From: an uncultured Prevotella sp.
GTDB lineage: Bacteria; Bacteroidota; Bacteroidia; Bacteroidales; Bacteroidaceae
Length of the DNA: 64,000 nucleotides
NCBI GenBank assembly: GCA_900322035.1
Contig: ONYL01000001.1
Coordinates: forward strand, 1-64,000
Reading direction: 5' to 3'
Positions 1 to 64,000 of the stretch are shown here, piece after piece. Within the stretch, counting starts at the first letter, position 1, and each line of letters begins with the position of its first letter. The position numbers and the translations under genes were made by a program. The notes below the pieces were generated by a model. It had not been told where the DNA came from and searched no databases. It saw only the letters and a program-made list of their open reading frames with translations.

Positions 1-103
1 AAAGGGGTAAAGGACGTGTCATTCTTTTTCTATCGTGTAGTTACGATATTTGGCTGATTGGATGGGCCGCCCCAGCCACGGAACTTTTCCGATGGGCCAT
101 AAA

Positions 104-134
104 GGGGCTAACTCTCTTAGAGAAAGTCAACCCC
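104..134 (-). terminator. Probable terminator of valS
   Basis: Imperfect inverted repeat just past the valS stop codon. Read as RNA from the minus strand, the three mismatches of the 14-bp stem become G-U pairs, so the stem is continuous only in the valS transcript; a short T run (CCCCTTTA) follows. The strand asymmetry supports a minus-strand function. A second weak dyad (AAAGTAT/ATACTTT) overlaps the stop codon at 153-173. Nothing else is recognisable in bases 1-103. Confidence 0.55.
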
Positions 135-170
135 TATAAGATAGGTCAAACAAAGTATTATACCAATACT

Positions 171-2867
171 TTATTTTTTGCTTTTAAGTGCCGCTATGCT
201 CTCCTTAAGAGCAGCAATCTTATTCTCAGAATCAGATTGTTTCTTGCGCTCGCGGGCTACTACAGCTTCCGGTGCGTGAGCAACAAAATTCTCGTTGGAG
301 AGTTTCTTCTTGATGCCAGCCAAGAAACCTTCAAGATGCTGCAACTCTTTCTCCTGCTTTTCGATCTCGGCCTTCACATCAATCAAATCACCAAGAGGTA
401 CGGCATAGCTATCGGTACCTACAAGGAAGGCGCTCGCATCTGAAGCCTTCTCATTCACAATATCAATGGACTTCAAGTTGGCCATCTTCATCACGACATC
501 AGCATAAGCAGCGATATGATCCTGCCCAACAGCCTGCAAGACAAGCTTGTTCTTCTGGGCGATGTTGCGCTCATTGCGGACGGCACGCACACCGGCAACC
601 ACCTGTTTAACGATCTCAATATCCTTCAAGAGTCTACGGTTATCATCATCCAAAGAATCGACTTTTAATGTAGACCGCATGATCGACTCTCCTTCCTTTC
701 GCTCATAGATGTGATGCCACAGCTCTTCTGTAATGAAAGGCATAAACGGATGGAGCATTTTCAGAAGCACATCAAAGAAATGGAATGTTGCCTGATAGGT
801 GACCTTGTCGATTGGTTTACCGTATTCCGGTTTGACCATTTCAAGATACCAACCGGAGAACTCATCCCAAAACAGCCGATACACATTCATCAATGCCTCA
901 GAAATACGATATTGGCGGAACTGTTCGTTCACCTCCTCATTGACCTCCTTGAGCTTTGCCTCGAACCAGCTCACTGCAATCTTATTGACGATAGGCTGCT
1001 CAATGTCGTCCTGCTCCCATCCCTTTACCAGACGGAAAGCATTCCAAATCTTATTATTGAAATTTCGGCCTTGCTCGCAAAGCGACTCATCGAAAAGAAT
1101 ATCGTTACCTGCTGAAGCGCTAAGCATCATTCCCATGCGCACACCGTCAGCTCCATATTGATCAATCAGTTTGATGGGGTCGGGTGAATTGCCGAGGCTC
1201 TTAGACATTTTACGGCCCAACTTATCACGTACGATTCCAGTGAAATATACATGTTTAAAAGGCATCTTGCCACGATACTCGTAACCGGCCATGATCATTC
1301 GGGCTACCCAGAAGAAGATAATGTCGGGGCCTGTGACAAGGTCTGACGTTGGATAATAGTAGTTGATGTCGGGATTGTCAGGATGATTGATTCCATCAAA
1401 CACCGATATGGGCCAAAGCCAAGAAGAGAACCATGTGTCGAGACAGTCCTCATCTTGCCTCAAGGTCTCTGCGTTGACTGCCGGGTTGATCTTACGAGCC
1501 TGAGACAACGCTTCTTCCTCGGTCTCGGCCACGACAAATTGTTGTTTTCCTTCGCAGTCCTTGAAATAGTAGGCAGGAATACGATGTCCCCACCAAAGTT
1601 GACGCGATATACACCAGTCCTTAATATTCTCCAGCCAATAGCGATAGGTGTTTTTATATTTCTTAGGATAAAACTCTATTTCATCGTTCATGACTGGCGG
1701 TAAAGCGATGTCGGCGAAATGTTTCATCTTCAGAAACCATTGCGTGGAGAGTTTCGGTTCTATAGGCACGTTTGTACGCTCGGAGAAGCCCACCTTGTTG
1801 TCATAGTCCTCCACTTTCTCCATCAGTTGTGCTTTTTGCAGGTCTTTCGAGATCTCTACTCGAACATCCATACGATCTTTACCTACATACATTCCAGCAG
1901 CTTCAGAGATTGTGCCGTCGTCGTTGAAAATGTCTATAGTTTCCAAACCATGTTTCAGACCAAGGGCATGATCGTTAACATCATGAGCTGGCGTGACCTT
2001 CAGACAGCCCGTTCCGAACTGTATATCTACATAACCATCCTCAATGACAGGAATCTGACGCCCTACCAAGGGCACAATCACATGATGTCCCTGTAGCCAA
2101 GTATTTTTGACATCAGCAGGATTGATGCACATGGCCGTATCTCCCATAATGGTCTCCGGACGGGTTGTTGCCACAACGGCATAATATCCCTTTTCATCTT
2201 TGTGCATTACGTTACCCTCATCCTTGCGCGATATAGAATCTTGCTCGTCAGGAACAACGTAATACTTTAAATAATACAGCTTGGAATGCTCGTCCTTGTA
2301 GATCACCTCTTCGTCAGACAGGGCTGTCTGCGCTTGGGGATCCCAATTCACCATACGCACGCCACGATAAATATATCCTTTTTTGAAGAGGTCGACAAAA
2401 ACATGGATAACGCCTTTTGAACGTGTTTCATCCATGGTGAAAGCAGTGCGGTCCCAGTCGCAACTCGCCCCGAGGCGACGAAGCTGCTTCAAGATAATCC
2501 CGCCATGCTCAAGGGTCCAATCCCATGCATGTTTGAGAAACTCTTCACGTGTAAGATCCGTCTTTTTAATGCCCTCTTGAGCAAGCTTATTTACTACTTT
2601 TGCCTCTGTTGCAATCGAAGCGTGATCAGTTCCAGGCACCCAACAAGCATTTTTCCCTTCCATTCGGGCACGACGGACAAGAATATCCTGAATTGTATTG
2701 TTGAGCATGTGACCCATGTGAAGCACACCTGTAACATTAGGCGGTGGAATTACGATTGTATAGGGTGCACGCTCATCAGGCTTACTACTGAAAAGTTTAT
2801 GATCGAGCCAGTATTGATACCATTTAGACTCAACCTCATTAGGATCGTACTTACTTTTTAACTCCAT
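171..2867 (-). CDS. valS: Valine--tRNA ligase
   Basis: Class I aminoacyl-tRNA synthetase that charges tRNA-Val with valine in the cytoplasm. The protein has 898 residues, normal for the family. It carries the HIGH motif as HMGH (residues 50-53, after PPPNVTG) and the KMSKS motif (about residues 553-557, in [11 protein letters not shown]); the lysine-rich end is the usual C-terminal coiled-coil arm. The reading frame is open 13 codons further upstream, but the ATG beginning [13 protein letters not shown] matches the family's N-terminus and is chosen. The gene diverges from mazG; its promoter box lies at 2945-2952. Identification is secure. Confidence 0.98.
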
Positions 2868-2944
2868 TATGTATAAATTTGATATTTCCAAAAATGAAAA
2901 GGCCAATGGCGGCCTATAAACCTTAATTAATAATTAAATCGGTG

Positions 2945-2952
2945 CAAAAGTA
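2945..2952 (-). promoter_or_regulatory. valS promoter, -7 box
   Basis: The minus strand reads TACTTTTG, matching the Bacteroidetes -7 consensus TAnnTTTG, 78 bases before the valS ATG. It is back to back with the mazG promoter, only 22 bases away, so the two divergent promoters share one control region. Confidence 0.7.
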
Positions 2953-2974
2953 ATAAAAATCTATGGAAAATGAT

Positions 2975-2982
2975 TATCTTTG
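2975..2982 (+). promoter_or_regulatory. mazG promoter, -7 box
   Basis: TATCTTTG, an exact Bacteroidetes -7 element. It lies inside the most upstream possible reading frame of mazG and so argues against the ATG at 2963 as the true start. Confidence 0.8.
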
Positions 2983-3001
2983 CACGAAAATAAGAAAAGA
3001 A

Positions 3002-3883
3002 GTGCATACAAAGAAAGAAAAGCTCGCAGCCTTTGAGCGCCTTCTTGACGTTCAGTACCGACTGCGCAAAGAATGTCCATGGGACCGCAAACAAACTTTT
3101 GAAAGTCTGAGGCCAAATACCATTGAGGAAGTTTACGAACTTTGCGGAGCCTTGATGAAAGGAGATTTGAAAGAAGTTTGCAAAGAATTGGGAGATGTAA
3201 TGGAGCATGTCGTCTTCTACGCTATGTTAGGAGAAGAGGCTGAGGCTTTCGATATTGCCGATGTCTGCAATTCTCAGGCCGACAAACTCATGTACCGTCA
3301 CGACTTCATCAACTGGCGTGAAGAGGGACAATGGAAAGTTGAAAATCCAGAAATGGAAATTAACGACCAGGGACAAGTAGTCTATAAAAAAGACAAAAAG
3401 GAGCCAGGCTGCACAGATAAACCTACAACCGACAGCCAGGTGGAAACAACATGGGAGATGCGTAAACAAACAGAGCGCGACGGCAACAAAACCGTACTTT
3501 CTGGAGTGCCAGAATCCCTGCCAACTCTTATCAAAGCCTATCGCATACAAGACAAAGCAAGAAACGTTGGCTTCGATTGGAAGAAGAAAGAGGACGTGTG
3601 GGAAAAAGTAAAAGAAGAATTGGGAGAACTGGAGACAGAACTACGCAAAGAAGACGCTACAAAAAGCACTGCAGAATTGGGAGATTTTCTTTTCAGCGTC
3701 ATCAATGCTGCCCGGCTCTATCATCTCAATCCCGATAACGCTCTTGAGGAGACCAACCAAAAGTTTATCCGCCGCTTTAACTACGTAGAGGAACGCCTAA
3801 AGAAAGAGGGCATCAATTTCAGTGAAGCAACACTCGAACGAATGGATGGCTACTGGAATGAAGCAAAAGCAAAAGGGCTTTAA
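3002..3883 (+). CDS. mazG: Nucleoside triphosphate pyrophosphohydrolase MazG
   Basis: House-cleaning all-alpha NTP pyrophosphatase that hydrolyses (d)NTPs to NMP and pyrophosphate in the cytosol. Two MazG repeats are visible: the first with CPWDRKQTFESLRPNTIEEVYEL and the metal-binding KELGDVMEH (about residues 25-80), the second with NVGFDW, KVKEELGELETE and AELGDFLFS (about 180-245). I choose the GTG at 3002 (MHTKKEKLAAFERLLD), which fits the family N-terminus and has an AAGAAAAGAA stretch upstream; the ATG at 2963 lies upstream of the promoter -7 box. At 293 residues it is longer than the usual 260 because the linker between the repeats is about 30 residues longer, and the usual RHPHVFG at the linker start is changed to RHDFINW. 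First gene of a run with the lipoprotein and rnz. Confidence 0.93.
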   Translation: MHTKKEKLAAFERLLDVQYRLRKECPWDRKQTFESLRPNTIEEVYELCGALMKGDLKEVCKELGDVMEHVVFYAMLGEEAEAFDIADVCNSQADKLMYRHDFINWREEGQWKVENPEMEINDQGQVVYKKDKKEPGCTDKPTTDSQVETTWEMRKQTERDGNKTVLSGVPESLPTLIKAYRIQDKARNVGFDWKKKEDVWEKVKEELGELETELRKEDATKSTAELGDFLFSVINAARLYHLNPDNALEETNQKFIRRFNYVEERLKKEGINFSEATLERMDGYWNEAKAKGL

Positions 3884-3919
3884 CTAATTATAAACGAAAA
3901 AAACAAAACATTATTGAAA

Positions 3920-4483
3920 ATGAAGAATTTAGTCTACATAGCCTGTACCGTTGCTTTAATATGTGGTTTTGTCTCCTGCAAAGACAGCAAGACCAAGAAT
4001 AATGACAACGCAACCGACAGTACAATTATAAACAAAGCAACAGCCGTCGATTCCACCGTCTATGGAAAAGTGGTTGATGGAGGCCAGAGTGTGTTCTTAC
4101 TTCAAACAGATGCTGGTGATACGGTAGAATACGTTTTGGAGAATGAGCTTGGAGAGCCCATCAATGTAGAGGGAGGCTATAACGTCGGTGACCGCTTAGC
4201 CGTAATCAGTTATAAACTGAACGGTGAGAATATAGTGAGAAAAGCTATCAACCTGCTTTCTCTTCAAGGGCATTGGACAAGTCTGGACAAGAACTTCACC
4301 ATTGAGGAAGGCGGAGTTGTACATTCATCGGTGGAAGCTGAGAAAAATCCATGGACTTCCTGGAAAATCATTAATGGAAAATTGATGCTTAACCGCCAGG
4401 AATTTGATGTCGTAACACTTGGTGCGGATTCTCTTGCCCTTGAGGATTCAACAGGCATCTACGTCTACAAACGACAAAAATAG
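3920..4483 (+). CDS. Lipocalin-like lipoprotein
   Basis: Predicted lipoprotein of 187 residues with a short signal peptide (MKNLVYIACTVALICG) and lipobox FVSC, so Cys20 would be lipidated after signal peptidase II cleavage. The C-terminal part (LQGHWTSLDKNF, WTSWKIINGKLML, YVYKRQK) has the beta-strand pattern of the lipocalin-like lipoproteins common in Bacteroidetes; this is inference from pattern. An in-frame TTG lies two codons upstream, but the ATG at 3920 is preferred. It begins 36 bases after mazG with no promoter box between, so it is probably co-transcribed. The ligand and role are unknown. Confidence 0.75.
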   Translation: MKNLVYIACTVALICGFVSCKDSKTKNNDNATDSTIINKATAVDSTVYGKVVDGGQSVFLLQTDAGDTVEYVLENELGEPINVEGGYNVGDRLAVISYKLNGENIVRKAINLLSLQGHWTSLDKNFTIEEGGVVHSSVEAEKNPWTSWKIINGKLMLNRQEFDVVTLGADSLALEDSTGIYVYKRQK

Positions 4484-4586
4484 CACTCGCATCTTGCGCT
4501 CTGTGGGAGTCTGATATTGAATATTAAACAAAATCACTCTTCGTATTTTTTAGACCAGACTCCTCCTTGTGTTGACATTCTGTTTT

Positions 4587-5504
4587 ATGGAACCATTTTT
4601 AGTACATATTCTTGGTTGTGGGAGCGCGCTCCCGACACTTCATCATTTTGCCTCTTCACAAGTGATAGAGATACGGGGCAAATGCTTCATGGTAGATTGT
4701 GGAGAAGGGACTCAGATTTCACTTCGCAGATCAAGAGTGAGATTCACAAAGTTGCAAGCCATCTTCATCAGTCATTTACATGGAGACCATTGCTTTGGGC
4801 TCATCGGTTTAATCAGCACATTTGGCATGCTGGGGCGTACGGCACCTCTGCACGTCTATGCCCCAGAAGATTTGCGGACGATACTCAATGAACAATTAAG
4901 TCTGTTTTGTCAGGGGCTGGGCTTCGAAGTTGTATTCCATCCCGTTGATACGGGCCTATCAAAAGTAGTGTACGAAGACAGAAGTCTTACGGTCTCCACC
5001 ATCCCATTGGACCACCGCATCCCTTGTTGTGGATACCTTTTCAAAGAAAAACCGGGCAGACGTCATATTCTTAGGGATATGATAGACTGTTACGAAATTC
5101 TCATAAGCCAAATCGACAACATAAAAGATGGTGCCGACTGGACCACACCAGAGGGCGAAGTGATTTCAAACAGCCGGCTTACTGCCCCACCCGATTCAAC
5201 ACGTAGCTACGCTTATTGTAGCGACACACGCTATATCCCCGATCTTTATAAACTATTGAAAAACGTAAATGTACTCTATCACGAAAGTACTTACACACAA
5301 GAGTGCAGTGACAGGGCAAGACTATACTATCATTCTACCGCTCAGCAGGCCGCCATGGTCGCTCGTGACGCGCATGTAAACAAGCTACTCCTCGGTCATT
5401 ACAGCGCACGCTACGAAAACGAGGCGGGATTGCTCAGCGAAGCCCGAGCCATCTTTGCAGAGTCCTATCTCTCAGACGAAGGCATGACGGTGAAAGTCTT
5501 ATGA
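4587..5504 (+). CDS. rnz: Ribonuclease Z
   Basis: Metallo-beta-lactamase-fold endoribonuclease that removes 3' trailers from tRNA precursors. The zinc motif HLHGDH is at residues 63-68, with LGCGSALPT near the N-terminus, DCGEGTQ at 38-43, later single zinc-ligand histidines (LDHRIPC, YHESTY) and the C-terminal LLGHYSARY. The 305-residue length is typical. Frame is open six codons upstream through a GTG, but MEPFLVHILGCGSA is the family start. It follows the lipoprotein by 103 bases without a clear promoter. Identification is secure. Confidence 0.95.
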   Translation: MEPFLVHILGCGSALPTLHHFASSQVIEIRGKCFMVDCGEGTQISLRRSRVRFTKLQAIFISHLHGDHCFGLIGLISTFGMLGRTAPLHVYAPEDLRTILNEQLSLFCQGLGFEVVFHPVDTGLSKVVYEDRSLTVSTIPLDHRIPCCGYLFKEKPGRRHILRDMIDCYEILISQIDNIKDGADWTTPEGEVISNSRLTAPPDSTRSYAYCSDTRYIPDLYKLLKNVNVLYHESTYTQECSDRARLYYHSTAQQAAMVARDAHVNKLLLGHYSARYENEAGLLSEARAIFAESYLSDEGMTVKVL

Positions 5505-5615
5505 ATTCTTGGAACATTCTGCTCCACGAAGGCAAACATACGGCTGTAAGTTATAAATTTTGTTAACCATATAATAAAAAGTAATTATAAGAATCGGCTT
5601 TATAAGATTATTTCT

Positions 5616-5623
5616 TATCTTTG
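5616..5623 (+). promoter_or_regulatory. Promoter of the 5649-10594 gene run, -7 box
   Basis: TATCTTTG, exact Bacteroidetes -7 element, 26 bases before the first start codon of the run containing the L,D-transpeptidase and ECF sigma genes. I see no later exact box before the dapA promoter. Confidence 0.75.
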
Positions 5624-5648
5624 TAAAAAATAAAAAGAGAAACGAGAT

Positions 5649-5963
5649 ATGAGAAAAAAGATATTTACTTGTTTGGTAGTTACCTTTTTAGCTATGGCTT
5701 TACCAGCCCAGCTACAGGCAAGAAATTCTATTGAGATCCTCGAAGAGCAGGAATTCGATGATGTCGCTATATCCGTGATCAACGAGTCTACGCTTCATGT
5801 CACAGGAGCAAGCGGACAAGTGCTTTACATATATAACATTGCTGGTATCTGTGTGAAGTCTTTCCGAGTCGATAGTAACGACAAGCGCTATGATTTGAAC
5901 TTGCCGAAAGGTTGTTATATTATAAAAGTCGGTAAAACCGTTCGTAAAGTTTCAATCCGCTGA
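5649..5963 (+). CDS. Small secreted protein resembling a sorting-type C-terminal domain
   Basis: Protein of 104 residues. It has a clear signal peptide (lysines, then LVVTFLAMALPAQLQA) with cleavage likely after QARA-like residues near 25. The mature part is little more than one beta-rich unit: LHVTGASGQVLYIYNIAG, then LPKGCYIIKVGKTVRKVSIR. That pattern (a V-x-V-T-x-A-G-x...V-x-x-Y/F-x-x-x-G core, then L-P-x-G-x-Y-I-I-K-V and a basic end) resembles type IX secretion C-terminal sorting domains, but there is no passenger domain in front. This is pattern inference; the function is unknown. It directly precedes the L,D-transpeptidase (8 bases). Confidence 0.7.
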   Translation: MRKKIFTCLVVTFLAMALPAQLQARNSIEILEEQEFDDVAISVINESTLHVTGASGQVLYIYNIAGICVKSFRVDSNDKRYDLNLPKGCYIIKVGKTVRKVSIR

Positions 5964-5971
5964 ATATAGGC

Positions 5972-7540
5972 TTGAAAGTAATAAAAACACTTACTGTAAT
6001 CATACTTACGGCATGTGCACTTGTGTCATGCCGTAAGAGTGCTGTCAATCCCAATAAGGACATAGCTTTAGAAGATTTTACCCAATTAAGGGACAGCAGA
6101 TTTTCAGTCAATTCCCAAATCATCCGCTCTGGTATCGACTCTCTTATCAAGCGCGATCACGATTCCTTATCAACAGACTATAAGACAAGAAGTTATTATC
6201 TTAACAGAGGCGATTTCTTATGGATCGACCGCCATGGGGTCGATGCCAAGGCTGATTCCGTTTTAAAGTGGTTAGAGACTATCGACAGAGACGGATTCGA
6301 CAAGAAAAAATTCCGAGTCGATGCGATTCGCCGGGATTTGGAGTTTATTAGGAATATTCAAGTAGGCAGTAACTCCAATAATATTAATGCTGTCATGGCC
6401 CGAATCGAGTACAATCTTACAAAAGCCTATTTGAAATATGCCACGGGACAGCGCTTCGGATACGTTAACCCATACCGTCTTTTTAATTATAAAGATTTGA
6501 TTGATACGAAGAAAAAAGAGGGGAATCACTATCGTACTCTATACGATATGAAGACGGACGTGCCTTCTAAGCTTTTCTATTCCATTGCTTTCCGAATGAT
6601 TCATAACGACAGCATTGGTCTTTTCCTTCGAGAAGTCCAACCCCATAATCCGCGTTATTTTGCACTGCGCGATCTACTCAAGCCACACATGCCTGCCAGA
6701 GAGCGTAAACTGATTCTCATCAATATGGAGCAAGAACGTTGGCGCACTGTAGAGGATCCTTCAATGTACAAGAAATTTGTCCTTGTCAACATACCCTCCT
6801 ATTCTCTTTATGCCATCAATGGCAACGACACACTCACTATGCGTATAGGATGCGGAAGCCTCAAAACGAAGACACCCATTTTATCCAGTCGCCTTAAAAG
6901 AATGGATATTAATCCCAAATGGTATATTCCCAGAAGTATCATCGATAAGAGTATTTCGCGTCACGCAGGAAATGTCGCTTACTTTCGTAGCCACAGATTC
7001 GAAGTATACAGCAAAACGACAGGGCTACCTACGCCCCCCTCATGGGAGGCATTGCACGACGAAAACAATTACGTAGTACAACTTGGAGGTGAAGGCAACG
7101 CCTTAGGACGTATTATTTTCCGCTTCAATAACAAATTTGCGGTTTATCTCCATCACACTTCTACAACTGAAGTATTTGAACAGAGCGACCGTAGCGTCTC
7201 ACATGGATGCGTACGTGTCGAAAAGCCTTTTAAACTGGCAGCCTTTCTCTTAGGAGAAGGTCATGAGAAAGACTTGCATCGGATTGGGTATTCAATGTCT
7301 GCGGACATTAGTCCATTAGAAAAAGATAAGTCGGAATTGAACGGTAAGGAAAAAAGCATTTTAGATACATTGCAAATGAAGCTTATTGTCAATTCTGTAA
7401 TAATAGAACCACAAATACCCTTGTTCATCACCTACCGAACAATGCTTCCTTTGACCAAGGGTTGCTATTTAATAAGCGAGGATGTATATGGATATAATGA
7501 ATTGATTTGGAACAAGTTGCTGCAAATTATTCAAGTTTAG
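5972..7540 (+). CDS. L,D-transpeptidase lipoprotein (YcbB-like)
   Basis: Predicted peptidoglycan cross-linking enzyme of 522 residues that would make 3-3 bonds or attach proteins in the periplasm. It starts with a lipoprotein signal (lipobox ALVSC, Cys20). A helical scaffold region like that of YcbB/LdtD-type enzymes (residues about 60-230, with RGDFLWIDRHG) precedes the YkuD catalytic domain (about 255-425). The catalytic motif SHGCVRV holds Cys413, and a His pair lies at 394-395 in LHHTS. The start is unusual: no ATG fits, and TTG at 5972 is the best start for the signal peptide. Its stop codon is immediately followed by the sigma factor ATG, indicating tight co-transcription. Confidence 0.9.
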   Translation: MKVIKTLTVIILTACALVSCRKSAVNPNKDIALEDFTQLRDSRFSVNSQIIRSGIDSLIKRDHDSLSTDYKTRSYYLNRGDFLWIDRHGVDAKADSVLKWLETIDRDGFDKKKFRVDAIRRDLEFIRNIQVGSNSNNINAVMARIEYNLTKAYLKYATGQRFGYVNPYRLFNYKDLIDTKKKEGNHYRTLYDMKTDVPSKLFYSIAFRMIHNDSIGLFLREVQPHNPRYFALRDLLKPHMPARERKLILINMEQERWRTVEDPSMYKKFVLVNIPSYSLYAINGNDTLTMRIGCGSLKTKTPILSSRLKRMDINPKWYIPRSIIDKSISRHAGNVAYFRSHRFEVYSKTTGLPTPPSWEALHDENNYVVQLGGEGNALGRIIFRFNNKFAVYLHHTSTTEVFEQSDRSVSHGCVRVEKPFKLAAFLLGEGHEKDLHRIGYSMSADISPLEKDKSELNGKEKSILDTLQMKLIVNSVIIEPQIPLFITYRTMLPLTKGCYLISEDVYGYNELIWNKLLQIIQV

Positions 7541-8080
7541 ATGAACGAAGAAGAGATTTTGATTTTGCTCCGGAATCCTCTAACTCGACGTAGAGGGTTT
7601 GATACGATGGTAAGACTATATAGCGAACCGCTGTATTGGAAAATCCGCCATATCGTATTGACCCATGAAGATGCTGATGATATACTCCAAAACACATTTC
7701 TCAAAGTTTGGGCAAATATAGATTCGTTTGAGAACCGTTCCAAACTGTCTACTTGGATTTATCGTATTGCAATCAATGAGAGTCTTGATTTCCTTCGTCG
7801 AAAACGAAATGAGACACGCCTTTACTCAACAGACATGGAACATGTGTCCGAACGTTTGACAGCAGACGAATGGTTTGACGGAGATCTTACACAGGCCCGT
7901 CTTCAAGAAGCCATAACCAAATTGCCGAACGCACAACGGCTGATTTTCACACTTCGCTATTTTAACGAGATGAAATACAAAGATATAGCAGAAGCACTCA
8001 ACCGCAGCGAAGGGGCCGTTAAGGCTTCCTACCATATTGCAGTACAGAAAATCATCTCTTTTTTCAGACAATTTGATTAA
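7541..8080 (+). CDS. ECF-family RNA polymerase sigma factor
   Basis: Sigma-70 family factor of the extracytoplasmic-function type, 179 residues. Region 2 contains HEDADDILQNTFLKVWANI and STWIYRIAINESLDFLRR (about residues 45-85); region 4 contains LPNAQRLIFTLRYFNEMKYKDIAEALNRSEGAVKASYH (about 127-170), the helix-turn-helix that reads the -35-type element. Regions 1 and 3 are absent, as expected for ECF factors. It begins at the base after the L,D-transpeptidase stop and is followed after 15 bases by a single-pass membrane protein that is the likely anti-sigma. Confidence 0.95.
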   Translation: MNEEEILILLRNPLTRRRGFDTMVRLYSEPLYWKIRHIVLTHEDADDILQNTFLKVWANIDSFENRSKLSTWIYRIAINESLDFLRRKRNETRLYSTDMEHVSERLTADEWFDGDLTQARLQEAITKLPNAQRLIFTLRYFNEMKYKDIAEALNRSEGAVKASYHIAVQKIISFFRQFD

Positions 8081-8095
8081 ACCTTCTTTTTCAAG

Positions 8096-8515
8096 ATGCG
8101 TCATATAGAAAAACATTTGAGTATGGATTCGGATGAACTAAAATTATTCAGCATTGTTGGAAAAAAGGAGTGCTTTCGCGTTCCTGAAGGCTACTTTACA
8201 CAGTTGCCGGATAAGCTTGCCTCTAAGCTCCCCGAAAAACGCGTAGTGAAAGGCTGGAGAAGATTGAGTCTGAAAGTCTCCTTCAAGCACATCCGTGCAG
8301 CAGCATTTGTCGCCGGAGCTATCGGAATCGCAACGTTTCTGTATTTAGACCGCCCGATTCATTCCCAGTCTCAAGGCTTAAAATCAAAGGTTTCCAAGCA
8401 ATCAACACCCTCATCGGTTAGTAGTCTTAACGACCAGACCCTTGATGAATATGCTGATTTTGCTATGCTTGACAATGAAGACATGTATTCCTATTTAGAA
8501 GAAAATGAACAGTAA
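8096..8515 (+). CDS. Single-pass membrane protein, putative anti-sigma factor
   Basis: Protein of 139 residues. A soluble N-terminal part containing VPEGYFTQLPDKLASKLP is followed by one membrane segment (about residues 68-85, AAAFVAGAIGIATFLYL) and a periplasmic tail ending in acidic DEYADFAMLDNEDMYSYLEENEQ. The PEGYF..LP stretch recurs in small proteins encoded after ECF sigma genes in Bacteroidetes. The position after the sigma gene and the topology suggest a membrane anti-sigma factor; there is no recognisable zinc-binding HxxxCxxC motif. The role is inferred from context. It overlaps the next gene by 11 bases. Confidence 0.65.
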   Translation: MRHIEKHLSMDSDELKLFSIVGKKECFRVPEGYFTQLPDKLASKLPEKRVVKGWRRLSLKVSFKHIRAAAFVAGAIGIATFLYLDRPIHSQSQGLKSKVSKQSTPSSVSSLNDQTLDEYADFAMLDNEDMYSYLEENEQ

Positions 8516-8942
8516 GAGAAAATATCTTTCAATCGTCACTTTCCTTTTGCTTTACCTGGCAGCATGGTCTCAGAGGGCCAACTGCAATTTCAATCCCACG
8601 CAATTTGAAAACGAGCTGCAAAAATATATCGTTGATAATGTACGGCTGACTCCACAAGAAAGTGCCAAGTTTTTTCCACTTTACAAAGAGATGCGGGCCA
8701 AACAACGATATTGGTTTCAGCGTGACAAGCAGAATCGAAAAATTAACCCCAATGACAGCAGGGCCTGTGAACGAGCAGTACGCCAACATGACGAGAACGA
8801 AATTCAACTGAAGAAAATTCAACAGGCATATCACAACAAATTCTTGAAAATTCTTCCAGCCAATAAAGTGTATCAAATTATCAAGGCAGAGGAAGAGTTT
8901 CATCGGAAAAAGTTCCGTCGGGCCGTAAAAAACAAAAGATGA
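8505..8942 (+). CDS. Spy/CpxP-like periplasmic protein
   Basis: Secreted protein of 145 residues with a signal peptide (KRKYLSIVTFLLLYLAAWSQ). The mature part is helical and highly charged (PQESAKFFPLYKEMRAKQRYWF, HDENEIQLKKIQQAYHNKF, EEEFHRKKFRRAVKNKR). Such proteins, often following ECF sigma and anti-sigma genes in Bacteroidetes, resemble the Spy/CpxP group of periplasmic chaperone or sensor proteins; the assignment rests on pattern and context. It overlaps the preceding gene and its stop overlaps the truA start (ATGA), so translation is probably coupled. Confidence 0.6.
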   Translation: MNSKRKYLSIVTFLLLYLAAWSQRANCNFNPTQFENELQKYIVDNVRLTPQESAKFFPLYKEMRAKQRYWFQRDKQNRKINPNDSRACERAVRQHDENEIQLKKIQQAYHNKFLKILPANKVYQIIKAEEEFHRKKFRRAVKNKR

Positions 8943-9673
8943 TGCAAAGATATTTTATTTATTTGTCCTACGACGGTACACATTATCATGGTTGGCAAAT
9001 TCAACCCAACGGCATTTCAGTTCAAGAGGTGATACAGAAGTGCCTGTCGACTCTATTGCGGCAGCCTGTGGACATCACAGGTGCAGGACGGACCGATGCC
9101 GGCGTTCACGCACGGCTGATGGTCGCTCACTTTGATCTTGAAGATCTTACCGATACCGAACAATTGACATACAGGCTCAACAGAATCCTTCCCCAGGACA
9201 TTAGCATATTTCGCATTGAACCTGTTGACAACGAGATGCATGCACGTTTCTCGGCAACATCGCGTACCTATCGGTACTATATCCACACGAGGAAGGATCC
9301 CTTTGAAAGGCATTATTCTTATTTTACAAACTATAAGCTTGACTTCACAAAGATGAATCAAGCTGCACTGAAATTGTTGGACATCGAAGATTTCAAAGCC
9401 TTCTGCAAGGCTGGAGCTGATGTTAAAACCACACTTTGTCATGTTACCCAGGCTCATTGGGTACAGACCTCACCAACAACATGGTATTTTGAAATCACGG
9501 CAAACCGTTTTCTTCGCAACATGGTCCGCGCCGTTGTCGGCACACTGATAGATGTGGGGAGGGGGAAGATAACACTTGAAGCGTTCAATAAGATTGTATA
9601 TGCGGGAACACGTAGTGATGCCGGAGAAAGCATGCCTGGCAATGCTTTGTTTTTAGAAGATATTCAATATTAG
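8939..9673 (+). CDS. truA: tRNA pseudouridine(38-40) synthase
   Basis: Converts uridines 38-40 of the tRNA anticodon arm to pseudouridine. The catalytic aspartate is Asp53 in GAGRTDAGVHA; other family signatures are YDGTHYHGWQIQPNG near the start, RYRYYIHT-like SRTYRYYIHTRKDPF, and FLRNMVRAVVGTLIDVGRGK near the end. The 244-residue length is normal. The start overlaps the stop of the Spy-like gene by four bases; two ATG codons are adjacent (8939 and 8942), and the first is used here. Confidence 0.96.
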   Translation: MMQRYFIYLSYDGTHYHGWQIQPNGISVQEVIQKCLSTLLRQPVDITGAGRTDAGVHARLMVAHFDLEDLTDTEQLTYRLNRILPQDISIFRIEPVDNEMHARFSATSRTYRYYIHTRKDPFERHYSYFTNYKLDFTKMNQAALKLLDIEDFKAFCKAGADVKTTLCHVTQAHWVQTSPTTWYFEITANRFLRNMVRAVVGTLIDVGRGKITLEAFNKIVYAGTRSDAGESMPGNALFLEDIQY

Positions 9674-9676
9674 TTT

Positions 9677-10594
9677 ATGTGGCTCATTTTAGCTTTTTTT
9701 TCAGCAGCTTTGTTGGGCTGCTATGACTCGCTGAAGAAGAAAGCACTCTCCGGCAATGCCGTAATCCCAGTTTTGTTTCTCAACACTCTGTTCTGTTCCT
9801 TTATATTTCTCCCCTTCATCATTTTATCTTCCGCTACTCACATTCTCGATGGAAGCGTATTCTTCGCGCCACAGGGAGGATGGGAGGTTCAGAAATATAT
9901 TCTTCTCAAAAGTTGCATTGTTCTGTCCTCGTGGATATTCGGCTACTTCGCCATGAAGCATCTTCCCCTCACCATTGTCGGCCCGATTAATGCCACCCGG
10001 CCTGTCATGGTTCTCATTGGTGCGTTATTGGTTTATGGCGAACGCCTCAATGTATATCAATGGATAGGTGTGCTGCTTGCCGTGATGTCGTTTTACCTTC
10101 TCAGTCTGAGCGGGAAAAAAGAAGGGATCAACTTTGCCCACAATCGCTGGATTGCCTTTCTCGTGATAGCTGCCATTCTCGGAGCCATCAGTGGGCTTTA
10201 TGACAAATATCTGCTGGCCTCACCAGAAAATGGCGGAGTTGGACTTAACCGGATGACCGTACAGTGCTGGTACAATATCTACCAAGCATTCATGATGGGC
10301 GCCATGCTGCTTCTGCTGTGGTATCCGTTGCGCAAGAATACAACACCCTTCAGATGGAGCTGGTACATCGTTGGTGTAAGCCTTTTCCTTAGTGCTGCCG
10401 ATTTCGTCTATTTTTACGCCCTGAGCCTCCCGGGTGCAATGATATCCATCGTCAGCATGGTACGCCGCGGAAGCGTCATTGTCAGTTTTCTCTTTGGCGC
10501 GTTCGTATTTCACGAAAGAAATCTCAAGGCCAAGGCTTTCGATTTGCTGCTTGTGTTATTGGGCATGATCTTCTTGTATTTCGGTTCAAGGTGA
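9677..10594 (+). CDS. EamA-family (DMT superfamily) transporter
   Basis: Inner-membrane protein of 305 residues with about ten hydrophobic helices arranged as two EamA repeats of five. The end of the first repeat is marked by VGPINATRPVMVLIGALLVYGERLNVYQWIGVLLAV and of the second by VSMVRRGSVIVSFLFGAFVFHERNLKAKAFDLLLVLLGM, the usual conserved helix with a glutamate before the last helix of each half. It would export or import a small metabolite; the substrate cannot be told. It starts three bases after truA. Confidence 0.85.
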   Translation: MWLILAFFSAALLGCYDSLKKKALSGNAVIPVLFLNTLFCSFIFLPFIILSSATHILDGSVFFAPQGGWEVQKYILLKSCIVLSSWIFGYFAMKHLPLTIVGPINATRPVMVLIGALLVYGERLNVYQWIGVLLAVMSFYLLSLSGKKEGINFAHNRWIAFLVIAAILGAISGLYDKYLLASPENGGVGLNRMTVQCWYNIYQAFMMGAMLLLLWYPLRKNTTPFRWSWYIVGVSLFLSAADFVYFYALSLPGAMISIVSMVRRGSVIVSFLFGAFVFHERNLKAKAFDLLLVLLGMIFLYFGSR

Positions 10595-10644
10595 ATTATT
10601 CGTCACGCCAGCGACAAGCTATCATTAAAATCTTGAGATTATCC

Positions 10645-10675
10645 TTTGCACATCAATAAAATTCTTGTATCTTTG
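10645..10675 (+). promoter_or_regulatory. dapA promoter
   Basis: TTTG at 10645-10648, 19 bases, then TATCTTTG at 10668-10675. This is a full match to the Bacteroidetes promoter, 24 bases before the dapA ATG. Confidence 0.85.
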
Positions 10676-10699
10676 CAAAATCACAATAACGAGTTTTTT

Positions 10700-11587
10700 A
10701 TGGCACAGAACATATTCAAAGGTTTGGGCATCGCTTTGATTACTCCCTTCAAAGGCGACGGCTCTGTGGATTACGAATCTCTTGAGCGTTTATTAAATTA
10801 TCAGATCAATAATGGAGCGGACTTTCTATGCATTCTTGCCACAACGGGTGAAGTGCCTTGCCTTACCCGTGAGGAGAAAGACAATATTACTGATTTGGTA
10901 AAGAGAGTTGTAAAAGGGCGAATACCCATTCTAAAATACTGCGGCGGGAACAATACGGCACTCGTACTGGATGAAATGCGCAATTCCAATTGGCAAGGTA
11001 TTGATGGCATACTGAGCATTTGTCCCTATTACAATAAACCCTCACAGGAAGGACTTTATCAGCACTTTAAAGCCATCGCCCAAAAGAGTCCCCTACCCCT
11101 CGTTCTCTACAATGTCCCTGGAAGAACCGGCGTAAACATGAAAGCAGAGACAACTGTACGCCTGGCCAAGGACTTCCCCAATATCGTTGGCGTGAAGGAG
11201 GCCAGCGGTAGTCTGGAGCAGGTGGATGAAATCATCAAGAATAAACCAGATAACTTCGACGTAATCAGTGGAGACGACGCCCTCACCTTCTCGATGGTTG
11301 CCAGCGGAGCTATCGGTGTCATTTCCGTTATCGGCAATGCCCTTCCTGCGCAGTTCTCGAAGATGATTCGACTGGAGTTTAATGGTGAATACGAGATGGC
11401 CCGCAAGATCCATCACTGCTTCACAGAACTTTACAGTCTGCTCTTTGTAGACGGCAATCCTGCCGGTGTCAAAGCACTGCTTAATGACATGGGAATGATC
11501 GAAAACATTCTCCGTCTTCCCCTCGTACCTACTACGATCACTACGAAGCAGAAGATGGCCGACATTTTGAAACAGCTTAATTTCTGA
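10700..11587 (+). CDS. dapA: 4-hydroxy-tetrahydrodipicolinate synthase
   Basis: Condenses pyruvate with aspartate semialdehyde, the first committed step of the diaminopimelate/lysine pathway that feeds peptidoglycan. The Schiff-base lysine is Lys166 (VGVKEASG) and the proton-relay tyrosine is Tyr137 (LYNVPGRTG); the substrate-binding ATTGE motif is at 47-51. The 295-residue length is normal. The frame is open 18 codons upstream, but those codons run through the promoter, so the ATG of MAQNIFKGLGIALITPF is used. A strong terminator follows at 11611. Confidence 0.97.
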   Translation: MAQNIFKGLGIALITPFKGDGSVDYESLERLLNYQINNGADFLCILATTGEVPCLTREEKDNITDLVKRVVKGRIPILKYCGGNNTALVLDEMRNSNWQGIDGILSICPYYNKPSQEGLYQHFKAIAQKSPLPLVLYNVPGRTGVNMKAETTVRLAKDFPNIVGVKEASGSLEQVDEIIKNKPDNFDVISGDDALTFSMVASGAIGVISVIGNALPAQFSKMIRLEFNGEYEMARKIHHCFTELYSLLFVDGNPAGVKALLNDMGMIENILRLPLVPTTITTKQKMADILKQLNF

Positions 11588-11610
11588 TAATTGACTCACA
11601 ATATACAGCA

Positions 11611-11652
11611 ACAAAGGCAAGAGCCGGACATGGCTCTTGCCTTTGTTTTTTT
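11611..11652 (+). terminator. Rho-independent terminator of dapA
   Basis: Perfect 15-bp stem (ACAAAGGCAAGAGCC at 11611-11625 with its complement at 11632-11646), 6-base loop and a run of T to 11652. Confidence 0.9.
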
Positions 11653-11660
11653 GCGAACAG

Positions 11661-11694
11661 AAGAGGCCCTGCGTCGGATGACACAGGACCTCTT
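11661..11694 (-). terminator. Possible terminator of the gyrA-TPR operon
   Basis: 11-bp stem (AAGAGGCCCTG / CAGGACCTCTT) just downstream of the TPR gene. The single mismatch becomes a G-U pair in minus-strand RNA, pointing to that strand, but no good T run follows. Confidence 0.4.
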
Positions 11695-11711
11695 GTCTGA
11701 CCTTGAATTGT

Positions 11712-12920
11712 TTACTTCTTTGTTATAGCCTCAAGTTCCTTTGTCTTGGGATCGTTGGGGCCATATACATTGTAGTAGCACTGATAGAGGACGTAAGCCC
11801 AACTGATCTGCTCCTGGTTGGGATCCATCTGGCGTGCTTTCTCCAAAGCACTGATAGCCTCCTTGTAAAGTTCTTTCTGCTGGGCAGGATTGTCTACCAA
11901 AGAAGCCTTGTTAATGATGGCACTGGCCAAGCTACCATATACTACAACAAGTTTATCATTGATTTGCAAGCATTTGTTGAAACTCTCAATAGCCTTGTCG
12001 TAATCGCGTTTCTCCTCTTGCATACGTCCCTGCAGGAACCAAGCTGAGATGTTGTTGGGATCAACGGCAAACTTGTTTTTCAAGAGCGCCTCAACCTTGT
12101 CATTCATATTCAGTCCTCTATAAAGATTGGCAAGTTGCTCAAAGATCATGTCTGAACCTGCATTCTGCTGATACATCGTCTCCAGTTTGCTGACGAAGTT
12201 GAGTGAATCAGCGTGGTTCTTAAGATCTTGACTGGCCAACTGAATCTTCAGATTCAAAGCGTCCTTTGCCTGGGCGGTATCCTGCATAGCTATATCACAA
12301 TACTTCTCGGCCAGATCATTCTTTTTCTCCTGGCTTGCATAGTAGGCTGCATAAAGCGCCACCTGACCAAGGAATTCCTTCTCCATGTCCTTGTTGACGA
12401 ATGGAGTGTTCTCTGTGTCGAGGAACATACCCCAATATTTCACAACACCCTTTCCATCGTTTTTCTGTGCGGCCGTCTGACCGGCATTCACCAATCCAAG
12501 ACGAACCTGAGTGATTCGCTGTACGTTGGCAGCCTGGAACTTAGGCTTTACCTTGCCCTTTTCGTCGGGCATATTGTCATACTTTGCACATTCAATAGCG
12601 TTGACAACGGCATTGTATGAAGCGTCGTACATTCCAAGAGTATCAACAACCGACGTTTTCTGGCCGGTTTTCATAGCCAGGTCGTTAGCAGCCATCGTAT
12701 TATTCTGGGCATTGTAATAGTCAACTGCCAGATCAACCAGGTAATTGTAAGCAGCAGCTTTCTCCTTGGCATTGGCTAAGGAGTTGAGATTCTGCTTAAC
12801 TAATGCTTCAGCCTCAGCATAAGTCTTGGCTTTCTTCACGGCTTTCAACGCATCGCTGTCACCAGCAAATGCCGAAGAAGCTCCGAGCAGCAACAAAGCT
12901 GCAATCATTACTTTTTTCAT
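11712..12920 (-). CDS. Periplasmic tetratricopeptide-repeat protein
   Basis: Exported protein of 402 residues with a classical signal peptide (KKVMIAALLLLGASSAFA, cleavage likely after residue 19). The rest is helical with TPR units, clearest at about residues 255-330 (DMIFEQLANLYRGLNMNDKVEALL, AWFLQGRMQEEKRDYDKAIESFNKCL) and near the end (KEAISALEKARQMDPNQEQISWAY). TPRs mediate protein-protein contacts; the partner is unknown. It lies 26 bases after gyrA in the same orientation and is probably co-transcribed with it, an arrangement I recall from other Bacteroidales. Confidence 0.85.
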   Translation of the reverse strand: MKKVMIAALLLLGASSAFAGDSDALKAVKKAKTYAEAEALVKQNLNSLANAKEKAAAYNYLVDLAVDYYNAQNNTMAANDLAMKTGQKTSVVDTLGMYDASYNAVVNAIECAKYDNMPDEKGKVKPKFQAANVQRITQVRLGLVNAGQTAAQKNDGKGVVKYWGMFLDTENTPFVNKDMEKEFLGQVALYAAYYASQEKKNDLAEKYCDIAMQDTAQAKDALNLKIQLASQDLKNHADSLNFVSKLETMYQQNAGSDMIFEQLANLYRGLNMNDKVEALLKNKFAVDPNNISAWFLQGRMQEEKRDYDKAIESFNKCLQINDKLVVVYGSLASAIINKASLVDNPAQQKELYKEAISALEKARQMDPNQEQISWAYVLYQCYYNVYGPNDPKTKELEAITKK

Positions 12921-12946
12921 AATCGTTATTAGTTAAATGATGGTAA

Positions 12947-15586
12947 TTATTCGTTTTCACCGTCCGTGGACTGCTCATCACCCTGCGGCTCACCTTCGGG
13001 CGTCGCCTCACCATTAGGATCATAGGCTTCCGCCAGCGGTTCGGCAGTATTGTCGGCCTGGATCTCCTCATTCTGATGTGCCCACTGAGCACGGCTCTCT
13101 TCCTCTACCGCAGCCTCCAATTCGGAGCTCATCACCTTGCACACACTGGCAATGACATCATTCTTCTTGGTGAGGTTGATCAGCCTGACTCCTTGCGTAT
13201 TCCGACCCATAACGCGAACGTCAGATACAGCGAGTCGGATGACAATGCCACTCTTATTGATGATCATCAAGTCGTTCTGATTCGTTACGTTCTTGATGGC
13301 AACGAGCCCGCCGGTCTTGTCGGTGACATTGAGCGTACGCACACCTTTTCCACCTCTGAAGGTCTTGCGATAATCCTCTACCTCTGACCGTTTACCATAA
13401 CCTTCCTCACTGACAACCATTACAGTTTCGGTTTCTGGATCATTAACGACGATCATGCCTACGACTTCATCGTCCTTTCCATTGAGTGTCATTCCCTTCA
13501 CACCGGTTGCCATACGACCCATTGGACGAATATCAGACTCATTGAACCGGCAGGCACGACCATTGCGGTCGGCAAGGATTAGCTCGTTGTGTCCATTTGT
13601 TAGGCGAACGTCAACAACCTCATCGCCCTCATTAAGACTAATGGCTCTCACACCATTTGAGCGAGGACGGGAGAACTGTTCAAGTAGGGTTTTCTTCACA
13701 ATTCCATATTTAGTAGCAAACACTACATAGTGGCTATTGATGAAATCCTCATTGCCCAAACCACCGCCGCGGAGACGAAGCATGGCATTGACAGAGTCAT
13801 CGCTCTCGATATTGAGGAGGTTCTGTATGGCACGTCCCTTGGAATTTTTCTCTCCCTCCGGAATGTCGTAGCAATGCAGCCAATAAATGACGCCCTTCTT
13901 TGTGAAGAACAACATGGTCTGGTGCATTGTGGCCGGATAGATAAACTCCGTGAAATCCTTCTCACGCGTCTGAGCCCCCTTTGAGCCAACGCCACCACGA
14001 GCCTGCTCTCGGAATTCGCTCAGCGGAGTACGCTTGATATATCCCAAATGGCTCACCGTTATCACTACAGGGTCATTGGGATAGAAATCCTCGGCATTGA
14101 ACTCATGCTCGTCGGGGATAATCTGTGTACGACGCTCGTCATTGAATTGCTGCTTCACCGCCAAGAGTTCTTTTTTCATCACCTCCTTGCATTTTTCCGG
14201 ATCATCAAGAATAGACTGAAGTTCCTGGATATTTTTCATCAACTCGTCGTATTCTGCATGCAACTGCTCCAGACGCAAGCCGGTGAGCTGAGAAAGGCGC
14301 ATGTCTACGATGGCTTTACTCTGCAGGCTGTCAAGCTCAAACCGTTTCTCCAAGTTGGTCTGAGCCTCTGAGGGAGTTTTGCTTCCACGAATGATATGCA
14401 CCACTTCATCGATATTGTCACAAGCAATGATCAATCCCTCCAAAATGTGGGCACGCTCCTTGGCCTTGCGCAAATCATACTTCGTACGGCGGATCGTTAC
14501 ATCATGACGATGCTCTACAAAATATTTCACACAATCAGCGAGACTCAACAGACGTGGGCGACCCTTCACCAATGCGATGCAGTTCACAGAGAACGAACTC
14601 TGCAAAGCCGTCATTTTGAACAATTTGTTGAGAATAACGTTGGCATTGGCATCTTTCTTCACGTCAACCACGATGCGCATTCCTTGGCGACCGGTCTCAT
14701 CATTGACATTCGAAATGCCGTCGAGTTTACCCTCCTTGACCAAATCGGCAATATACTCGATCAGCATACGTTTGTTGACTCCATAAGGAATCTCCGTAAC
14801 AACGATCTTGTCGTGGCTCTCACCGGCCTCAATCTCCACCTTGGCACGCATGATGATACGGCCACGTCCGGTCTCGTAGGCTTCCTTAACACCCTTGAGT
14901 CCATAAATATAAGCCCCTGTAGGGAAATCAGGAGCAGGAATGTAACGCATCAGTTCACTGCTCGTGATCGAAGGATTGTCGATATAGGCGCAACAACCGT
15001 CGACGACCTCGCCCAAATTGTGCGTAGGAATATTGGTAGCCATACCCACGGCAATACCATTTCCGCCATTAACAAGAAGGTTGGGAATTTTCGTCGGCAT
15101 CACGGAAGGCTCTTGAAGGGTGTCATCGAAGTTGTTGACCATATCAACGGTCTCCTTCTCAAGATCGTCCATCGTACTCTCCCCAATCTTGGAGAGGCGG
15201 CATTCCGTATAACGCATAGCAGCGGGAGAATCGCCGTCGACAGAACCGAAGTTACCCTGGCCGTCAACAAGTTTGTAGCGCATGTTCCAATCCTGTCCCA
15301 TACGCACCAGCGCGCCGTAGACCGAGCTGTCGCCATGAGGGTGATACTTACCCAAGACCTCACCCACGACGCGGGCACATTTCTTATAAGGCTTGTCGCT
15401 GGTATTGCCGATACCCATCATACCATAGAGGATTCGACGATGAACCGGCTTGAATCCATCTCTGACATCGGGAAGGGCTCTTGCCACAATCACGGACATT
15501 GAATAATCTATGTAGGAAGATTTCATCTCTTCCTCAATGTTGATCTTCAAAATTCTGTCCTGATCAATTGTCTGATTATTATCCAT
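12947..15586 (-). CDS. gyrA: DNA gyrase subunit A
   Basis: Catalytic subunit of DNA gyrase, which introduces negative supercoils by double-strand passage. The active-site tyrosine is Tyr126 in AAMRYTE. The quinolone-resistance-determining region reads [18 protein letters not shown]: Ser87 corresponds to E. coli Ser83 (unchanged), while Gly91 stands where E. coli has Asp87. The C-terminal beta-pinwheel carries repeated blades (for example [16 protein letters not shown] and [20 protein letters not shown]), and a long acidic tail ends the protein (879 residues). The 5' gap holds a 22-bp repeat array; the TPR gene follows. Confidence 0.98.
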
Positions 15587-15670
15587 TATTTAATACTGTT
15601 GTTTTTCTCGCAAATCGCTCCTAAGGCTGTTTTTTCGCCCTCTAAGCGTTTTCGTTGCTGTTTTGATGTG

Positions 15671-15678
15671 TAAAAGTA
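15671..15678 (-). promoter_or_regulatory. Possible gyrA promoter, -7 box
   Basis: The minus strand reads TACTTTTA, one base from the TAnnTTTG consensus, with TTTC 18 bases upstream, giving a leader of about 80 bases before the gyrA ATG. Confidence 0.45.
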
Positions 15679-15867
15679 ATAAAATTATCTGAGACTGAAA
15701 ACGTTTTAGAAAGGATTTTTCGCCTTAATGATGATTTTACCCAAATTAAGCCTATACAAATCCCAAAGAAGGGCTTGAGGACGTTTTTTCAGCTCTAAAA
15801 ACCATAGGAGTTCACCACAGAAAGGCAGATCTACAAAAATAGAACCGCTTAAAAGGGAGCAACAGTA

Positions 15868-15999
15868 CCAGCTGCCAAAAGCTGGCCGGTCGGCTGGCAA
15901 ATGGTAGCCCAAGGGCTGGCAAATGGTAGCCCAAGGGCTGGCAAATGGAAACCCACGGGCTCTCAATTGAGAGCTGACGGGCTGGCTTATGTCTGCACG
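15868..15999. repeat. 22-bp tandem repeat array, locus 1 (six units)
   Basis: Six head-to-tail units of exactly 22 bases starting at 15868, 15890, 15912, 15934, 15956 and 15978. Units 2-4 are nearly identical (GGGCTGGCAAATGGTAGCCC and close variants); units 1, 5 and 6 are diverged. Many units are internally self-complementary: GGGCT pairs with AGCCC across a 10-base loop, and unit 5 has replaced the core by a perfect 16-base palindrome GCTCTCAATTGAGAGC. There are no spacers, so this is not a CRISPR. The same unit recurs at 30015-30168 and 44848-44935. Confidence 0.85.
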
Positions 16000-16242
16000 T
16001 GTCAACTCCCCAAAAAGAAATCACGACTAAACGTATCTCCCACCAATAAGCCACAGAAAACAGAAAAGAAAAGAACGATACGGAGTGCCGGTAAATTATT
16101 CCTCAAGCCATACGCTGACTGCTTACCAGCCATAAACATCCCCGAAGAGGTTTCTTGGAGAAAGAGAAGGCTTTTCAAAAGAATTTATATTAAGCCTATT
16201 ACAATCATTTGACTAAAAAAACCAAATATGGATTAAATTTGT

Positions 16243-16250
16243 TATCTTTG
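16243..16250 (+). promoter_or_regulatory. trmB promoter, -7 box
   Basis: TATCTTTG, an exact match to the Bacteroidetes -7 element, giving a leader of roughly 95 bases before the trmB ATG. Confidence 0.7.
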
Positions 16251-16350
16251 CGGGAAAAAGCAAGAAAAGAGCATTGTAAAGACAAACTTTCCCGATCCAG
16301 ACTCTGTAACAAGAAACATTTCATATAACAAATCAAATATCAAGCAAACA

Positions 16351-17121
16351 ATGGGCAAAGGAAAATTGGCAAAATTCGCAGAAATGGAAACATTCCGAAA
16401 CGTGTTTCAATACCCATACTCCGTCGTGGACAATGTCCCTTTCAAAATGAAAGGACACTGGCGCGAGGAATATTTCCACAATGATCATCCTATCGTACTG
16501 GAATTAGGCTGTGGAAAAGGTGAGTACACAGTAGGATTGGGCAGCCGTTATCCTGAAAAAAACTTCATTGGAGTAGACATCAAAGGGGCGAGGATGTGGA
16601 CCGGGGCCAAACAAGCACTGGAAGAAGGATTGTCCAACGTGGCCTTCTTGCGCACAAGTATAGAGATCATCGATCGCTTTTTTGATGCCGATGAAGTACA
16701 GGAAATATGGCTGACTTTCTCTGATCCTCAGATGAAAAATCCACGCAAACGCCTCACTTCCACTTACTTCATGGAACGCTATCGCCACTTTCTCATAGAC
16801 CAGGGGATGATTCATCTGAAGACAGACTCCAACTTTCTCTTTACTTACACGTCGTATATGATAGACGTCAACCACCTCCCACTACTTTTCCGCACAACGG
16901 ACCTATACCACGAGAAAGGATTGGACAAGGAAACGCTGGATATTCTTTCGATCCACACTTATTACGAGCAAATGTGGATCGACCGGGGGCTGAACATCAA
17001 GTACCAAAAATTTCTTCTTCCCCACAAAGGCAAACTCACAGAACCCAACGTGGAGATACCTTTGGATGAATACCGCAGTTATCATCGTTCAAACAACAGC
17101 GGAGACGCGACAAGCAAATAG
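16351..17121 (+). CDS. trmB: tRNA (guanine-N7-)-methyltransferase
   Basis: SAM-dependent enzyme that makes m7G46 in the tRNA variable loop. The SAM-binding motif is [15 protein letters not shown] (about residues 50-64), followed by [12 protein letters not shown]; the family motif [13 protein letters not shown]-like [18 protein letters not shown] (about 127-145) follows, and [12 protein letters not shown] is near 158. The protein has 256 residues, slightly longer than E. coli TrmB with an extra C-terminal stretch. The gene stands alone, convergent with the DUF554 gene. Confidence 0.95.
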
Positions 17122-17171
17122 CGTGGCAGACGCGAGCCAAAAGCCAATGATCCATATAGGAACTCTGCCCG

Positions 17172-17873
17172 CTACCAACAAAGATTACGGATCCAAAGCA
17201 TCATGAACCAAAGTATCGGAATTAGCAAGGATGGAAGGAAATTCAACACCTTACAATTTTTTAGATTCAGCAGGTTCAATCCGCTGGCCGTAATCATCAA
17301 TCCGCCAACGATCAACAATTCTGCCATTAGAGCGTCACTGATGGCAGAACTGCTGATTTTTGCGACAAGATAAAACATCCCCTGCCACAGAAACAATACT
17401 GGCGCAGAGAAAATCATACCCATGCCATATGTGGAAGCAAACACGACGGCTGAGACAAAATCAAGCGTGGCGTTGGTAAATAAAAGCGTATTATCACCCT
17501 TTAACGCCGCAACCACAGGACCCAGCATAGACAGCGGGCCTATACAATAAAGAAGGACAGCTGTAGATATACCATCAGCAAGTCGTGAGCCATTCCCCGA
17601 CTTTGAGCGCTTGTCTACCAATATATGAAACCTCCCATCTATGTCAAGAGCACTTCCGGCAACACCACCCAACGCCAACGACAAGATAAACAGTACGGGA
17701 TATTCACTTTTTGACATATTGCTGATAGATGCATTGAGACCTATCATCAAACTGGCAAGTCCCAAACCAGTAAAGAGTACTTCTTTATATTTTTCGCTGA
17801 TCCCTTTGTGCAGACAGGTTCCCACAACGGTGCCTATCACAATGGTACAGGTATTTACAATGGTTCCTAACAT
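17172..17873 (-). CDS. DUF554-family membrane protein
   Basis: Polytopic inner-membrane protein of 233 residues with about seven hydrophobic segments and the characteristic opening MLGTIVNTCTIVIGTVVGT and glycine-rich helices (GLGLASLMIGLNASIS; LALGGVAGSALDID). The family is of unknown function, usually described as a putative transport protein. The frame is open seven codons upstream from a TTG, but the ATG at 17873 gives the family's conserved start. It lies just downstream of the rpsP terminator and has no obvious promoter box of its own. Confidence 0.85.
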   Translation of the reverse strand: MLGTIVNTCTIVIGTVVGTCLHKGISEKYKEVLFTGLGLASLMIGLNASISNMSKSEYPVLFILSLALGGVAGSALDIDGRFHILVDKRSKSGNGSRLADGISTAVLLYCIGPLSMLGPVVAALKGDNTLLFTNATLDFVSAVVFASTYGMGMIFSAPVLFLWQGMFYLVAKISSSAISDALMAELLIVGGLMITASGLNLLNLKNCKVLNFLPSLLIPILWFMMLWIRNLCW

Positions 17874-17892
17874 CTGCGTCGTGTGTAAAGAC

Positions 17893-17922
17893 AAAAAAAC
17901 CGAAAGACTACTCTTCCGGTTT
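17893..17922 (-). terminator. Terminator of rpsP
   Basis: On the minus strand, AAACCGGAAGA pairs with TCTTTCGGTTT across a 4-base loop (one mismatch), followed by a run of seven T. It lies 25 bases after the rpsP stop. Confidence 0.8.
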
Positions 17923-17947
17923 CTTAAATTTTTGCATGCTAAAAGGA

Positions 17948-18484
17948 TTAATCCTGAGCAGGAGCCTCAGCAGCTTCACCTTCAGCAGCCTTAGCAGCTT
18001 CAGCCTCAGCCTTTGCAGCAGCCTCAGCAGCCTTCTTGTCGGCCACCTTCTTAGCTACGGCCTCATTAATCTTCTTCTCTGCTTCAAGCTCTTTTGCGGC
18101 GGCTTCCTTGCGGGCCTTTACCGTAGCATCCTTCACAGCGATAAGTTTCTGATCCTTGCCGGCTTTCCATGCATCAAACTTCTTCTGGCAGGCCTCTGCA
18201 TCAAAAGCTCCCTTCTTCACGCCACCGCGAAGATGCTTCATCAAATAGACGCCTTCACCCTTAAGAATATTGCGCACGGTGTCAGTGGGCTGTGCACCAG
18301 TCTCTACCCAATAAAGTGCACGGTCGAAATTCAAATCTACGGTAGCAGGATTGGTGTTGGGATTGAATGTGCCAATCTTCTCGATAAATCTACCATCACG
18401 TGGTGCTCTAACGTCAGCGATCACGATGCTGTAAAAAGCATAACCTTTACGACCGCCACGCTGCAATCTGATTTTTGTTGCCAT
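17948..18484 (-). CDS. rpsP: 30S ribosomal protein S16
   Basis: Small-subunit ribosomal protein. The first 85 residues are the S16 domain ([42 protein letters not shown] shown by its RLQR..K and APRDG segments; NRALYW-like [20 protein letters not shown]). The remaining ~95 residues are an alanine-, glutamate- and lysine-rich tail, giving 178 residues against 80-90 in most bacteria; such tails are usual in Bacteroidales. It has its own promoter (18540-18547) and terminator, and so is not part of the atp operon beside it. Confidence 0.95.
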
Positions 18485-18539
18485 TTAATAATTTGTTTGT
18501 TGGTTTGAATTTTATGCCAAGATCTCGTCTTAGCGGGCA

Positions 18540-18547
18540 CAAAGTTA
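18540..18547 (-). promoter_or_regulatory. rpsP promoter, -7 box
   Basis: The minus strand reads TAACTTTG, an exact Bacteroidetes -7 box, 56 bases before the rpsP ATG. Confidence 0.7.
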
Positions 18548-18564
18548 CAAAAAATATTAGAAAA

Positions 18565-18607
18565 AGAGTCCCTCCACCAATAAAAAAGTGAAGGGACTCT
18601 ATTTTTT
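18565..18607 (-). terminator. Bidirectional terminator after the atp operon
   Basis: 13-bp stem with one mismatch (AGAGTCCCTCCAC / GTGAAGGGACTCT) flanked by A and T runs on both sides. On the minus strand it ends the atpG transcript, with a TTTTTC tail. Confidence 0.8.
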
Positions 18608-18664
18608 AACACAAATTACATGGCATGTTGCTATCAACAAGCGATGCAAGTATTTTCGGCCATT

Positions 18665-19630
18665 TTATCTTGCCTGACCGCCGACAATATCAAGCAACTC
18701 GCTTGTAATAGCCTGCTGTCGGCTCTTGTTATACTGCAAATTCAAATCACGGAGTATCTCATCGGCATTGTCCGTTGCAGTCTGCATGGCCACCATACGG
18801 GCCGCATGCTCAGAGGCATTGCTGTCCAAAAGTGCTGTATAAACCATGAGGTGAAGAAGCTTGGGTACAAGCGTACTTAACACAGTCTTCAAATCCGGCT
18901 CCACGATGAAGTCATCATTGATAACATGTCCGGCAATCTCCTTACCTTCAACGTTCTGTCCTTTATTGCGAAGATATTCCTGAGCCTTTGCCGTAACGAC
19001 ATTTGACGAAAGGTCGCGGTCGTTAAGCGCTCCTAATTCATGCTCCAAGTCGATGGGGAGAAAATCTCGGCGCAGAAGAATCTGTGAACCGGCACTCTTG
19101 AAATGATGGAAAATAAGTTCCACTTTATCAATCTCTCCCTTCACATATTGCTGAATCAGCTTTGAGGCAATCTTAGTACAGCCGTCGGCATTGGGCTTAT
19201 CGGCAATTTCAAGGAACGGACCTTCAAAAGGAATGCCCAGTTTCTTCACCTTCTCTGCAACCCTACGCCCTACGGGATACACCACAATGTCATTGATGCC
19301 TTGAGAACGATAGTCGTCTATGGCTTTTTGCATCATTCTGATGACATTGGCGTTAAAGCCACCGCAGAGAGAACTGTTGGACGCAAAAACGACCAATGCA
19401 ACCTTGCGCACCGAAGGATGCCTCATATTGAACTGTGTCTGCGCATCAGGGACACTGATCAGAAAGCTCTTGAGAATATGTTCCAACAGATTCTCATAAG
19501 GCAACATGTTCTGTATGGCCGTCTGCGCATGATGCAGTTTTGATGAAGCCACCATCTTCATAGCACTTGTAATTTTACGAGTACTGTTGACGCTGGCGAT
19601 TCTCGTTTTGATTTCTTTTAGAGAAGGCAT
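18665..19630 (-). CDS. atpG: F-type ATP synthase subunit gamma
   Basis: Central rotor shaft of F1. The N-terminal coiled-coil helix carries the conserved IKTRIASVNSTRKITSAMKMVASSKL (residues 6-31, read in two halves), and the C-terminal helix ends ALLDSNASEHAARMVAMQTATDNADE...ITSELLDIVGGQAR, as in all gamma subunits. The 321 residues exceed the usual 290 by insertions in the middle Rossmann-like domain. Last gene of the operon, 6 bases after atpA. Confidence 0.97.
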   Translation of the reverse strand: MPSLKEIKTRIASVNSTRKITSAMKMVASSKLHHAQTAIQNMLPYENLLEHILKSFLISVPDAQTQFNMRHPSVRKVALVVFASNSSLCGGFNANVIRMMQKAIDDYRSQGINDIVVYPVGRRVAEKVKKLGIPFEGPFLEIADKPNADGCTKIASKLIQQYVKGEIDKVELIFHHFKSAGSQILLRRDFLPIDLEHELGALNDRDLSSNVVTAKAQEYLRNKGQNVEGKEIAGHVINDDFIVEPDLKTVLSTLVPKLLHLMVYTALLDSNASEHAARMVAMQTATDNADEILRDLNLQYNKSRQQAITSELLDIVGGQAR

Positions 19631-19636
19631 AGGCGG

Positions 19637-21223
19637 TTATGATTTAAACTGTCCAGTAACGTTGGCCATGACCTCTGTGATGACCTTTGTGCAGTTGTCA
19701 TCAATTTTGCCGGCTGCAAGTGTGTCGATAACGTCTTGATGTTCGTTACGCATATGCTCAAGGAACTGATCCTGGCAACTGCGTACAGAAGTGACAGGTA
19801 CGTCATGCATCAATCCGTGTACGCCACAGTAGATGATAGCTACCTGCTCACCAACAGGCATAGGACTATACTGGGGTTGGATGAGCAATTGGTTATTCTT
19901 GCGGCCACGGTCAAGGGTCATGGCGGTAACAGGATCCATGTCACTCGAGAACTTTGAGAATGCTTCAAGCTCCCGATACTGAGCCATATCGATCTTCAAT
20001 GTTCCTGCTACCTTCTTCATACTCTTAATCTGGGCAGATCCACCTACACGCGAAACGGAGATACCCACATTGATGGCAGGACGGAAACCCTGATTGAACA
20101 GGTCGGTCTCCAAATAAATCTGTCCATCAGTGATGGAGATCACATTCGTTGGAATATAGGCAGAAACATCACCAGCCTGAGTCTCAATGATAGGCAGAGC
20201 TGTAAGAGAGCCACCACCCTTCACATGACCCTTCATGCATTCAGGCAAATCGTTCATCTGCTCAGCCACTTCCTGCTGGTCATTGATACGCGCAGCACGC
20301 TCGAGCAGACGTGAGTGCAAATAAAACACATCTCCGGGGTATGCCTCACGACCGGAAGGACGGCGCAAGATCAGCGACACCTCACGATAAGCTACAGCCT
20401 GCTTTGACAGGTCGTCGTAAACAACAAGTGCTGAATAACCACGATCACGGAAGTACTCGCCTATGGCAGCACCTGCGAAAGGCGCATAGTATTGCAATGC
20501 TGCTGGCTCAGCGGCTGTAGCACTTACGACGATAGTATAAGGCATAGCCCCGTGCTCCTTTAAGGTCTGCACAAGTGCAGCTACAGTTGAGGCTTTCTGG
20601 CCAATAGCAACATAAATACAATAAACAGGCTTTCCCTGCTCATAAAAAGACTTCTGATTGATAATGGTATCAACAGCAATGGCCGTCTTGCCAGTCTGGC
20701 GGTCACCAATAATCAGCTCGCGTTGTCCCCGTCCGATAGGAATCATGGAGTCAACAGCTTTAAGACCGGTCTGAAGCGGTTCTTTCACAGGCTGGCGATA
20801 GATTACGCCCGGAGCCTTGCGATCCAGAGGCATCTCGAATGAACCAGTGAGGTCTATGTCTCCCTTTCCGTCTATGGCCTGTCCAAGAGGATTGACCACG
20901 CGGCCAAGGAAGTTGTCGTTCACACGAATAGAAGCGATACGATGAGTACGCTTTACCTTCTGTCCTTCCTTAATGCCAGCTGTTGGGCCAAGAAGCACAC
21001 AACCGACATTATCTTCCTCCAAGTTCATCACGATGGCCATTGTGCCATTCTCGAACTCAAGGAGCTCAGATGCCTCAACGTTGCGTAAGCCATAGACACG
21101 CGCCACACCATCTGCAACGGTGAGTACTGTACCCACTTCGTCGAAAGACTCGGCCTGGTTGATGCCTTGCAGTTCCTTTAACAGAACCTCAGACACTTCG
21201 CTTGGTTTAATTTTATCTGACAT
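19637..21223 (-). CDS. atpA: F-type ATP synthase subunit alpha
   Basis: Non-catalytic nucleotide-binding subunit of F1. The P-loop is GDRQTGKT (about residue 174), followed by the family signatures [13 protein letters not shown] and [17 protein letters not shown] with the arginine finger in SVSRVG. 528 residues. The frame is open 14 codons upstream of the chosen ATG ([18 protein letters not shown]), which gives the normal N-terminus. It lies between atpH and atpG. Confidence 0.98.
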
Positions 21224-21266
21224 GTTTGTTTTTTGTTTTAAATGTAATAGAACGCATCGCGGCATT

Positions 21267-21803
21267 CTACTTTTTCAACTGTGAGAGCATCGTCTGTAAC
21301 TTGTGCTTAACACTTGCATCAAGACGATAAGTATCATACTCCAAAATGAAGCCTCCTATAATAGAAGGATCAACTTCGGTATTGAACTCTACAGTCCCAT
21401 TGGTTTTGAGCTCAACCATCTTCCGCATCTTATCCTCTGTTTCAGGGGAAACAGGTACGGCTGTCGTGAGTTTACCGCGGATGATATTCTTATTCTTCCG
21501 AAAAAGCGTGATATACGAAGCAGCCATGAACTGCAGGGTGCTCTCCCGGTCATCTTCGAGAACAAGCTGCAAGAAGCGTTTCACCAAGTCGGTGACTTCG
21601 CCGCCGCAAGCGACTTCAAGAATATGCCGCTTTTGTTCCTTCTGCAACATAGGATTGTCCACGGTCTGGCGTAACTCAGGCACTTGCAAATAGCTGTTAT
21701 ACAGATTTTGCATGTCCTCGTATACATTGTTTTCAATCTTCTGCTGCAGGGCACACTTGAGGAGAGCGCGAGCATATCGAACCGATATTACACCTAAGTC
21801 CAT
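21267..21803 (-). CDS. atpH: F-type ATP synthase subunit delta
   Basis: Peripheral-stalk subunit linking F1 to subunit b. The pattern is typical: [18 protein letters not shown] at the start, a six-helix N-terminal domain, and a C-terminal strand-rich part with [17 protein letters not shown] and [27 protein letters not shown]. 178 residues, normal length. It lies 8 bases after atpF. Confidence 0.95.
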
Positions 21804-21811
21804 AAGCTTCG

Positions 21812-22318
21812 TTATTTTGCTTTGTTTTCAGTTTGAACCTCATCCAACAATTTGTCAATGAGTTCCATCTGCTTGTCGTTGGTCGAAAGTTTCTCGCGAA
21901 CAATTTTCTCAGCAATTCTTACACTGAGGTCGGCAACTTGAGAACGGATATCACGAATAGCATTCTGCTTCTCCATTTCAATCTCAGCTTTTGCTTCAGC
22001 TATAATGCGGTCTGCTTCAGCCTTTGCCTTGTCCTGAGCTTTCTCAACGATTACTTCGCGAGTATCAGTAGCCTCCTTTAAAATTGAAGCCTGTTTCTCG
22101 CGAGCTTCCTGCAGAATGGATTCACCTTCCTTCTGAATATTTTCAAGCTTCTCTGATGCCTCATGAGCTTTTCTCAAACTCTCGTCAATATACTCTTTAC
22201 GGTCTCTGACCATCTTGGTAACGGCGGGGAAACCCCATTTCCAGAGTATCAACAAGACAATGAGGAAGACGAGGGTCATCCAAAAGAGAAGACCTGTGCT
22301 CGGCATTAATAAATCCAT
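21812..22318 (-). CDS. atpF: F-type ATP synthase subunit b
   Basis: Membrane-anchored stator stalk of 168 residues. One N-terminal membrane helix (GLLFWMTLVFLIVLLILWKWGFP, about residues 9-31) leads into a long charged coiled coil (REKQASILKEATDTREVIVEKAQDKAKAEADRI) ending in the delta-binding region (VADLSVRIAEKIVREKL). It lies 40 bases after atpE. Confidence 0.96.
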   Translation of the reverse strand: MDLLMPSTGLLFWMTLVFLIVLLILWKWGFPAVTKMVRDRKEYIDESLRKAHEASEKLENIQKEGESILQEAREKQASILKEATDTREVIVEKAQDKAKAEADRIIAEAKAEIEMEKQNAIRDIRSQVADLSVRIAEKIVREKLSTNDKQMELIDKLLDEVQTENKAK

Positions 22319-22358
22319 ACGCAGCGATGTTTAATCTCTTAAATAATGCTGGAATGAA

Positions 22359-22610
<252 letters not shown>

Positions 22611-22645
22611 TTAATTTGTTATTTGTTATTTTTGCTTGTTATTGC

Positions 22646-23722
22646 TTATTCTCCTTTTGCTCGTGCCAAACCTATAAAGGTAGCCGAAAGCATGGTGAAG
22701 ACCATAGACTGGATGAAGCACACCAGTAATTCAAGACACATCATGAAAACACTCATCAGCACACTGACAAAAGACATTCCTACGATCATAGCAATGCCAT
22801 CAGAAACGACGAGGAAGATGATGCACGTAAGGGCCAATGCGATGGCGTGACCTGCCATCATGTTGGCAAAGAGTCGAATCATCAGAGCGAAGGGCTTAGT
22901 AAAGATTCCGATAAACTCAATGAATGGAATCAAAGGAATCGGAGCCTTAAGCCACGTCGGCACATCAGGCCAGAAGATATCCTTCCAATAATGCTTCGTG
23001 CCGCTGAACTGTGTGATGATGAACGTGCACAGAGCGAGGAAGAACGTGACGGTGATGTTGCCTGTGACATTGCCCCCACCCGGAGGGAAAGGCACCACGC
23101 CCATGAGATTGCAAGTGAAGATGAAGAAGAAGCATGTCAAGAGATAAGGAGAATACTTCTCGTAGCCCTCTCCCACTCCAGGCTTGACAATGTTGTCTTC
23201 CACATAGGTGATGAGCATCTCCATAAAGCCTACGAATCCTCCCGGAGCCGCGTCGCTTGCCTTGTGGCGGCGAGCCCAGCGGGCGGGGATAAGGATGCAG
23301 ACCAGCAACAGGATGGCATCGATGAACAGCACGGCGACCGTCTTCGTTATGGAGATGTCGAGCGGCACCGCCTCGCTGCCATCAGACTGCAGCTCTACGA
23401 TTTTGCCTGCATGGTCGCCCGCACTGGCTATGGCCAGACCGTAGGGGCCGTGGCGGTAGCCTTTGGCGTCGGCCTCCTCTCCGAATTGGGAGGAGCTGAA
23501 CACATGCCATCCAGTGGAGCTCTTGACGATGATGGGCAGATGGATGACCACGGCCTTGTCGCCGATGTCGGTGACATGCCAGTCGTAAGAGTCCTTGATA
23601 TGGCCCAGCACTATGGAGCTTGGGTCAAAATCGCCAGACTTTCCCTCTGTCGCGCCCAAGGGCAAGGCCAACAAAAAGAGCAAGGCCATGCATAACAGTT
23701 GTTTGAAATGTTTCATTATCAT
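22646..23722 (-). CDS. atpB: F-type ATP synthase subunit a
   Basis: Proton-channel stator subunit of 358 residues, about 90 longer than E. coli subunit a. The extra length is an N-terminal signal-peptide-like segment (FKQLLCMALLFLLALPLGA) followed by a ~110-residue soluble region, presumably periplasmic, before the first core helix (AVLFIDAILLLVCILIP). The essential arginine is in FALMIRLFANMMAGHAIAL near the end. Two ATG codons lie close together (23722 and 23716). The 5' half is unusually GC-rich for the window. It directly abuts the preceding small gene. Confidence 0.96.
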   Translation of the reverse strand: MIMKHFKQLLCMALLFLLALPLGATEGKSGDFDPSSIVLGHIKDSYDWHVTDIGDKAVVIHLPIIVKSSTGWHVFSSSQFGEEADAKGYRHGPYGLAIASAGDHAGKIVELQSDGSEAVPLDISITKTVAVLFIDAILLLVCILIPARWARRHKASDAAPGGFVGFMEMLITYVEDNIVKPGVGEGYEKYSPYLLTCFFFIFTCNLMGVVPFPPGGGNVTGNITVTFFLALCTFIITQFSGTKHYWKDIFWPDVPTWLKAPIPLIPFIEFIGIFTKPFALMIRLFANMMAGHAIALALTCIIFLVVSDGIAMIVGMSFVSVLMSVFMMCLELLVCFIQSMVFTMLSATFIGLARAKGE

Positions 23723-24004
23723 CTAATGTTTTAACGTCAGCGTGACCACCATCATCGTCGAGTACATGGCCATGACCATGACAACGAACTGACGGCTTGA
23801 CGCCATGTTGTCGGAAACCAATACGTAAATAAGCACCAGTGTGGCGGTGAGGATGAAGCGGATGGTGGTCAGCACGAAATAGAACATCGGCAGCCGGCTC
23901 GCATCGAGCTTCATCACCATGTCGTAGCCCTTGACCCACGCCACCCCCAACAGGGTGAAATAGAGGGCTGTAAGGAATATGGTTAAACCACTGATTTGCA
24001 GCAT
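23723..24004 (-). CDS. Small membrane protein in the AtpI position
   Basis: Protein of 93 residues with about three hydrophobic segments (LTIFLTALYFTLLGVAWV; RLPMFYFVLTTIRFILTATLVLIYVLV; FVVMVMAMYSTMMVVTLTL). It sits between atpC and atpB, where Bacteroidales operons carry a small unnamed membrane protein. By analogy with AtpI it may help to assemble the c-ring or subunit a; I see no sequence motif that proves this. A GTG two codons upstream (24010) is an alternative start. It is GC-rich like the start of atpB. Confidence 0.75.
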   Translation of the reverse strand: MLQISGLTIFLTALYFTLLGVAWVKGYDMVMKLDASRLPMFYFVLTTIRFILTATLVLIYVLVSDNMASSRQFVVMVMAMYSTMMVVTLTLKH

Positions 24005-24025
24005 TGCCACTCTACTACACGGTGC

Positions 24026-24265
24026 CTACACTTCCACGCAAAGGCTCACCTCGTTCTTCTTCACTTCGACAAAGCCACCTTTAACAGGCAAGGAATTACT
24101 GCCCTCCCTCGTGGTATAAACCACTATGCCGGTGACAAGTGAGGAGATTATGGGAGCATGGTTGTCGAGAATCTCGAATTCGCCCATCATTCCGGGGACT
24201 TTCAAACTCTCTGCTTCCCCATTGTAAACCACTTTCTCCGGACTTACTATACGAAGTTTCAACAT
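24026..24265 (-). CDS. atpC: F-type ATP synthase subunit epsilon, short form
   Basis: Only 79 residues, against 130-140 in E. coli. The beta-sandwich domain that binds gamma and the c-ring is complete (LRIVSPEKVVYNGEAESLKVPGMMGEFEILDNHAPIISSL read in parts; GGFVEVKKNEVSLCVE), but the C-terminal two-helix hairpin that inhibits ATP hydrolysis is absent. This looks like a normal stop, not a frameshift, since atpC is followed by the next operon gene after 21 bases. Confidence 0.93.
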   Translation of the reverse strand: MLKLRIVSPEKVVYNGEAESLKVPGMMGEFEILDNHAPIISSLVTGIVVYTTREGSNSLPVKGGFVEVKKNEVSLCVEV

Positions 24266-24299
24266 GATAATCTATATTTGAAGATTTACTTTGAAGCTG

Positions 24300-25832
<1,533 letters not shown>

Positions 25833-25855
25833 TTAATTATTAGTGTTATTATGTT

Positions 25856-26833
25856 TTAAATACTCAGTTCGTCAAGCACCTGAATTAGTTTGCGGTCGAA
25901 CGGCTTATCTTTACGGATAGCCTCAGACAGCGGCACGTAAACAACTTCATTGTTGCGAACGCCGACCATTATGTTGCGTTGTCCTTGCTTGATGGCCTCA
26001 ATAGCGCCTACACCAGTACGGCTTGCCAATATGCGGTCACGTGCGGACGGACGGCCACCACGTTGCAAGTGACCAAGAATGGAAACGCGCACATCGTATT
26101 GGGGGAATTCTTTTCTCACACGATCCGCATAATAAAGTGCTCCACACTTGGGACTTTCAGAGACAATAACGATACAACTGCGCTTGGACTTACGTATTCC
26201 GCGTTCCATAAACTGTGCCAACTGGTCAACATCGGTTGAATCTTCTGGAATGATAGCGGCCTCTGCCCCACTGGCTATTGCCGAGTTCTGAGCCAGAAAA
26301 CCAGCATCGCGTCCCATTACTTCGACGAAGAATATGCGTTCATGACTCTGCGCTGTATCACGGATACGGTCTACGCATTCAACAATTGTGTTCAAGGTTG
26401 TGTCATAACCGATTGTATTATCTGTTCCATAAAGGTCGTTGTCGATTGTTCCTGGCAGACCTATGCAACACAAATCATACTTCTCGGCAAAATCGCGGGC
26501 ACCTGTCAAGGATCCGTTACCGCCAATAACGATAAGCGCGTCGATATTGTTCTCTACCAAATTCTGGTAAGCTTTTTCCCTACCCTCTTCGGTCATAAAC
26601 TCTTTCGAGCGCGCCGTTTTCAATATTGTTCCGCCAGTACCAATGATACCACTCACATTCTCTGTTGTAAAATCACTGATTTCACCGTTGATCAGTCCGT
26701 CGTAGCCTCTGTAGATAGCCTTGATCTTGAAACCATTGTAAATGCCGGCACGTGTTACCGCGCGAATTGCGGCATTCATACCTGGAGCATCTCCTCCAGA
26801 TGTCAAAATACCTATTGTCTGAACTTTTGCCAT
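25856..26833 (-). CDS. pfkA: ATP-dependent 6-phosphofructokinase
   Basis: Phosphorylates fructose 6-phosphate in glycolysis. The protein has 325 residues, the bacterial PfkA size. Motifs: [12 protein letters not shown] (residues 13-24), IGGNGSLTG (103-111), PGTIDNDL (127-134; Asp131 is the catalytic base) and MGRDAGFLA. Gly107 and Gly128 at the two donor-selecting sites indicate ATP rather than PPi. An oddity is Asn106, where E. coli PfkA has Asp103, a residue near the Mg-ATP phosphates. It is transcribed towards the atp operon from a promoter about 240 bases upstream. Confidence 0.95.
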
Positions 26834-26846
26834 TTTATAATCTCTT

Positions 26847-27065
26847 TTATACTAACGTGGATTCTAATTTTCTATTCAGTTTCTCACCTGTTCTGCCAAT
26901 ATTTATACAGAGGAGGAACAAAGAATTGCTATTGGGCTTAATGCAATTGATTTGGGGTTGTCTGCCCGTCTCCCGGTGCTCGACAACCTTGCCTGCTTCC
27001 TTGGAAAATCCATTACCAACAAGAAACATTCCCTCGAATAATATAGCTTTACAAGCATTGTTCAT
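26847..27065 (-). CDS. Possible small leader gene before pfkA
   Basis: A 72-codon open frame that fills almost the whole leader between the pfkA promoter and pfkA. Its ATG lies 8 bases beyond the -7 box, so it would be translated from a leaderless or nearly leaderless mRNA, and its stop is 13 bases before the pfkA ATG. The product has no motif I recognise (it contains [20 protein letters not shown]). It could equally be a non-coding regulatory leader that happens to be open. Confidence 0.25.
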
Positions 27066-27395
27066 TCTACCGCAAAGTTACTAAATTTCAAGCTACAAAC
27101 AAGGCCTTTCTATATATTTTTTCAACGAAAATTGATAAGATTATACAAAAGTTTCCATTTCGACATATATAGTTAACAGATTTTTTAATAATTATATCTC
27201 AAACTCCGAGGTCTTTTCAAAAGGTTGTTCTGTTCAGGGTGGCTTGATAGATACCAATATCCTTGTAGATAAGGTACATTGAAAGGATGGTTGTAACGCT
27301 CCTTTCACTACAAAAAAAGTTCTCTTTTCCCACATGGAATTTGGTAAGCATAGGCTTGTTATCTCCTCGGAGCAGTCAGACCATGTTGCTTCTGT
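27066..27395. other. Intergenic region between pfkA and glycosyltransferase
   Basis: AT-rich 330-base stretch. It contains the pfkA promoter at 27073-27080; the remainder has no gene, hairpin or repeat that I recognise. Short open frames on either strand look random. Confidence 0.6.
27073..27080 (-). promoter_or_regulatory. Promoter of pfkA and probably of the atp operon, -7 box
   Basis: The minus strand reads TAACTTTG, an exact -7 element. It is the only clear Bacteroidetes-type box I see upstream of pfkA-atpD. Confidence 0.7.
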
Positions 27396-28388
27396 CTACA
27401 ACCTGCCTATCAACTTCCTCAACGAGAAATAGATCTCTTCCTGAAGTCGGAAAAGTTTCCAAGAAAACCTTAAGGGGCAGTAACCGTACTTCGTGCCGAA
27501 GTGTTTCCTCACAGTATTGGGATCTATCGACTTCCAGGCCTGCTTTATTTTCTCAAGGCCAGTTTTCCTATCCTTAGATGCCAACTCGTGTCGATATTTA
27601 TAATAGAACATATACATCCCTACGACGACTTTCCAACGGCAGATCTCATATTCATCCAAAACATCTTTAGGACTATGCATCGCCAACAACATTTTTCTCA
27701 TGCTTGCATTTGCCTCAAGGTAGTCGAATCGGTGAACATCTACAGCATGGGACACGGAAGAAGAATGTTGACGGTAGTAATATACGCCCTGACATTCCCT
27801 CACTTCACGTGAAGCGAAATAGTGCAAACGGGTAGTGTTGTCATCACTATACCAACGTGAAGAATCGTCATAAGGATATCTACGATGAAGTTCAGCCTTC
27901 ACAACATATACGCCATGGATACTCCAGTTCAGGCTAAGCCTGAAAGCTTCCTTACCGCTCATGACCCCAAAATGAGGCTGGGGATAATCCCATTCGGTAT
28001 GTCGGCCATCATTATCGCTAAAATACCTTAACTGAAAAAGTACGCAATCCGTCATTAAATTCGCCTCGAAGCAAGATACCACTTTCTCCAATGCATCATG
28101 TGCGAGCCAGTCGTCACTATCCAAAAAAGAGATGTATTCGCCTTGAGACAAGGCCAAGGCCTTATTTCGGGCAAAGGCCTGACCGTGGTTTTCCTTGAGT
28201 TTAACTACTTTAAAACGGCCATCTTTTGCCGCATAATCCTGCAGGATTGCCCAAGAACCATCGGTAGAAGCATCGTCTACACAAATAGCCTCCCACTCCT
28301 CTAAAGTCTGATGCAAAAGAGAGTCAAGACATTCGTGGAGATACTTCTCGGTATTGTATACAGCGATGAGTACTGATACTTTCGTCAT
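27396..28388 (-). CDS. Family 2 glycosyltransferase
   Basis: Inverting GT-A glycosyltransferase of 330 residues that would transfer a sugar from a nucleotide donor to a surface glycan. The N-terminal domain has KVSVLIAVYNTEKYLHECLDSLL (residues 3-25), the nucleotide-binding CVDDASTDGS (about 36-45), GQAFARNKAL and the DxD motif as FLDSDDW. The C-terminal ~120 residues are helical and basic (KYRHELASKDRKTGLEKIKQAW). The start codon overlaps the flippase stop by four bases, so the pair form one unit for polysaccharide assembly; the sugar is unknown. Confidence 0.93.
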   Translation of the reverse strand: MTKVSVLIAVYNTEKYLHECLDSLLHQTLEEWEAICVDDASTDGSWAILQDYAAKDGRFKVVKLKENHGQAFARNKALALSQGEYISFLDSDDWLAHDALEKVVSCFEANLMTDCVLFQLRYFSDNDGRHTEWDYPQPHFGVMSGKEAFRLSLNWSIHGVYVVKAELHRRYPYDDSSRWYSDDNTTRLHYFASREVRECQGVYYYRQHSSSVSHAVDVHRFDYLEANASMRKMLLAMHSPKDVLDEYEICRWKVVVGMYMFYYKYRHELASKDRKTGLEKIKQAWKSIDPNTVRKHFGTKYGYCPLRFSWKLFRLQEEIYFSLRKLIGRL

Positions 28389-29866
28389 TTCTTTACAATC
28401 TTTTTGCGTAAAAACTCTATGATATGGGTTTTGCGCCTCAGTATCTGCAGCGTGATGCCAATACTGACAAGGAACAGTATAGCTCCCTCAAGCCAATATA
28501 ACCAACCATAAGACTGAAAGGTCAAAGAGAATGCCAAAGCGCCAATGGGCAATTGGAGTAGCATAAATCGGAGAATATTGGATGAAAGACGGAAATCATA
28601 GCGCCACCCCATATATACGAACAGAAGGAAGAAGTCAAAGATCGCAGCCAAGAGCACTGCTATGCCTGCTCCTGTAAGTCCCCAATTCTCAAAGCAGAAG
28701 ATCACCAACAGAACCAGAGCCAAGTCATAAAGAGATTCCATCAACAAGTATGACTTGGAGTCGCCCTTTGCCAGTGGAATATATGCAACGGGCAGCTTCA
28801 CGGCCCGCAAATACATGGCCAATATCATTATCTGTATCATCTTCATGGCCGGTAGAAATTTACCACTATAGAACAGAGGTAAAAGGATGGGCTGCGAGAC
28901 AATAAACGCAACCAACAGCGGCGACACGACCAGCAAGGAGACCTCCATCTGCTCGTTCACAGCCTTATTGAGTTCCGCTCCAGTGCCTTCAATGGAAGAC
29001 AACCTGGGAAAATAATCTGTTTCCATAGCCGAAAAAACAAGGCCCGCATAGGTCATGGTCATCATATAGCCTGCATTGTAAAGACCTACGACATCCAAGG
29101 AACTTGCTGTGTTGAGGTAAGAACGGATAAAGAACTCGGCTCCACTTCCAAAAATGCCCGCAACAACAAATGCAAATCCCAATCTAATCATTCCAAAGCC
29201 TTTGCACAATAGCCTGCGTGAGAAAGAATAGCGGGGCTTAAACATCCGAAAGGAGTAATACACGGTAAACACCATCTGGAAGAGAGCGATCACCACCAAG
29301 GAAGGGATAATACCCGACTGGCCAAAGAAATAATAAATAGGTACGCTTGAGACAAGTGCACCAACAACGTTCATCACCGAAATCTCAGCCAAGGCCCTCA
29401 AACGGCGCGTCCCTTTGAGAATTGCCATTTCCCCGCTTGTTATGGCCATCAGGCCGACAACCGGCGAAAGAAATATATAGTGAAGTGTATGGTTACCCCA
29501 TGTAAACGTCCATTTGTTGAGCAAAGGCCCCAACAATGCACACATCAGCATGCCTAACAGGGCCGTCAAGAGACTCCACGATCTGATCACTTGTATGGAA
29601 AGACGCATTTGCGCAGAGTCCTGCGACGTATAGTGGGAAGAGACATCCTTAACCGCGCTCATGCCGATACCGAAATTCGTTGAATCGGAAATCAACTTGA
29701 TAGTCGAAGTGAAAAGCGACATTAAGCCCATACCATTTGGACCAAGAATCATCGCAACTAATTTGTTTCGCACAATTCCAACAAGTACACTCAACCCCTG
29801 CACACCGCCGAAAACGCCTGTGTACTTGAGAATATGGGAATAGTTGTTGCTTTGTCGACTTTTCAT
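28385..29866 (-). CDS. Wzx-type polysaccharide flippase
   Basis: Polytopic inner-membrane protein of 493 residues with 12-14 predicted helices, of the MOP exporter/polysaccharide transporter superfamily. The conserved opening is YSHILKYTGVFGGVQGLSVLVGIVRNKLVAMILGPNGMGLMSLF (seen in parts), where an arginine-rich first loop precedes GP.G.G. It would flip lipid-linked oligosaccharide units to the periplasm. It is coupled to the glycosyltransferase; no polymerase or further sugar genes are nearby, so the locus is minimal. A 22-bp repeat array lies upstream. Confidence 0.88.
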   Translation of the reverse strand: MKSRQSNNYSHILKYTGVFGGVQGLSVLVGIVRNKLVAMILGPNGMGLMSLFTSTIKLISDSTNFGIGMSAVKDVSSHYTSQDSAQMRLSIQVIRSWSLLTALLGMLMCALLGPLLNKWTFTWGNHTLHYIFLSPVVGLMAITSGEMAILKGTRRLRALAEISVMNVVGALVSSVPIYYFFGQSGIIPSLVVIALFQMVFTVYYSFRMFKPRYSFSRRLLCKGFGMIRLGFAFVVAGIFGSGAEFFIRSYLNTASSLDVVGLYNAGYMMTMTYAGLVFSAMETDYFPRLSSIEGTGAELNKAVNEQMEVSLLVVSPLLVAFIVSQPILLPLFYSGKFLPAMKMIQIMILAMYLRAVKLPVAYIPLAKGDSKSYLLMESLYDLALVLLVIFCFENWGLTGAGIAVLLAAIFDFFLLFVYMGWRYDFRLSSNILRFMLLQLPIGALAFSLTFQSYGWLYWLEGAILFLVSIGITLQILRRKTHIIEFLRKKIVKK

Positions 29867-30014
29867 CAGATTATTAAACGAACAATAATGGCATTTATTG
29901 TTAATTTTGTTACAAATAACTTTTTAACACACAACAAACCAAAAAACAACAACAATAATAATAATAGAAGATAGCAATTCAAGTTAGTCATTACATCGGC
30001 CTTTCATCAGCCCG

Positions 30015-30168
30015 CAGGACAGCAAATGCAAACCCTCGGGCTGACAAATTTAAGCCAGCGGAATGGCAAATGCAAACCCACGGGCTGACAAATGCAAGCC
30101 AGCAGAATGGCAAATGCAAACCCACGGACTGACAAATACAAGCCAGCGGGTTGGCAAATGAGAGAGAC
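30015..30168. repeat. 22-bp tandem repeat array, locus 2 (seven units)
   Basis: Seven exact-period 22-base units starting at 30015, 30037, 30059, 30081, 30103, 30125 and 30147. They alternate between two types: one containing GGCTGACAAATGCAAGCCAG (units 2, 4 and 6) and one containing GAATGGCAAATGCAAACCCA (units 3 and 5, with 1 and 7 related), so the higher-order period is 44 bases. Type-one units can pair GGCT with AGCC. There are no spacers between units. Confidence 0.9.
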
Positions 30169-30217
30169 TGTATGAATCAATGATTAACAAAAGATGGTTG
30201 GCTCATCTCTGTCGGCT

Positions 30218-30225
30218 TATCTTTG
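30218..30225 (+). promoter_or_regulatory. Orphan plus-strand promoter-like box
   Basis: TATCTTTG on the plus strand, 23 bases before the 3' end of the minus-strand ABC gene. No plus-strand gene follows; if active it would make an antisense or non-coding RNA. Confidence 0.4.
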
Positions 30226-30247
30226 CAGTAGGCATTTCGTAACAAGG

Positions 30248-30988
30248 TCAAATATTGAAATAATCATTCAGTTCCGCCAATGCGCCGTCATCCCCATTTT
30301 CCTGATCACGAAGGATACGGCCATTCTCCATCAGGAGAATCCTGGTTGACATATCAATTGTATGCTGCAGATTATGACTTGCTACAAGAACGGTTGCATG
30401 GGTGGCTGCGTTGAAATCTTTGATCATTTTCGAGAGATAGTTCTGCGAAGAAGGATCAAGGAAATTAAATGGCTCATCAAGAATCAGAATTTTCGGATTT
30501 GAAAACATAGCAGCGATGATTCCTATTTTTTGCTTGTTGCCAGCAGAAAAATCACGGATAAGTTTTTTCTCTTCCAACGGTTGCCAATCCAGGAAACCAG
30601 CAAAGCTTTCAATGCGTTGTTGAGTTTCCTCTGCGTTCAAGCCCAGCGTTTGACCGATAAAACAAAAATATTCAAAAGGAGTGAGAAAATCGATGAGGAA
30701 GCCTTCATCCAGATATGCACCGACAAATTGTTTCCAACGTTCAGATATTGCCGGATCGATCTCCTCAATTGGACTTTCGCCTGGCAAACACTCCTCTGCA
30801 GGCATCACAAATTTCACACTTCCCTCGTCTGCTTTTAGCAGATCAAGCATCAGTCTGAAAAATGTGGTTTTTCCTGCTCCGTTGTTACCTACCAAACCAA
30901 TGATTTCACCGCGTCTGATATACAAATCAGAGACATCAACTGCCGTTTTGTCCCCAAAATGCTTCTTAAGTTGTGTGATTTGTATCAT
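30248..30988 (-). CDS. ABC transporter ATP-binding protein
   Basis: ATPase subunit of 246 residues. Motifs: Walker A GLVGNNGAGKTT (about 33-44), a degenerate signature FSAGNKQKIGI in place of LSGGQ (about 148-158), Walker B ILILDEPFNFLDP and the switch histidine in ASHNL. The degenerate signature and HF-x-D-KTAV start resemble multidrug- or bacteriocin-type exporters. No permease gene is adjacent on either side, so the partner must be encoded elsewhere. An upstream in-frame TTG is possible, but the ATG at 30988 is preferred; it lies immediately after the T run of a hairpin that ends secA. Confidence 0.9.
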   Translation of the reverse strand: MIQITQLKKHFGDKTAVDVSDLYIRRGEIIGLVGNNGAGKTTFFRLMLDLLKADEGSVKFVMPAEECLPGESPIEEIDPAISERWKQFVGAYLDEGFLIDFLTPFEYFCFIGQTLGLNAEETQQRIESFAGFLDWQPLEEKKLIRDFSAGNKQKIGIIAAMFSNPKILILDEPFNFLDPSSQNYLSKMIKDFNAATHATVLVASHNLQHTIDMSTRILLMENGRILRDQENGDDGALAELNDYFNI

Positions 30989-30992
30989 GATC

Positions 30993-31049
30993 AAAAAAAT
31001 TGCCGATGGAAACGACCAGAGGGGCTCCTCCTAATCCTTTCCATCGGCA
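30993..31049 (-). terminator. secA terminator or attenuator abutting the ABC gene start
   Basis: Perfect 12-bp stem (TGCCGATGGAAA at 31001-31012 with its complement at 31038-31049) and a 25-base loop, followed on the minus strand by a run of seven T that ends five bases before the ABC ATG. The loop carries AGGAGG, a full Shine-Dalgarno sequence. Confidence 0.75.
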
Positions 31050-31060
31050 CTAATTATAAT

Positions 31061-34000
31061 TTAGCGGAGATTTTTTCCGTGACAATTTTTAAACTTCTTA
31101 CCACTACCACAAGGACATGGATCATTCGGACGAGGCAGATGCTGTGCAACGTAGGGCATACGGCGCTGAGGTTGTTGCTGCTCACGCGTGTCCTGGCTGG
31201 CAGCCTTACGCTGAGCCTCTTCGTTCTCGTCGAGATTGTCTTTCTGTTCCGTATAGCGCTGGGCATGCTGCTCAGGCTCAGCTTCACGGACATCCTGGCT
31301 CTCTGCGGTCTCAACGATTTGACCACGCATCAGAATAGAAGCTATGCGATTGTGCATGTCGTCTATCATCTGATCCCAGATCTTCGCACTCTCGAGCTTA
31401 AAAATCACCAAGGGATCTTTCTGCTCGTAAGAAGCGTTCTGAACGCTATGGCGCAAATCATCAAGCTGACGAAGGTTCTCTTTCCAATCATCATCAATGA
31501 TATGCAACATCACGCTCTTCTCGAATTCCTTCACCACATTCTTGGCCTCGTTGTTGTAAGCCTCTTCAAGGTTCACCCTGAGATTCACCACGATACGGCC
31601 ATCTGTTATAGGAATCAAGATGAACTTGAACCGGTCACCCTGCGTCTCATACACCTGTTTAATCACAGGATATGCCACAGACTGGATTCGGTCTGTCTTG
31701 CGCTTGAAGGCCCCCATGGCTTCCTGGAATGCGCGCTCTTCGAGATCGGCTTTGACGCCATTCACAAATTCATCCTCGCTGAATGGTATTTCCATCGCCA
31801 AGACCTTAAGGAACTGCTCCTTAGCCCCTTCAAAGTCGTTGCTTTCAATGATGCTGACCACACGGTCCCAAATGATATTGGAGATATCCATTCCGATACG
31901 CTCACCCATCAAGGCGTGACGGCGCTTCTCATAGATGACGGTGCGCTGCTTATTCATTACATCATCATATTCAAGCAGATGCTTACGAATACCGAAGTTG
32001 TTCTCTTCCACCTTCTTCTGTGCACGCTCAATGCTGTGAGAAATCATCGGGTGGTCGAGGCGCTCACCTTCTTGGAATCCCAAACGGTCCATCACTTTGG
32101 CAATACGCTCTGAAGCAAAAAGACGCATCAGCTTATCCTCCAAAGATACGTAGAATACAGACGATCCAGGATCGCCCTGACGACCGGCACGACCACGAAG
32201 CTGACGGTCTACTCGGCGGCTCTCATGACGCTCCGTACCAATGATGGCCAAACCACCGGCCGCTTTCACTTCAGGGGTTAGTTTGATATCAGTACCACGG
32301 CCAGCCATATTTGTGGCGATGGTTACAGCACCCAACAGGCGCTCTTCCGAAGTCACTTCCCCATGAAGGCTTGTGTCCTTGCCTTCGTTGAGCCGTTTCT
32401 GATATTGCATAGCAGTAGCCTTGTCGCTGAAGGCCTGCCCATCCATTGCTTTATAGCAGGTGCCCATAGTACTTCTACCAGCTTCGGCGACAATCATTGC
32501 CTCACGCTGATGCAACTTAGCGTTAAGCACATTGTGAGGAATACGACGCATCTGAAGCATCTTGCTGAGCAACTCGGAAATCTCAACCGAAGTCGTGCCG
32601 ACCAAGCAAGGACGGCCGATTACACGCATGGCATCTATCTCATCGATGACGGCGCGATATTTCTCGCGGGCTGTCTTATAGACTCGGTCATCCATATCGA
32701 TACGCTGCACGGGGCGGTTGGTAGGTATTTCGACCACATCCAATTTGTAGATATCCCAGAACTCACCAGCTTCAGTAGATGCCGTACCCGTCATACCGGC
32801 AAGCTTGTGATACATGCGGAAATAGTTCTGCAACGTGATGGTAGCGAAAGTCTGCGTGGCAGCTTCTACCTTCACATGTTCCTTGGCCTCAATGGCCTGG
32901 TGAAGTCCATCGCTCCAACGACGGCCTTCCATGATACGGCCAGTCTGCTCATCAACGATCTTGACCTCACCATCCATAACGACATATTCGTCGTCCTTAT
33001 TAAACATGGTATAGGCCTTGAGCAATTGCTGCAAAGTGTGAACACGATCGCTCTGAATGCCATATTTATTGAGCAACTCATCTTTCTTGTCGAGGCGTTC
33101 CTGATCGGTCAGGTTCTTCTGGTTCTCGAGGTCAGAAAGTTGAGACGTTATATCGGGCAACACAAACAAATCAGGATCATTCGTCTGTTTAGCCAACCAT
33201 GCAGCACCCTTATCCGTAAGATCTGCCGAATTGAGCTTTTCGTCCACCACAAAATACAGTGGCTCTACAGCCTTTGGCATCTCTCGATTGTTATTGGCCA
33301 TATAAAACTCTTCCGTTTTCAGCATACCCGATTTTATGCCGTCTTCCGACAGGAATTTAATCAAAGGCTTGTTCTTGGGCAATGCTTTGTAAGAGCGATA
33401 AAGAGCCAGAAAACCTTCCTCCTGCAAAGCCTGTGCTTTTTTCTGGTCGGTCTCATTCTGTGCTGCTGAAATCTTCTGTTTAGCCTCTGCAAGCAACTCC
33501 GTAGCCTGTTTACGCTGAACATCAAACAATTTTTCTACAAGTGGCTGATACTCCTCATACATTTGGTCATCACCATGAGGAACAGGACCGGAAATAATCA
33601 GAGGGGTACGTGCATCATCAATCAGCACAGAGTCAACCTCATCAACAATGGCATAGTTGTGCTTGCGCTGAACCAGGTCTGATGGTGAGAGGGCCATATT
33701 GTCGCGAAGATAGTCAAAGCCGAACTCATTATTCGTTCCAAAAGTGATATCAGCTTGATAAGCCTTGCGGCGCTCAGGAGAATTGGGACGATGCTTGTCA
33801 ATGCAATCTACTGAAAGACCATTGAACTCGTAGATAGGTCCCATCCACTCAGAGTCACGTTTGGCCAAATAGTCGTTGACCGTCACCATGTGAACTCCAT
33901 TTCCTGTCAAGGCATTCAAGAATACAGGAAGGGTAGCCACAAGTGTCTTACCCTCACCCGTCGCCATCTCAGCAATCTTACCCTGATGCAGGGCTATACC

Positions 34001-34540
34001 ACCAAAGAGCTGCACGTCGTAGTGGACCATATTCCACTTGATTTTGTTTCCACCAGCAGTCCATTCATTATGATAGATGGCCTTATCACCGTCAATGGTA
34101 ATGAAATCGTTTGCAGGATTAGCGGCCAGCTCACGGTCGAAATCCGTCGCCGTCACGACTGTCTCCTCGTTTTCGGAGAAACGACGGGCAGTATCCTTCA
34201 CGATACTGAAAGCTGTAGGCATAACCTCATTGAGGGCAACCTCATATTTGTCCAAAGCTTCCTTCTCAAGCTTGTCAATTTCGTTAAAAATCGGCTCGCG
34301 GTCATCGATGGGGGTATCATCAATTTTGGCCTTGAGTTCCTCTATTCTCTGCTTCTCGTCTTTGGCCGCGTCCTGAACGTATTTTTGTATTTCCTTAGTT
34401 TTGGCACGCAGCTCGTCATTGCTCAAAGCTTTTATTTCAGGATATTTGGCCTTCACCTTCTCTACAAGAGGCTGAATGAGCTTCATGTCCCGCGTACTTT
34501 TATCGCCAAACAATGACTTTAAGATTTTGTTGAAATTCAT
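31061..34540 (-). CDS. secA: Preprotein translocase ATPase SecA
   Basis: Motor that drives proteins through SecYEG. 1159 residues, longer than E. coli SecA (901), as usual in Bacteroidetes because of insertions in the N-terminal nucleotide-binding and cross-linking regions (for example around [21 protein letters not shown]). Motifs: Walker [31 protein letters not shown] (Walker B), helicase motifs [12 protein letters not shown] and [14 protein letters not shown], and a C-terminal zinc-binding SEC-C motif [14 protein letters not shown]. Its promoter box is at 34581-34588. Confidence 0.98.
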
Positions 34541-34580
34541 TTTATTGTGTCTTTATTTATTTGTCTAATAATAACGAGTG

Positions 34581-34588
34581 CAAAATTA
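34581..34588 (-). promoter_or_regulatory. secA promoter, -7 box
   Basis: The minus strand reads TAATTTTG, 41 bases before the secA ATG, with GTTG 19 bases upstream in place of TTTG. Confidence 0.65.
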
Positions 34589-34663
34589 CGAAAATAATCC
34601 CGTAAAACAACTCTTTTATTTAAAAATGTAAATGATGGGAAAAAGTCTAAGCGGCTGAAATAC

Positions 34664-36046
34664 TTAAAAGAGTGGTTCAGCCGTACAAGCGTTTGGCGCA
34701 CGAATACGGATAGCCTTAGCAACCGTAGGCGCAATGCGGTCTACAGTTACCGGTTTAGTAATACGCTGGGAGGGCAGGCCTGCACCGTAGAAGACAATAG
34801 GGAAAGAAACCAATCCCATGCGGAAAGTGAAATTCTCTCCGGTGATTTCGTTCTTCAACTGCCAACCTGGGTTTATACCTATTATAATATCACCGGCATT
34901 ATCAGAGCTGTATCCATTATGAAGCTTGGCAATGTCACTGCCTCCGCGCTGAAGTTGGGTGGAAGTATAAACATCTTTTACACCGTCATTTTGAAGAAGG
35001 AACTCTTGGGAACGATTGAGCACGTCGTCAAGGCTCAATTGTTTTTGGTCGATGAGCTGATGATTAAGAAATATCTGATTTTTAAAACAACCGTCCACAT
35101 ATCTGCCATGACCGTAGATTGCGCTCAAGTAGATATTCATCAGATTTGCCGTACGGTTGATATAGAACGTTCCTGTGGGGACCTTATAATGCGAATAATC
35201 CGTCTGTTCCTCATTCTCATAGCCCGTGCTCGTTACTATGAAGAGCACGTTATCCTTGCCGACTTCCCCCTCTATCTGTGCTATAAGATTCGCCAGCGTG
35301 CGGTCCAACGACAGATAATATTCTTCTGTAGGTTTGCCGTTAGATCCTGATAGAGTTACAGCAAGGAAGTCGGGGACTGCGTCACGCCCCATGGCGTGGT
35401 TTCTCACACATTCCAATGCAAGTTGGCAAATTTGTTCATTAACATCTGCCATTCTGGCATCCGACGATGTCACACGCTGATAAGACTCTATCCATCTCCG
35501 GCTTTCCTGCGGGTAATAGGCAGAAGTTGTCCATTGATTTCCATTGCCTTTCCAGAAAGCACCGTCAGCAGCGTGCCCCGAGGAAAGGATTGCGGACTCC
35601 CTGTTTTCAGCCAAGCCATAAACAAGAGCAGCTCCCTTCGTGGCGATTTTCAGCTCGTCGCTGATTGTGGAGACGGATAGTTGGCTCGGAGAAGCAACGT
35701 ATTTAGGATCTTCCACGCAGCTCGTAGGCCTCAAAGTGGAACGATTAAGCCAAGAACTACCTATAATATTATTATAATGAGGAAATGTCCCCGTCGACAA
35801 AGAAGCTATAGCCGAAGCTGGATCTATCGGAGAAAAGGAATAGCCTGCGGACTCATAGACAACCCCCTGTGCGGCGAGTTTCCGAATTCCATCAGGCGAA
35901 TACATCTGGGCATATTGTTCCAGCAAATCGTTTCGCAGTTGGTCGATAGTTATATCTACTACAAGCCGGGGCACAGAATTCAGGTTCTGTGCCTGTATCT
36001 CCGTTGAGGATAGGACCGCGAGCAATATTGCCAGATACTTATTCAT
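34664..36046 (-). CDS. PafA-like alkaline phosphatase superfamily protein, probably inactive
   Basis: Secreted protein of 460 residues (signal peptide NKYLAILLAVLSSTEIQA). The fold signature of the PafA-type alkaline phosphatases is clear: VVDITIDQLRNDLLEQY at the start, SLSTGTFPHYNNIIGSSW, LHNGYSSDNAGDIIIGINPGW and FPIVFYGAGL...VDRIAPTVAKAI near the end. However, the nucleophile segment (normally TAPGHAS) reads SPIDPASAIAS, the DxxxH pair reads GSNGK, the ADHG pair reads STGYE, and the late THGS histidine reads TGEN. Asp35 remains. So most zinc ligands appear lost. It overlaps the DUF4105 gene by 8 bases. Confidence 0.82.
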   Translation of the reverse strand: MNKYLAILLAVLSSTEIQAQNLNSVPRLVVDITIDQLRNDLLEQYAQMYSPDGIRKLAAQGVVYESAGYSFSPIDPASAIASLSTGTFPHYNNIIGSSWLNRSTLRPTSCVEDPKYVASPSQLSVSTISDELKIATKGAALVYGLAENRESAILSSGHAADGAFWKGNGNQWTTSAYYPQESRRWIESYQRVTSSDARMADVNEQICQLALECVRNHAMGRDAVPDFLAVTLSGSNGKPTEEYYLSLDRTLANLIAQIEGEVGKDNVLFIVTSTGYENEEQTDYSHYKVPTGTFYINRTANLMNIYLSAIYGHGRYVDGCFKNQIFLNHQLIDQKQLSLDDVLNRSQEFLLQNDGVKDVYTSTQLQRGGSDIAKLHNGYSSDNAGDIIIGINPGWQLKNEITGENFTFRMGLVSFPIVFYGAGLPSQRITKPVTVDRIAPTVAKAIRIRAPNACTAEPLF

Positions 36047-37211
36047 GCGCTCTAATTAAATATAATTCTCTAATCAGCAAAGATAATGCCAAAGTAATCA
36101 TTCCTTCAGCATAAGTTTGCACAAATGCTCCCAATAAGAAAATCACAATGCAAACGGCATGCGCTTTAAGAAACCAGTGGACTTGATGTTTTCTCAGCCT
36201 CAATACAGCTTTTAGCCCAAAAACAAGCGACAGGGGATTCAAAAGAAGAATCTGTAAGTTGAGACTAACAGTAGGGTGCTGAGAGAAAATCATGGCAAAA
36301 AGTATCAATCCTGCCATGCCGTCAATCAACATCCATACAAAGTCGAAAAGCCATATTCTCTTTTTTGTTTTTCTCTCTACCAATATAATAATGAGTACGC
36401 ACAAGAAAAATGCTATGGTGCACAGTCTCGGCGTGAACGATCCTCTGTCATTACTTGATACCGTCTGAGCAGAAAGAAGCAAAAGTTTACCGGAAACTAA
36501 ATTGTGCTGATGACTGCCATTGGCAACAATCGCGTGATCAAAGTCCTTCATAAGATGCTCTGGAAGGAATTGCTGCTGCTCATTATTAGTTTTACGATCG
36601 GCTTTAAGGCCCAACAGCAAGTCGTTTCCGAATCGAGCCCACGGGTGATTCTCATTCATAGAATGAATCATCTCGCGATAGGATGTATCTTTATGATTGT
36701 CGGGAAAACGAACCTTGCCATTCAAATTACCGATCAAAATATCACGGGCACGTGTAGTACAGTTGTCGTAAAAGTAATTATAACGGTAAGTGCGGTTCTC
36801 GGGCTCGTAATTTTTCTGCAGTGCCACAATGATTCGGCGACATTCTGCAGAATCCAGGTTGAGTTGTTGTTCTTCTACCCACCGCCCTTCTTCCCGATAC
36901 TCTTCCATGAAAACATCAAATGGCATGACGCCCATTTGATAATCAGTCAATCCGAAGACGAAGCGAAGTATAAAATACTTCTGCTTGAATGAGAACATAC
37001 CGTAGTTGACAACGACATCTCCAGTTTCAGGTGACTGGACCCGAATCGCCGTATGCCCATAGAGGGAGTACACTTCTTGACCTGGTCCACATGTCAAAAG
37101 ACTGATCCTACAAGGGGATGTATAGCTATTACTTCTTGCGGATATTGACCAACCAAACAGAGCAAATATCAGCAAGAACAAAACACGAATTTCTGATTTG
37201 AAAACTTTCAC
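36039..37211 (-). CDS. DUF4105-family (Lnb N-terminal-like) membrane protein
   Basis: Protein of 390 residues. A signal/anchor segment (VLFLLIFALFGWSISA) is followed by the DUF4105 domain (about residues 30-180: LLTCGPGQEVYSLYGHTAIRV, DVVVNYGMFSF, RTYRYNYFYDNCTTRARDIL, where the histidine and the DNC cysteine resemble a papain-like site). Four to five membrane helices fill the C-terminal third. The function is unestablished; it may act on a periplasmic substrate. The start is GTG, and a TATTTTTG box on the minus strand ends five bases before it (37216-37223), so the mRNA may be leaderless or the true start lies further in. It is coupled to the PafA-like gene. Confidence 0.85.
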   Translation of the reverse strand: MKVFKSEIRVLFLLIFALFGWSISARSNSYTSPCRISLLTCGPGQEVYSLYGHTAIRVQSPETGDVVVNYGMFSFKQKYFILRFVFGLTDYQMGVMPFDVFMEEYREEGRWVEEQQLNLDSAECRRIIVALQKNYEPENRTYRYNYFYDNCTTRARDILIGNLNGKVRFPDNHKDTSYREMIHSMNENHPWARFGNDLLLGLKADRKTNNEQQQFLPEHLMKDFDHAIVANGSHQHNLVSGKLLLLSAQTVSSNDRGSFTPRLCTIAFFLCVLIIILVERKTKKRIWLFDFVWMLIDGMAGLILFAMIFSQHPTVSLNLQILLLNPLSLVFGLKAVLRLRKHQVHWFLKAHAVCIVIFLLGAFVQTYAEGMITLALSLLIRELYLIRAHE

Positions 37212-37215
37212 GATG

Positions 37216-37223
37216 CAAAAATA
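37216..37223 (-). promoter_or_regulatory. Possible promoter of the DUF4105-PafA-like operon, -7 box
   Basis: The minus strand reads TATTTTTG followed by CA, a good -7 element but unusually close to the assigned GTG start. Confidence 0.5.
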
Positions 37224-37268
37224 AACTTAATTTCCCATTTATCCTTCTTTTATTTCTTATTTTTTTGA

Positions 37269-37276
37269 TAATTTTG
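37269..37276 (+). promoter_or_regulatory. Promoter of the outer-membrane protein operon, -7 box
   Basis: TAATTTTG followed by CA, 44 bases before the ATG at 37321. It probably serves the run outer-membrane protein, LptC and CNNM. Confidence 0.7.
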
Positions 37277-37320
37277 CACGAAAATCATTTTTACATCGAA
37301 AAAAATACGATTACAGAGCG

Positions 37321-38664
37321 ATGAAGATACATATTACGTCATTCAGACATGCGGATTTGGCAAAAGGTAAAAGGGGATTTCTTGCAGCGATAGCATCTGT
37401 CCTTTTTACAGGAGTCTTTGCACAAAGTGGCACCAATTCCCCCTACAGCCAATTCGGGTTAGGCACCCTGGCCGAACAAGCATCGGGGTTTAATCGAGGA
37501 ATGAATGGTTTGGCCTTAGGTTTTCACGATGGAAATCAAGTCAACTACCTCAATCCCGCATCGTACGCACGTCTTGACTCGATCACATTCCTCTTTGATG
37601 TAGGTATGAGCGGTCAAATCACCAACTTTTCAGAAAACGGAACAAAACGCAATATCAAGCAGGCTAATTTTGAATATGTGGTAACAGGATTCAGGTTGGC
37701 CCATCGTTTAGGTATGAGTTTTGGAATATTGCCATATAGCAATGTTGGGTATGATTATTCCACCACGGGGTATGTAAACAACCGTAATTCTGTTATTTAC
37801 ACAAACACATATTCTGGTTCAGGTGGTCTTCATCAAGCATATGCTGGCTTAGGATGGTCGCCTATAAAGAATTTCTCTATTGGTGTAAACGCTGGTTATC
37901 TTTGGGGAACCATCAGTCGCTCGATTCAAAATTCGTATAGCGACAACTATGCCAACACGCTCTCCAAATCTTACAACGCAGAAGTGCGGAGCTACAACAT
38001 ATCAGCAGGCTTACAATATGATCTAAAATTGAGCAAAACAGATTTACTGACAATTGGTTTGACGTATGGCTTGGGGCACAAAATAGGCGGCAAACCTACG
38101 TGCCGCGTCATTTCCACCAATACCCAAACAGCGGTTTCAGACTCACTGGTGCTTGGGGGTAGCAACATTAAGCTTTCAATTCCCCACACATTCGGAGCTG
38201 GCTTCACGTACAATCATGCCAACAAATTACGAGTCGGAGCCGATTATACATTGCAGAAATGGTCCAAGGTATCTTTTCCTGAGTACGTTTCAACTTCAGG
38301 CAACACAGCCAGTTATCTCTTGAATGACAATTATTTCAAGGATCGTCATAAGATGACGATAGGCGGAGAATATTGCCCTAATCCATCTGGACGCAATCTC
38401 CTCTCGCGCATACGTTATCGTACAGGAATCTCCTACGCCACTCCATACATAAAGGTCAACGGCAAGAACGGTCCCAATGAAATCAGTGGCAGCTTAGGCT
38501 TTGGTATTCCAATTATTAACTCATACAACAACCGTTCTTTCTTGAACATCAGCGCACAGATTGCTCACAGTTCTGCTAATGGAATGATCTCTGAAAACAT
38601 TTTTCGCATCAACTTAGGCATTACGTTCAATGAAAAGTGGTTCCAAAAGTGGAAAGTAGAATAA
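37321..38664 (+). CDS. Outer-membrane beta-barrel protein, OmpP1/FadL-like
   Basis: Predicted outer-membrane porin of 447 residues. A signal segment (FLAAIASVLFTGVFA) ends near residue 35 and the mature protein starts QSGTNSPYSQFGLG, the opening often seen in FadL-like proteins of Bacteroidetes. The rest alternates aromatic and glycine-rich strands (for example SFGILPYSNVGYDYSTTGY, FSIGVNAGYLWGTISRS, NKLRVGADYTLQKWSKVSF) and ends FRINLGITFNEKWFQKWKVE with a terminal strand. It may transport hydrophobic compounds; the substrate is unknown. It heads a run with lptC. Confidence 0.82.
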   Translation: MKIHITSFRHADLAKGKRGFLAAIASVLFTGVFAQSGTNSPYSQFGLGTLAEQASGFNRGMNGLALGFHDGNQVNYLNPASYARLDSITFLFDVGMSGQITNFSENGTKRNIKQANFEYVVTGFRLAHRLGMSFGILPYSNVGYDYSTTGYVNNRNSVIYTNTYSGSGGLHQAYAGLGWSPIKNFSIGVNAGYLWGTISRSIQNSYSDNYANTLSKSYNAEVRSYNISAGLQYDLKLSKTDLLTIGLTYGLGHKIGGKPTCRVISTNTQTAVSDSLVLGGSNIKLSIPHTFGAGFTYNHANKLRVGADYTLQKWSKVSFPEYVSTSGNTASYLLNDNYFKDRHKMTIGGEYCPNPSGRNLLSRIRYRTGISYATPYIKVNGKNGPNEISGSLGFGIPIINSYNNRSFLNISAQIAHSSANGMISENIFRINLGITFNEKWFQKWKVE

Positions 38665-38670
38665 TATAAC

Positions 38671-39333
38671 GTGTTTCGAATAAAAAACATATTTCCACAA
38701 TTGTTCACAGGGATTGTATTCTTGTCAGCAGTTTCCTGCCAGGAGCAAGTTGAGCATACAGCCCCAGCCATCCATGCCCGCGACTCAGTGCCTTTGATGA
38801 CCAGTTACGGGGTGAACACACTCATCTCCGATTCCGGTGTCATTAAATACCGCATCGTCACAGAAGAGTGGATTGTAAATCCCAACCTTAACCCCTCACG
38901 TTATATATTTGATAAAGGAGTTCTGTTGACCCAATTTGACGAGAAGTTCAATGTTTTCTCATACATTCAGTGTGATACAGCATACTATTACGACAAGAAA
39001 AAATTATGGGAGCTTCGCAGCCGAGTGAAGATTCTCACAAAGTCTGGCATTAAATTCTCATCAGAAGAATTGTTTTGGGATGAGAATAATCACGAACTCT
39101 ATTCAAACAAGTTCTCACGTTTGGTGACACCAGAGCGCTCTCTCCAAGGACGCTATTTCAGAAGCGACGAGCAAATGACTAAATACTATGTTTCCAACAC
39201 AAGCGGCTCCTTCGTCAGGGGAGACTTAGCAGGAGGGGGTACTACACCCGCACCTACAGAAAATCAAGGCGACAGCACCATGAATGGTATACCTCGGACT
39301 CAGCCCAGGCCCCGTACAAACTTGCAGAATTAA
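38671..39333 (+). CDS. lptC: LPS export system protein LptC
   Basis: Periplasmic bridge component of the LptABCFG machine that carries LPS to the outer membrane. 220 residues; start GTG at 38671, 6 bases after the previous stop. The signal FTGIVFLSAVSC carries a lipobox, so the Bacteroidetes form is a lipoprotein rather than a transmembrane protein. The LptC beta-jellyroll is recognisable (LISDSGVIKYRIVTEEW, IFDKGVLLTQFDEKFNVFSYIQCDTAYYYDKKKLWELRSRVKI read in parts, SEELFWDE). A proline-rich low-complexity tail ends the protein. Confidence 0.85.
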   Translation: MFRIKNIFPQLFTGIVFLSAVSCQEQVEHTAPAIHARDSVPLMTSYGVNTLISDSGVIKYRIVTEEWIVNPNLNPSRYIFDKGVLLTQFDEKFNVFSYIQCDTAYYYDKKKLWELRSRVKILTKSGIKFSSEELFWDENNHELYSNKFSRLVTPERSLQGRYFRSDEQMTKYYVSNTSGSFVRGDLAGGGTTPAPTENQGDSTMNGIPRTQPRPRTNLQN

Positions 39334-39350
39334 ATTTTCATTTAGTAAAA

Positions 39351-40610
39351 GTGACCACTTTAATAATAGGCATATTAGTGACGATGATTTTCTCGGCCTT
39401 TTTCTCGGGCATGGAAATCGCATTTGTTTCGAGCAATAGAATGCTTGCAGAAATGGACAAGGACAGAAACGGATTCACGCAACGTATTCTGACAGTGTTC
39501 TATAATCATCCCAACGGGTTCGTCAGCACAATGTTAGTCGGTAACAATGTTGTGTTGGTCATCTATGGAATCTTAATCGCGGATTTCTTCGACAACACGA
39601 TATTCAAGGGTTATGATGCAGCATTTACTGTCACAGCAGACACTCTGCTGTCCACGCTCATCATCTTGTTTACAGGGGAATTCCTTCCCAAGACGTTGTT
39701 CAAGAGCAATCCCAACAGACTGTTAGCCATATTCTCTCCCTTAGCTTATATCTTCTACATCATTCTTTGGCCCATCAGTAAATTCTCCACCCTACTCTCT
39801 TTTGGACTTCTTCGCATCTTCGGCGTAAAGAACACCAACGAGGAGGATGAAGAGGGATTCTCAAAAGTCGATTTGGACTACATTCTTCAAAAAAGCATCG
39901 ACAACGCTAAAAACGAAGAAGACGTAGAAGACGAAGTCAGAATCTTTCAAAATGCTTTGGAATTTTCAGACACAAAGGTGCGTGACTGCATGGTTCCCCG
40001 AACAGAAATCAATGCCGTGGAGTATAATTGCCCTACGGATCAACTCATGCAAAAGTTCATCGAAAGCGGCAACAGTAAGATTATCGTCTACAAAGAAGAC
40101 ATTGACCATGTGGTGGGATACATCCACTCCCTGGAGATGTTCAGACAGATAGAGAACTGGCATGACCGAATACGCGAAATACTCTTTATCCCCGAGACAA
40201 TGTCTGCCCAAAAGCTTATGCAGATTTTTCTACAACAAAAAAAGAGCATTGGCATTGTTGTAGACGAATTCGGAGGAACCAGTGGGCTTGTCTCTTTGGA
40301 AGATATCGTCGAGGAAATATTCGGTGACATACAGGACGAGCACGACAACGAGAGTTATGTGGCAAAGCAGACAGAAGACGGGGCCTATATTCTCAGTGCA
40401 CGACTCGAAATAGACAAAGTAAACGACATGTTCAATCTTCAGTTGCCCGAAAGCGACGAATATATGACAATAGGTGGACTGATATTGCACTACTATCAAA
40501 GTTTTCCCAAAGTCAACGAAATTGTCAAGATTGGTAAATTCCAATTCAAAATCATCAAAAATTCAGCAACAAAGATAGAACTCGTACGTCTCGTAGTAAC
40601 TGATAAATAA
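39351..40610 (+). CDS. CNNM/CorC-type hemolysin-family membrane protein
   Basis: Protein of 419 residues with three domains: a CNNM (DUF21) membrane domain with about four hydrophobic segments (residues 1-150, including FSAFFSGMEIAFVSSNR), a CBS pair (about 190-320: VRDCMVPRTEINAVEY, IVYKEDIDHVVGYIHSLEM, GIVVDEFGGTSGLVSLEDIVEEIFGDIQDEHD) and a CorC/HlyC-associated domain. The family is linked to Mg2+ or other divalent cation transport and, in Bacteroidetes, to gliding-type or cell-surface functions. Start GTG at 39351, 17 bases after lptC. Confidence 0.9.
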   Translation: MTTLIIGILVTMIFSAFFSGMEIAFVSSNRMLAEMDKDRNGFTQRILTVFYNHPNGFVSTMLVGNNVVLVIYGILIADFFDNTIFKGYDAAFTVTADTLLSTLIILFTGEFLPKTLFKSNPNRLLAIFSPLAYIFYIILWPISKFSTLLSFGLLRIFGVKNTNEEDEEGFSKVDLDYILQKSIDNAKNEEDVEDEVRIFQNALEFSDTKVRDCMVPRTEINAVEYNCPTDQLMQKFIESGNSKIIVYKEDIDHVVGYIHSLEMFRQIENWHDRIREILFIPETMSAQKLMQIFLQQKKSIGIVVDEFGGTSGLVSLEDIVEEIFGDIQDEHDNESYVAKQTEDGAYILSARLEIDKVNDMFNLQLPESDEYMTIGGLILHYYQSFPKVNEIVKIGKFQFKIIKNSATKIELVRLVVTDK

Positions 40611-40662
40611 AAGGTTGATTGCATTTTCTTGTGAAAAATTCTTTTATTTCTTATTTTCTTTG

Positions 40663-40670
40663 TAAATTTG
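40663..40670 (+). promoter_or_regulatory. Promoter of the PpiD-like gene, -7 box
   Basis: TAAATTTG, matching TAnnTTTG, 78 bases before the ATG at 40749. Confidence 0.6.
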
Positions 40671-40748
40671 TGCGCATTTTTGGATGCAAAGGACAAGTCC
40701 TGATAAGATTTGTAAATACAAAAACAAAATAAAAAACAATAATTTAAA

Positions 40749-42920
40749 ATGGCAGTATTAGGAAGAATAAGACGCAGAGGCACTATTCTGATTATCATCA
40801 TCGGTTTGGGCCTTTTCGCTTTCATTGCCGAGGAAGGCTTCCGTTCTTGTGAGACAACCAAGAACAATCAACGCCAGCAAATCGGTGAGGTATTAGGAGA
40901 GAAAGTGAACGCTCAGGATTTCCAGCAGGAAGTGGAGAGTTTCACCGATTATCTCAAGGTTGCCCAGGGCATTGACAATCTTAATGATCAACAGTTGCAA
41001 TCGCTTCGGGATCAAGCTTGGAATCAGTTTGTTCAAAACAAGATCATTGAAAAGGAAGCTGACAAATTAGGGCTTCGCGTCACCGATGAGGAGATGCAAA
41101 ATGTCTTGAGAGAAGGCACTCATCCCATGCTTCAGCGCACGCCTTTCACAAATCAGCAAACTGGGCGCTTTGACGTGAATGCCCTTCAGAAATTCCTTGC
41201 TGACTATAAGCAGAATGGTACCAATCCTCAGTACGGTGAGCAGTACCAGATGATTTACAAGTATTGGACTTTCCTTGAGAAGAATCTCCGTCAGACATTG
41301 CTGGCCACAAAGTATCAGAGTCTGGTACAGGAGAGCATTCTCTCCAACCCGATAGAGGCAAAGATGGCCTTCAAAGACGAGAATGAAGAAAGTTCCATAC
41401 AATTGGCCGCTCTCCCCTACAGCAGTGTGCAGGATTCTAAAGTTCAGATTACGGAGTCGGATATGAAGGCAAAGTACGACGAACTCAAAGACACCTACTA
41501 CAACGGACGTTTTGGTGCAAAGCAGATCATTGAAACCCGCGATGTCAGCTACATTGATGTTCCCGTTGTTGCATCCGCTCAAGACCGGGCAACATTACAG
41601 AAGACTTTTGCAGATTACGACAAGCAACTTGCTGCGGCTGCCGATCCTTCTGAAATTGTACGGAAGAGTACGTCGCTCGTCAATTATCTTGGTGTTCCGG
41701 TAAGCAAGAACGCATTCCCACAGGACATTGCAAGCAAACTTGATTCTATGGCTGTCGGCCAGACTACGGGTGTATTTGAGAATAAGCAGGACAACACACT
41801 CAACATCATCAAGCTTGTGGCAAAGACCAATCTCCCCGACTCTGTCCAGTTCAGAGCCATTCAGGTTGGAGGTCAGGATGCTAATGCTGCTCACCGGTCG
41901 GCAGATTCCATCTTCACTGCTTTGAAGAGCAACCCCAACCAGTTTGAGGCGCTTGCCAAGAAATACGGCCAGACTGGCGAGAAGAATTGGATGACCTCAT
42001 CTCAATATGAGCAGGCACCTTCAATGGACGAAGACACCAAAAAATATCTCATAGCCTTGTTCAACGGTGGTGTCAACGAGTTGCAGAATGTTGTGACCAC
42101 TCAGGGCAATATCATTCTCCAGGTACTTGACCGCAAAGCAATGAGCGACAAATACACTGCTGCAGTGATCAAGAAGACCATAGACTACAGCAACGACACG
42201 CATACAGCAGCCTACAATAAGTTCTCTGCATTCCTCAGTGCCAACCAAACGGCCGCTGACCTGCAAAAGAACGCTGCCAAAAACGGTTACAAATATCTTG
42301 ATCAGAAAGACCTTACTTCCAACCAGCACTATGTTGCAGGCTTACAGGGTACGACAGAAGCTCTGCGCTGGGCTTTCAATGATGCCAAAGAAGGCGAGGT
42401 CAGCAAGATGTTTGAAGCCGGAAACAATGGCGATCACCTCTTGGTTGTGGTCTTAAACAAGGTACACCCGGTTGGTTATCGCGGTCTTGACGATCCCACT
42501 GTGAAAGAATGGATTAAGGCCGAAGTGATGAAAGACAAGAAGGCTGAGGTTCTCATGGCCAAGCTCCAAGGAGTAAACAGCATTAATGCTGCAAAGGCAA
42601 AAGGCGCCAAGATCTCTTCTGTCAATCAGATTACATTTGCTTCACCTGTGACAGTGCAGTCACTCGGTGCCTCAGAATTCGCTCTGAGTGGTGCAGTAGC
42701 TGCCACTGCCAAAGGTAAGTTCAGCAGCAAGCCCGTTAAGGGTGAGGCTGGTGTTTATGTTTTCCAGGTAACCAATAAGGCCAACCGTCCTGTTAAGTTC
42801 AACGAGAAACAACAAGAGATGCGCTGCCGTCAGATGGCTCTGCAGACCATTATGCAGGGATTTGGCAACGAGCTCATGTACAACGCCGATGTGGTTGACA
42901 ACCGCTACAATTTCTTCTAA
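40749..42920 (+). CDS. PpiD/SurA-type peptidyl-prolyl isomerase
   Basis: Membrane-anchored periplasmic foldase of 723 residues. One N-terminal helix (TILIIIIGLGLFAFIAEEGF, residues 12-31) is followed by a SurA-N-like chaperone domain (GEKVNAQDFQQEVESF, WNQFVQNKIIEKEADKLGLRVTDEEM) and a parvulin-like region (about 340-440, SNPNQFEALAKKYGQTGEKNW and NELQNVVTTQGNIILQV). This layout is that of PpiD, which assists proteins leaving SecYEG. The parvulin part is weakly conserved, so it may be mainly a chaperone. A strong terminator follows. Confidence 0.9.
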   Translation: MAVLGRIRRRGTILIIIIGLGLFAFIAEEGFRSCETTKNNQRQQIGEVLGEKVNAQDFQQEVESFTDYLKVAQGIDNLNDQQLQSLRDQAWNQFVQNKIIEKEADKLGLRVTDEEMQNVLREGTHPMLQRTPFTNQQTGRFDVNALQKFLADYKQNGTNPQYGEQYQMIYKYWTFLEKNLRQTLLATKYQSLVQESILSNPIEAKMAFKDENEESSIQLAALPYSSVQDSKVQITESDMKAKYDELKDTYYNGRFGAKQIIETRDVSYIDVPVVASAQDRATLQKTFADYDKQLAAAADPSEIVRKSTSLVNYLGVPVSKNAFPQDIASKLDSMAVGQTTGVFENKQDNTLNIIKLVAKTNLPDSVQFRAIQVGGQDANAAHRSADSIFTALKSNPNQFEALAKKYGQTGEKNWMTSSQYEQAPSMDEDTKKYLIALFNGGVNELQNVVTTQGNIILQVLDRKAMSDKYTAAVIKKTIDYSNDTHTAAYNKFSAFLSANQTAADLQKNAAKNGYKYLDQKDLTSNQHYVAGLQGTTEALRWAFNDAKEGEVSKMFEAGNNGDHLLVVVLNKVHPVGYRGLDDPTVKEWIKAEVMKDKKAEVLMAKLQGVNSINAAKAKGAKISSVNQITFASPVTVQSLGASEFALSGAVAATAKGKFSSKPVKGEAGVYVFQVTNKANRPVKFNEKQQEMRCRQMALQTIMQGFGNELMYNADVVDNRYNFF

Positions 42921-42941
42921 AGATTCAACTCTACCCATTAT

Positions 42942-42984
42942 AAAAAGCCCTGAAAGGATAGAATTCCTTTCAGGGCTTTTTTTT
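42942..42984 (+). terminator. Rho-independent terminator of the PpiD-like gene
   Basis: 17-bp perfect stem (42942-42958 with 42965-42981; core AAAGCCCTGAAAGGA), 6-base loop, T run to 42984. Confidence 0.92.
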
Positions 42985-43173
42985 ACCTGCATCTTACCGT
43001 TCCCAAGCGATCCGAACATCAGCTGATCATTGATTCCAAACCAATATAAGATAGTCACCAGCCAAGCATAAAATCTCAAAGCGCAAGATGATTGATAAAC
43101 AAAATCAATAAATTGATGTAATAAAGTGAGAAAAGGAACGTTTAAAGGTTGAGTACAATCAAAATAATTGCCT

Positions 43174-43299
43174 ATGAAATATTTTACCCTCGAAGAACAG
43201 CGTCCCTCAGAGAAGACTTTAGACCTGATACGCCAGATCGCCTATACCTACCGGGTGATGAAGTTTAATGGCAGTAACGTTGGATACTGTTTAAACTAA
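43174..43299 (+). CDS. Small conserved-looking protein of 41 residues
   Basis: Short open frame ATG 43174 to TAA 43299. The product opens MKYFTLEEQRPSEKTLDLIR, continues QIAYTYRVMKFNG and ends VGYCLN. It looks like a real protein: it has a helix-forming amphipathic middle, balanced composition and no low complexity, and it fits neatly in the gap 12 bases before rpe. The pattern (TLEEQ.PSE.TL..IRQIAYTYR) seems familiar from small Bacteroidales proteins, but I cannot name a family or function. The 189 bases in front of it hold no recognisable feature. Confidence 0.6.
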   Translation: MKYFTLEEQRPSEKTLDLIRQIAYTYRVMKFNGSNVGYCLN

Positions 43300-43311
43300 C
43301 AAGAAGAGGCT

Positions 43312-43965
43312 ATGAGAAAAACTATTATCTCGCCCTCACTGCTGTCGGCAGATTTTCTGAACCTGACGAAGGACTTGGAAATGCTCAACGACAGCAGTGC
43401 TGATTGGGTACATGTCGACATGATGGATGGTGTTTTTGTTCCGAATATCTCCATTGGTTTCCCCGTCCTCTCCAATTTGAAGAAAGTGTGCAATAAGGAA
43501 CTCGACGTTCACTATATGGTCGTTCACCCCGAACAATATATCGAACGTACCGCAAAGGCGGGGGCCAAAGTGATGACCGTTCATCAGGAGGCATGCGTGC
43601 ATCTCCACCGTACTATCTCAGAAATCAAGACCAACGGCATGATGGCAGGTGTAGCCTTAAATCCGTCTACACCCATCAGTATGCTCGAAGATGTCATAGC
43701 TGACATCGATATGGTTCTTCTGATGAGCGTAAACCCAGGCTTCGGCGGACAAAAGTTTATTGAGAACACAATAAACAAGACAAGGCGTCTCAAACAGCTC
43801 ATCAAGGAGTCCGGATCCAAGGCGCTTATCGAAGTTGATGGCGGGGTAAACGCCACAACAGCTCCACGCCTTGTCGGGGCAGGAGCAGACATCTTGGTCA
43901 GCGGGAGCTATATATTCAAGTCTCCCAACCCAATAAAGACAATTTCTGAGTTAAACCAACTGTAA
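43312..43965 (+). CDS. rpe: Ribulose-phosphate 3-epimerase
   Basis: TIM-barrel enzyme interconverting ribulose 5-phosphate and xylulose 5-phosphate in the pentose phosphate pathway. Motifs: ISPSLLSADFLNL (start), VHVDMMDGVFVPNIS (metal-binding His and catalytic Asp), HYMVVHPEQYI, VLLMSVNPGFGGQKFI, and IEVDGGVNATTAPRLVGAGADILVSGSYIF. 217 residues, normal length. Its 3' end overlaps the convergent sigma gene by 15 bases. Confidence 0.97.
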   Translation: MRKTIISPSLLSADFLNLTKDLEMLNDSSADWVHVDMMDGVFVPNISIGFPVLSNLKKVCNKELDVHYMVVHPEQYIERTAKAGAKVMTVHQEACVHLHRTISEIKTNGMMAGVALNPSTPISMLEDVIADIDMVLLMSVNPGFGGQKFIENTINKTRRLKQLIKESGSKALIEVDGGVNATTAPRLVGAGADILVSGSYIFKSPNPIKTISELNQL

Positions 43966-44550
43966 GACGATGTTATGCTCTTTGGCCATTCGCCGAAGGT
44001 TGATGATCGCATACCGCATACGTCCCAAAGCAGTATTGATGCTCACATTGGTAAGCTCAGCAATCTCTTTGAAAGATAGTTCCTGATAAAAACGCATGAA
44101 CACGACCTCCCGCTGAGTAGGTGGGAGCTTGTTCATGAGTTTCTTCACGTCAAGCAAAACCTGCTCATTGACATAGCGGCTCTCGATGCTGGTGTCGAAC
44201 AATTCTGTAGGAATGCCTATGTTCCCCAAATTGTTATCCTCGTTGGTCTCAACAATTCTGTCAGACTTTTGAAGTCTGTACCTATCCATGATAACGTTGT
44301 GGGCAATACGCATGATCCACGACGCAAAACGCCCCGAAGCAGTATACCGTCCTTCCTGCAGACGGGTAATCACTTTGACAAACGTCTCCTGGAATATATC
44401 ATCGGCCAGATTGTGGTCTCTTACCACAAACAAGATGTATGAGAACAACTTTGACTGATTGCGCTGCAATAACAAATCAAAAGCCTTGTTGCATCCCCCG
44501 ACATATGATAAGGCCAACTCTTCGTCGGTCATCTCATTTAAATTCTTCAT
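43951..44550 (-). CDS. ECF-like RNA polymerase sigma factor
   Basis: Sigma-70 family protein of 199 residues. Region 2: RDHNLADDIFQETFVKVITRLQ and FASWIMRIAHNVIMDRYR (about 45-95); region 4: LPPTQREVVFMRFYQELSFKEIAELTNVSINTALGRMRYAIINLRR (about 145-190). The frame is open 57 codons further upstream, but those codons cross the promoter (44634-44665), so the ATG giving MKNLNEMTDEELALSYVGG is used. Unlike the sigma gene at 7541, it has no anti-sigma gene beside it. It is convergent with rpe. Confidence 0.93.
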   Translation of the reverse strand: MKNLNEMTDEELALSYVGGCNKAFDLLLQRNQSKLFSYILFVVRDHNLADDIFQETFVKVITRLQEGRYTASGRFASWIMRIAHNVIMDRYRLQKSDRIVETNEDNNLGNIGIPTELFDTSIESRYVNEQVLLDVKKLMNKLPPTQREVVFMRFYQELSFKEIAELTNVSINTALGRMRYAIINLRRMAKEHNIVLQLV

Positions 44551-44633
44551 GTCCTTTGTTGTTTTGTTTGAAGTAAAGTTCTCTCTATAGGCGGAAGATT
44601 TGTTTATTGCATACTTATTGTTAATTATAGTTG

Positions 44634-44665
44634 CAAAGTTAATCGATAATTTCCTAAGTTCCAAA
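44634..44665 (-). promoter_or_regulatory. Promoter of the sigma factor gene
   Basis: The minus strand reads TTTG (44662-44665), 20 bases, then TAACTTTG (44634-44641): a full Bacteroidetes promoter, 84 bases before the assigned ATG. Confidence 0.85.
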
Positions 44666-44847
44666 ATTTTTAACACAAAAAAATAATCATTCTTTTCCCA
44701 TTTGATACATTTTTTGTGCACATCCTATATTTATCTCTGTGAAACCATTTCTTAAACACCACAACTTGTGGGTTACCCGTTCCACTAATATCCAGAATAT
44801 CTAACCTGTCTAAATATTGTAGACATGGTGGGCACCAAGAGTAGGCC

Positions 44848-44935
44848 CAAGCTTGCAGAAGGGAGCCCGCGGGCTCTCTTCTGGCGGCCCATTGGCTTCC
44901 TTATGGAGTACGACCGGCCGACATATGGAGACCGG
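44848..44935. repeat. 22-bp tandem repeat array, locus 3 (four diverged units)
   Basis: Four in-phase 22-base units starting at 44848, 44870, 44892 and 44914. The second (CGGGCTCTCTTCTGGCGGCC, then CA) and fourth (CCGGCCGACATATGGAGACC, then GG) match the consensus best; the third matches at about 12 of 22 positions by my alignment. A possible extra unit with one missing base precedes them (GGGCACC...GGCCCA, from 44830). GC is locally high. Confidence 0.65.
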
Positions 44936-45152
44936 CATGAAGAAGCATTCTCCATCACATCTACTGCCCTTATACGGCGAAGTTGTAGCCCGGACAACAG
45001 CAGGTTGACCAAGCTGTCATGAGGTTGCACACGACTGTCATGCCCCAAAAAGCCAGTCCTTATGCTACTTTTTTCGTTTCAAATATTATGCTTTGCCTGA
45101 ACTATTCCACAATAAAGTTTCAAAAAAAGGAATAGGTATGGATTTTAATGAT

Positions 45153-45160
45153 TACCTTTG
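45153..45160 (+). promoter_or_regulatory. Aminotransferase promoter, -7 box
   Basis: TACCTTTG followed by CA, 22 bases before the ATG at 45183. Confidence 0.75.
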
Positions 45161-45182
45161 CACCAACAAAAAAACGTAAACA

Positions 45183-46388
45183 ATGCCGAAAATATCAGAT
45201 CGCGGTCTGGAGATGCCGGAGTCGCCTATCCGTAAGTTGGCCCCACTGGCCGTTGCTGCCAAGAACCGCGGCATAAAAGTTTATCATTTGAATATTGGTC
45301 AGCCCGACCTCCCCACTCCGCAATGCGGTCTCGACGCTCTACGGCATATCGACCGCAAGGTACTGGAATATTCTCCCTCGCAAGGTTTTCTGAGCTATCG
45401 GGAAAAATTGTGTAAATTCTATGAGAAATACAAGATTTATGTAAAACCCGACGACATTATCATCACCTCAGGAGGTTCTGAGGCTGTGCTCTTTGCGTTT
45501 ATGAGCTGCCTCAATCCCGGCGACGAGATCATCATTCCCGAGCCAGCCTATGCCAACTACATGTTGTTTGCCATCTCGGCCGGCGCAAAGATACGCACCA
45601 TTTCCACCTCGATAGAAGAAGGCTTCGCATTGCCTAAGGTAGAGAAGTTTGAAGAGTTGATCAATGAACATACACGTGCCGTTATGATCTGCAATCCCAA
45701 CAATCCTACAGGCTACCTCTACACGCGCCGGGAGATGAACCAGATACGCGATATGGTGAAGCGTCACGATCTCTATCTCTTCTCCGACGAAGTCTACCGC
45801 GAGTACATCTATACGGGCTCACCCTATATCTCGGCTATGCATCTGGAGGGAATCGAGCAGAACACCATCCTCATCGACTCTGTGTCGAAACGCTATAGCG
45901 AGTGTGGCATCCGAATCGGCTGTCTGATCACTAAAAACGCCGAAGTAAGGAAGACTGTGATGAAGTTTTGCCAGGCACGTCTCTCCCCTCCCCTTTTGGG
46001 ACAAATCGTCGCCGAAGCCTCACTTGATGCGCCAGAGGAATACTACCGCGACGTATACGATGAATACTGCCAGCGTCGCAAATGTCTCATCGACGGACTA
46101 AACCGCATCAAGGGCGTCTACTCACCCATCCCCATGGGGGCTTTTTATACCGTGGCACAGCTGCCGGTAGACGACAGTGAAAAGTTCTGCAGGTGGTGCC
46201 TTGAGGAATTCAATTATGAGGGTGAGACTGTGATGATGGCACCGGCCGCTGGGTTCTACACCACTCCTGGTGCAGGTCGCAACCAGGTGAGAATTGCCTA
46301 TGTGCTGAAAGAGGAGGATTTGAAGCGCGCCCTTGTTGTGTTGCGCAAAGCTCTTGAGGCCTATCCTGGCAGAGTTGACGAAAATTGA
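45183..46388 (+). CDS. Pyridoxal phosphate-dependent class I/II aminotransferase
   Basis: Fold-type I aminotransferase of 401 residues. The PLP-binding lysine is Lys236 (DSVSKRYSECGIRIG); other motifs are SGGSEAVLFAF (about 96-106), CNPNNPTG (170-177), the PLP-contacting SDEVY (201-205), and the substrate-carboxylate arginine in NQVRIAY. It resembles aspartate/tyrosine-type enzymes; the exact amino-acid substrate is not readable from sequence. It has its own promoter and is followed after 20 bases by a LolE-like permease. Confidence 0.92.
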   Translation: MPKISDRGLEMPESPIRKLAPLAVAAKNRGIKVYHLNIGQPDLPTPQCGLDALRHIDRKVLEYSPSQGFLSYREKLCKFYEKYKIYVKPDDIIITSGGSEAVLFAFMSCLNPGDEIIIPEPAYANYMLFAISAGAKIRTISTSIEEGFALPKVEKFEELINEHTRAVMICNPNNPTGYLYTRREMNQIRDMVKRHDLYLFSDEVYREYIYTGSPYISAMHLEGIEQNTILIDSVSKRYSECGIRIGCLITKNAEVRKTVMKFCQARLSPPLLGQIVAEASLDAPEEYYRDVYDEYCQRRKCLIDGLNRIKGVYSPIPMGAFYTVAQLPVDDSEKFCRWCLEEFNYEGETVMMAPAAGFYTTPGAGRNQVRIAYVLKEEDLKRALVVLRKALEAYPGRVDEN

Positions 46389-46408
46389 AATGACAGACAA
46401 AGACTGAT

Positions 46409-47659
46409 ATGAACTTACCTCTTTTCCTGGCACGGCGCCTTTTCTCGACAGAGAACGACGACAAGCGTCACGTATCACGCCCTGCAATCCGAATTGCCAC
46501 AGCCGGTGTAGCCATCGGTATGTCGGTGATGATTATCAGCTTGTGCGTGGTGATAGGATTCAAGCACACCGTGCAGCACAAGGTATCCGGATTCGGAAGC
46601 GACATCCAGGTTGCCGAATTCACCACGCTGCAGAGCGCAGAGCAATATCCCATAGTGATGAACGATTCCGTGCTCACAGCACTCGACCATCTGCAAGGAA
46701 TACGCCATGCACAGCGCTTCGCCATGAAAGAAGGGATCCTCAAGACCGACAACGACTTTTTAGGCATACAGTTCAAGGGGGTCGCTGAGGAATACGACAC
46801 CACCTTCATTCACCAAAATATGGTGAGTGGAAGCATACCTCTCTTCTGCGCCCACAAGAACAGCAACAGGCTCCTGATATCGAAGCCCATGGCCGACAAG
46901 CTGCAGCTAAAGACCGGCGACCGAGTATTTGCTTACTTCATCGACCAGAATGGCGTGCGCACCCGCAGATTCACCATCAGCGGAATCTACCAGACCAACT
47001 TGGCGCTCTACGACAATGTCACAGCCTTTACAGACTTGAGCACTGTGGTGAAACTTAATGGCTGGGAACCCGACCAGGCAACTGGAGCAGAACTGACCGT
47101 AGCGAGCAAGAAAGATGAGCTACTGGCCGAAAACCAGGTGATCGAAAAGGTGAACCGCACAGTTGACCATTATGGTGCCACCTACTCCTCAAAGACCATT
47201 CGTGAGATCACCCCCCAGATATTTGCATGGCTTGATCTTCTCGACATGAATGTATGGATCATCTTGGCGCTGATGATGGCCGTATCCGGAGTGACCATCA
47301 TCTCCGGCCTGCTCATCATCATCCTTGAGCGTACAAGCATGATAGGCATTCTCAAGGCTCTCGGTGCCCGCAACAGGCTTATCCGACACACGTTTCTGTG
47401 GCTGTCCACCTTCATCATTGGGCGCGGACTCATCATTGGCAATCTTGTAGGACTCGGGCTCGTCGCTGTGCAGAAACTCACAGGACTCGTCAAACTTGAT
47501 CCTGCTACCTACTATGTCAGTACGGTACCAGTAGAGATCAATTGGGGTTGGATCATCCTGCTCAACATCGCCACACTGCTCGTCTGCGTGGCAGTCTTGA
47601 TTGCTCCCAGCTATCTCGTGGCTCACATTCATCCGGCCAAGAGTATGAAATATGAGTAA
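46409..47659 (+). CDS. LolE/FtsX-type ABC transporter permease
   Basis: Integral membrane protein of 416 residues with the MacB/LolCE layout: one helix near the N-terminus (ATAGVAIGMSVMIISLCVVIGF, about 30-51), a ~220-residue periplasmic domain, then three helices (LDMNVWIILALMMAVSGVTIISGLLIIIL; STFIIGRGLIIGNLVGLGLV; WGWIILLNIATLLVCVAVLIAPSYLV). The FtsX-like stretch ERTSMIGILKALGARNRLIR follows the second helix. It is likely to act in moving lipoproteins to the outer membrane; the ATPase partner (LolD) is not adjacent. Confidence 0.88.
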   Translation: MNLPLFLARRLFSTENDDKRHVSRPAIRIATAGVAIGMSVMIISLCVVIGFKHTVQHKVSGFGSDIQVAEFTTLQSAEQYPIVMNDSVLTALDHLQGIRHAQRFAMKEGILKTDNDFLGIQFKGVAEEYDTTFIHQNMVSGSIPLFCAHKNSNRLLISKPMADKLQLKTGDRVFAYFIDQNGVRTRRFTISGIYQTNLALYDNVTAFTDLSTVVKLNGWEPDQATGAELTVASKKDELLAENQVIEKVNRTVDHYGATYSSKTIREITPQIFAWLDLLDMNVWIILALMMAVSGVTIISGLLIIILERTSMIGILKALGARNRLIRHTFLWLSTFIIGRGLIIGNLVGLGLVAVQKLTGLVKLDPATYYVSTVPVEINWGWIILLNIATLLVCVAVLIAPSYLVAHIHPAKSMKYE

Positions 47660-47676
47660 TCCATCACTCGCCCTTG

Positions 47677-47796
47677 AATATTATCCCACTGTGGCTAATG
47701 TGGAAAAATAGAACTATAATATGGCAGAATAGGACAATCGGATAAATCCGTATCGCCTAAGTTGGTCTAAAATTATAGGAAGTGGGATAAAATATT
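47677..47796. repeat. Long inverted-repeat element
   Basis: The ends AATATTATCCCACT (47677-47690) and AGTGGGATAAAATATT (47781-47796) are inverted copies differing by a two-base gap; inner segments CTATAAT and ATTATAG also pair, as does GGATAAATCC near the centre. The whole 120 bases can fold into one imperfect hairpin. It lies between two genes, just before the promoter of the acyl-CoA ligase gene. It could be a small non-autonomous element or a regulatory structure. Confidence 0.5.
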
Positions 47797-47807
47797 GCAC
47801 ATAAGTT

Positions 47808-47837
47808 TTTGGATTGAGCAAAAATGTATTACCTTTG
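47808..47837 (+). promoter_or_regulatory. Promoter of the acyl-CoA ligase pair
   Basis: TTTG (47808-47811), 18 bases, then TACCTTTG (47830-47837), 23 bases before the ATG at 47861. Confidence 0.8.
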
Positions 47838-47860
47838 CACAAAATTATTAGGATTGTGCA

Positions 47861-49528
47861 ATGGGGCCAATAAAAAATTTTAATTCTTACATCAAAGACA
47901 GTATCGTTGATCACTGGGACCAGGATGCCCTTTCAGATTACAAGGGCGTCACGCTCCAATATCACGATGTGGCTCGCAAAATAGAGAAAATCCACATCAT
48001 GTTTGAGAGCGTAGGTTTGAAACGTGGCGACAAGGTGGCGCTCTGCGGACGCAACAGTGCCCACTGGGGCGTAGTGTTTCTTGCCACGCTCAGCTATGGA
48101 GCCGTAGCCATCCCCATCCAACACGAATTTAAGCCCGAACAGATCTACAATATCATCAACCATTCGGAATCGAAACTGCTCTTCATGGGCGACATCGTGG
48201 CCACAAGCCTCGACAGAGACAAAATGCCAGGGCTGATGGCCATGGTTTACCTACCCGATCTCTCGGTCACTTTCTCACGCTGTCTTAACCTCGACAACGC
48301 CCGCGAGCACCTGAACGAAATCTTCGGTACCAAGTTTCCTAAGTTTTTTCGGAAGGAACACGTGGCCTATTTTGAAGACCATCCCGATGACCTGGCAATG
48401 ATCAACTACACCAGTGGAACAACCGGCTTCTCCAAGGGAGTAATGCTCACCTACAGGTCGCTGACCAGCAATTTGGAATGGGCTCTGAAAACGCTGAATA
48501 AATACACCCGACCGGGTGGCAATCTTTTGTCGTTTCTTCCCATGGCACACATGTATGGACTGATGATCGACTTCCTCTTCGGCTTCACCAGGGGGATGCA
48601 TATCCATTTCCTAACACGCCTGCCAAGCCCAACTCTCGTATCAGAGACACTGCACGACCTCAAGCCAACTTTTGTTGCCAGTGTGCCGTTAGTAGTGGAG
48701 AAAATTATCCGCAAGAACATATTCCCCATCATTGAGACCAACCGGATGCGTATACTCATGGGTATGCCCCTGATCAGTCACCGCGTGAAGGAGCGAGTAA
48801 AGAATCTTGTCGCCGAATCCTTCGGGGGAAATATTCAAGAACTTATTGTAGGCGGCGCAGGACTCAACAAGGAAGTAGAACGTTTTCTGCTTGATATCGG
48901 ATTTCCCATTACCGTAGGCTACGGAGCCACGGAAACAGGACCTATGATCTCCTATTGTGACCATAGCGAATTCAATGCCGGCACATGCGGTATCGCGGTG
49001 GACAACATGGAGGTGAAAGTGATCAGCGATGCCCCAGCAGTGAAGCCGGGGGAGATTGTCACCCGAGGTGCCAATGTCATGACGGGATATTACAAGAACC
49101 CGGAAGCTACTAAGCAAGCCATTGACGAAGACGGATGGTTTCACACTGGTGACCTCGCAACCATGGACGGAAACGGAATGCTCTACATCCGCGGACGCAT
49201 CAAAAACATGCTTCTCGGAGCCGATGGCCAAAACGTCTATCCCGAGGAAATAGAGAACCAGCTCAACAACATGGCCATGGTCAACGAAAGCATCGTCTTG
49301 CAGAAGGGCAACAAACTCATCGGGCTTGTACATCCCGACATGGAAGCAGCCCGCACCTTGGGTATCAACAAGGAGGACTTAATGAAAATCATGGAGCAGA
49401 ACCGTAAAAGTCTCAATGCCCAGCTGCCGCAATACTGCAAGCTTGCCGCGATCGTCCTCCATGATAACGAATTTGAGAAAACACCCAAAAAGAGCATCAA
49501 ACGCTATTTGTATCAGAACGCTATATAA
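47861..49528 (+). CDS. AMP-binding acyl-CoA ligase-like enzyme (copy 1)
   Basis: Adenylate-forming enzyme of 555 residues, of the long-chain fatty acid--CoA ligase type: activates an acid as acyl-AMP and then usually passes it to CoA. The P-loop is INYTSGTTGFSKGVML (about 182-197); later motifs are TVGYGATETGPMI, DGWFHTGDLATMDGNG (the conserved TGD) and RIKNMLLGADGQNVYPEEIE with a downstream catalytic lysine in EKTPKKSIKRYLY. The substrate is not deducible. It is followed after 15 bases by a close paralogue. Confidence 0.92.
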   Translation: MGPIKNFNSYIKDSIVDHWDQDALSDYKGVTLQYHDVARKIEKIHIMFESVGLKRGDKVALCGRNSAHWGVVFLATLSYGAVAIPIQHEFKPEQIYNIINHSESKLLFMGDIVATSLDRDKMPGLMAMVYLPDLSVTFSRCLNLDNAREHLNEIFGTKFPKFFRKEHVAYFEDHPDDLAMINYTSGTTGFSKGVMLTYRSLTSNLEWALKTLNKYTRPGGNLLSFLPMAHMYGLMIDFLFGFTRGMHIHFLTRLPSPTLVSETLHDLKPTFVASVPLVVEKIIRKNIFPIIETNRMRILMGMPLISHRVKERVKNLVAESFGGNIQELIVGGAGLNKEVERFLLDIGFPITVGYGATETGPMISYCDHSEFNAGTCGIAVDNMEVKVISDAPAVKPGEIVTRGANVMTGYYKNPEATKQAIDEDGWFHTGDLATMDGNGMLYIRGRIKNMLLGADGQNVYPEEIENQLNNMAMVNESIVLQKGNKLIGLVHPDMEAARTLGINKEDLMKIMEQNRKSLNAQLPQYCKLAAIVLHDNEFEKTPKKSIKRYLYQNAI

Positions 49529-49543
49529 ACAACCACACAGATT

Positions 49544-51205
49544 ATGGAGAAGATACCTTGCTTCAACCAGTATATACAGAAAAGCATTATTGACAACTGG
49601 GACAGGGATGCATTCACTGATTTCAAGGGACAAACCTTGCAGTATCATGATGTTGCCCGCAAAATCGAAAAACTGCACATTCTCTTTCAAAGCAGCGGTG
49701 TGCAGAAAGGTGACAAGGTGGCACTCTGCGGACGCAACAGCGCCAACTGGGCCGTAGCTTTTTTGGCTACCCTCACCTACGGCGCTATTGCCGTTCCAAT
49801 CCTCCATGAGTTCACGGCCGACCAGATCCACAATATTGTCAACCATTCCGAAGCAAAATTGCTTTTCGTCGGCGACGTCGTTGCCACAGAAGTCAATCCG
49901 ACAAAGATGCCCATGCTCGAGGGCATCATATACATTCCCGACTACTCACTCGTGATTTCACGCACTGATAAGCTCACCTATGCACGCGAGCACTTGAACG
50001 AGATGTTCGGAAAAAAATATCCGAAATATTTCCGTAAGGAACACGTGAAATATTACATGGAGGAGAGTCCTGAAGAGATGGCCCTCATCAACTACACCAG
50101 CGGAACAACCGGATTCTCTAAAGGCGTCATGATCCCTTATCGGGCCATGTGGAGCAACTTCGACTTCGCCGTTGCTAATGTAGGCCCGTTCTTACATCCT
50201 GGCGACTCAATCATCAGCATCCTGCCCATGGCACATATGTATGGCATGGCGTTTGAGTTTATGTTTGAGTTCCTCACCGGGTGCCACGTCTATTATCTGA
50301 CGAGAGTTCCTTCTCCGGCCATTATCGCTCAATCGTTCTCAGAAATCAAGCCGAAGATTATTATCTCTGTGCCGCTCATCATTGAGAAGATTATCAAAAA
50401 GAAGGTATTTCCGAAGATTCAGAACAACAGAATGCGGCTGCTGCTCAACATGCCCATCATCAAGGACCAGATCAACGAGAAAATTTGCGACCAAGTATCG
50501 AAAGCTTTCGGTGGCTCGTTTTATGAGATCATCATTGGCGGTGCTGCTTTCAACCAGGAAGTGGAGCGCTTCCTGCGCCGCATCAAGTTCCACTATACTG
50601 TAGGCTACGGAGCCACGGAGTGCGCTCCTATCATCGCTTATGCCGACTACAAGACCTTCGTGCCAGGTTCCAGCGGCCGCGCCGCCCTACACATGCAAGT
50701 AAAGATCGACAGCAAAGACCCGGCTAAAGTACCCGGTGAGATCCTCTGCAAAGGCCCGAATGTTATGTTGGGCTACTACAAAAACGAGGAGGCTACCAAA
50801 GCAGTGATCGACAGTGATGGATGGTTCCACACAGGAGATCTCGGAACAATGGACGCCGGCGGAAATATCTTTATTAAGGGCCGTTCCAAGAATATGCTCT
50901 TGGGGTCCAACGGGCAGAACATCTACCCCGAGGAAATCGAAGACGCCCTCAACTCCCAGCCAATGGTGGTTGAGAGTGTTGTGGTGCAGCGCCAAGAAAA
51001 GCTATATGCTTTGGTATACCCCGACTTTGACCTGATGAAGAATATGGGGTTCAATAAGGAAGACTTGAAGGCTGTAATGGAACAGAACCGTCAGAACCTT
51101 AATGCGATTCTTCCGGTGTACAGCAAGATAGCCGGCATAGAAATTCACGACGAAGAATTTGCCAAGACTCCCAAACGTTCGATCAAACGTTATCTCTACA
51201 GTTGA
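49544..51205 (+). CDS. AMP-binding acyl-CoA ligase-like enzyme (copy 2)
   Basis: Paralogue of the preceding gene, 553 residues, collinear over its whole length: shared blocks include the start (IPCFNQYIQKSIIDNWDRDAFTDFKGQTLQYHDVARKIEKLH read in parts), NYTSGTTGFSKGVM, VGYGATECAPII, DGWFHTGDLGTMDAGG, RSKNMLLGSNGQNIYPEEIE and AKTPKRSIKRYLYS. Differences concentrate in the middle substrate-binding part, suggesting different acids. A tandem duplication is the simplest origin; the pair share one promoter. Confidence 0.92.
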   Translation: MEKIPCFNQYIQKSIIDNWDRDAFTDFKGQTLQYHDVARKIEKLHILFQSSGVQKGDKVALCGRNSANWAVAFLATLTYGAIAVPILHEFTADQIHNIVNHSEAKLLFVGDVVATEVNPTKMPMLEGIIYIPDYSLVISRTDKLTYAREHLNEMFGKKYPKYFRKEHVKYYMEESPEEMALINYTSGTTGFSKGVMIPYRAMWSNFDFAVANVGPFLHPGDSIISILPMAHMYGMAFEFMFEFLTGCHVYYLTRVPSPAIIAQSFSEIKPKIIISVPLIIEKIIKKKVFPKIQNNRMRLLLNMPIIKDQINEKICDQVSKAFGGSFYEIIIGGAAFNQEVERFLRRIKFHYTVGYGATECAPIIAYADYKTFVPGSSGRAALHMQVKIDSKDPAKVPGEILCKGPNVMLGYYKNEEATKAVIDSDGWFHTGDLGTMDAGGNIFIKGRSKNMLLGSNGQNIYPEEIEDALNSQPMVVESVVVQRQEKLYALVYPDFDLMKNMGFNKEDLKAVMEQNRQNLNAILPVYSKIAGIEIHDEEFAKTPKRSIKRYLYS

Positions 51206-51235
51206 TTCAGCAAGTCTTGACCCATTTGCATAAAT

Positions 51236-51279
51236 ACAGCGAAGGAATGCCAGTTGTATGTCTGACGTTCCTTCGCTGT
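51236..51279 (+). terminator. Terminator of the acyl-CoA ligase pair
   Basis: 12-bp perfect stem (ACAGCGAAGGAA at 51236-51247 with its complement at 51268-51279), 20-base loop, then TTCATTT. The tail is weak. It may also stop the convergent GH25 transcript. Confidence 0.65.
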
Positions 51280-51335
51280 TTCATTTATCCGCCACAGCTA
51301 CACCGGTGGCTGTTTTCACAAGACCCACTCAGAAA

Positions 51336-52184
51336 CTAATATTCCTGGTCCTGATTGCCAATCGTAAGTTTCTTCAAATCGTAGAAACTACCGTTATAGA
51401 TGTTGAAATCTACATATCCACGAATGCCCGGCAGGCGACCGGCATCAGTATGTTGCCAAAATTTCCAAGGGCCTTTATATTCCACTTTGTCAACATAATA
51501 GTGGGCTATCCAGTAGGGATAGTCGTCAAAGACCGGAGCTGACAGATAGTTTTGCTTGAATTTATAATAGGTATAGATGATTGGCTTCACATGATATCGA
51601 TCCTCAACGATATGCAGCCATGTGAGCACATCGCGCTGAAAGTCCTCGACACTACGCTCTGCGGGCTTGTGTTCAATATCAAGTACAGGCGGCAGATCTC
51701 CATTCTCGAGATGTACTTTACTAAGGAAAAAATATGCTTGGTCCCTGGGTGTTGACTTATTGTTCCAAAAATGATATGCTCCACGAATAAATCCATATTC
51801 ACGAGCAGCTTGGAAATTATCGTAAAAATTCTCGTCAATGCGTTTGTCACCCTCTGTAGACTTGATAATCACAAAGCGTAAGGGACAGCCACTAATCATA
51901 CCATTGCGCAACTCGTCCCAATCGATTTGACCTTGATAGTGAGAGATGTCTATGCCATGGATTTCATAGCCTTCGGGGTACTTGGCTTCGCCGTAAAGCG
52001 CACGCCAGCGGAATCCAGTCGGACTAACAAAGAAATAATAGAAAATCCAGACATAAAGAAAAACAAGAACCAATCCACCCATCCTCCAGACCCATCCTGG
52101 AAATCGCGAATGCAATTCGCGCCAACGGAACCCAGCCGGTTCGTCAGGATAATTCTTGTCTGGAGGATTGGGTGTACTGGCCAT
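51336..52184 (-). CDS. Membrane-anchored GH25 muramidase
   Basis: Lysozyme-type enzyme of 282 residues that would cut the MurNAc-GlcNAc bond of peptidoglycan. One membrane helix (MGGLVLVFLYVWIFYYFFV, residues 35-53) anchors it with the catalytic domain outside. The GH25 barrel starts at GIDISHYQG (Asp79) and has the acidic pair Asp169 and Glu171 in PPVLDIEHK, plus KSTEGD, GAYHFW and YWIAHY. The sequence GFRWR occurs twice, on each side of the membrane helix (18-22 and 57-61). It lies 23 bases after the PPi-phosphofructokinase and is probably co-transcribed. Confidence 0.9.
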   Translation of the reverse strand: MASTPNPPDKNYPDEPAGFRWRELHSRFPGWVWRMGGLVLVFLYVWIFYYFFVSPTGFRWRALYGEAKYPEGYEIHGIDISHYQGQIDWDELRNGMISGCPLRFVIIKSTEGDKRIDENFYDNFQAAREYGFIRGAYHFWNNKSTPRDQAYFFLSKVHLENGDLPPVLDIEHKPAERSVEDFQRDVLTWLHIVEDRYHVKPIIYTYYKFKQNYLSAPVFDDYPYWIAHYYVDKVEYKGPWKFWQHTDAGRLPGIRGYVDFNIYNGSFYDLKKLTIGNQDQEY

Positions 52185-52207
52185 TAAAAATATTTGAAAA
52201 TTATAGT

Positions 52208-53848
52208 TTACTCATGTTCAAGCTGCAGCGTCTTTGTGCACTGGTCGCAAACGTCAGAGGGCCCCCAGTACTGTACAGGACCCGGATAGACATAAGACGT
52301 TGTATAGGCCCACTCGTCACGCTGAGCGGCAAAAGTCTTGAAAGGTTTGCCATTTAAGTCTACGAGCGCCTTGCGAATCACAGGCTTCATCTCACCGTTG
52401 CGACGCTCCATGTTCATCATCATGGTGATGGGGACACCGCCAGCTTTCCAATCCTCGGGCTTAGCCGTTGTGTTTTTCACAATGGCCATATACCCCGTTT
52501 TGCCATTGGCAATGAGGTGAGCAGCGGAAGTACCCAAAGCATAGCAATAGTCGGCATCAAAGTTTGAGGGAGCAGCACAACGTCCTTCATACCCCAAGAA
52601 ATGATGAATTGTAGCAAACTTTCCATTATATTTGCCTTCCTTTGCCCACTCAGCAAGCAGGTCTCCGACCATCTCGGCAAGGAGTTCCTCTGTCTCAATG
52701 AGCGAAACCTGAACGTTTCCGTGAGGGTCGCGGTCAAGAGAGAGCTGGCGCGCAACACCAGAAGGCAGAGTCCTAAAGGTGGCTGCGTTATCTGCGCTCA
52801 GGTGCGAAAGAATGTAAGCACGCTGCTCCTTGATATTAAGGTCTTTGTATTCAGAGCCATGAGCGGCAAGCAAATCGTTGAGTTCAGCGATGAGACGGCC
52901 GATAGCAGGAATGAACTCTATAAGTCCCTCAGGAACCAGCACCACGCCGAAGTTGTCGCCTTGCTCTGCACGATGTGCCACAGCAGTAGCGATGCGCTCG
53001 ACGATCTGGTTGAGCGTCATGTCCTTTTCCTGAATTTCCTCAGAGATCAGGCAAATATTGGGATGTGTTTGAAGAGCACACTCCAAAGCGATGTGTGAAG
53101 CTGAACGGCCCATGAGCTTGATGAAGTGCCAATATTTGCGGGCGGAGTTGCTGTCGCGCTCGATGTTTCCGATAATCTCGGAGTAGGTCTTCGTAGCCGT
53201 ATCGAAACCAAAGGAAGTCTCAATCTGGTCATTCTTGAGGTCACCATCGATAGTTTTGGGGCAACCAATAACCTGTACGCCATATTTTTTGGCAGCATAG
53301 TATTCAGCAAGCACGCAGGCATTGGTATTGGAGTCATCACCACCGATGATCACGATGGCCTTAATATCGAGCTTGCGGATAATCTGCAAACCTTTTTCAA
53401 ACTGATCTTCTTTCTCAAGTTTTGTACGTCCTGAGCCAATCATGTCGAATCCGCCCGTGTTGCGGTACTTTTCGATAAAATCGGCGGTAAGTTCCTTGTA
53501 GTCGTGGTCGACCAAACCACCGGGTCCCATGAGGAATCCATAGAGCTTATTCTCAGGATTCATTTTCTTGATGGCATCAAAAAGGCCACAAATAACATTG
53601 TGACCGCCAGGAGCCTGACCACCGGAGAGAATAACCCCGATGTTCATCTTCTGTGTGTTTTCCTTGTCACCCTTTACAAATTCTACAAGAGGCATACCAT
53701 ACGTATTGGGGAAGAGTTTCTTGATTTCTTCTTGATCACCAACACTCTGAGTAGGTTCTCCTTCTACAACCTTAACAGCACCCTGAAGGCCCTTGGGAAG
53801 TTTCGGCTGATAAGCAGCACGCTCCTTCTGCAAAAGACTGATTTCCAT
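52208..53848 (-). CDS. pfp: Diphosphate--fructose-6-phosphate 1-phosphotransferase
   Basis: PPi-dependent phosphofructokinase; the reaction is reversible and serves glycolysis and gluconeogenesis. 546 residues, the long plant-like form. The donor-selecting residues are of the PPi type: GGDDS (169-173, Asp where ATP enzymes have Gly) and PKTIDGDL (197-204, Lys before TID). Other motifs are [11 protein letters not shown] and [15 protein letters not shown] second, ATP-type enzyme is at 25856. Its promoter box is at 53887-53894. Confidence 0.95.
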
Positions 53849-53886
53849 TTTGCGAATTGATTTTTAATTAGAACTAAAATTCGTTG

Positions 53887-53894
53887 CAAAATTA
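53887..53894 (-). promoter_or_regulatory. Promoter of the pfp-GH25 pair, -7 box
   Basis: The minus strand reads TAATTTTG, 39 bases before the pfp ATG. Confidence 0.65.
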
Positions 53895-53967
53895 CGAATT
53901 TCCATCCGAAATTTAAAACAAATGAGGGACAAATACTTGTTTCAATTTAAAAAAGAACCTAAAAATA

Positions 53968-53998
53968 TTTGTTTCTTCCTTTTTTTTATCTAACTTTG
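53968..53998 (+). promoter_or_regulatory. Promoter of the 54038 operon
   Basis: TTTG (53968-53971), 19 bases, TAACTTTG (53991-53998): a full Bacteroidetes promoter, 40 bases before the ATG at 54038. Confidence 0.85.
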
Positions 53999-54037
53999 GG
54001 AATTGAAAAAGCATTTGTTCTACAAAAAATACACGAT

Positions 54038-54310
54038 ATGGCTAATAAAAGAGATCTTAAACGCACCATCAACTACGTGTGCAGTGATTTGTTTGCTGAA
54101 GGAGTGGCCCACTCTCTTTATGACGAAAAGCCCGTCGAAGAAAACGTCGAGGCAATCCTGACAAGTATTTTGAAAATTCACACAGAATTCGTGAGCCGCA
54201 TCTCTCACCCGGAACCAGGAATGAAACGCAAGGCTTACTACAAAAAGCTTGTTGAAGATTTCAACAAGAACGTCAATGAAATCATAGATCAGCTTAATGG
54301 ACTCAACTAA
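54038..54310 (+). CDS. Small conserved hypothetical protein
   Basis: Soluble, mostly helical protein of 90 residues opening MANKRDLKRTINYVCSDLFA, with PGMKRKAYYKKLVEDFNKNVNEI near the end. I do not recognise a functional domain; similar short proteins are, from memory, widespread in Bacteroidales. The frame is open 23 codons upstream, but those cross the promoter, so the ATG at 54038 is used. It overlaps the acyltransferase by 14 bases. Confidence 0.8.
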   Translation: MANKRDLKRTINYVCSDLFAEGVAHSLYDEKPVEENVEAILTSILKIHTEFVSRISHPEPGMKRKAYYKKLVEDFNKNVNEIIDQLNGLN

Positions 54311-54854
54311 TCATTTCTACAGTTGGCTGTTATATAAGAAGTTAGGCTGGAAGAAAAACATCACTCAGGCCATGCCTGAGAAGTGTATTATATGCCTGGC
54401 TCCACACACCAGCAACTGGGACTTTATTTTGGGACAACTCTACATGAGGGCTGAAGGCCTACATATCAATTTCCTAATGAAAAAAGAATGGTTCCAGTGG
54501 CCTTTAGGCATGTGGTTCAGACATATTGGTGGCATTCCAGTATGGCGGTCTAAACACAGCTCCATGACCGATACGCTGGCAAAGGTGGCCAAAAAAAGAA
54601 AAACTTTCCGCCTCTGTATTACTCCCGAAGGAACAAGATCCGCCAATCCCGATTGGAAATGTGGGTTCTACTATATTGCCCTTAAAGCGCAAATTCCTGT
54701 TATGCTCTACGGTATAGACTATGAGAAGAAACTCATACAATGCACGAAAATGTTCATCCCGTCAGGCGATATAGAAAAGGAAATGAGAGACCTTAAACTC
54801 TATTTTAAGGACTTTAAGGGCAAATCACCGGAAAAATTCGTCACAGGACTTTAA
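54297..54854 (+). CDS. PlsC-type lysophospholipid acyltransferase family protein
   Basis: Short acyltransferase of 185 residues. The catalytic HX4D motif is APHTSNWD (His37 to Asp42) and the phosphate-binding motif is ITPEGTRS (about 110-117); between them RHIGGIPVWRSKH corresponds to block II. It would acylate a lysophosphatidic acid or related lipid at the inner membrane; the exact acceptor is unknown. The start overlaps the preceding gene, which implies translational coupling. Confidence 0.88.
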   Translation: MDSTNHFYSWLLYKKLGWKKNITQAMPEKCIICLAPHTSNWDFILGQLYMRAEGLHINFLMKKEWFQWPLGMWFRHIGGIPVWRSKHSSMTDTLAKVAKKRKTFRLCITPEGTRSANPDWKCGFYYIALKAQIPVMLYGIDYEKKLIQCTKMFIPSGDIEKEMRDLKLYFKDFKGKSPEKFVTGL

Positions 54855-54895
54855 ATCTAAAAAGAAGAAAGAAGGCGAATGAAACACAACGGACA

Positions 54896-57823
54896 ATGAC
54901 AATAATCAGACACGGAAATAGAAAGATCAATAAAGCTATAGTAATGCTGGCCGTCATGATGATGACGACCGGAAATCTTTATTCACAGAATTCAGCCCTT
55001 AGACAAAAAGCGGAAAGAAAACTCGAAGCTTATTTTTACTCCTATAAACCTAAAAACGGAGTACTTTCCCAACCTGCAAGAATGAAGAAGCTCGCCATCG
55101 ACGACAAGAGAAACGTCGTTGATATCACTATGGACGGGAATTTCGCGCAGCAGGAGTTTACAAAGTCTTCTGTAGAGAAAATCTATCGGAAAGTGAGGAG
55201 GGTCCTTCCCAATCCCTTTGATGATTATCTGATCAGAATATACACCAACGGTTCACTCGTTGAAGAACTTATCTCCGGAGCCACGGCCAAAGGCGGCAAT
55301 GCCCTTTGGGGAGACATCGACTATAACGACGAGCCATGGGTGAAGAATGTCTCCCGTCCGTCAAGGCCTACCCATGGACTCTACGACCGCCATCTTACTC
55401 TATGGGCCTCCCATGGACGATACTACGATAACAAAAAAGGATTTTGGAAATGGCAAAGACCCAACCTCTTCTGTACCAACGAGGATTTGTTTACGCAGAC
55501 GATTGTGGTGCCTTTTCTCATACCAATGCTTGAGCATGCGGGTGCCTATGTCTTCTCCCCAAGGGAAAGGGACTGGCAGACCGAAGAGATTATTGTTGAT
55601 AACGACGGGAGTTCCCACAATTCCATCTATCAAGAAATCGAGGGAAAAAATGAATGGGTCAAGGCCCCTGTCAAAGGCTTCGGATGGCGCAATGGCAGTC
55701 TGCAAATGGATGAGAATCCTTTTGAGCGTGGAACTGTCAGAATGAATCTCACACAAAAAAAAGTAAAAGATCTCACACAGACTGTCTATCGGCCAAACTT
55801 TCACAAGGCGGGACGTTATGCAGTTTACGTAAGTTACGCGACTGTAGAAGGAAGTGTTCCTGATGCTGAATACATTGTTTACCACAAAGGACAAGAGACC
55901 CGTTTTCACGTTAACCAGCAAATGGGTGGCGGAACATGGGTATACCTTGGTACTTTCGACTTTGACAGGGGATGTGACGGCTACAATCAAGTGGTGGTCA
56001 CCAACCGCTCACAGTCTAAAGGACTCATAACGACAGATGCTATAAGATTCGGTGGAGGAATGGGCAATATCGAGCGAGGCGGCACTGTCAGTGGGCTTCC
56101 CCGCTGTCTGGAAGGAGCACGGTATTACGCCCAATGGGCTGGCGTCCCTTACAAATATTACAGTACAAAAAATGGCACTGATGACTATGGCGATGATATC
56201 AATGTACGCTCCCTCATGAGCAACTGGTTGGGTGGTGGCAGTGTATATATGCCACTGATAAAGGGCAAACGTGTGCCTATTGAACTCTCACTGGCCGTGC
56301 ATAGCGACGCCGGGTACGCCCCAAATGGGACGGATATAATAGGATCGTTGGCCATCTGCACCACCGACTTCAATGATGGACGCCTCAACTCTGGTATCTC
56401 CCGACAAGCAAGTAAAGACTTCGCAGCAGCTCTGCTTAACGGTATTATGCGTGACCTGCCCGCCAAATACAAGAATTGGAACCGAAGATACCTTTGGGAC
56501 CGCAACTATTCGGAGACAAGACTGCCTGAAGTTCCCTCGGCCATTCTGGAAACCATGTCTCACCAAAACTTCCCCGACATGGTCTTAGGACAGGACCCAA
56601 ACTTCAAATTCACTTTGGCACGTTCTGTCTACAAGACCATCCTGCGCTACGTCAATGGCATGCATGGCCGATCTTGTATCGTACAACCTCTGCCCCCCAT
56701 CAATTTTTCAGCCACCATAATCAATGGAAAAGCCTCTCTTCGCTGGAATGCTCAAGAGGATCAGTTAGAGCCCACGGCTCAACCCACATCATACAACGTT
56801 TACACTGCTTCAGCCTCTTCGGATTTCGACAATGGTATTAACGTCAAGCGCAACTCCTATGAACTGTCGCTAACTCCAGGAGTTGTCTATAGCTTCAAAG
56901 TAACGGCTGTAAACCGTGGTGGGGAGAGTTTCCCTACGCAAGTTCTGTCGGTTTGTTATGAGCCCAAAGCAAATAAAAATATTCTCATCGTTGACGGTTT
57001 TCAGAGGCTTTCTGCTCCCGCAGTCATCAACAACAGCAGTCGGCAGGGCTTTGACTTGGATGCCGATGAAGGCGTGAGCTATGGTCTGACGGCTGGCTGG
57101 AGCGGTAAACAAATCTCCTTCAATCGTGCGAATATGGGATCGGAATCTGAGACAGGATTGGGATATTGCGGTAATGAGCTTGCCGGACATTTCATCATGG
57201 GCAATAGTTTCAACTATGTGCGCACTCATGCAGCCGACATTGCCGCATCGCACTCCTATAATATTATGAGTTGCTCAAGATCGTGCGTAGAATCGGGAAG
57301 CATCAGACTTTCAGAATTTCAAGGCTTGGATCTCATCTTAGGTCTGCAAAAATACAGTCCGCAAGCCACAGTCTATTACAAGACATTCACTCCTCACCTG
57401 CAACAGCAGCTTCAAGCATTCGCAGAAAATGGTGGTGCATTGCTGGTGAGTGGCTCCTATGTAGGCAGCGATATGCAGTCGCCATCAGAGTCGGCTTGGC
57501 TCAACAAGGTGCTCCATTGTTCCTATCAGCAGCAAGTACGTAATGACTCACTTTCGTCAATGAGTGGCATGAATACCACTTTTAATATTGTCAACCGTCC
57601 GAATCCCGATCACTACGCTGCCACCCACAGTGACGTGATCACGCCAACAGGATCAGCATTCTGCGCAATGAAGTATAGCAATGGCATGAGTGCAGCCGTA
57701 GCTTTCGATGCATCAACCTCACGTACGTTCACCATGGGATTCCCTTTCGAAACCATTAACGACATCTCTGTCAGGCGCCAACTGATGAAAGGCATCTGGC
57801 AGTTTCTTTTCAGAACACTCTAA
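54896..57823 (+). CDS. Secreted amidase-like protein with golvesin-type and fibronectin III domains
   Basis: Large exported protein of 975 residues; the signal peptide ends near QNS at 31-33. It has amidase_3-like zinc signatures separated along the chain: WASHGRYYD (His173), SLAVHSDAGY (His469) and ILETMSHQN (Glu552). Between the first two lies a beta-sandwich (about 290-390: HKAGRYAVYVSYATVEGSVP, GGGTWVYLGTFDF, LITTDAIRFGGGMG) like the golvesin/xanthan-lyase C-terminal domain. A fibronectin III-like domain (600-690) and a C-terminal ~280-residue region follow. Annotation pipelines often call such proteins xanthan lyase; cleavage of peptidoglycan amide bonds is my inference. A six-codon frame (54879-54899) with a good ribosome site ends over its ATG. 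Confidence 0.8.
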   Translation: MTIIRHGNRKINKAIVMLAVMMMTTGNLYSQNSALRQKAERKLEAYFYSYKPKNGVLSQPARMKKLAIDDKRNVVDITMDGNFAQQEFTKSSVEKIYRKVRRVLPNPFDDYLIRIYTNGSLVEELISGATAKGGNALWGDIDYNDEPWVKNVSRPSRPTHGLYDRHLTLWASHGRYYDNKKGFWKWQRPNLFCTNEDLFTQTIVVPFLIPMLEHAGAYVFSPRERDWQTEEIIVDNDGSSHNSIYQEIEGKNEWVKAPVKGFGWRNGSLQMDENPFERGTVRMNLTQKKVKDLTQTVYRPNFHKAGRYAVYVSYATVEGSVPDAEYIVYHKGQETRFHVNQQMGGGTWVYLGTFDFDRGCDGYNQVVVTNRSQSKGLITTDAIRFGGGMGNIERGGTVSGLPRCLEGARYYAQWAGVPYKYYSTKNGTDDYGDDINVRSLMSNWLGGGSVYMPLIKGKRVPIELSLAVHSDAGYAPNGTDIIGSLAICTTDFNDGRLNSGISRQASKDFAAALLNGIMRDLPAKYKNWNRRYLWDRNYSETRLPEVPSAILETMSHQNFPDMVLGQDPNFKFTLARSVYKTILRYVNGMHGRSCIVQPLPPINFSATIINGKASLRWNAQEDQLEPTAQPTSYNVYTASASSDFDNGINVKRNSYELSLTPGVVYSFKVTAVNRGGESFPTQVLSVCYEPKANKNILIVDGFQRLSAPAVINNSSRQGFDLDADEGVSYGLTAGWSGKQISFNRANMGSESETGLGYCGNELAGHFIMGNSFNYVRTHAADIAASHSYNIMSCSRSCVESGSIRLSEFQGLDLILGLQKYSPQATVYYKTFTPHLQQQLQAFAENGGALLVSGSYVGSDMQSPSESAWLNKVLHCSYQQQVRNDSLSSMSGMNTTFNIVNRPNPDHYAATHSDVITPTGSAFCAMKYSNGMSAAVAFDASTSRTFTMGFPFETINDISVRRQLMKGIWQFLFRTL

Positions 57824-57834
57824 ACTTACGAAAT

Positions 57835-58161
57835 ATGAAAATACAAGCCAACGCTTCCGGCACCCGTAGCATTGAGGTGTCAGAGAAACATCTTCAGACA
57901 ATAGAAAAGTATCAGCTTCTCCGCAATCTTATTGATAGCAACGGAATTATCGATGAAACAGTTCTCGACAAGCTGAAATTCAACGTCCGTTCATTGCTCG
58001 AGAGCGGTACGGCCACAGACAATGATCTTCTCGATCTGTGCCTCGACGTGATTTACAACAACAATATGAAGGCTTTTGGTCTCCACCAGTTGGTACTGCT
58101 CTATCTCAAATGGAAGAAAGAACAGGACGCAAAAACTGACAACAATACCGACGAGCAGTGA
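57835..58161 (+). CDS. Hypothetical helical protein
   Basis: 108 residues, no signal peptide or membrane segment; helical by composition (HLQTIEKYQLLRNLIDSNG, LDKLKFNVRSLLESG, LHQLVLLYLKWKKEQDAK). I do not recognise it. It begins 11 bases after the amidase-like gene and its stop overlaps the next start (GTGA), so it is embedded in the operon and probably coupled to ygiQ translation. Confidence 0.75.
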   Translation: MKIQANASGTRSIEVSEKHLQTIEKYQLLRNLIDSNGIIDETVLDKLKFNVRSLLESGTATDNDLLDLCLDVIYNNNMKAFGLHQLVLLYLKWKKEQDAKTDNNTDEQ

Positions 58162-60167
58162 ACCAAATGGATTATCAAGGGTATAGGCTGACCGATTTCC
58201 TGCCCACGACAAAGAAAGAATGCGAACTGAGAGGTTGGGACGAACTCGACGTCATTTTTTTTTCGGGTGATGCTTACGTGGATCATCCCTCATTCGCCTC
58301 TGCTGTTATCGGAAGGTCACTGGAAGCTGCAGGCTTTCGAGTAGCCATTGTTCCTCAGCCCGACTGGCATGGAGATTTCCGCGACTTCAAGAAATTAGGA
58401 CGTCCTCGGTTATTCTTCGCCGTTTCGGCAGGTGCTATGGATTCTATGGTGAATCGCTATACGGCCAACAAGCGACTGAGATCGAGCGATGACTACAGTC
58501 CCGACGGCCGGCACGACATGCGTCCAGACTATCCTTCTATCGTTTATACCCAAATCCTTAAGCGCCTGTTTCCAGATGTTCCAGTTGTCTTAGGCGGTAT
58601 CGAAGCTTCCATGCGAAGACTCACCCACTACGATTATTGGCAGGATCGCGTCAGGCCATCCATTCTATGCGACTCCGGAGCTGATATGATTGTCTACGGC
58701 ATGGGAGAGAAGCCTACGGTGAAACTGGCCCAGGAACTTCAGAATGGAAGGTCTATCAAGGAGATTGAAGAACTACCCCAAACAGCATTTCTCCGCCGTA
58801 AAGAAGATATCCCTGGTGGTATCAAAGACGTTGATATCATTCTCCACTCGCATGAAGAATGTCTACACAACAAAAAAGCGGAGGCTGAAAACTTTCGTCA
58901 CATCGAGGAGGAAGCCAACAAAATGCACGCGCAACGACTTCTTCAGGCCGTGGGAAAAGACTATGTAGTTGTCAATCCTCCCTATCCACCGATGACTACA
59001 GAAGAGATCGATGCCTCATTTGACCTGCCCTACACGCGCCTCCCCCACCCCAAATACCGTGGAAAGGTTATCCCCGCCTACGAGATGATCAAGTTTTCGG
59101 TCAACATCCATCGTGGGTGTTTCGGAGGCTGTGCATTCTGCACGATCTCGGCCCATCAAGGAAAGTTCATTTCATGTCGCTCCAAAGAAAGCATTTTACG
59201 TGAAGTGAAGAAGGTGATAGCCATGCCTGGTTTCAAAGGCTATCTGAGCGATCTTGGGGGGCCGTCAGCCAATATGTACGGTATGCACGGGCGTAATCTA
59301 AAAGCATGTGAACACTGCAGGCGACCCTCATGTATTCATCCTCAGATCTGTCCCAATCTTGATACAGACCATAGTAAACTGCTCGACATCTATCACGCCG
59401 TTGATGCACTGCCTGGAATTAAAAAGAGCTTCATCGGTAGTGGAGTGCGCTATGACCTGCTCCTTCATAACAGTAAGGACGAGAAAGCCAATGCTGCCGC
59501 AAGGCAGTATACACGCGAACTCATCACCCGACATGTCAGTGGGAGGCTCAAAGTGGCTCCGGAACATACCAGTGACCGGGTGTTGACACTCATGCGCAAA
59601 CCGAGTTTCAACCTATTCTACGACTTCAAGAGAGTCTTTGAGCGTATCAATCGTGAGGAAGGACTCAATCAGCAGATCATCCCCTACTTCATCAGTTCAC
59701 ACCCCGGGTGTCATGAGGAAGACATGGCTGAGCTGGCAGTCATCACAAAAGATCTCGATTTCCACCTGGAGCAGGTACAGGATTTCACACCTACGCCCAT
59801 GACTGTCAGCACAGAAATGTGGTATACTGGCTACGATCCCTATACGCTTGAGCCCATATTCTCAGCCAAGACACAGCGAGAGAAACTTGCCCAACGGCAG
59901 TTCTTCTTCTGGTACAAACCTGAAGAAAGAGCGGGAATTGAGCGGGAATTGACCAAGTTGGGGCGGCGGGATCTGCTAACGCGGCTATATAGCGGACACC
60001 CACAACACGCCCGGCATGTCAATTTCGACAATCGGGCTATTGGCTCTACTCCCCAACAACCCAAAGCCGGTCGCAAAGTCTCGAAGGAAAAGAACAAGAA
60101 AAGCTTTAATCCTAACTTCGCACATGGAAATCATAGAAAGCCTGGTAAAAGGCAAAATCGACAATGA
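58158..60167 (+). CDS. YgiQ-family radical SAM protein
   Basis: Iron-sulfur enzyme of 669 residues. The radical-SAM cluster is bound by Cys321, Cys325 and Cys328 in RGCFGGCAFC; an N-terminal B12-binding-like UPF0313 region has FFSGDAYVDHPSF and VVLGGIEASMRR. Further cysteines occur in CEHCRRPSC..CPN. The C-terminal tail is basic and low in complexity (KAGRKVSKEKNKKSFNPNF), perhaps for RNA binding. The reaction is unknown. GTG at 58158 overlaps the previous stop; the ATG at 58167 is an equally plausible start. Confidence 0.92.
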   Translation: MNQMDYQGYRLTDFLPTTKKECELRGWDELDVIFFSGDAYVDHPSFASAVIGRSLEAAGFRVAIVPQPDWHGDFRDFKKLGRPRLFFAVSAGAMDSMVNRYTANKRLRSSDDYSPDGRHDMRPDYPSIVYTQILKRLFPDVPVVLGGIEASMRRLTHYDYWQDRVRPSILCDSGADMIVYGMGEKPTVKLAQELQNGRSIKEIEELPQTAFLRRKEDIPGGIKDVDIILHSHEECLHNKKAEAENFRHIEEEANKMHAQRLLQAVGKDYVVVNPPYPPMTTEEIDASFDLPYTRLPHPKYRGKVIPAYEMIKFSVNIHRGCFGGCAFCTISAHQGKFISCRSKESILREVKKVIAMPGFKGYLSDLGGPSANMYGMHGRNLKACEHCRRPSCIHPQICPNLDTDHSKLLDIYHAVDALPGIKKSFIGSGVRYDLLLHNSKDEKANAAARQYTRELITRHVSGRLKVAPEHTSDRVLTLMRKPSFNLFYDFKRVFERINREEGLNQQIIPYFISSHPGCHEEDMAELAVITKDLDFHLEQVQDFTPTPMTVSTEMWYTGYDPYTLEPIFSAKTQREKLAQRQFFFWYKPEERAGIERELTKLGRRDLLTRLYSGHPQHARHVNFDNRAIGSTPQQPKAGRKVSKEKNKKSFNPNFAHGNHRKPGKRQNRQ

Positions 60168-60960
60168 GCACTGTGAGGACGGCATCGTCATCACGGATGA
60201 TTTCGTAGCCGTCATCGACGGAAGCACAAGCAAGACGGAGTTCAGACTCAATCCCATGATGAGCAATGGGCGCTATGCCATGCTCATGATTGGGGAGGAA
60301 ATCAGCAGTATGCCTACCGATACTTCACTGCTGGCCTTCACGCGACGGGTCACACGAAAAATTTCTACAGCCTGTCAAAAGAACGCACAGGCCAGTCTTG
60401 ACATGTCTCGACATCCCGAGAAACGCCCCTGTGCCAGTGTTATAGTCTATTCTCGCTACCGCAATGAAGTTTGGATGATCGGTGATTGCCAATGTCTCAT
60501 CAATGGATCCTATTTTGACAATCCCAAGCCCTACGAGTTGAAACTGGCTGCACAGCGGTCTAAGATTCTTCAGAATGCCATTCAAAATGGAGCTACTGTG
60601 GAAGGACTTATGGCAGACGACATTGGGCGCAAAGCCATCCTTCATCAGTTAGTGAATGTTATGAAAGGCGAGAATGTCAGCTATAGCGTAGTAGACGGTT
60701 TTCCCATCCCTATGGATCTCACCAAAAAGCTATCGGTCCACACGATAGCCCCTGGTCACAGAAAGCGTACTGAGATAGTTTTGGCCTCTGATGGTTATCC
60801 TTTCCTGCGCCCGACACTTAGCGAGAGCGAAGTACTCCTGGAGAAGCAGTTAAATGAAGATCCCCTCTGCATTGGAAAATTCAAGGCCACAAAAGGAAAA
60901 CGCCCCGGTCAAGTATCATTTGATGACAGAGCCTACATAAGATTTGTCACCAACAGCTAA
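60124..60960 (+). CDS. PP2C-like phosphatase-fold protein
   Basis: 278 residues. Weak but ordered PP2C-type motifs: DDFVAVIDGSTSK (Asp32-Gly33), VWMIGDCQCLING (like the GDSR motif), EIVLASDGYPFL (Asp223-Gly224) and a final VSFDDRAYIRF (Asp267-Asp268), so the metal-binding aspartates are kept. Overall similarity to known phosphatases is low, so this is inference. The frame is open 36 codons upstream, inside ygiQ; the ATG of MEIIESLVKGKIDNEHCEDG is the natural start, giving an overlap of 44 bases with ygiQ. Confidence 0.65.
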   Translation: MEIIESLVKGKIDNEHCEDGIVITDDFVAVIDGSTSKTEFRLNPMMSNGRYAMLMIGEEISSMPTDTSLLAFTRRVTRKISTACQKNAQASLDMSRHPEKRPCASVIVYSRYRNEVWMIGDCQCLINGSYFDNPKPYELKLAAQRSKILQNAIQNGATVEGLMADDIGRKAILHQLVNVMKGENVSYSVVDGFPIPMDLTKKLSVHTIAPGHRKRTEIVLASDGYPFLRPTLSESEVLLEKQLNEDPLCIGKFKATKGKRPGQVSFDDRAYIRFVTNS

Positions 60961-60990
60961 TAATTACAGAGAAGTTCCCACTAATCATCC

Positions 60991-61033
60991 AAATGCTGTT
61001 CTGCTCCTATTTATCAAGCAGAACAGCATTTTT
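60991..61033. terminator. Bidirectional terminator between the PP2C-like gene and nspC
   Basis: 15-bp perfect stem (AAATGCTGTTCTGCT at 60991-61005 with its complement at 61017-61031), 11-base loop, T run to 61033 on the plus strand. It lies between two convergent genes. Confidence 0.85.
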
Positions 61034-61049
61034 CATCAAAAAAGAGGAC

Positions 61050-62216
61050 TCAGTCCATCCGGTTTCTATAGTCTTCATAGCTAAAATCACGGAGTGGCAA
61101 AAGTTCGCCGTCTGGACGGGCCAGCATGATGGCAGGATGAGTTACGCCGTTGAACATAGTTGTTTTAACCGTTGTGTAATGAAGCATATCCTCAAAGATC
61201 ACATTCTCGCCCACCTGCAATTCGTGGTCGAAGGCCCAACTTCTCATAAAGTCTCCACTAAGGCAGGAGTTTCCACCCAAACGATAGACATAGGGCTCGC
61301 CCTCGCAACGGTCTTCATCCACGACTCGTGCCCCACGAACCTCAGGATGATAGGGCATCTCCAGACAGTCAGGCATGTGACAAGTAAAACTGACATTGAG
61401 AATGGCCGTTTTAATTCCGTGATTCTCCACAATATCCTGCACTTGGCCCACCAGCGGCCCCGTTTGCCATCCAAAGGCGCTTCCAGGTTCCATGATCACA
61501 TGGAGCCACGGATAGCGGTGATGAAACCCCTTCAAAGTCTCGATTAACAGATTTCGGTCGTAATCTTTCCGGGTCATCAGATGACCACCTCCGAAATTAA
61601 TCCACTTCAACTGGTCAAACCAGCGGGAGAACTTTTGTTCGATGTGTTCAAGTGTACGTTGGAAAACATCGCTTCCACTCTCGCAATGGCAGTGGATATG
61701 AAACCCCGTGACATCTTCTGGCAACTGGTCAGGCAAATTTTCAGCCAGGATTCCGAATCTGGAACCTGGCGCGCAAGGATTATACAGCAAAGTCTTAATT
61801 TCACTGTATTCCGGATTCACTCGCAATCCTAACTGCAATGCAGCATTTGCCTGCCGCGCACGCTCATGGAACCGGGAATACTGCGAGAGAGAGTTGAAGA
61901 TCAGATGTGATGAGCATCGGGCTATCTGTTCTATCTCGTAATCGGTATAAGCCGGAGAAAAAGTATGGGCTGGTGCGCCAAACTCTTCCTTGCCAAGCCG
62001 CGCTTCGTAGAGCGAACTGGCCGTAGTGGCCGTGATATACTTCCTAAATAGAGGAAAGGTGCGCCACAAGGCATACGCCTTAAAAGCCATGATGATTTCT
62101 ACATCGGCTCTGTTGGCCACGTCGCTGATTATTTTCAGATTATCAATGAGCCGCTTTTCCTCTAATACATACATAGGGCGGTCGACTCCCTCATAGGTTG
62201 CTAAATTTACTTTCAT
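61050..62216 (-). CDS. nspC: Carboxynorspermidine decarboxylase
   Basis: PLP-dependent fold-type III decarboxylase that makes norspermidine or spermidine from the carboxylated form. The PLP lysine is Lys46 (IIMAFKAYALW). Typical segments are FSPAYTDYEIEQIA, LGLRVNPEYSEI, PGSRFGI, GFHIHCHCESG, INFGGGHLMTRKDYD and, near the end, CLSGDFMRSWAFD. 388 residues, normal length. The partner carboxynorspermidine dehydrogenase is not in the window. It is the last gene of a run with tcdA and the FecCD permease (48 bases after tcdA). Confidence 0.94.
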   Translation of the reverse strand: MKVNLATYEGVDRPMYVLEEKRLIDNLKIISDVANRADVEIIMAFKAYALWRTFPLFRKYITATTASSLYEARLGKEEFGAPAHTFSPAYTDYEIEQIARCSSHLIFNSLSQYSRFHERARQANAALQLGLRVNPEYSEIKTLLYNPCAPGSRFGILAENLPDQLPEDVTGFHIHCHCESGSDVFQRTLEHIEQKFSRWFDQLKWINFGGGHLMTRKDYDRNLLIETLKGFHHRYPWLHVIMEPGSAFGWQTGPLVGQVQDIVENHGIKTAILNVSFTCHMPDCLEMPYHPEVRGARVVDEDRCEGEPYVYRLGGNSCLSGDFMRSWAFDHELQVGENVIFEDMLHYTTVKTTMFNGVTHPAIMLARPDGELLPLRDFSYEDYRNRMD

Positions 62217-62264
62217 AATGTAATGTTACATGAATTTGAATTAAACAAAGGATTGCTGACAGTT

Positions 62265-63023
62265 TTATTTTTCAAGAGGGGGAACAAGGTGCTTGTCTGA
62301 GTTTCTGAAAGTATGGTCTCTCGCCAGCAGATCTTTTACCACTTCTCCTGCTATCACCAATCCTGCCACGGGAGGAACAAAGGCATTGCTCGCCGGTACA
62401 GGTTTCTCTCCTTCCCGAACGCCAAGGGCTGCCAAAGGTGTTTCCGGACTCCAGACAACCTTCTGATTTTTCAATCCCAACTTTCTCATCTTCTTTCGAA
62501 TCACTTTTGCCAAAGGATCCATGATGGTGTCTTTGATATCGCTGACGCGAAAAGCTGTGGGATCCATCTTGTTAGCCGCTCCCATACTGCAGATCAAAGG
62601 CACATCTATTTGCTTGCAAATTTGTATCAGATGCAGTTTGGCGGCCACGGTGTCAACGCAGTCCACGACATAATCCATTTGGCTCAGATCTATATTGTTC
62701 GCCGTATCAGGCAAATAGAACATCTTATAGGTCTTCACAACACAGTTGGGATTGATGTCTGAAACACGACGTGCTGCGACATCTACCTTATATTGCCCGA
62801 TTGTAGAATGCAGGGCTATAATTTGCCGGTTGATATTGGAGGCCACGACATGGTCACTGTCTACCAGATGCAATTCGCCAATGCCACTACGGGCGAGTGC
62901 CTCAACAACATAGCCACCGACTCCTCCTACACCAACCACAGCCACTTTGCAGGCCATGAGCGTCTCAAGAGCCGGCTCACCCAAAAGCATAGCCGTTCGT
63001 TGGAATTCTTCTTGTACAATCAT
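62265..63023 (-). CDS. tcdA: tRNA threonylcarbamoyladenosine dehydratase
   Basis: E1-like (ThiF/MoeB fold) ATP-dependent enzyme that cyclises t6A37 of tRNA to ct6A. The nucleotide-binding motif is VVGVGGVGGYVVEALARSGI (about residues 29-48), followed by the Mg-binding DSDHVVASNINRQ and the family's CSMGAANKMDPT and WSPETP. 252 residues. An ATG nine codons upstream (63050) would overlap the permease gene by 23 bases; the ATG at 63023 leaves a gap of four and gives a typical start. Confidence 0.93.
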   Translation of the reverse strand: MIVQEEFQRTAMLLGEPALETLMACKVAVVGVGGVGGYVVEALARSGIGELHLVDSDHVVASNINRQIIALHSTIGQYKVDVAARRVSDINPNCVVKTYKMFYLPDTANNIDLSQMDYVVDCVDTVAAKLHLIQICKQIDVPLICSMGAANKMDPTAFRVSDIKDTIMDPLAKVIRKKMRKLGLKNQKVVWSPETPLAALGVREGEKPVPASNAFVPPVAGLVIAGEVVKDLLARDHTFRNSDKHLVPPLEK

Positions 63024-63027
63024 ATTG

Positions 63028-64000
63028 CTATCGATGATGAATAATGACATAAATAATCACGGGAGCACCGATGAGCGGCGTGATGGCGTTGAGAGGTATC
63101 ACACCACCTGATGCTGGCAGACTGCAGATCCAATTGCAAAGCAAGGACACAGCTCCACCAGTCAGCATGCTCGTCGGCAAGAGCCGCGACTGGTTGTCGG
63201 TGAGCAAAAACATACGTGCGATGTGGGGCACGGCGAGTCCAATAAAGGCTATGGGACCGCAAAATGCCGTCACTACCGCTGTGAGCAGACTGGTGACAAC
63301 AAGCAGCCCCATACGAGCTAAATGAGTATTGATGCCCATACTCTCAGCATATTGCCTGCCCAGCAGCAGCGCGTTGAGCGGTTTAACAAACAGCAGGGAG
63401 ACTACCAAAAGCACAACACAAAGCAGCGCATAGAGTGGAAGCATCTGTGTTGTCACACCGCTAAAGTCGCCCATCCCCCATACAAAAAAGCTTTTCACTC
63501 CCTGCTCGGTAGCTGCAAAGTTGAGCAGCGACACGAGAGAACCGCTCACGTAACCTGTCATGATACCCACAATGAGCAGCATGGTGGCACTGGTCACCCA
63601 TTGAGCCATGACTACAATGACCAACGTGACCATAAGGGCACCAGCAGCGGCGCCTGCCAGAATGGCCGCATAGCCGGTGAACTTAAGTGAGCCGGCTGAC
63701 AGCGTGCCGCCAAACATCAGCATCACAAGTGCCACCCCCAGACTTGCGCCGCTTGATATACCGAATATAGACGGACCGGCCAAGGGATTGCGAAATGCAG
63801 TCTGAAGCATCAGACCACTTGCAGCCAAAGCGCAGCCCGACAAGAGGGCGGTGAGCATCTGGGGCAGGCGCGATTCCAAAACAATGTATCGCGGTGTGTC
63901 GAGGCTGCTGTCCATACCGAAAAGGATGGCACACACCTTGAGAGGTCCAATCCTCACTGGACCAGTCAACAGGCATGCTGCGGCTAAGAACATGATGCAG
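63028..64000 (-). CDS. FecCD-family iron-siderophore/cobalamin ABC permease (5' end beyond the window)
   Basis: Polytopic permease with 8-10 predicted helices. Signature segments: GCALAASGLMLQTAFRNPLAGPSIFGISSGASLG and GPIAFIGLAVPHIARMFLLTDNQSRLLPTSML (read in parts), then GVIPLNAITPLIGAPVIIYVI at the end, as in BtuC/FecD/FhuB. The frame stays open to the window edge. The ATG at 63993 would cut into the first membrane helix, so the true start probably lies outside. Its ATPase and binding protein should be upstream, outside the window. Confidence 0.92.
   Translation of the reverse strand, partial: CIMFLAAACLLTGPVRIGPLKVCAILFGMDSSLDTPRYIVLESRLPQMLTALLSGCALAASGLMLQTAFRNPLAGPSIFGISSGASLGVALVMLMFGGTLSAGSLKFTGYAAILAGAAAGALMVTLVIVVMAQWVTSATMLLIVGIMTGYVSGSLVSLLNFAATEQGVKSFFVWGMGDFSGVTTQMLPLYALLCVVLLVVSLLFVKPLNALLLGRQYAESMGINTHLARMGLLVVTSLLTAVVTAFCGPIAFIGLAVPHIARMFLLTDNQSRLLPTSMLTGGAVSLLCNWICSLPASGGVIPLNAITPLIGAPVIIYVIIHHR

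Follow-up and report, generated by a model that had tools for sequence, protein, structure and literature searches.

Dispersed arrays of a 22-bp palindromic unit in a Prevotella genome and their pairing with HU-HIG genes across Bacteroidales

The gap between the divergent genes gyrA and trmB of an uncultured Prevotella sp. contains a tandem array of 22-bp units, and this locus raises the question of what such arrays are and which protein might recognize them. The window analyzed was a stretch of 64,000 bases (G000:C78:1-64000) from a 2.85-Mb draft genome that is 87% complete and is referred to as G000. The features of the window were as follows:

12947..15586, minus strand: gyrA (DNA gyrase subunit A), neighbor of array 1, outside the system
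15869..16000, no strand assigned: array 1, six 22-bp palindromic units between the divergent gyrA and trmB, scoring 15.6, 20.0, 20.6, 25.1, 15.7 and 13.2 bits
16001..16044, plus strand: right flank of array 1, first and second outward polar flank units (GTCAACTCCCC..., ACGACTAAACG...), weak
16351..17121, plus strand: trmB, neighbor of array 1, outside the system; anchor for the 80-species sample
30016..30169, no strand assigned: array 2, seven units, the last of them weak (2.8 bits), with a 44-bp super-period in addition
44849..44936, no strand assigned: array 3, four diverged units

The six-unit stretch reported in the initial annotation proved to be real, although its coordinates had been placed one base to the left of those given here. 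The identities of gyrA and trmB as its neighbors were confirmed, as was the count of 17 units (6 + 7 + 4) in the three arrays of the window. Autocorrelation at period 22 returned exactly arrays 1, 2 and 3, and at period 44 arrays 1 and 2, while periods of 20, 21 and 23 gave no match in the window; TRF detected arrays 1 and 2 and missed array 3. Scored with a position matrix whose training data came from other contigs, 13 of these 17 units exceeded 10 bits, and every other 22-mer of the window stayed at or below 9.1 bits. The short 13-base core GGGCTGGCAAATG of the initial annotation, with 3 mismatches allowed, was matched 27 times where 19.9 matches were expected, which alone is not above chance, so the significance rests on the periodic array. 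The window units were contiguous, without the unique spacers that split the repeats of a CRISPR. In array 2 (30022-30160) two unit variants alternated, which accounts for the 44-bp period (90% matches) and would fit a joint duplication of unit pairs.

The genome-wide search proposed in the initial annotation found copies far above chance. When G000 was searched with the palindrome GGGCTNNCATATGNNAGCCC at up to 3 mismatches, 119 sites were recovered compared to 6 for the reversed control; the same search in 59 other genomes gave 0-13 sites, close to their controls. A sequence-only model, R1, found at least about 69 distinct arrays in G000 with 150 of 585 candidates scored. For the full scan, 13 contigs (1,101,556 bases) were scored with a matrix trained on arrays outside C78, and arrays were accepted from 4 units and a summed score of 30 upwards. 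In these 1.10 Mb, 41 arrays with 197 units passed the cut-off, confirming a genomic repeat family with an exact 22-bp register. The modal length was exactly 4 units (28 arrays), and 2 arrays had 5 units, 4 had 6, 6 had 7 and 1 had 9. Not counted as arrays were four weak candidates, with 2, 2, 3 and 4 units and summed scores of 4-12, as well as 31 isolated 22-mers that exceeded 10 bits. Spacings of 19-21 and 23-25 bp gave negative 4-unit scores throughout contigs C78, C44 and C74.

Arrays of this geometry were also present in other species. Genus surveys of 398 genomes, own genome included, recorded them in at least 7 genomes with R1 and at least 22 with R2 (rows near E 0.01 counted as listed), both figures being lower bounds because 11 candidates were scored per genome. 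Genomes G235 and G332 had dispersed arrays of the TGGCTGACACGTGCCGACCAAT type, while G002, G197, G102 and G184 had dispersed arrays with other units. In Segatella copri iA622, the unit TGTTGTGCGCTTGCATATCAGC was matched 20 times at 13 loci, with 0 matches for the control. In an array-blind sample of 599 kb around trmB from 80 relatives, period 22 gave 10 matches at 44 of 66, and other periods from 13 to 35 gave 0-4 each; about half of the arrays found in this way were clear palindromes and the rest were not. The 22-bp geometry is common across the family, and the unit sequence is not. In the draft assemblies, many arrays lay no more than about 500 bp from the end of their contig (G235 C2:323, C3:386, C10:289, C18:158, C17:139 and C50:269; G000 C44:390, C77:271 and C49:156), as if the assemblies break beside arrays.

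The consensus of the 197 units was GG-N5-CANNTG-N5-CC plus a 2-bp spacer, a degenerate palindrome whose GG, CANNTG and CC columns were conserved at 88-96%, the two middle bases excepted. The fifth unit of array 1, GGGCTCTCAATTGAGAGC, had been thought to have swapped its core, which in fact agrees with this consensus. Mean identity between units was 60% inside 4-unit arrays, 72% inside longer arrays and 57% between arrays. The small difference between 60% and 57% indicates that the likeness comes from the shared motif and not from recent copying. Longer arrays look like secondary expansions, and their near-identical units (0.72) indicate that slippage does act on the arrays, as it would on a neutral minisatellite whose spacing and association with genes were incidental. 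However, the exact 22-bp register persists while the units diverge to 60% identity, the modal length is 4, and the CANNTG, GG and CC columns are kept at 88-96%. With the over-dispersion of the arrays and their association with HU-HIG genes (see below) added, a neutral minisatellite is highly improbable.

Since the consensus is palindromic and single units are self-complementary, the units had been read as hairpins in which dyad symmetry rather than sequence is kept. Such a hairpin or cruciform element (REP-like) would act in RNA or as extruded DNA. The variable arm positions of the 41 arrays were compared with an expectation from arms drawn from other arrays. Complementarity was at or below expectation on both axes (axis A, 0.54 versus 0.57 expected; axis B, 0.55 versus 0.60), no compensatory changes beyond expectation were found, and covariation was limited to the central bases, in G235 and G332. 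Hairpins are unlikely because the arms do not covary, which is as expected of half-sites read by a protein. The placement of arrays was also independent of transcription direction, and no Rfam family matched in the window. The covariation test, run on both axes in three genomes, leaves a hairpin or cruciform disfavored and with a very small probability.

According to a crude ORF caller, all 41 arrays were intergenic, whatever the orientation of the genes; many overlapped a short ORF (139 aa at most), and these ORFs were taken as spurious. Where both neighbors were available (39 arrays), 22 gene pairs were codirectional, 11 divergent and 6 convergent, not different from other long gaps (convergent p 0.53). 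The 28 within-contig gaps between arrays were 11.3 to 42.1 kb long, and 13 of them were 11.3-15.1 kb. In 20,000 draws from a uniform null, gaps below 11 kb averaged 11.8 and numbered at least 3 each time; an intergenic null (241 sites) averaged 11.5, again with at least 3 in every draw. The observed minimum gap of 11.3 kb was matched by 0 of 20,000 placements under either null. The effect was weaker in G235 (six contigs including C36, 12 gaps; contigs C10 and C18 left out; array positions among the matches listed), where the minimum gap had P 0.036 and at most one gap under 20 kb, compared to a mean of 5.2 expected, had P 0.003. In G332, two arrays were about 300-400 bp apart (L269:3898-4057 and L269:4360-4540). 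Because of the weaker effect in G235 and this close pair, the spacing rule is not general, and regular spacing is shown for G000 only. The second L269 array and the arrays in L270, L271 and L273 had the core CGTTCGACG instead of CACGTG, and possibly two unit types occur within the G332 genome.

The 82 outward flanks of the G000 arrays shared a polar motif in 22-bp register that faded over about three units, with mean information of 0.32, 0.14 and 0.06 bits in successive flank units; the motif was defined over all 82 flanks, and the single case right of array 1 is weak. The flanks of S. copri were stronger (0.47, 0.47 and 0.26; 22 flanks, two of the 13 loci left out), and in G235 the flank motif was weak. 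Beyond this fading phased motif, no common leader or tail was found in the 82 flanks, and BLAST detected similarity in only a handful of flank pairs. These observations bear on a MITE-type mobile element with an internal minisatellite, for which the spacing would reflect insertion immunity. The arrays are dispersed, intergenic, tandem and without spacers, as such an element would be, and few array positions appear common to G000 and G235. A precedent is BrickBuilt of Porphyromonas gingivalis, a Bacteroidales element with 23-nt repeats according to the available part of its description (PMC4596501). However, the lack of a shared leader or tail argues against such an element, as do units of 4-unit arrays that are barely more alike (0.60) than units of different arrays (0.57), so not recent copies, and an array that travels with HU-HIG genes across Bacteroidales. 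We consider a BrickBuilt-like MITE very unlikely.

To find genes associated with the arrays, up to two genes on each side of 41 G000, 20 G235, 10 G332 and 13 S. copri arrays were compared. The sole neighbor family with a member in all four species was HU-HIG (PF18291), a protein of about 200 aa, while other families recurred in two or three species. In all four, the HU-HIG gene was always the first beside the array, and the array was 5' of the gene. The only such gene of G000 at E <= 1e-8 lay beyond the window, elsewhere on its contig:

C78:114344-114946: HU-HIG gene encoding 200 aa; a 4-unit array belonging to the G000 family lies 82 bp upstream

PF18291 consists of an HU/IHF-like domain and a C-terminal, putatively winged-helix-like part; the family was reportedly described by Burroughs and colleagues in 2017. 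In the open-licence papers searched, no DNA target of HU-HIG proteins, no description of 22-bp arrays and no matching named repeat were found. With no Rfam match in the window and copies in abundance, the two outcomes that the initial annotation had named as refuting it did not occur. A Bacteroides vulgatus HU-HIG protein is listed in a table in the available part of one paper (PMC11035120). Three proteins matched HU-HIG in Pfam at E 2.7e-19 to 2.9e-27 or better, and scores against the HU-HIG profile were 69.9, 100.7 and 95.6 bits, above the curated cut-off of 26.2 bits; all 16 aligned members matched the profile (E <= 0.01). Against NCBIfam TIGR01201 HU_rel, the candidates stayed under the cut-off. 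Among solved structures, a profile search matched HU and IHF between residues 30 and 120 (IHF beta E 2e-6), and the C-terminal part gave weak winged-helix matches only (FeoC, MarR, SelB-wing and S25). The top row of the structure search, a WD-40 protein over 30 residues, was rejected as an artefact with no significant stretch.

The pairing of HU-HIG genes with arrays extended across Bacteroidales. We collected 46 HU-HIG loci (E < 1e-15) from 24 genomes and from 393 Bacteroidales genomes, the latter set with loci for 30 of 48 listed matches. A period-22 array (at least 40 of 66) was present within 600 bp upstream at 26 of the 46 loci (27 at 36 or more), and 6 other loci had one downstream (at least 36). 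Any of 12 other periods was found at 2 of 46 loci at 40 or more and at 5 at 36 or more, some of them 21 bp. Only 9 of 356 control genes had an upstream array (Fisher p 4e-21 versus 26 of 46). A strict count gave 21 of 42 loci (p 1e-16) after removal of the four loci that had led to the family, namely three of the 26 and the G000 gene, itself below threshold at 34, and with two mis-scored loci counted as misses. Loci L305 and L318 had been scored on an adjoining non-palindromic repeat, next to which the palindromic 4-unit array lies, and the upstream match at L349 is AT-rich and may be spurious. The repeat in question, CAAGGAAGCAATTATGACGATG, is a near-perfect 22-bp repeat located just before the palindromic array at L305:1184-1271 and L318:1244-1287 (G069, S. 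copri).

At 13 of the 46 loci no period-22 array was detected on either side at 36 of 66, and three of these had a 21-bp signal. Arrays of 21 bp at HU-HIG loci L363, L356, L345 and L348 hint at a variant geometry. No HU-HIG homolog was detected at E <= 1e-8 in 7 of 24 array-bearing or candidate genomes, and the HU-HIG locus of G016 had no array. In G069, arrays of the TTGCTGGCA type were orphans with no matching gene detected, and in G423 the dispersed unit (L165) differed from the unit at the HU-HIG gene. None of 50,697 phage records matched the G000 HU-HIG protein, which rules against a phage origin of the protein. The G235 protein had distant matches in 11 plasmid records (Bacteroides, Phocaeicola, Parabacteroides and Prevotella). 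Four of the 11 plasmid loci were read: L361 had an upstream 4x22 array, the 22-bp array of L364 was weaker (38 of 66), L363 had a 4x21 array, and L362 was below threshold (35 of 66). L361 and L364 are from the Bacteroides finegoldii plasmids NZ_OY725904.1 and NZ_OY725917.1, whose HU-HIG genes have upstream arrays of their own. Annotated plasmid genes of B. finegoldii and Phocaeicola massiliensis share the gene-array layout, once with 21 bp.

The units are lineage-specific, and paralogues within one genome carry different units, S. copri having four; the TGTTGTGC array adjoins the S. copri HU-HIG gene L304. Over 33 loci, similarity between proteins correlated with similarity between their units (Mantel r 0.35, p 2e-4), and leaving out pairs above 60% identity gave r 0.155 (p 0.013); we regard this as suggestive support for a protein-unit match. 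Two matches were independent: the dispersed unit of G002, found with R1, was the same as the unit at the G002 HU-HIG gene, and the L187 unit from the array-blind scan resembled the array beside an HU-HIG gene of that genome, where it is downstream. The positions of changes were compared in nine pairs above 60% identity. Between G332 C16 and G235 C36, which share a unit, the HU part had 10 changes and the C-terminal part none in 75 positions; between G422 C57 and G069, which also share a unit, 6 of 73 C-terminal positions had changed, versus 6 of 125. Pairs with unlike units, namely the G436 paralogues (86% identical) and the G543/G058 pair, had a 3-fold excess of C-terminal changes, and the G422 C57/C24 pair, also with unlike units, an excess of only 1.2-fold. 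Given this mixed picture, it is suggested at most that the putative winged-helix part may read the unit. The unit of the S. copri C24 paralogue occurred in its own array and at one lone site in S. copri, and in two clusters plus lone sites in G069, so not every unit is dispersed.

Arrays 5' of the HU-HIG gene, and units of some paralogues found at one or two places only, could mean that the arrays are operators of an ordinary regulon and that HU-HIG is a transcription regulator of adjoining genes with no architectural role. However, the 39 dispersed arrays with both neighbors were distributed over gene-pair orientations like other long gaps, and they are over-dispersed on the chromosome, as operators need not be. 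We consider an ordinary regulon unlikely.

The initial annotation suggested that a protein binds cooperatively along the array. As far as sequence can tell this is plausible, and HU-HIG is a candidate for the protein; the 4x22 geometry also prompted the idea of an Lrp/AsnC octamer as binder. In our judgment the arrays are probably cooperative docking sites for dimers of HU-HIG, which would be an autoregulated, sequence-specific HU-like nucleoid protein, and also chromosome anchors. The putative C-terminal winged helices of a homodimer would read both half-sites of one 22-bp palindrome, and four or more dimers would line up next to one another at intervals of about two helical turns. Bending or wrapping of the DNA would fall to the HU-like domains, and the weaker phased flank units would lengthen the complex to some 200 bp. 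Via the array in its promoter region the protein would control its own gene, while further arrays of this type, multiplied and never less than 11 kb from each other, would form regularly spaced nucleoprotein anchors along the chromosome. This chromosome-organizing role is one that we infer from array spacing and context.

A wider reading is put forward more tentatively. HU-HIG proteins and 4x22-bp arrays across Bacteroidales may be self-recoding pairs that change together between lineages and between paralogues, with the geometry of 22 bp and at least four units fixed. In some lineages (G000, G235/G332, Segatella copri and G002) one array type would have been multiplied over the chromosome, in G000 at regular distances, as sequence-coded anchors, which would be a bacterial counterpart of insulator or loop-anchor elements. 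Docking sites for a histone-like protein that seems to evolve fast would, if the docking reading is true, be a new way for bacteria to organize a chromosome. Were the dispersed arrays anchors, some Bacteroidales, including a Segatella copri strain, would own a sequence-coded chromosome-organizing system whose code is rewritten between species with its geometry kept, making coevolution of nucleoid protein and site directly testable. One binding assay would suffice to test the predicted pairing of one gene with one array.

Among described elements, the BrickBuilt MITE of P. gingivalis comes closest in form; it also consists of intergenic tandem repeats of about 22-23 nt without spacers in a Bacteroidales genome. 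In the available part of its description (PMC4596501), BrickBuilt has a 23-nt unit, a leader, a tail, terminal inverted repeats and 1 to 22.8 repeats. In contrast, the arrays described here have a 22-bp dyad unit, a modal length of 4, no shared leader or tail and a sequence that varies between species; the 23-nt unit and the conserved leader, tail and terminal inverted repeats of BrickBuilt were not found in them. Comparable to the proposed binder is BldC of Streptomyces, a winged-helix protein that binds repeated sites cooperatively and distorts the DNA, but according to the part of its description available (PMC5859096) it is MerR-like, binds short direct repeats head to tail and has no HU domain. 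The stem-loop kept by compensatory changes that marks a REP or hairpin element was not observed in the arrays. IHF with the REP/BIME-type elements of enterobacteria provides a case of dispersed intergenic repeats bound by a protein of the HU/IHF family, to which the predicted binder here also belongs, although that system has neither tandem 22-bp palindromes nor a winged-helix part. In the MatP/matS, Noc and SlmA systems, a dedicated DNA-binding protein organizes or marks the chromosome through many dispersed sites, which is how the proposed system would work. Their sites are single and the binder is not HU-like, whereas the arrays here are tandem with at least four units and the unit differs between species. 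As with MatP/matS, many dispersed, non-randomly spaced sites were found in G000 and, with a weaker effect, in G235.
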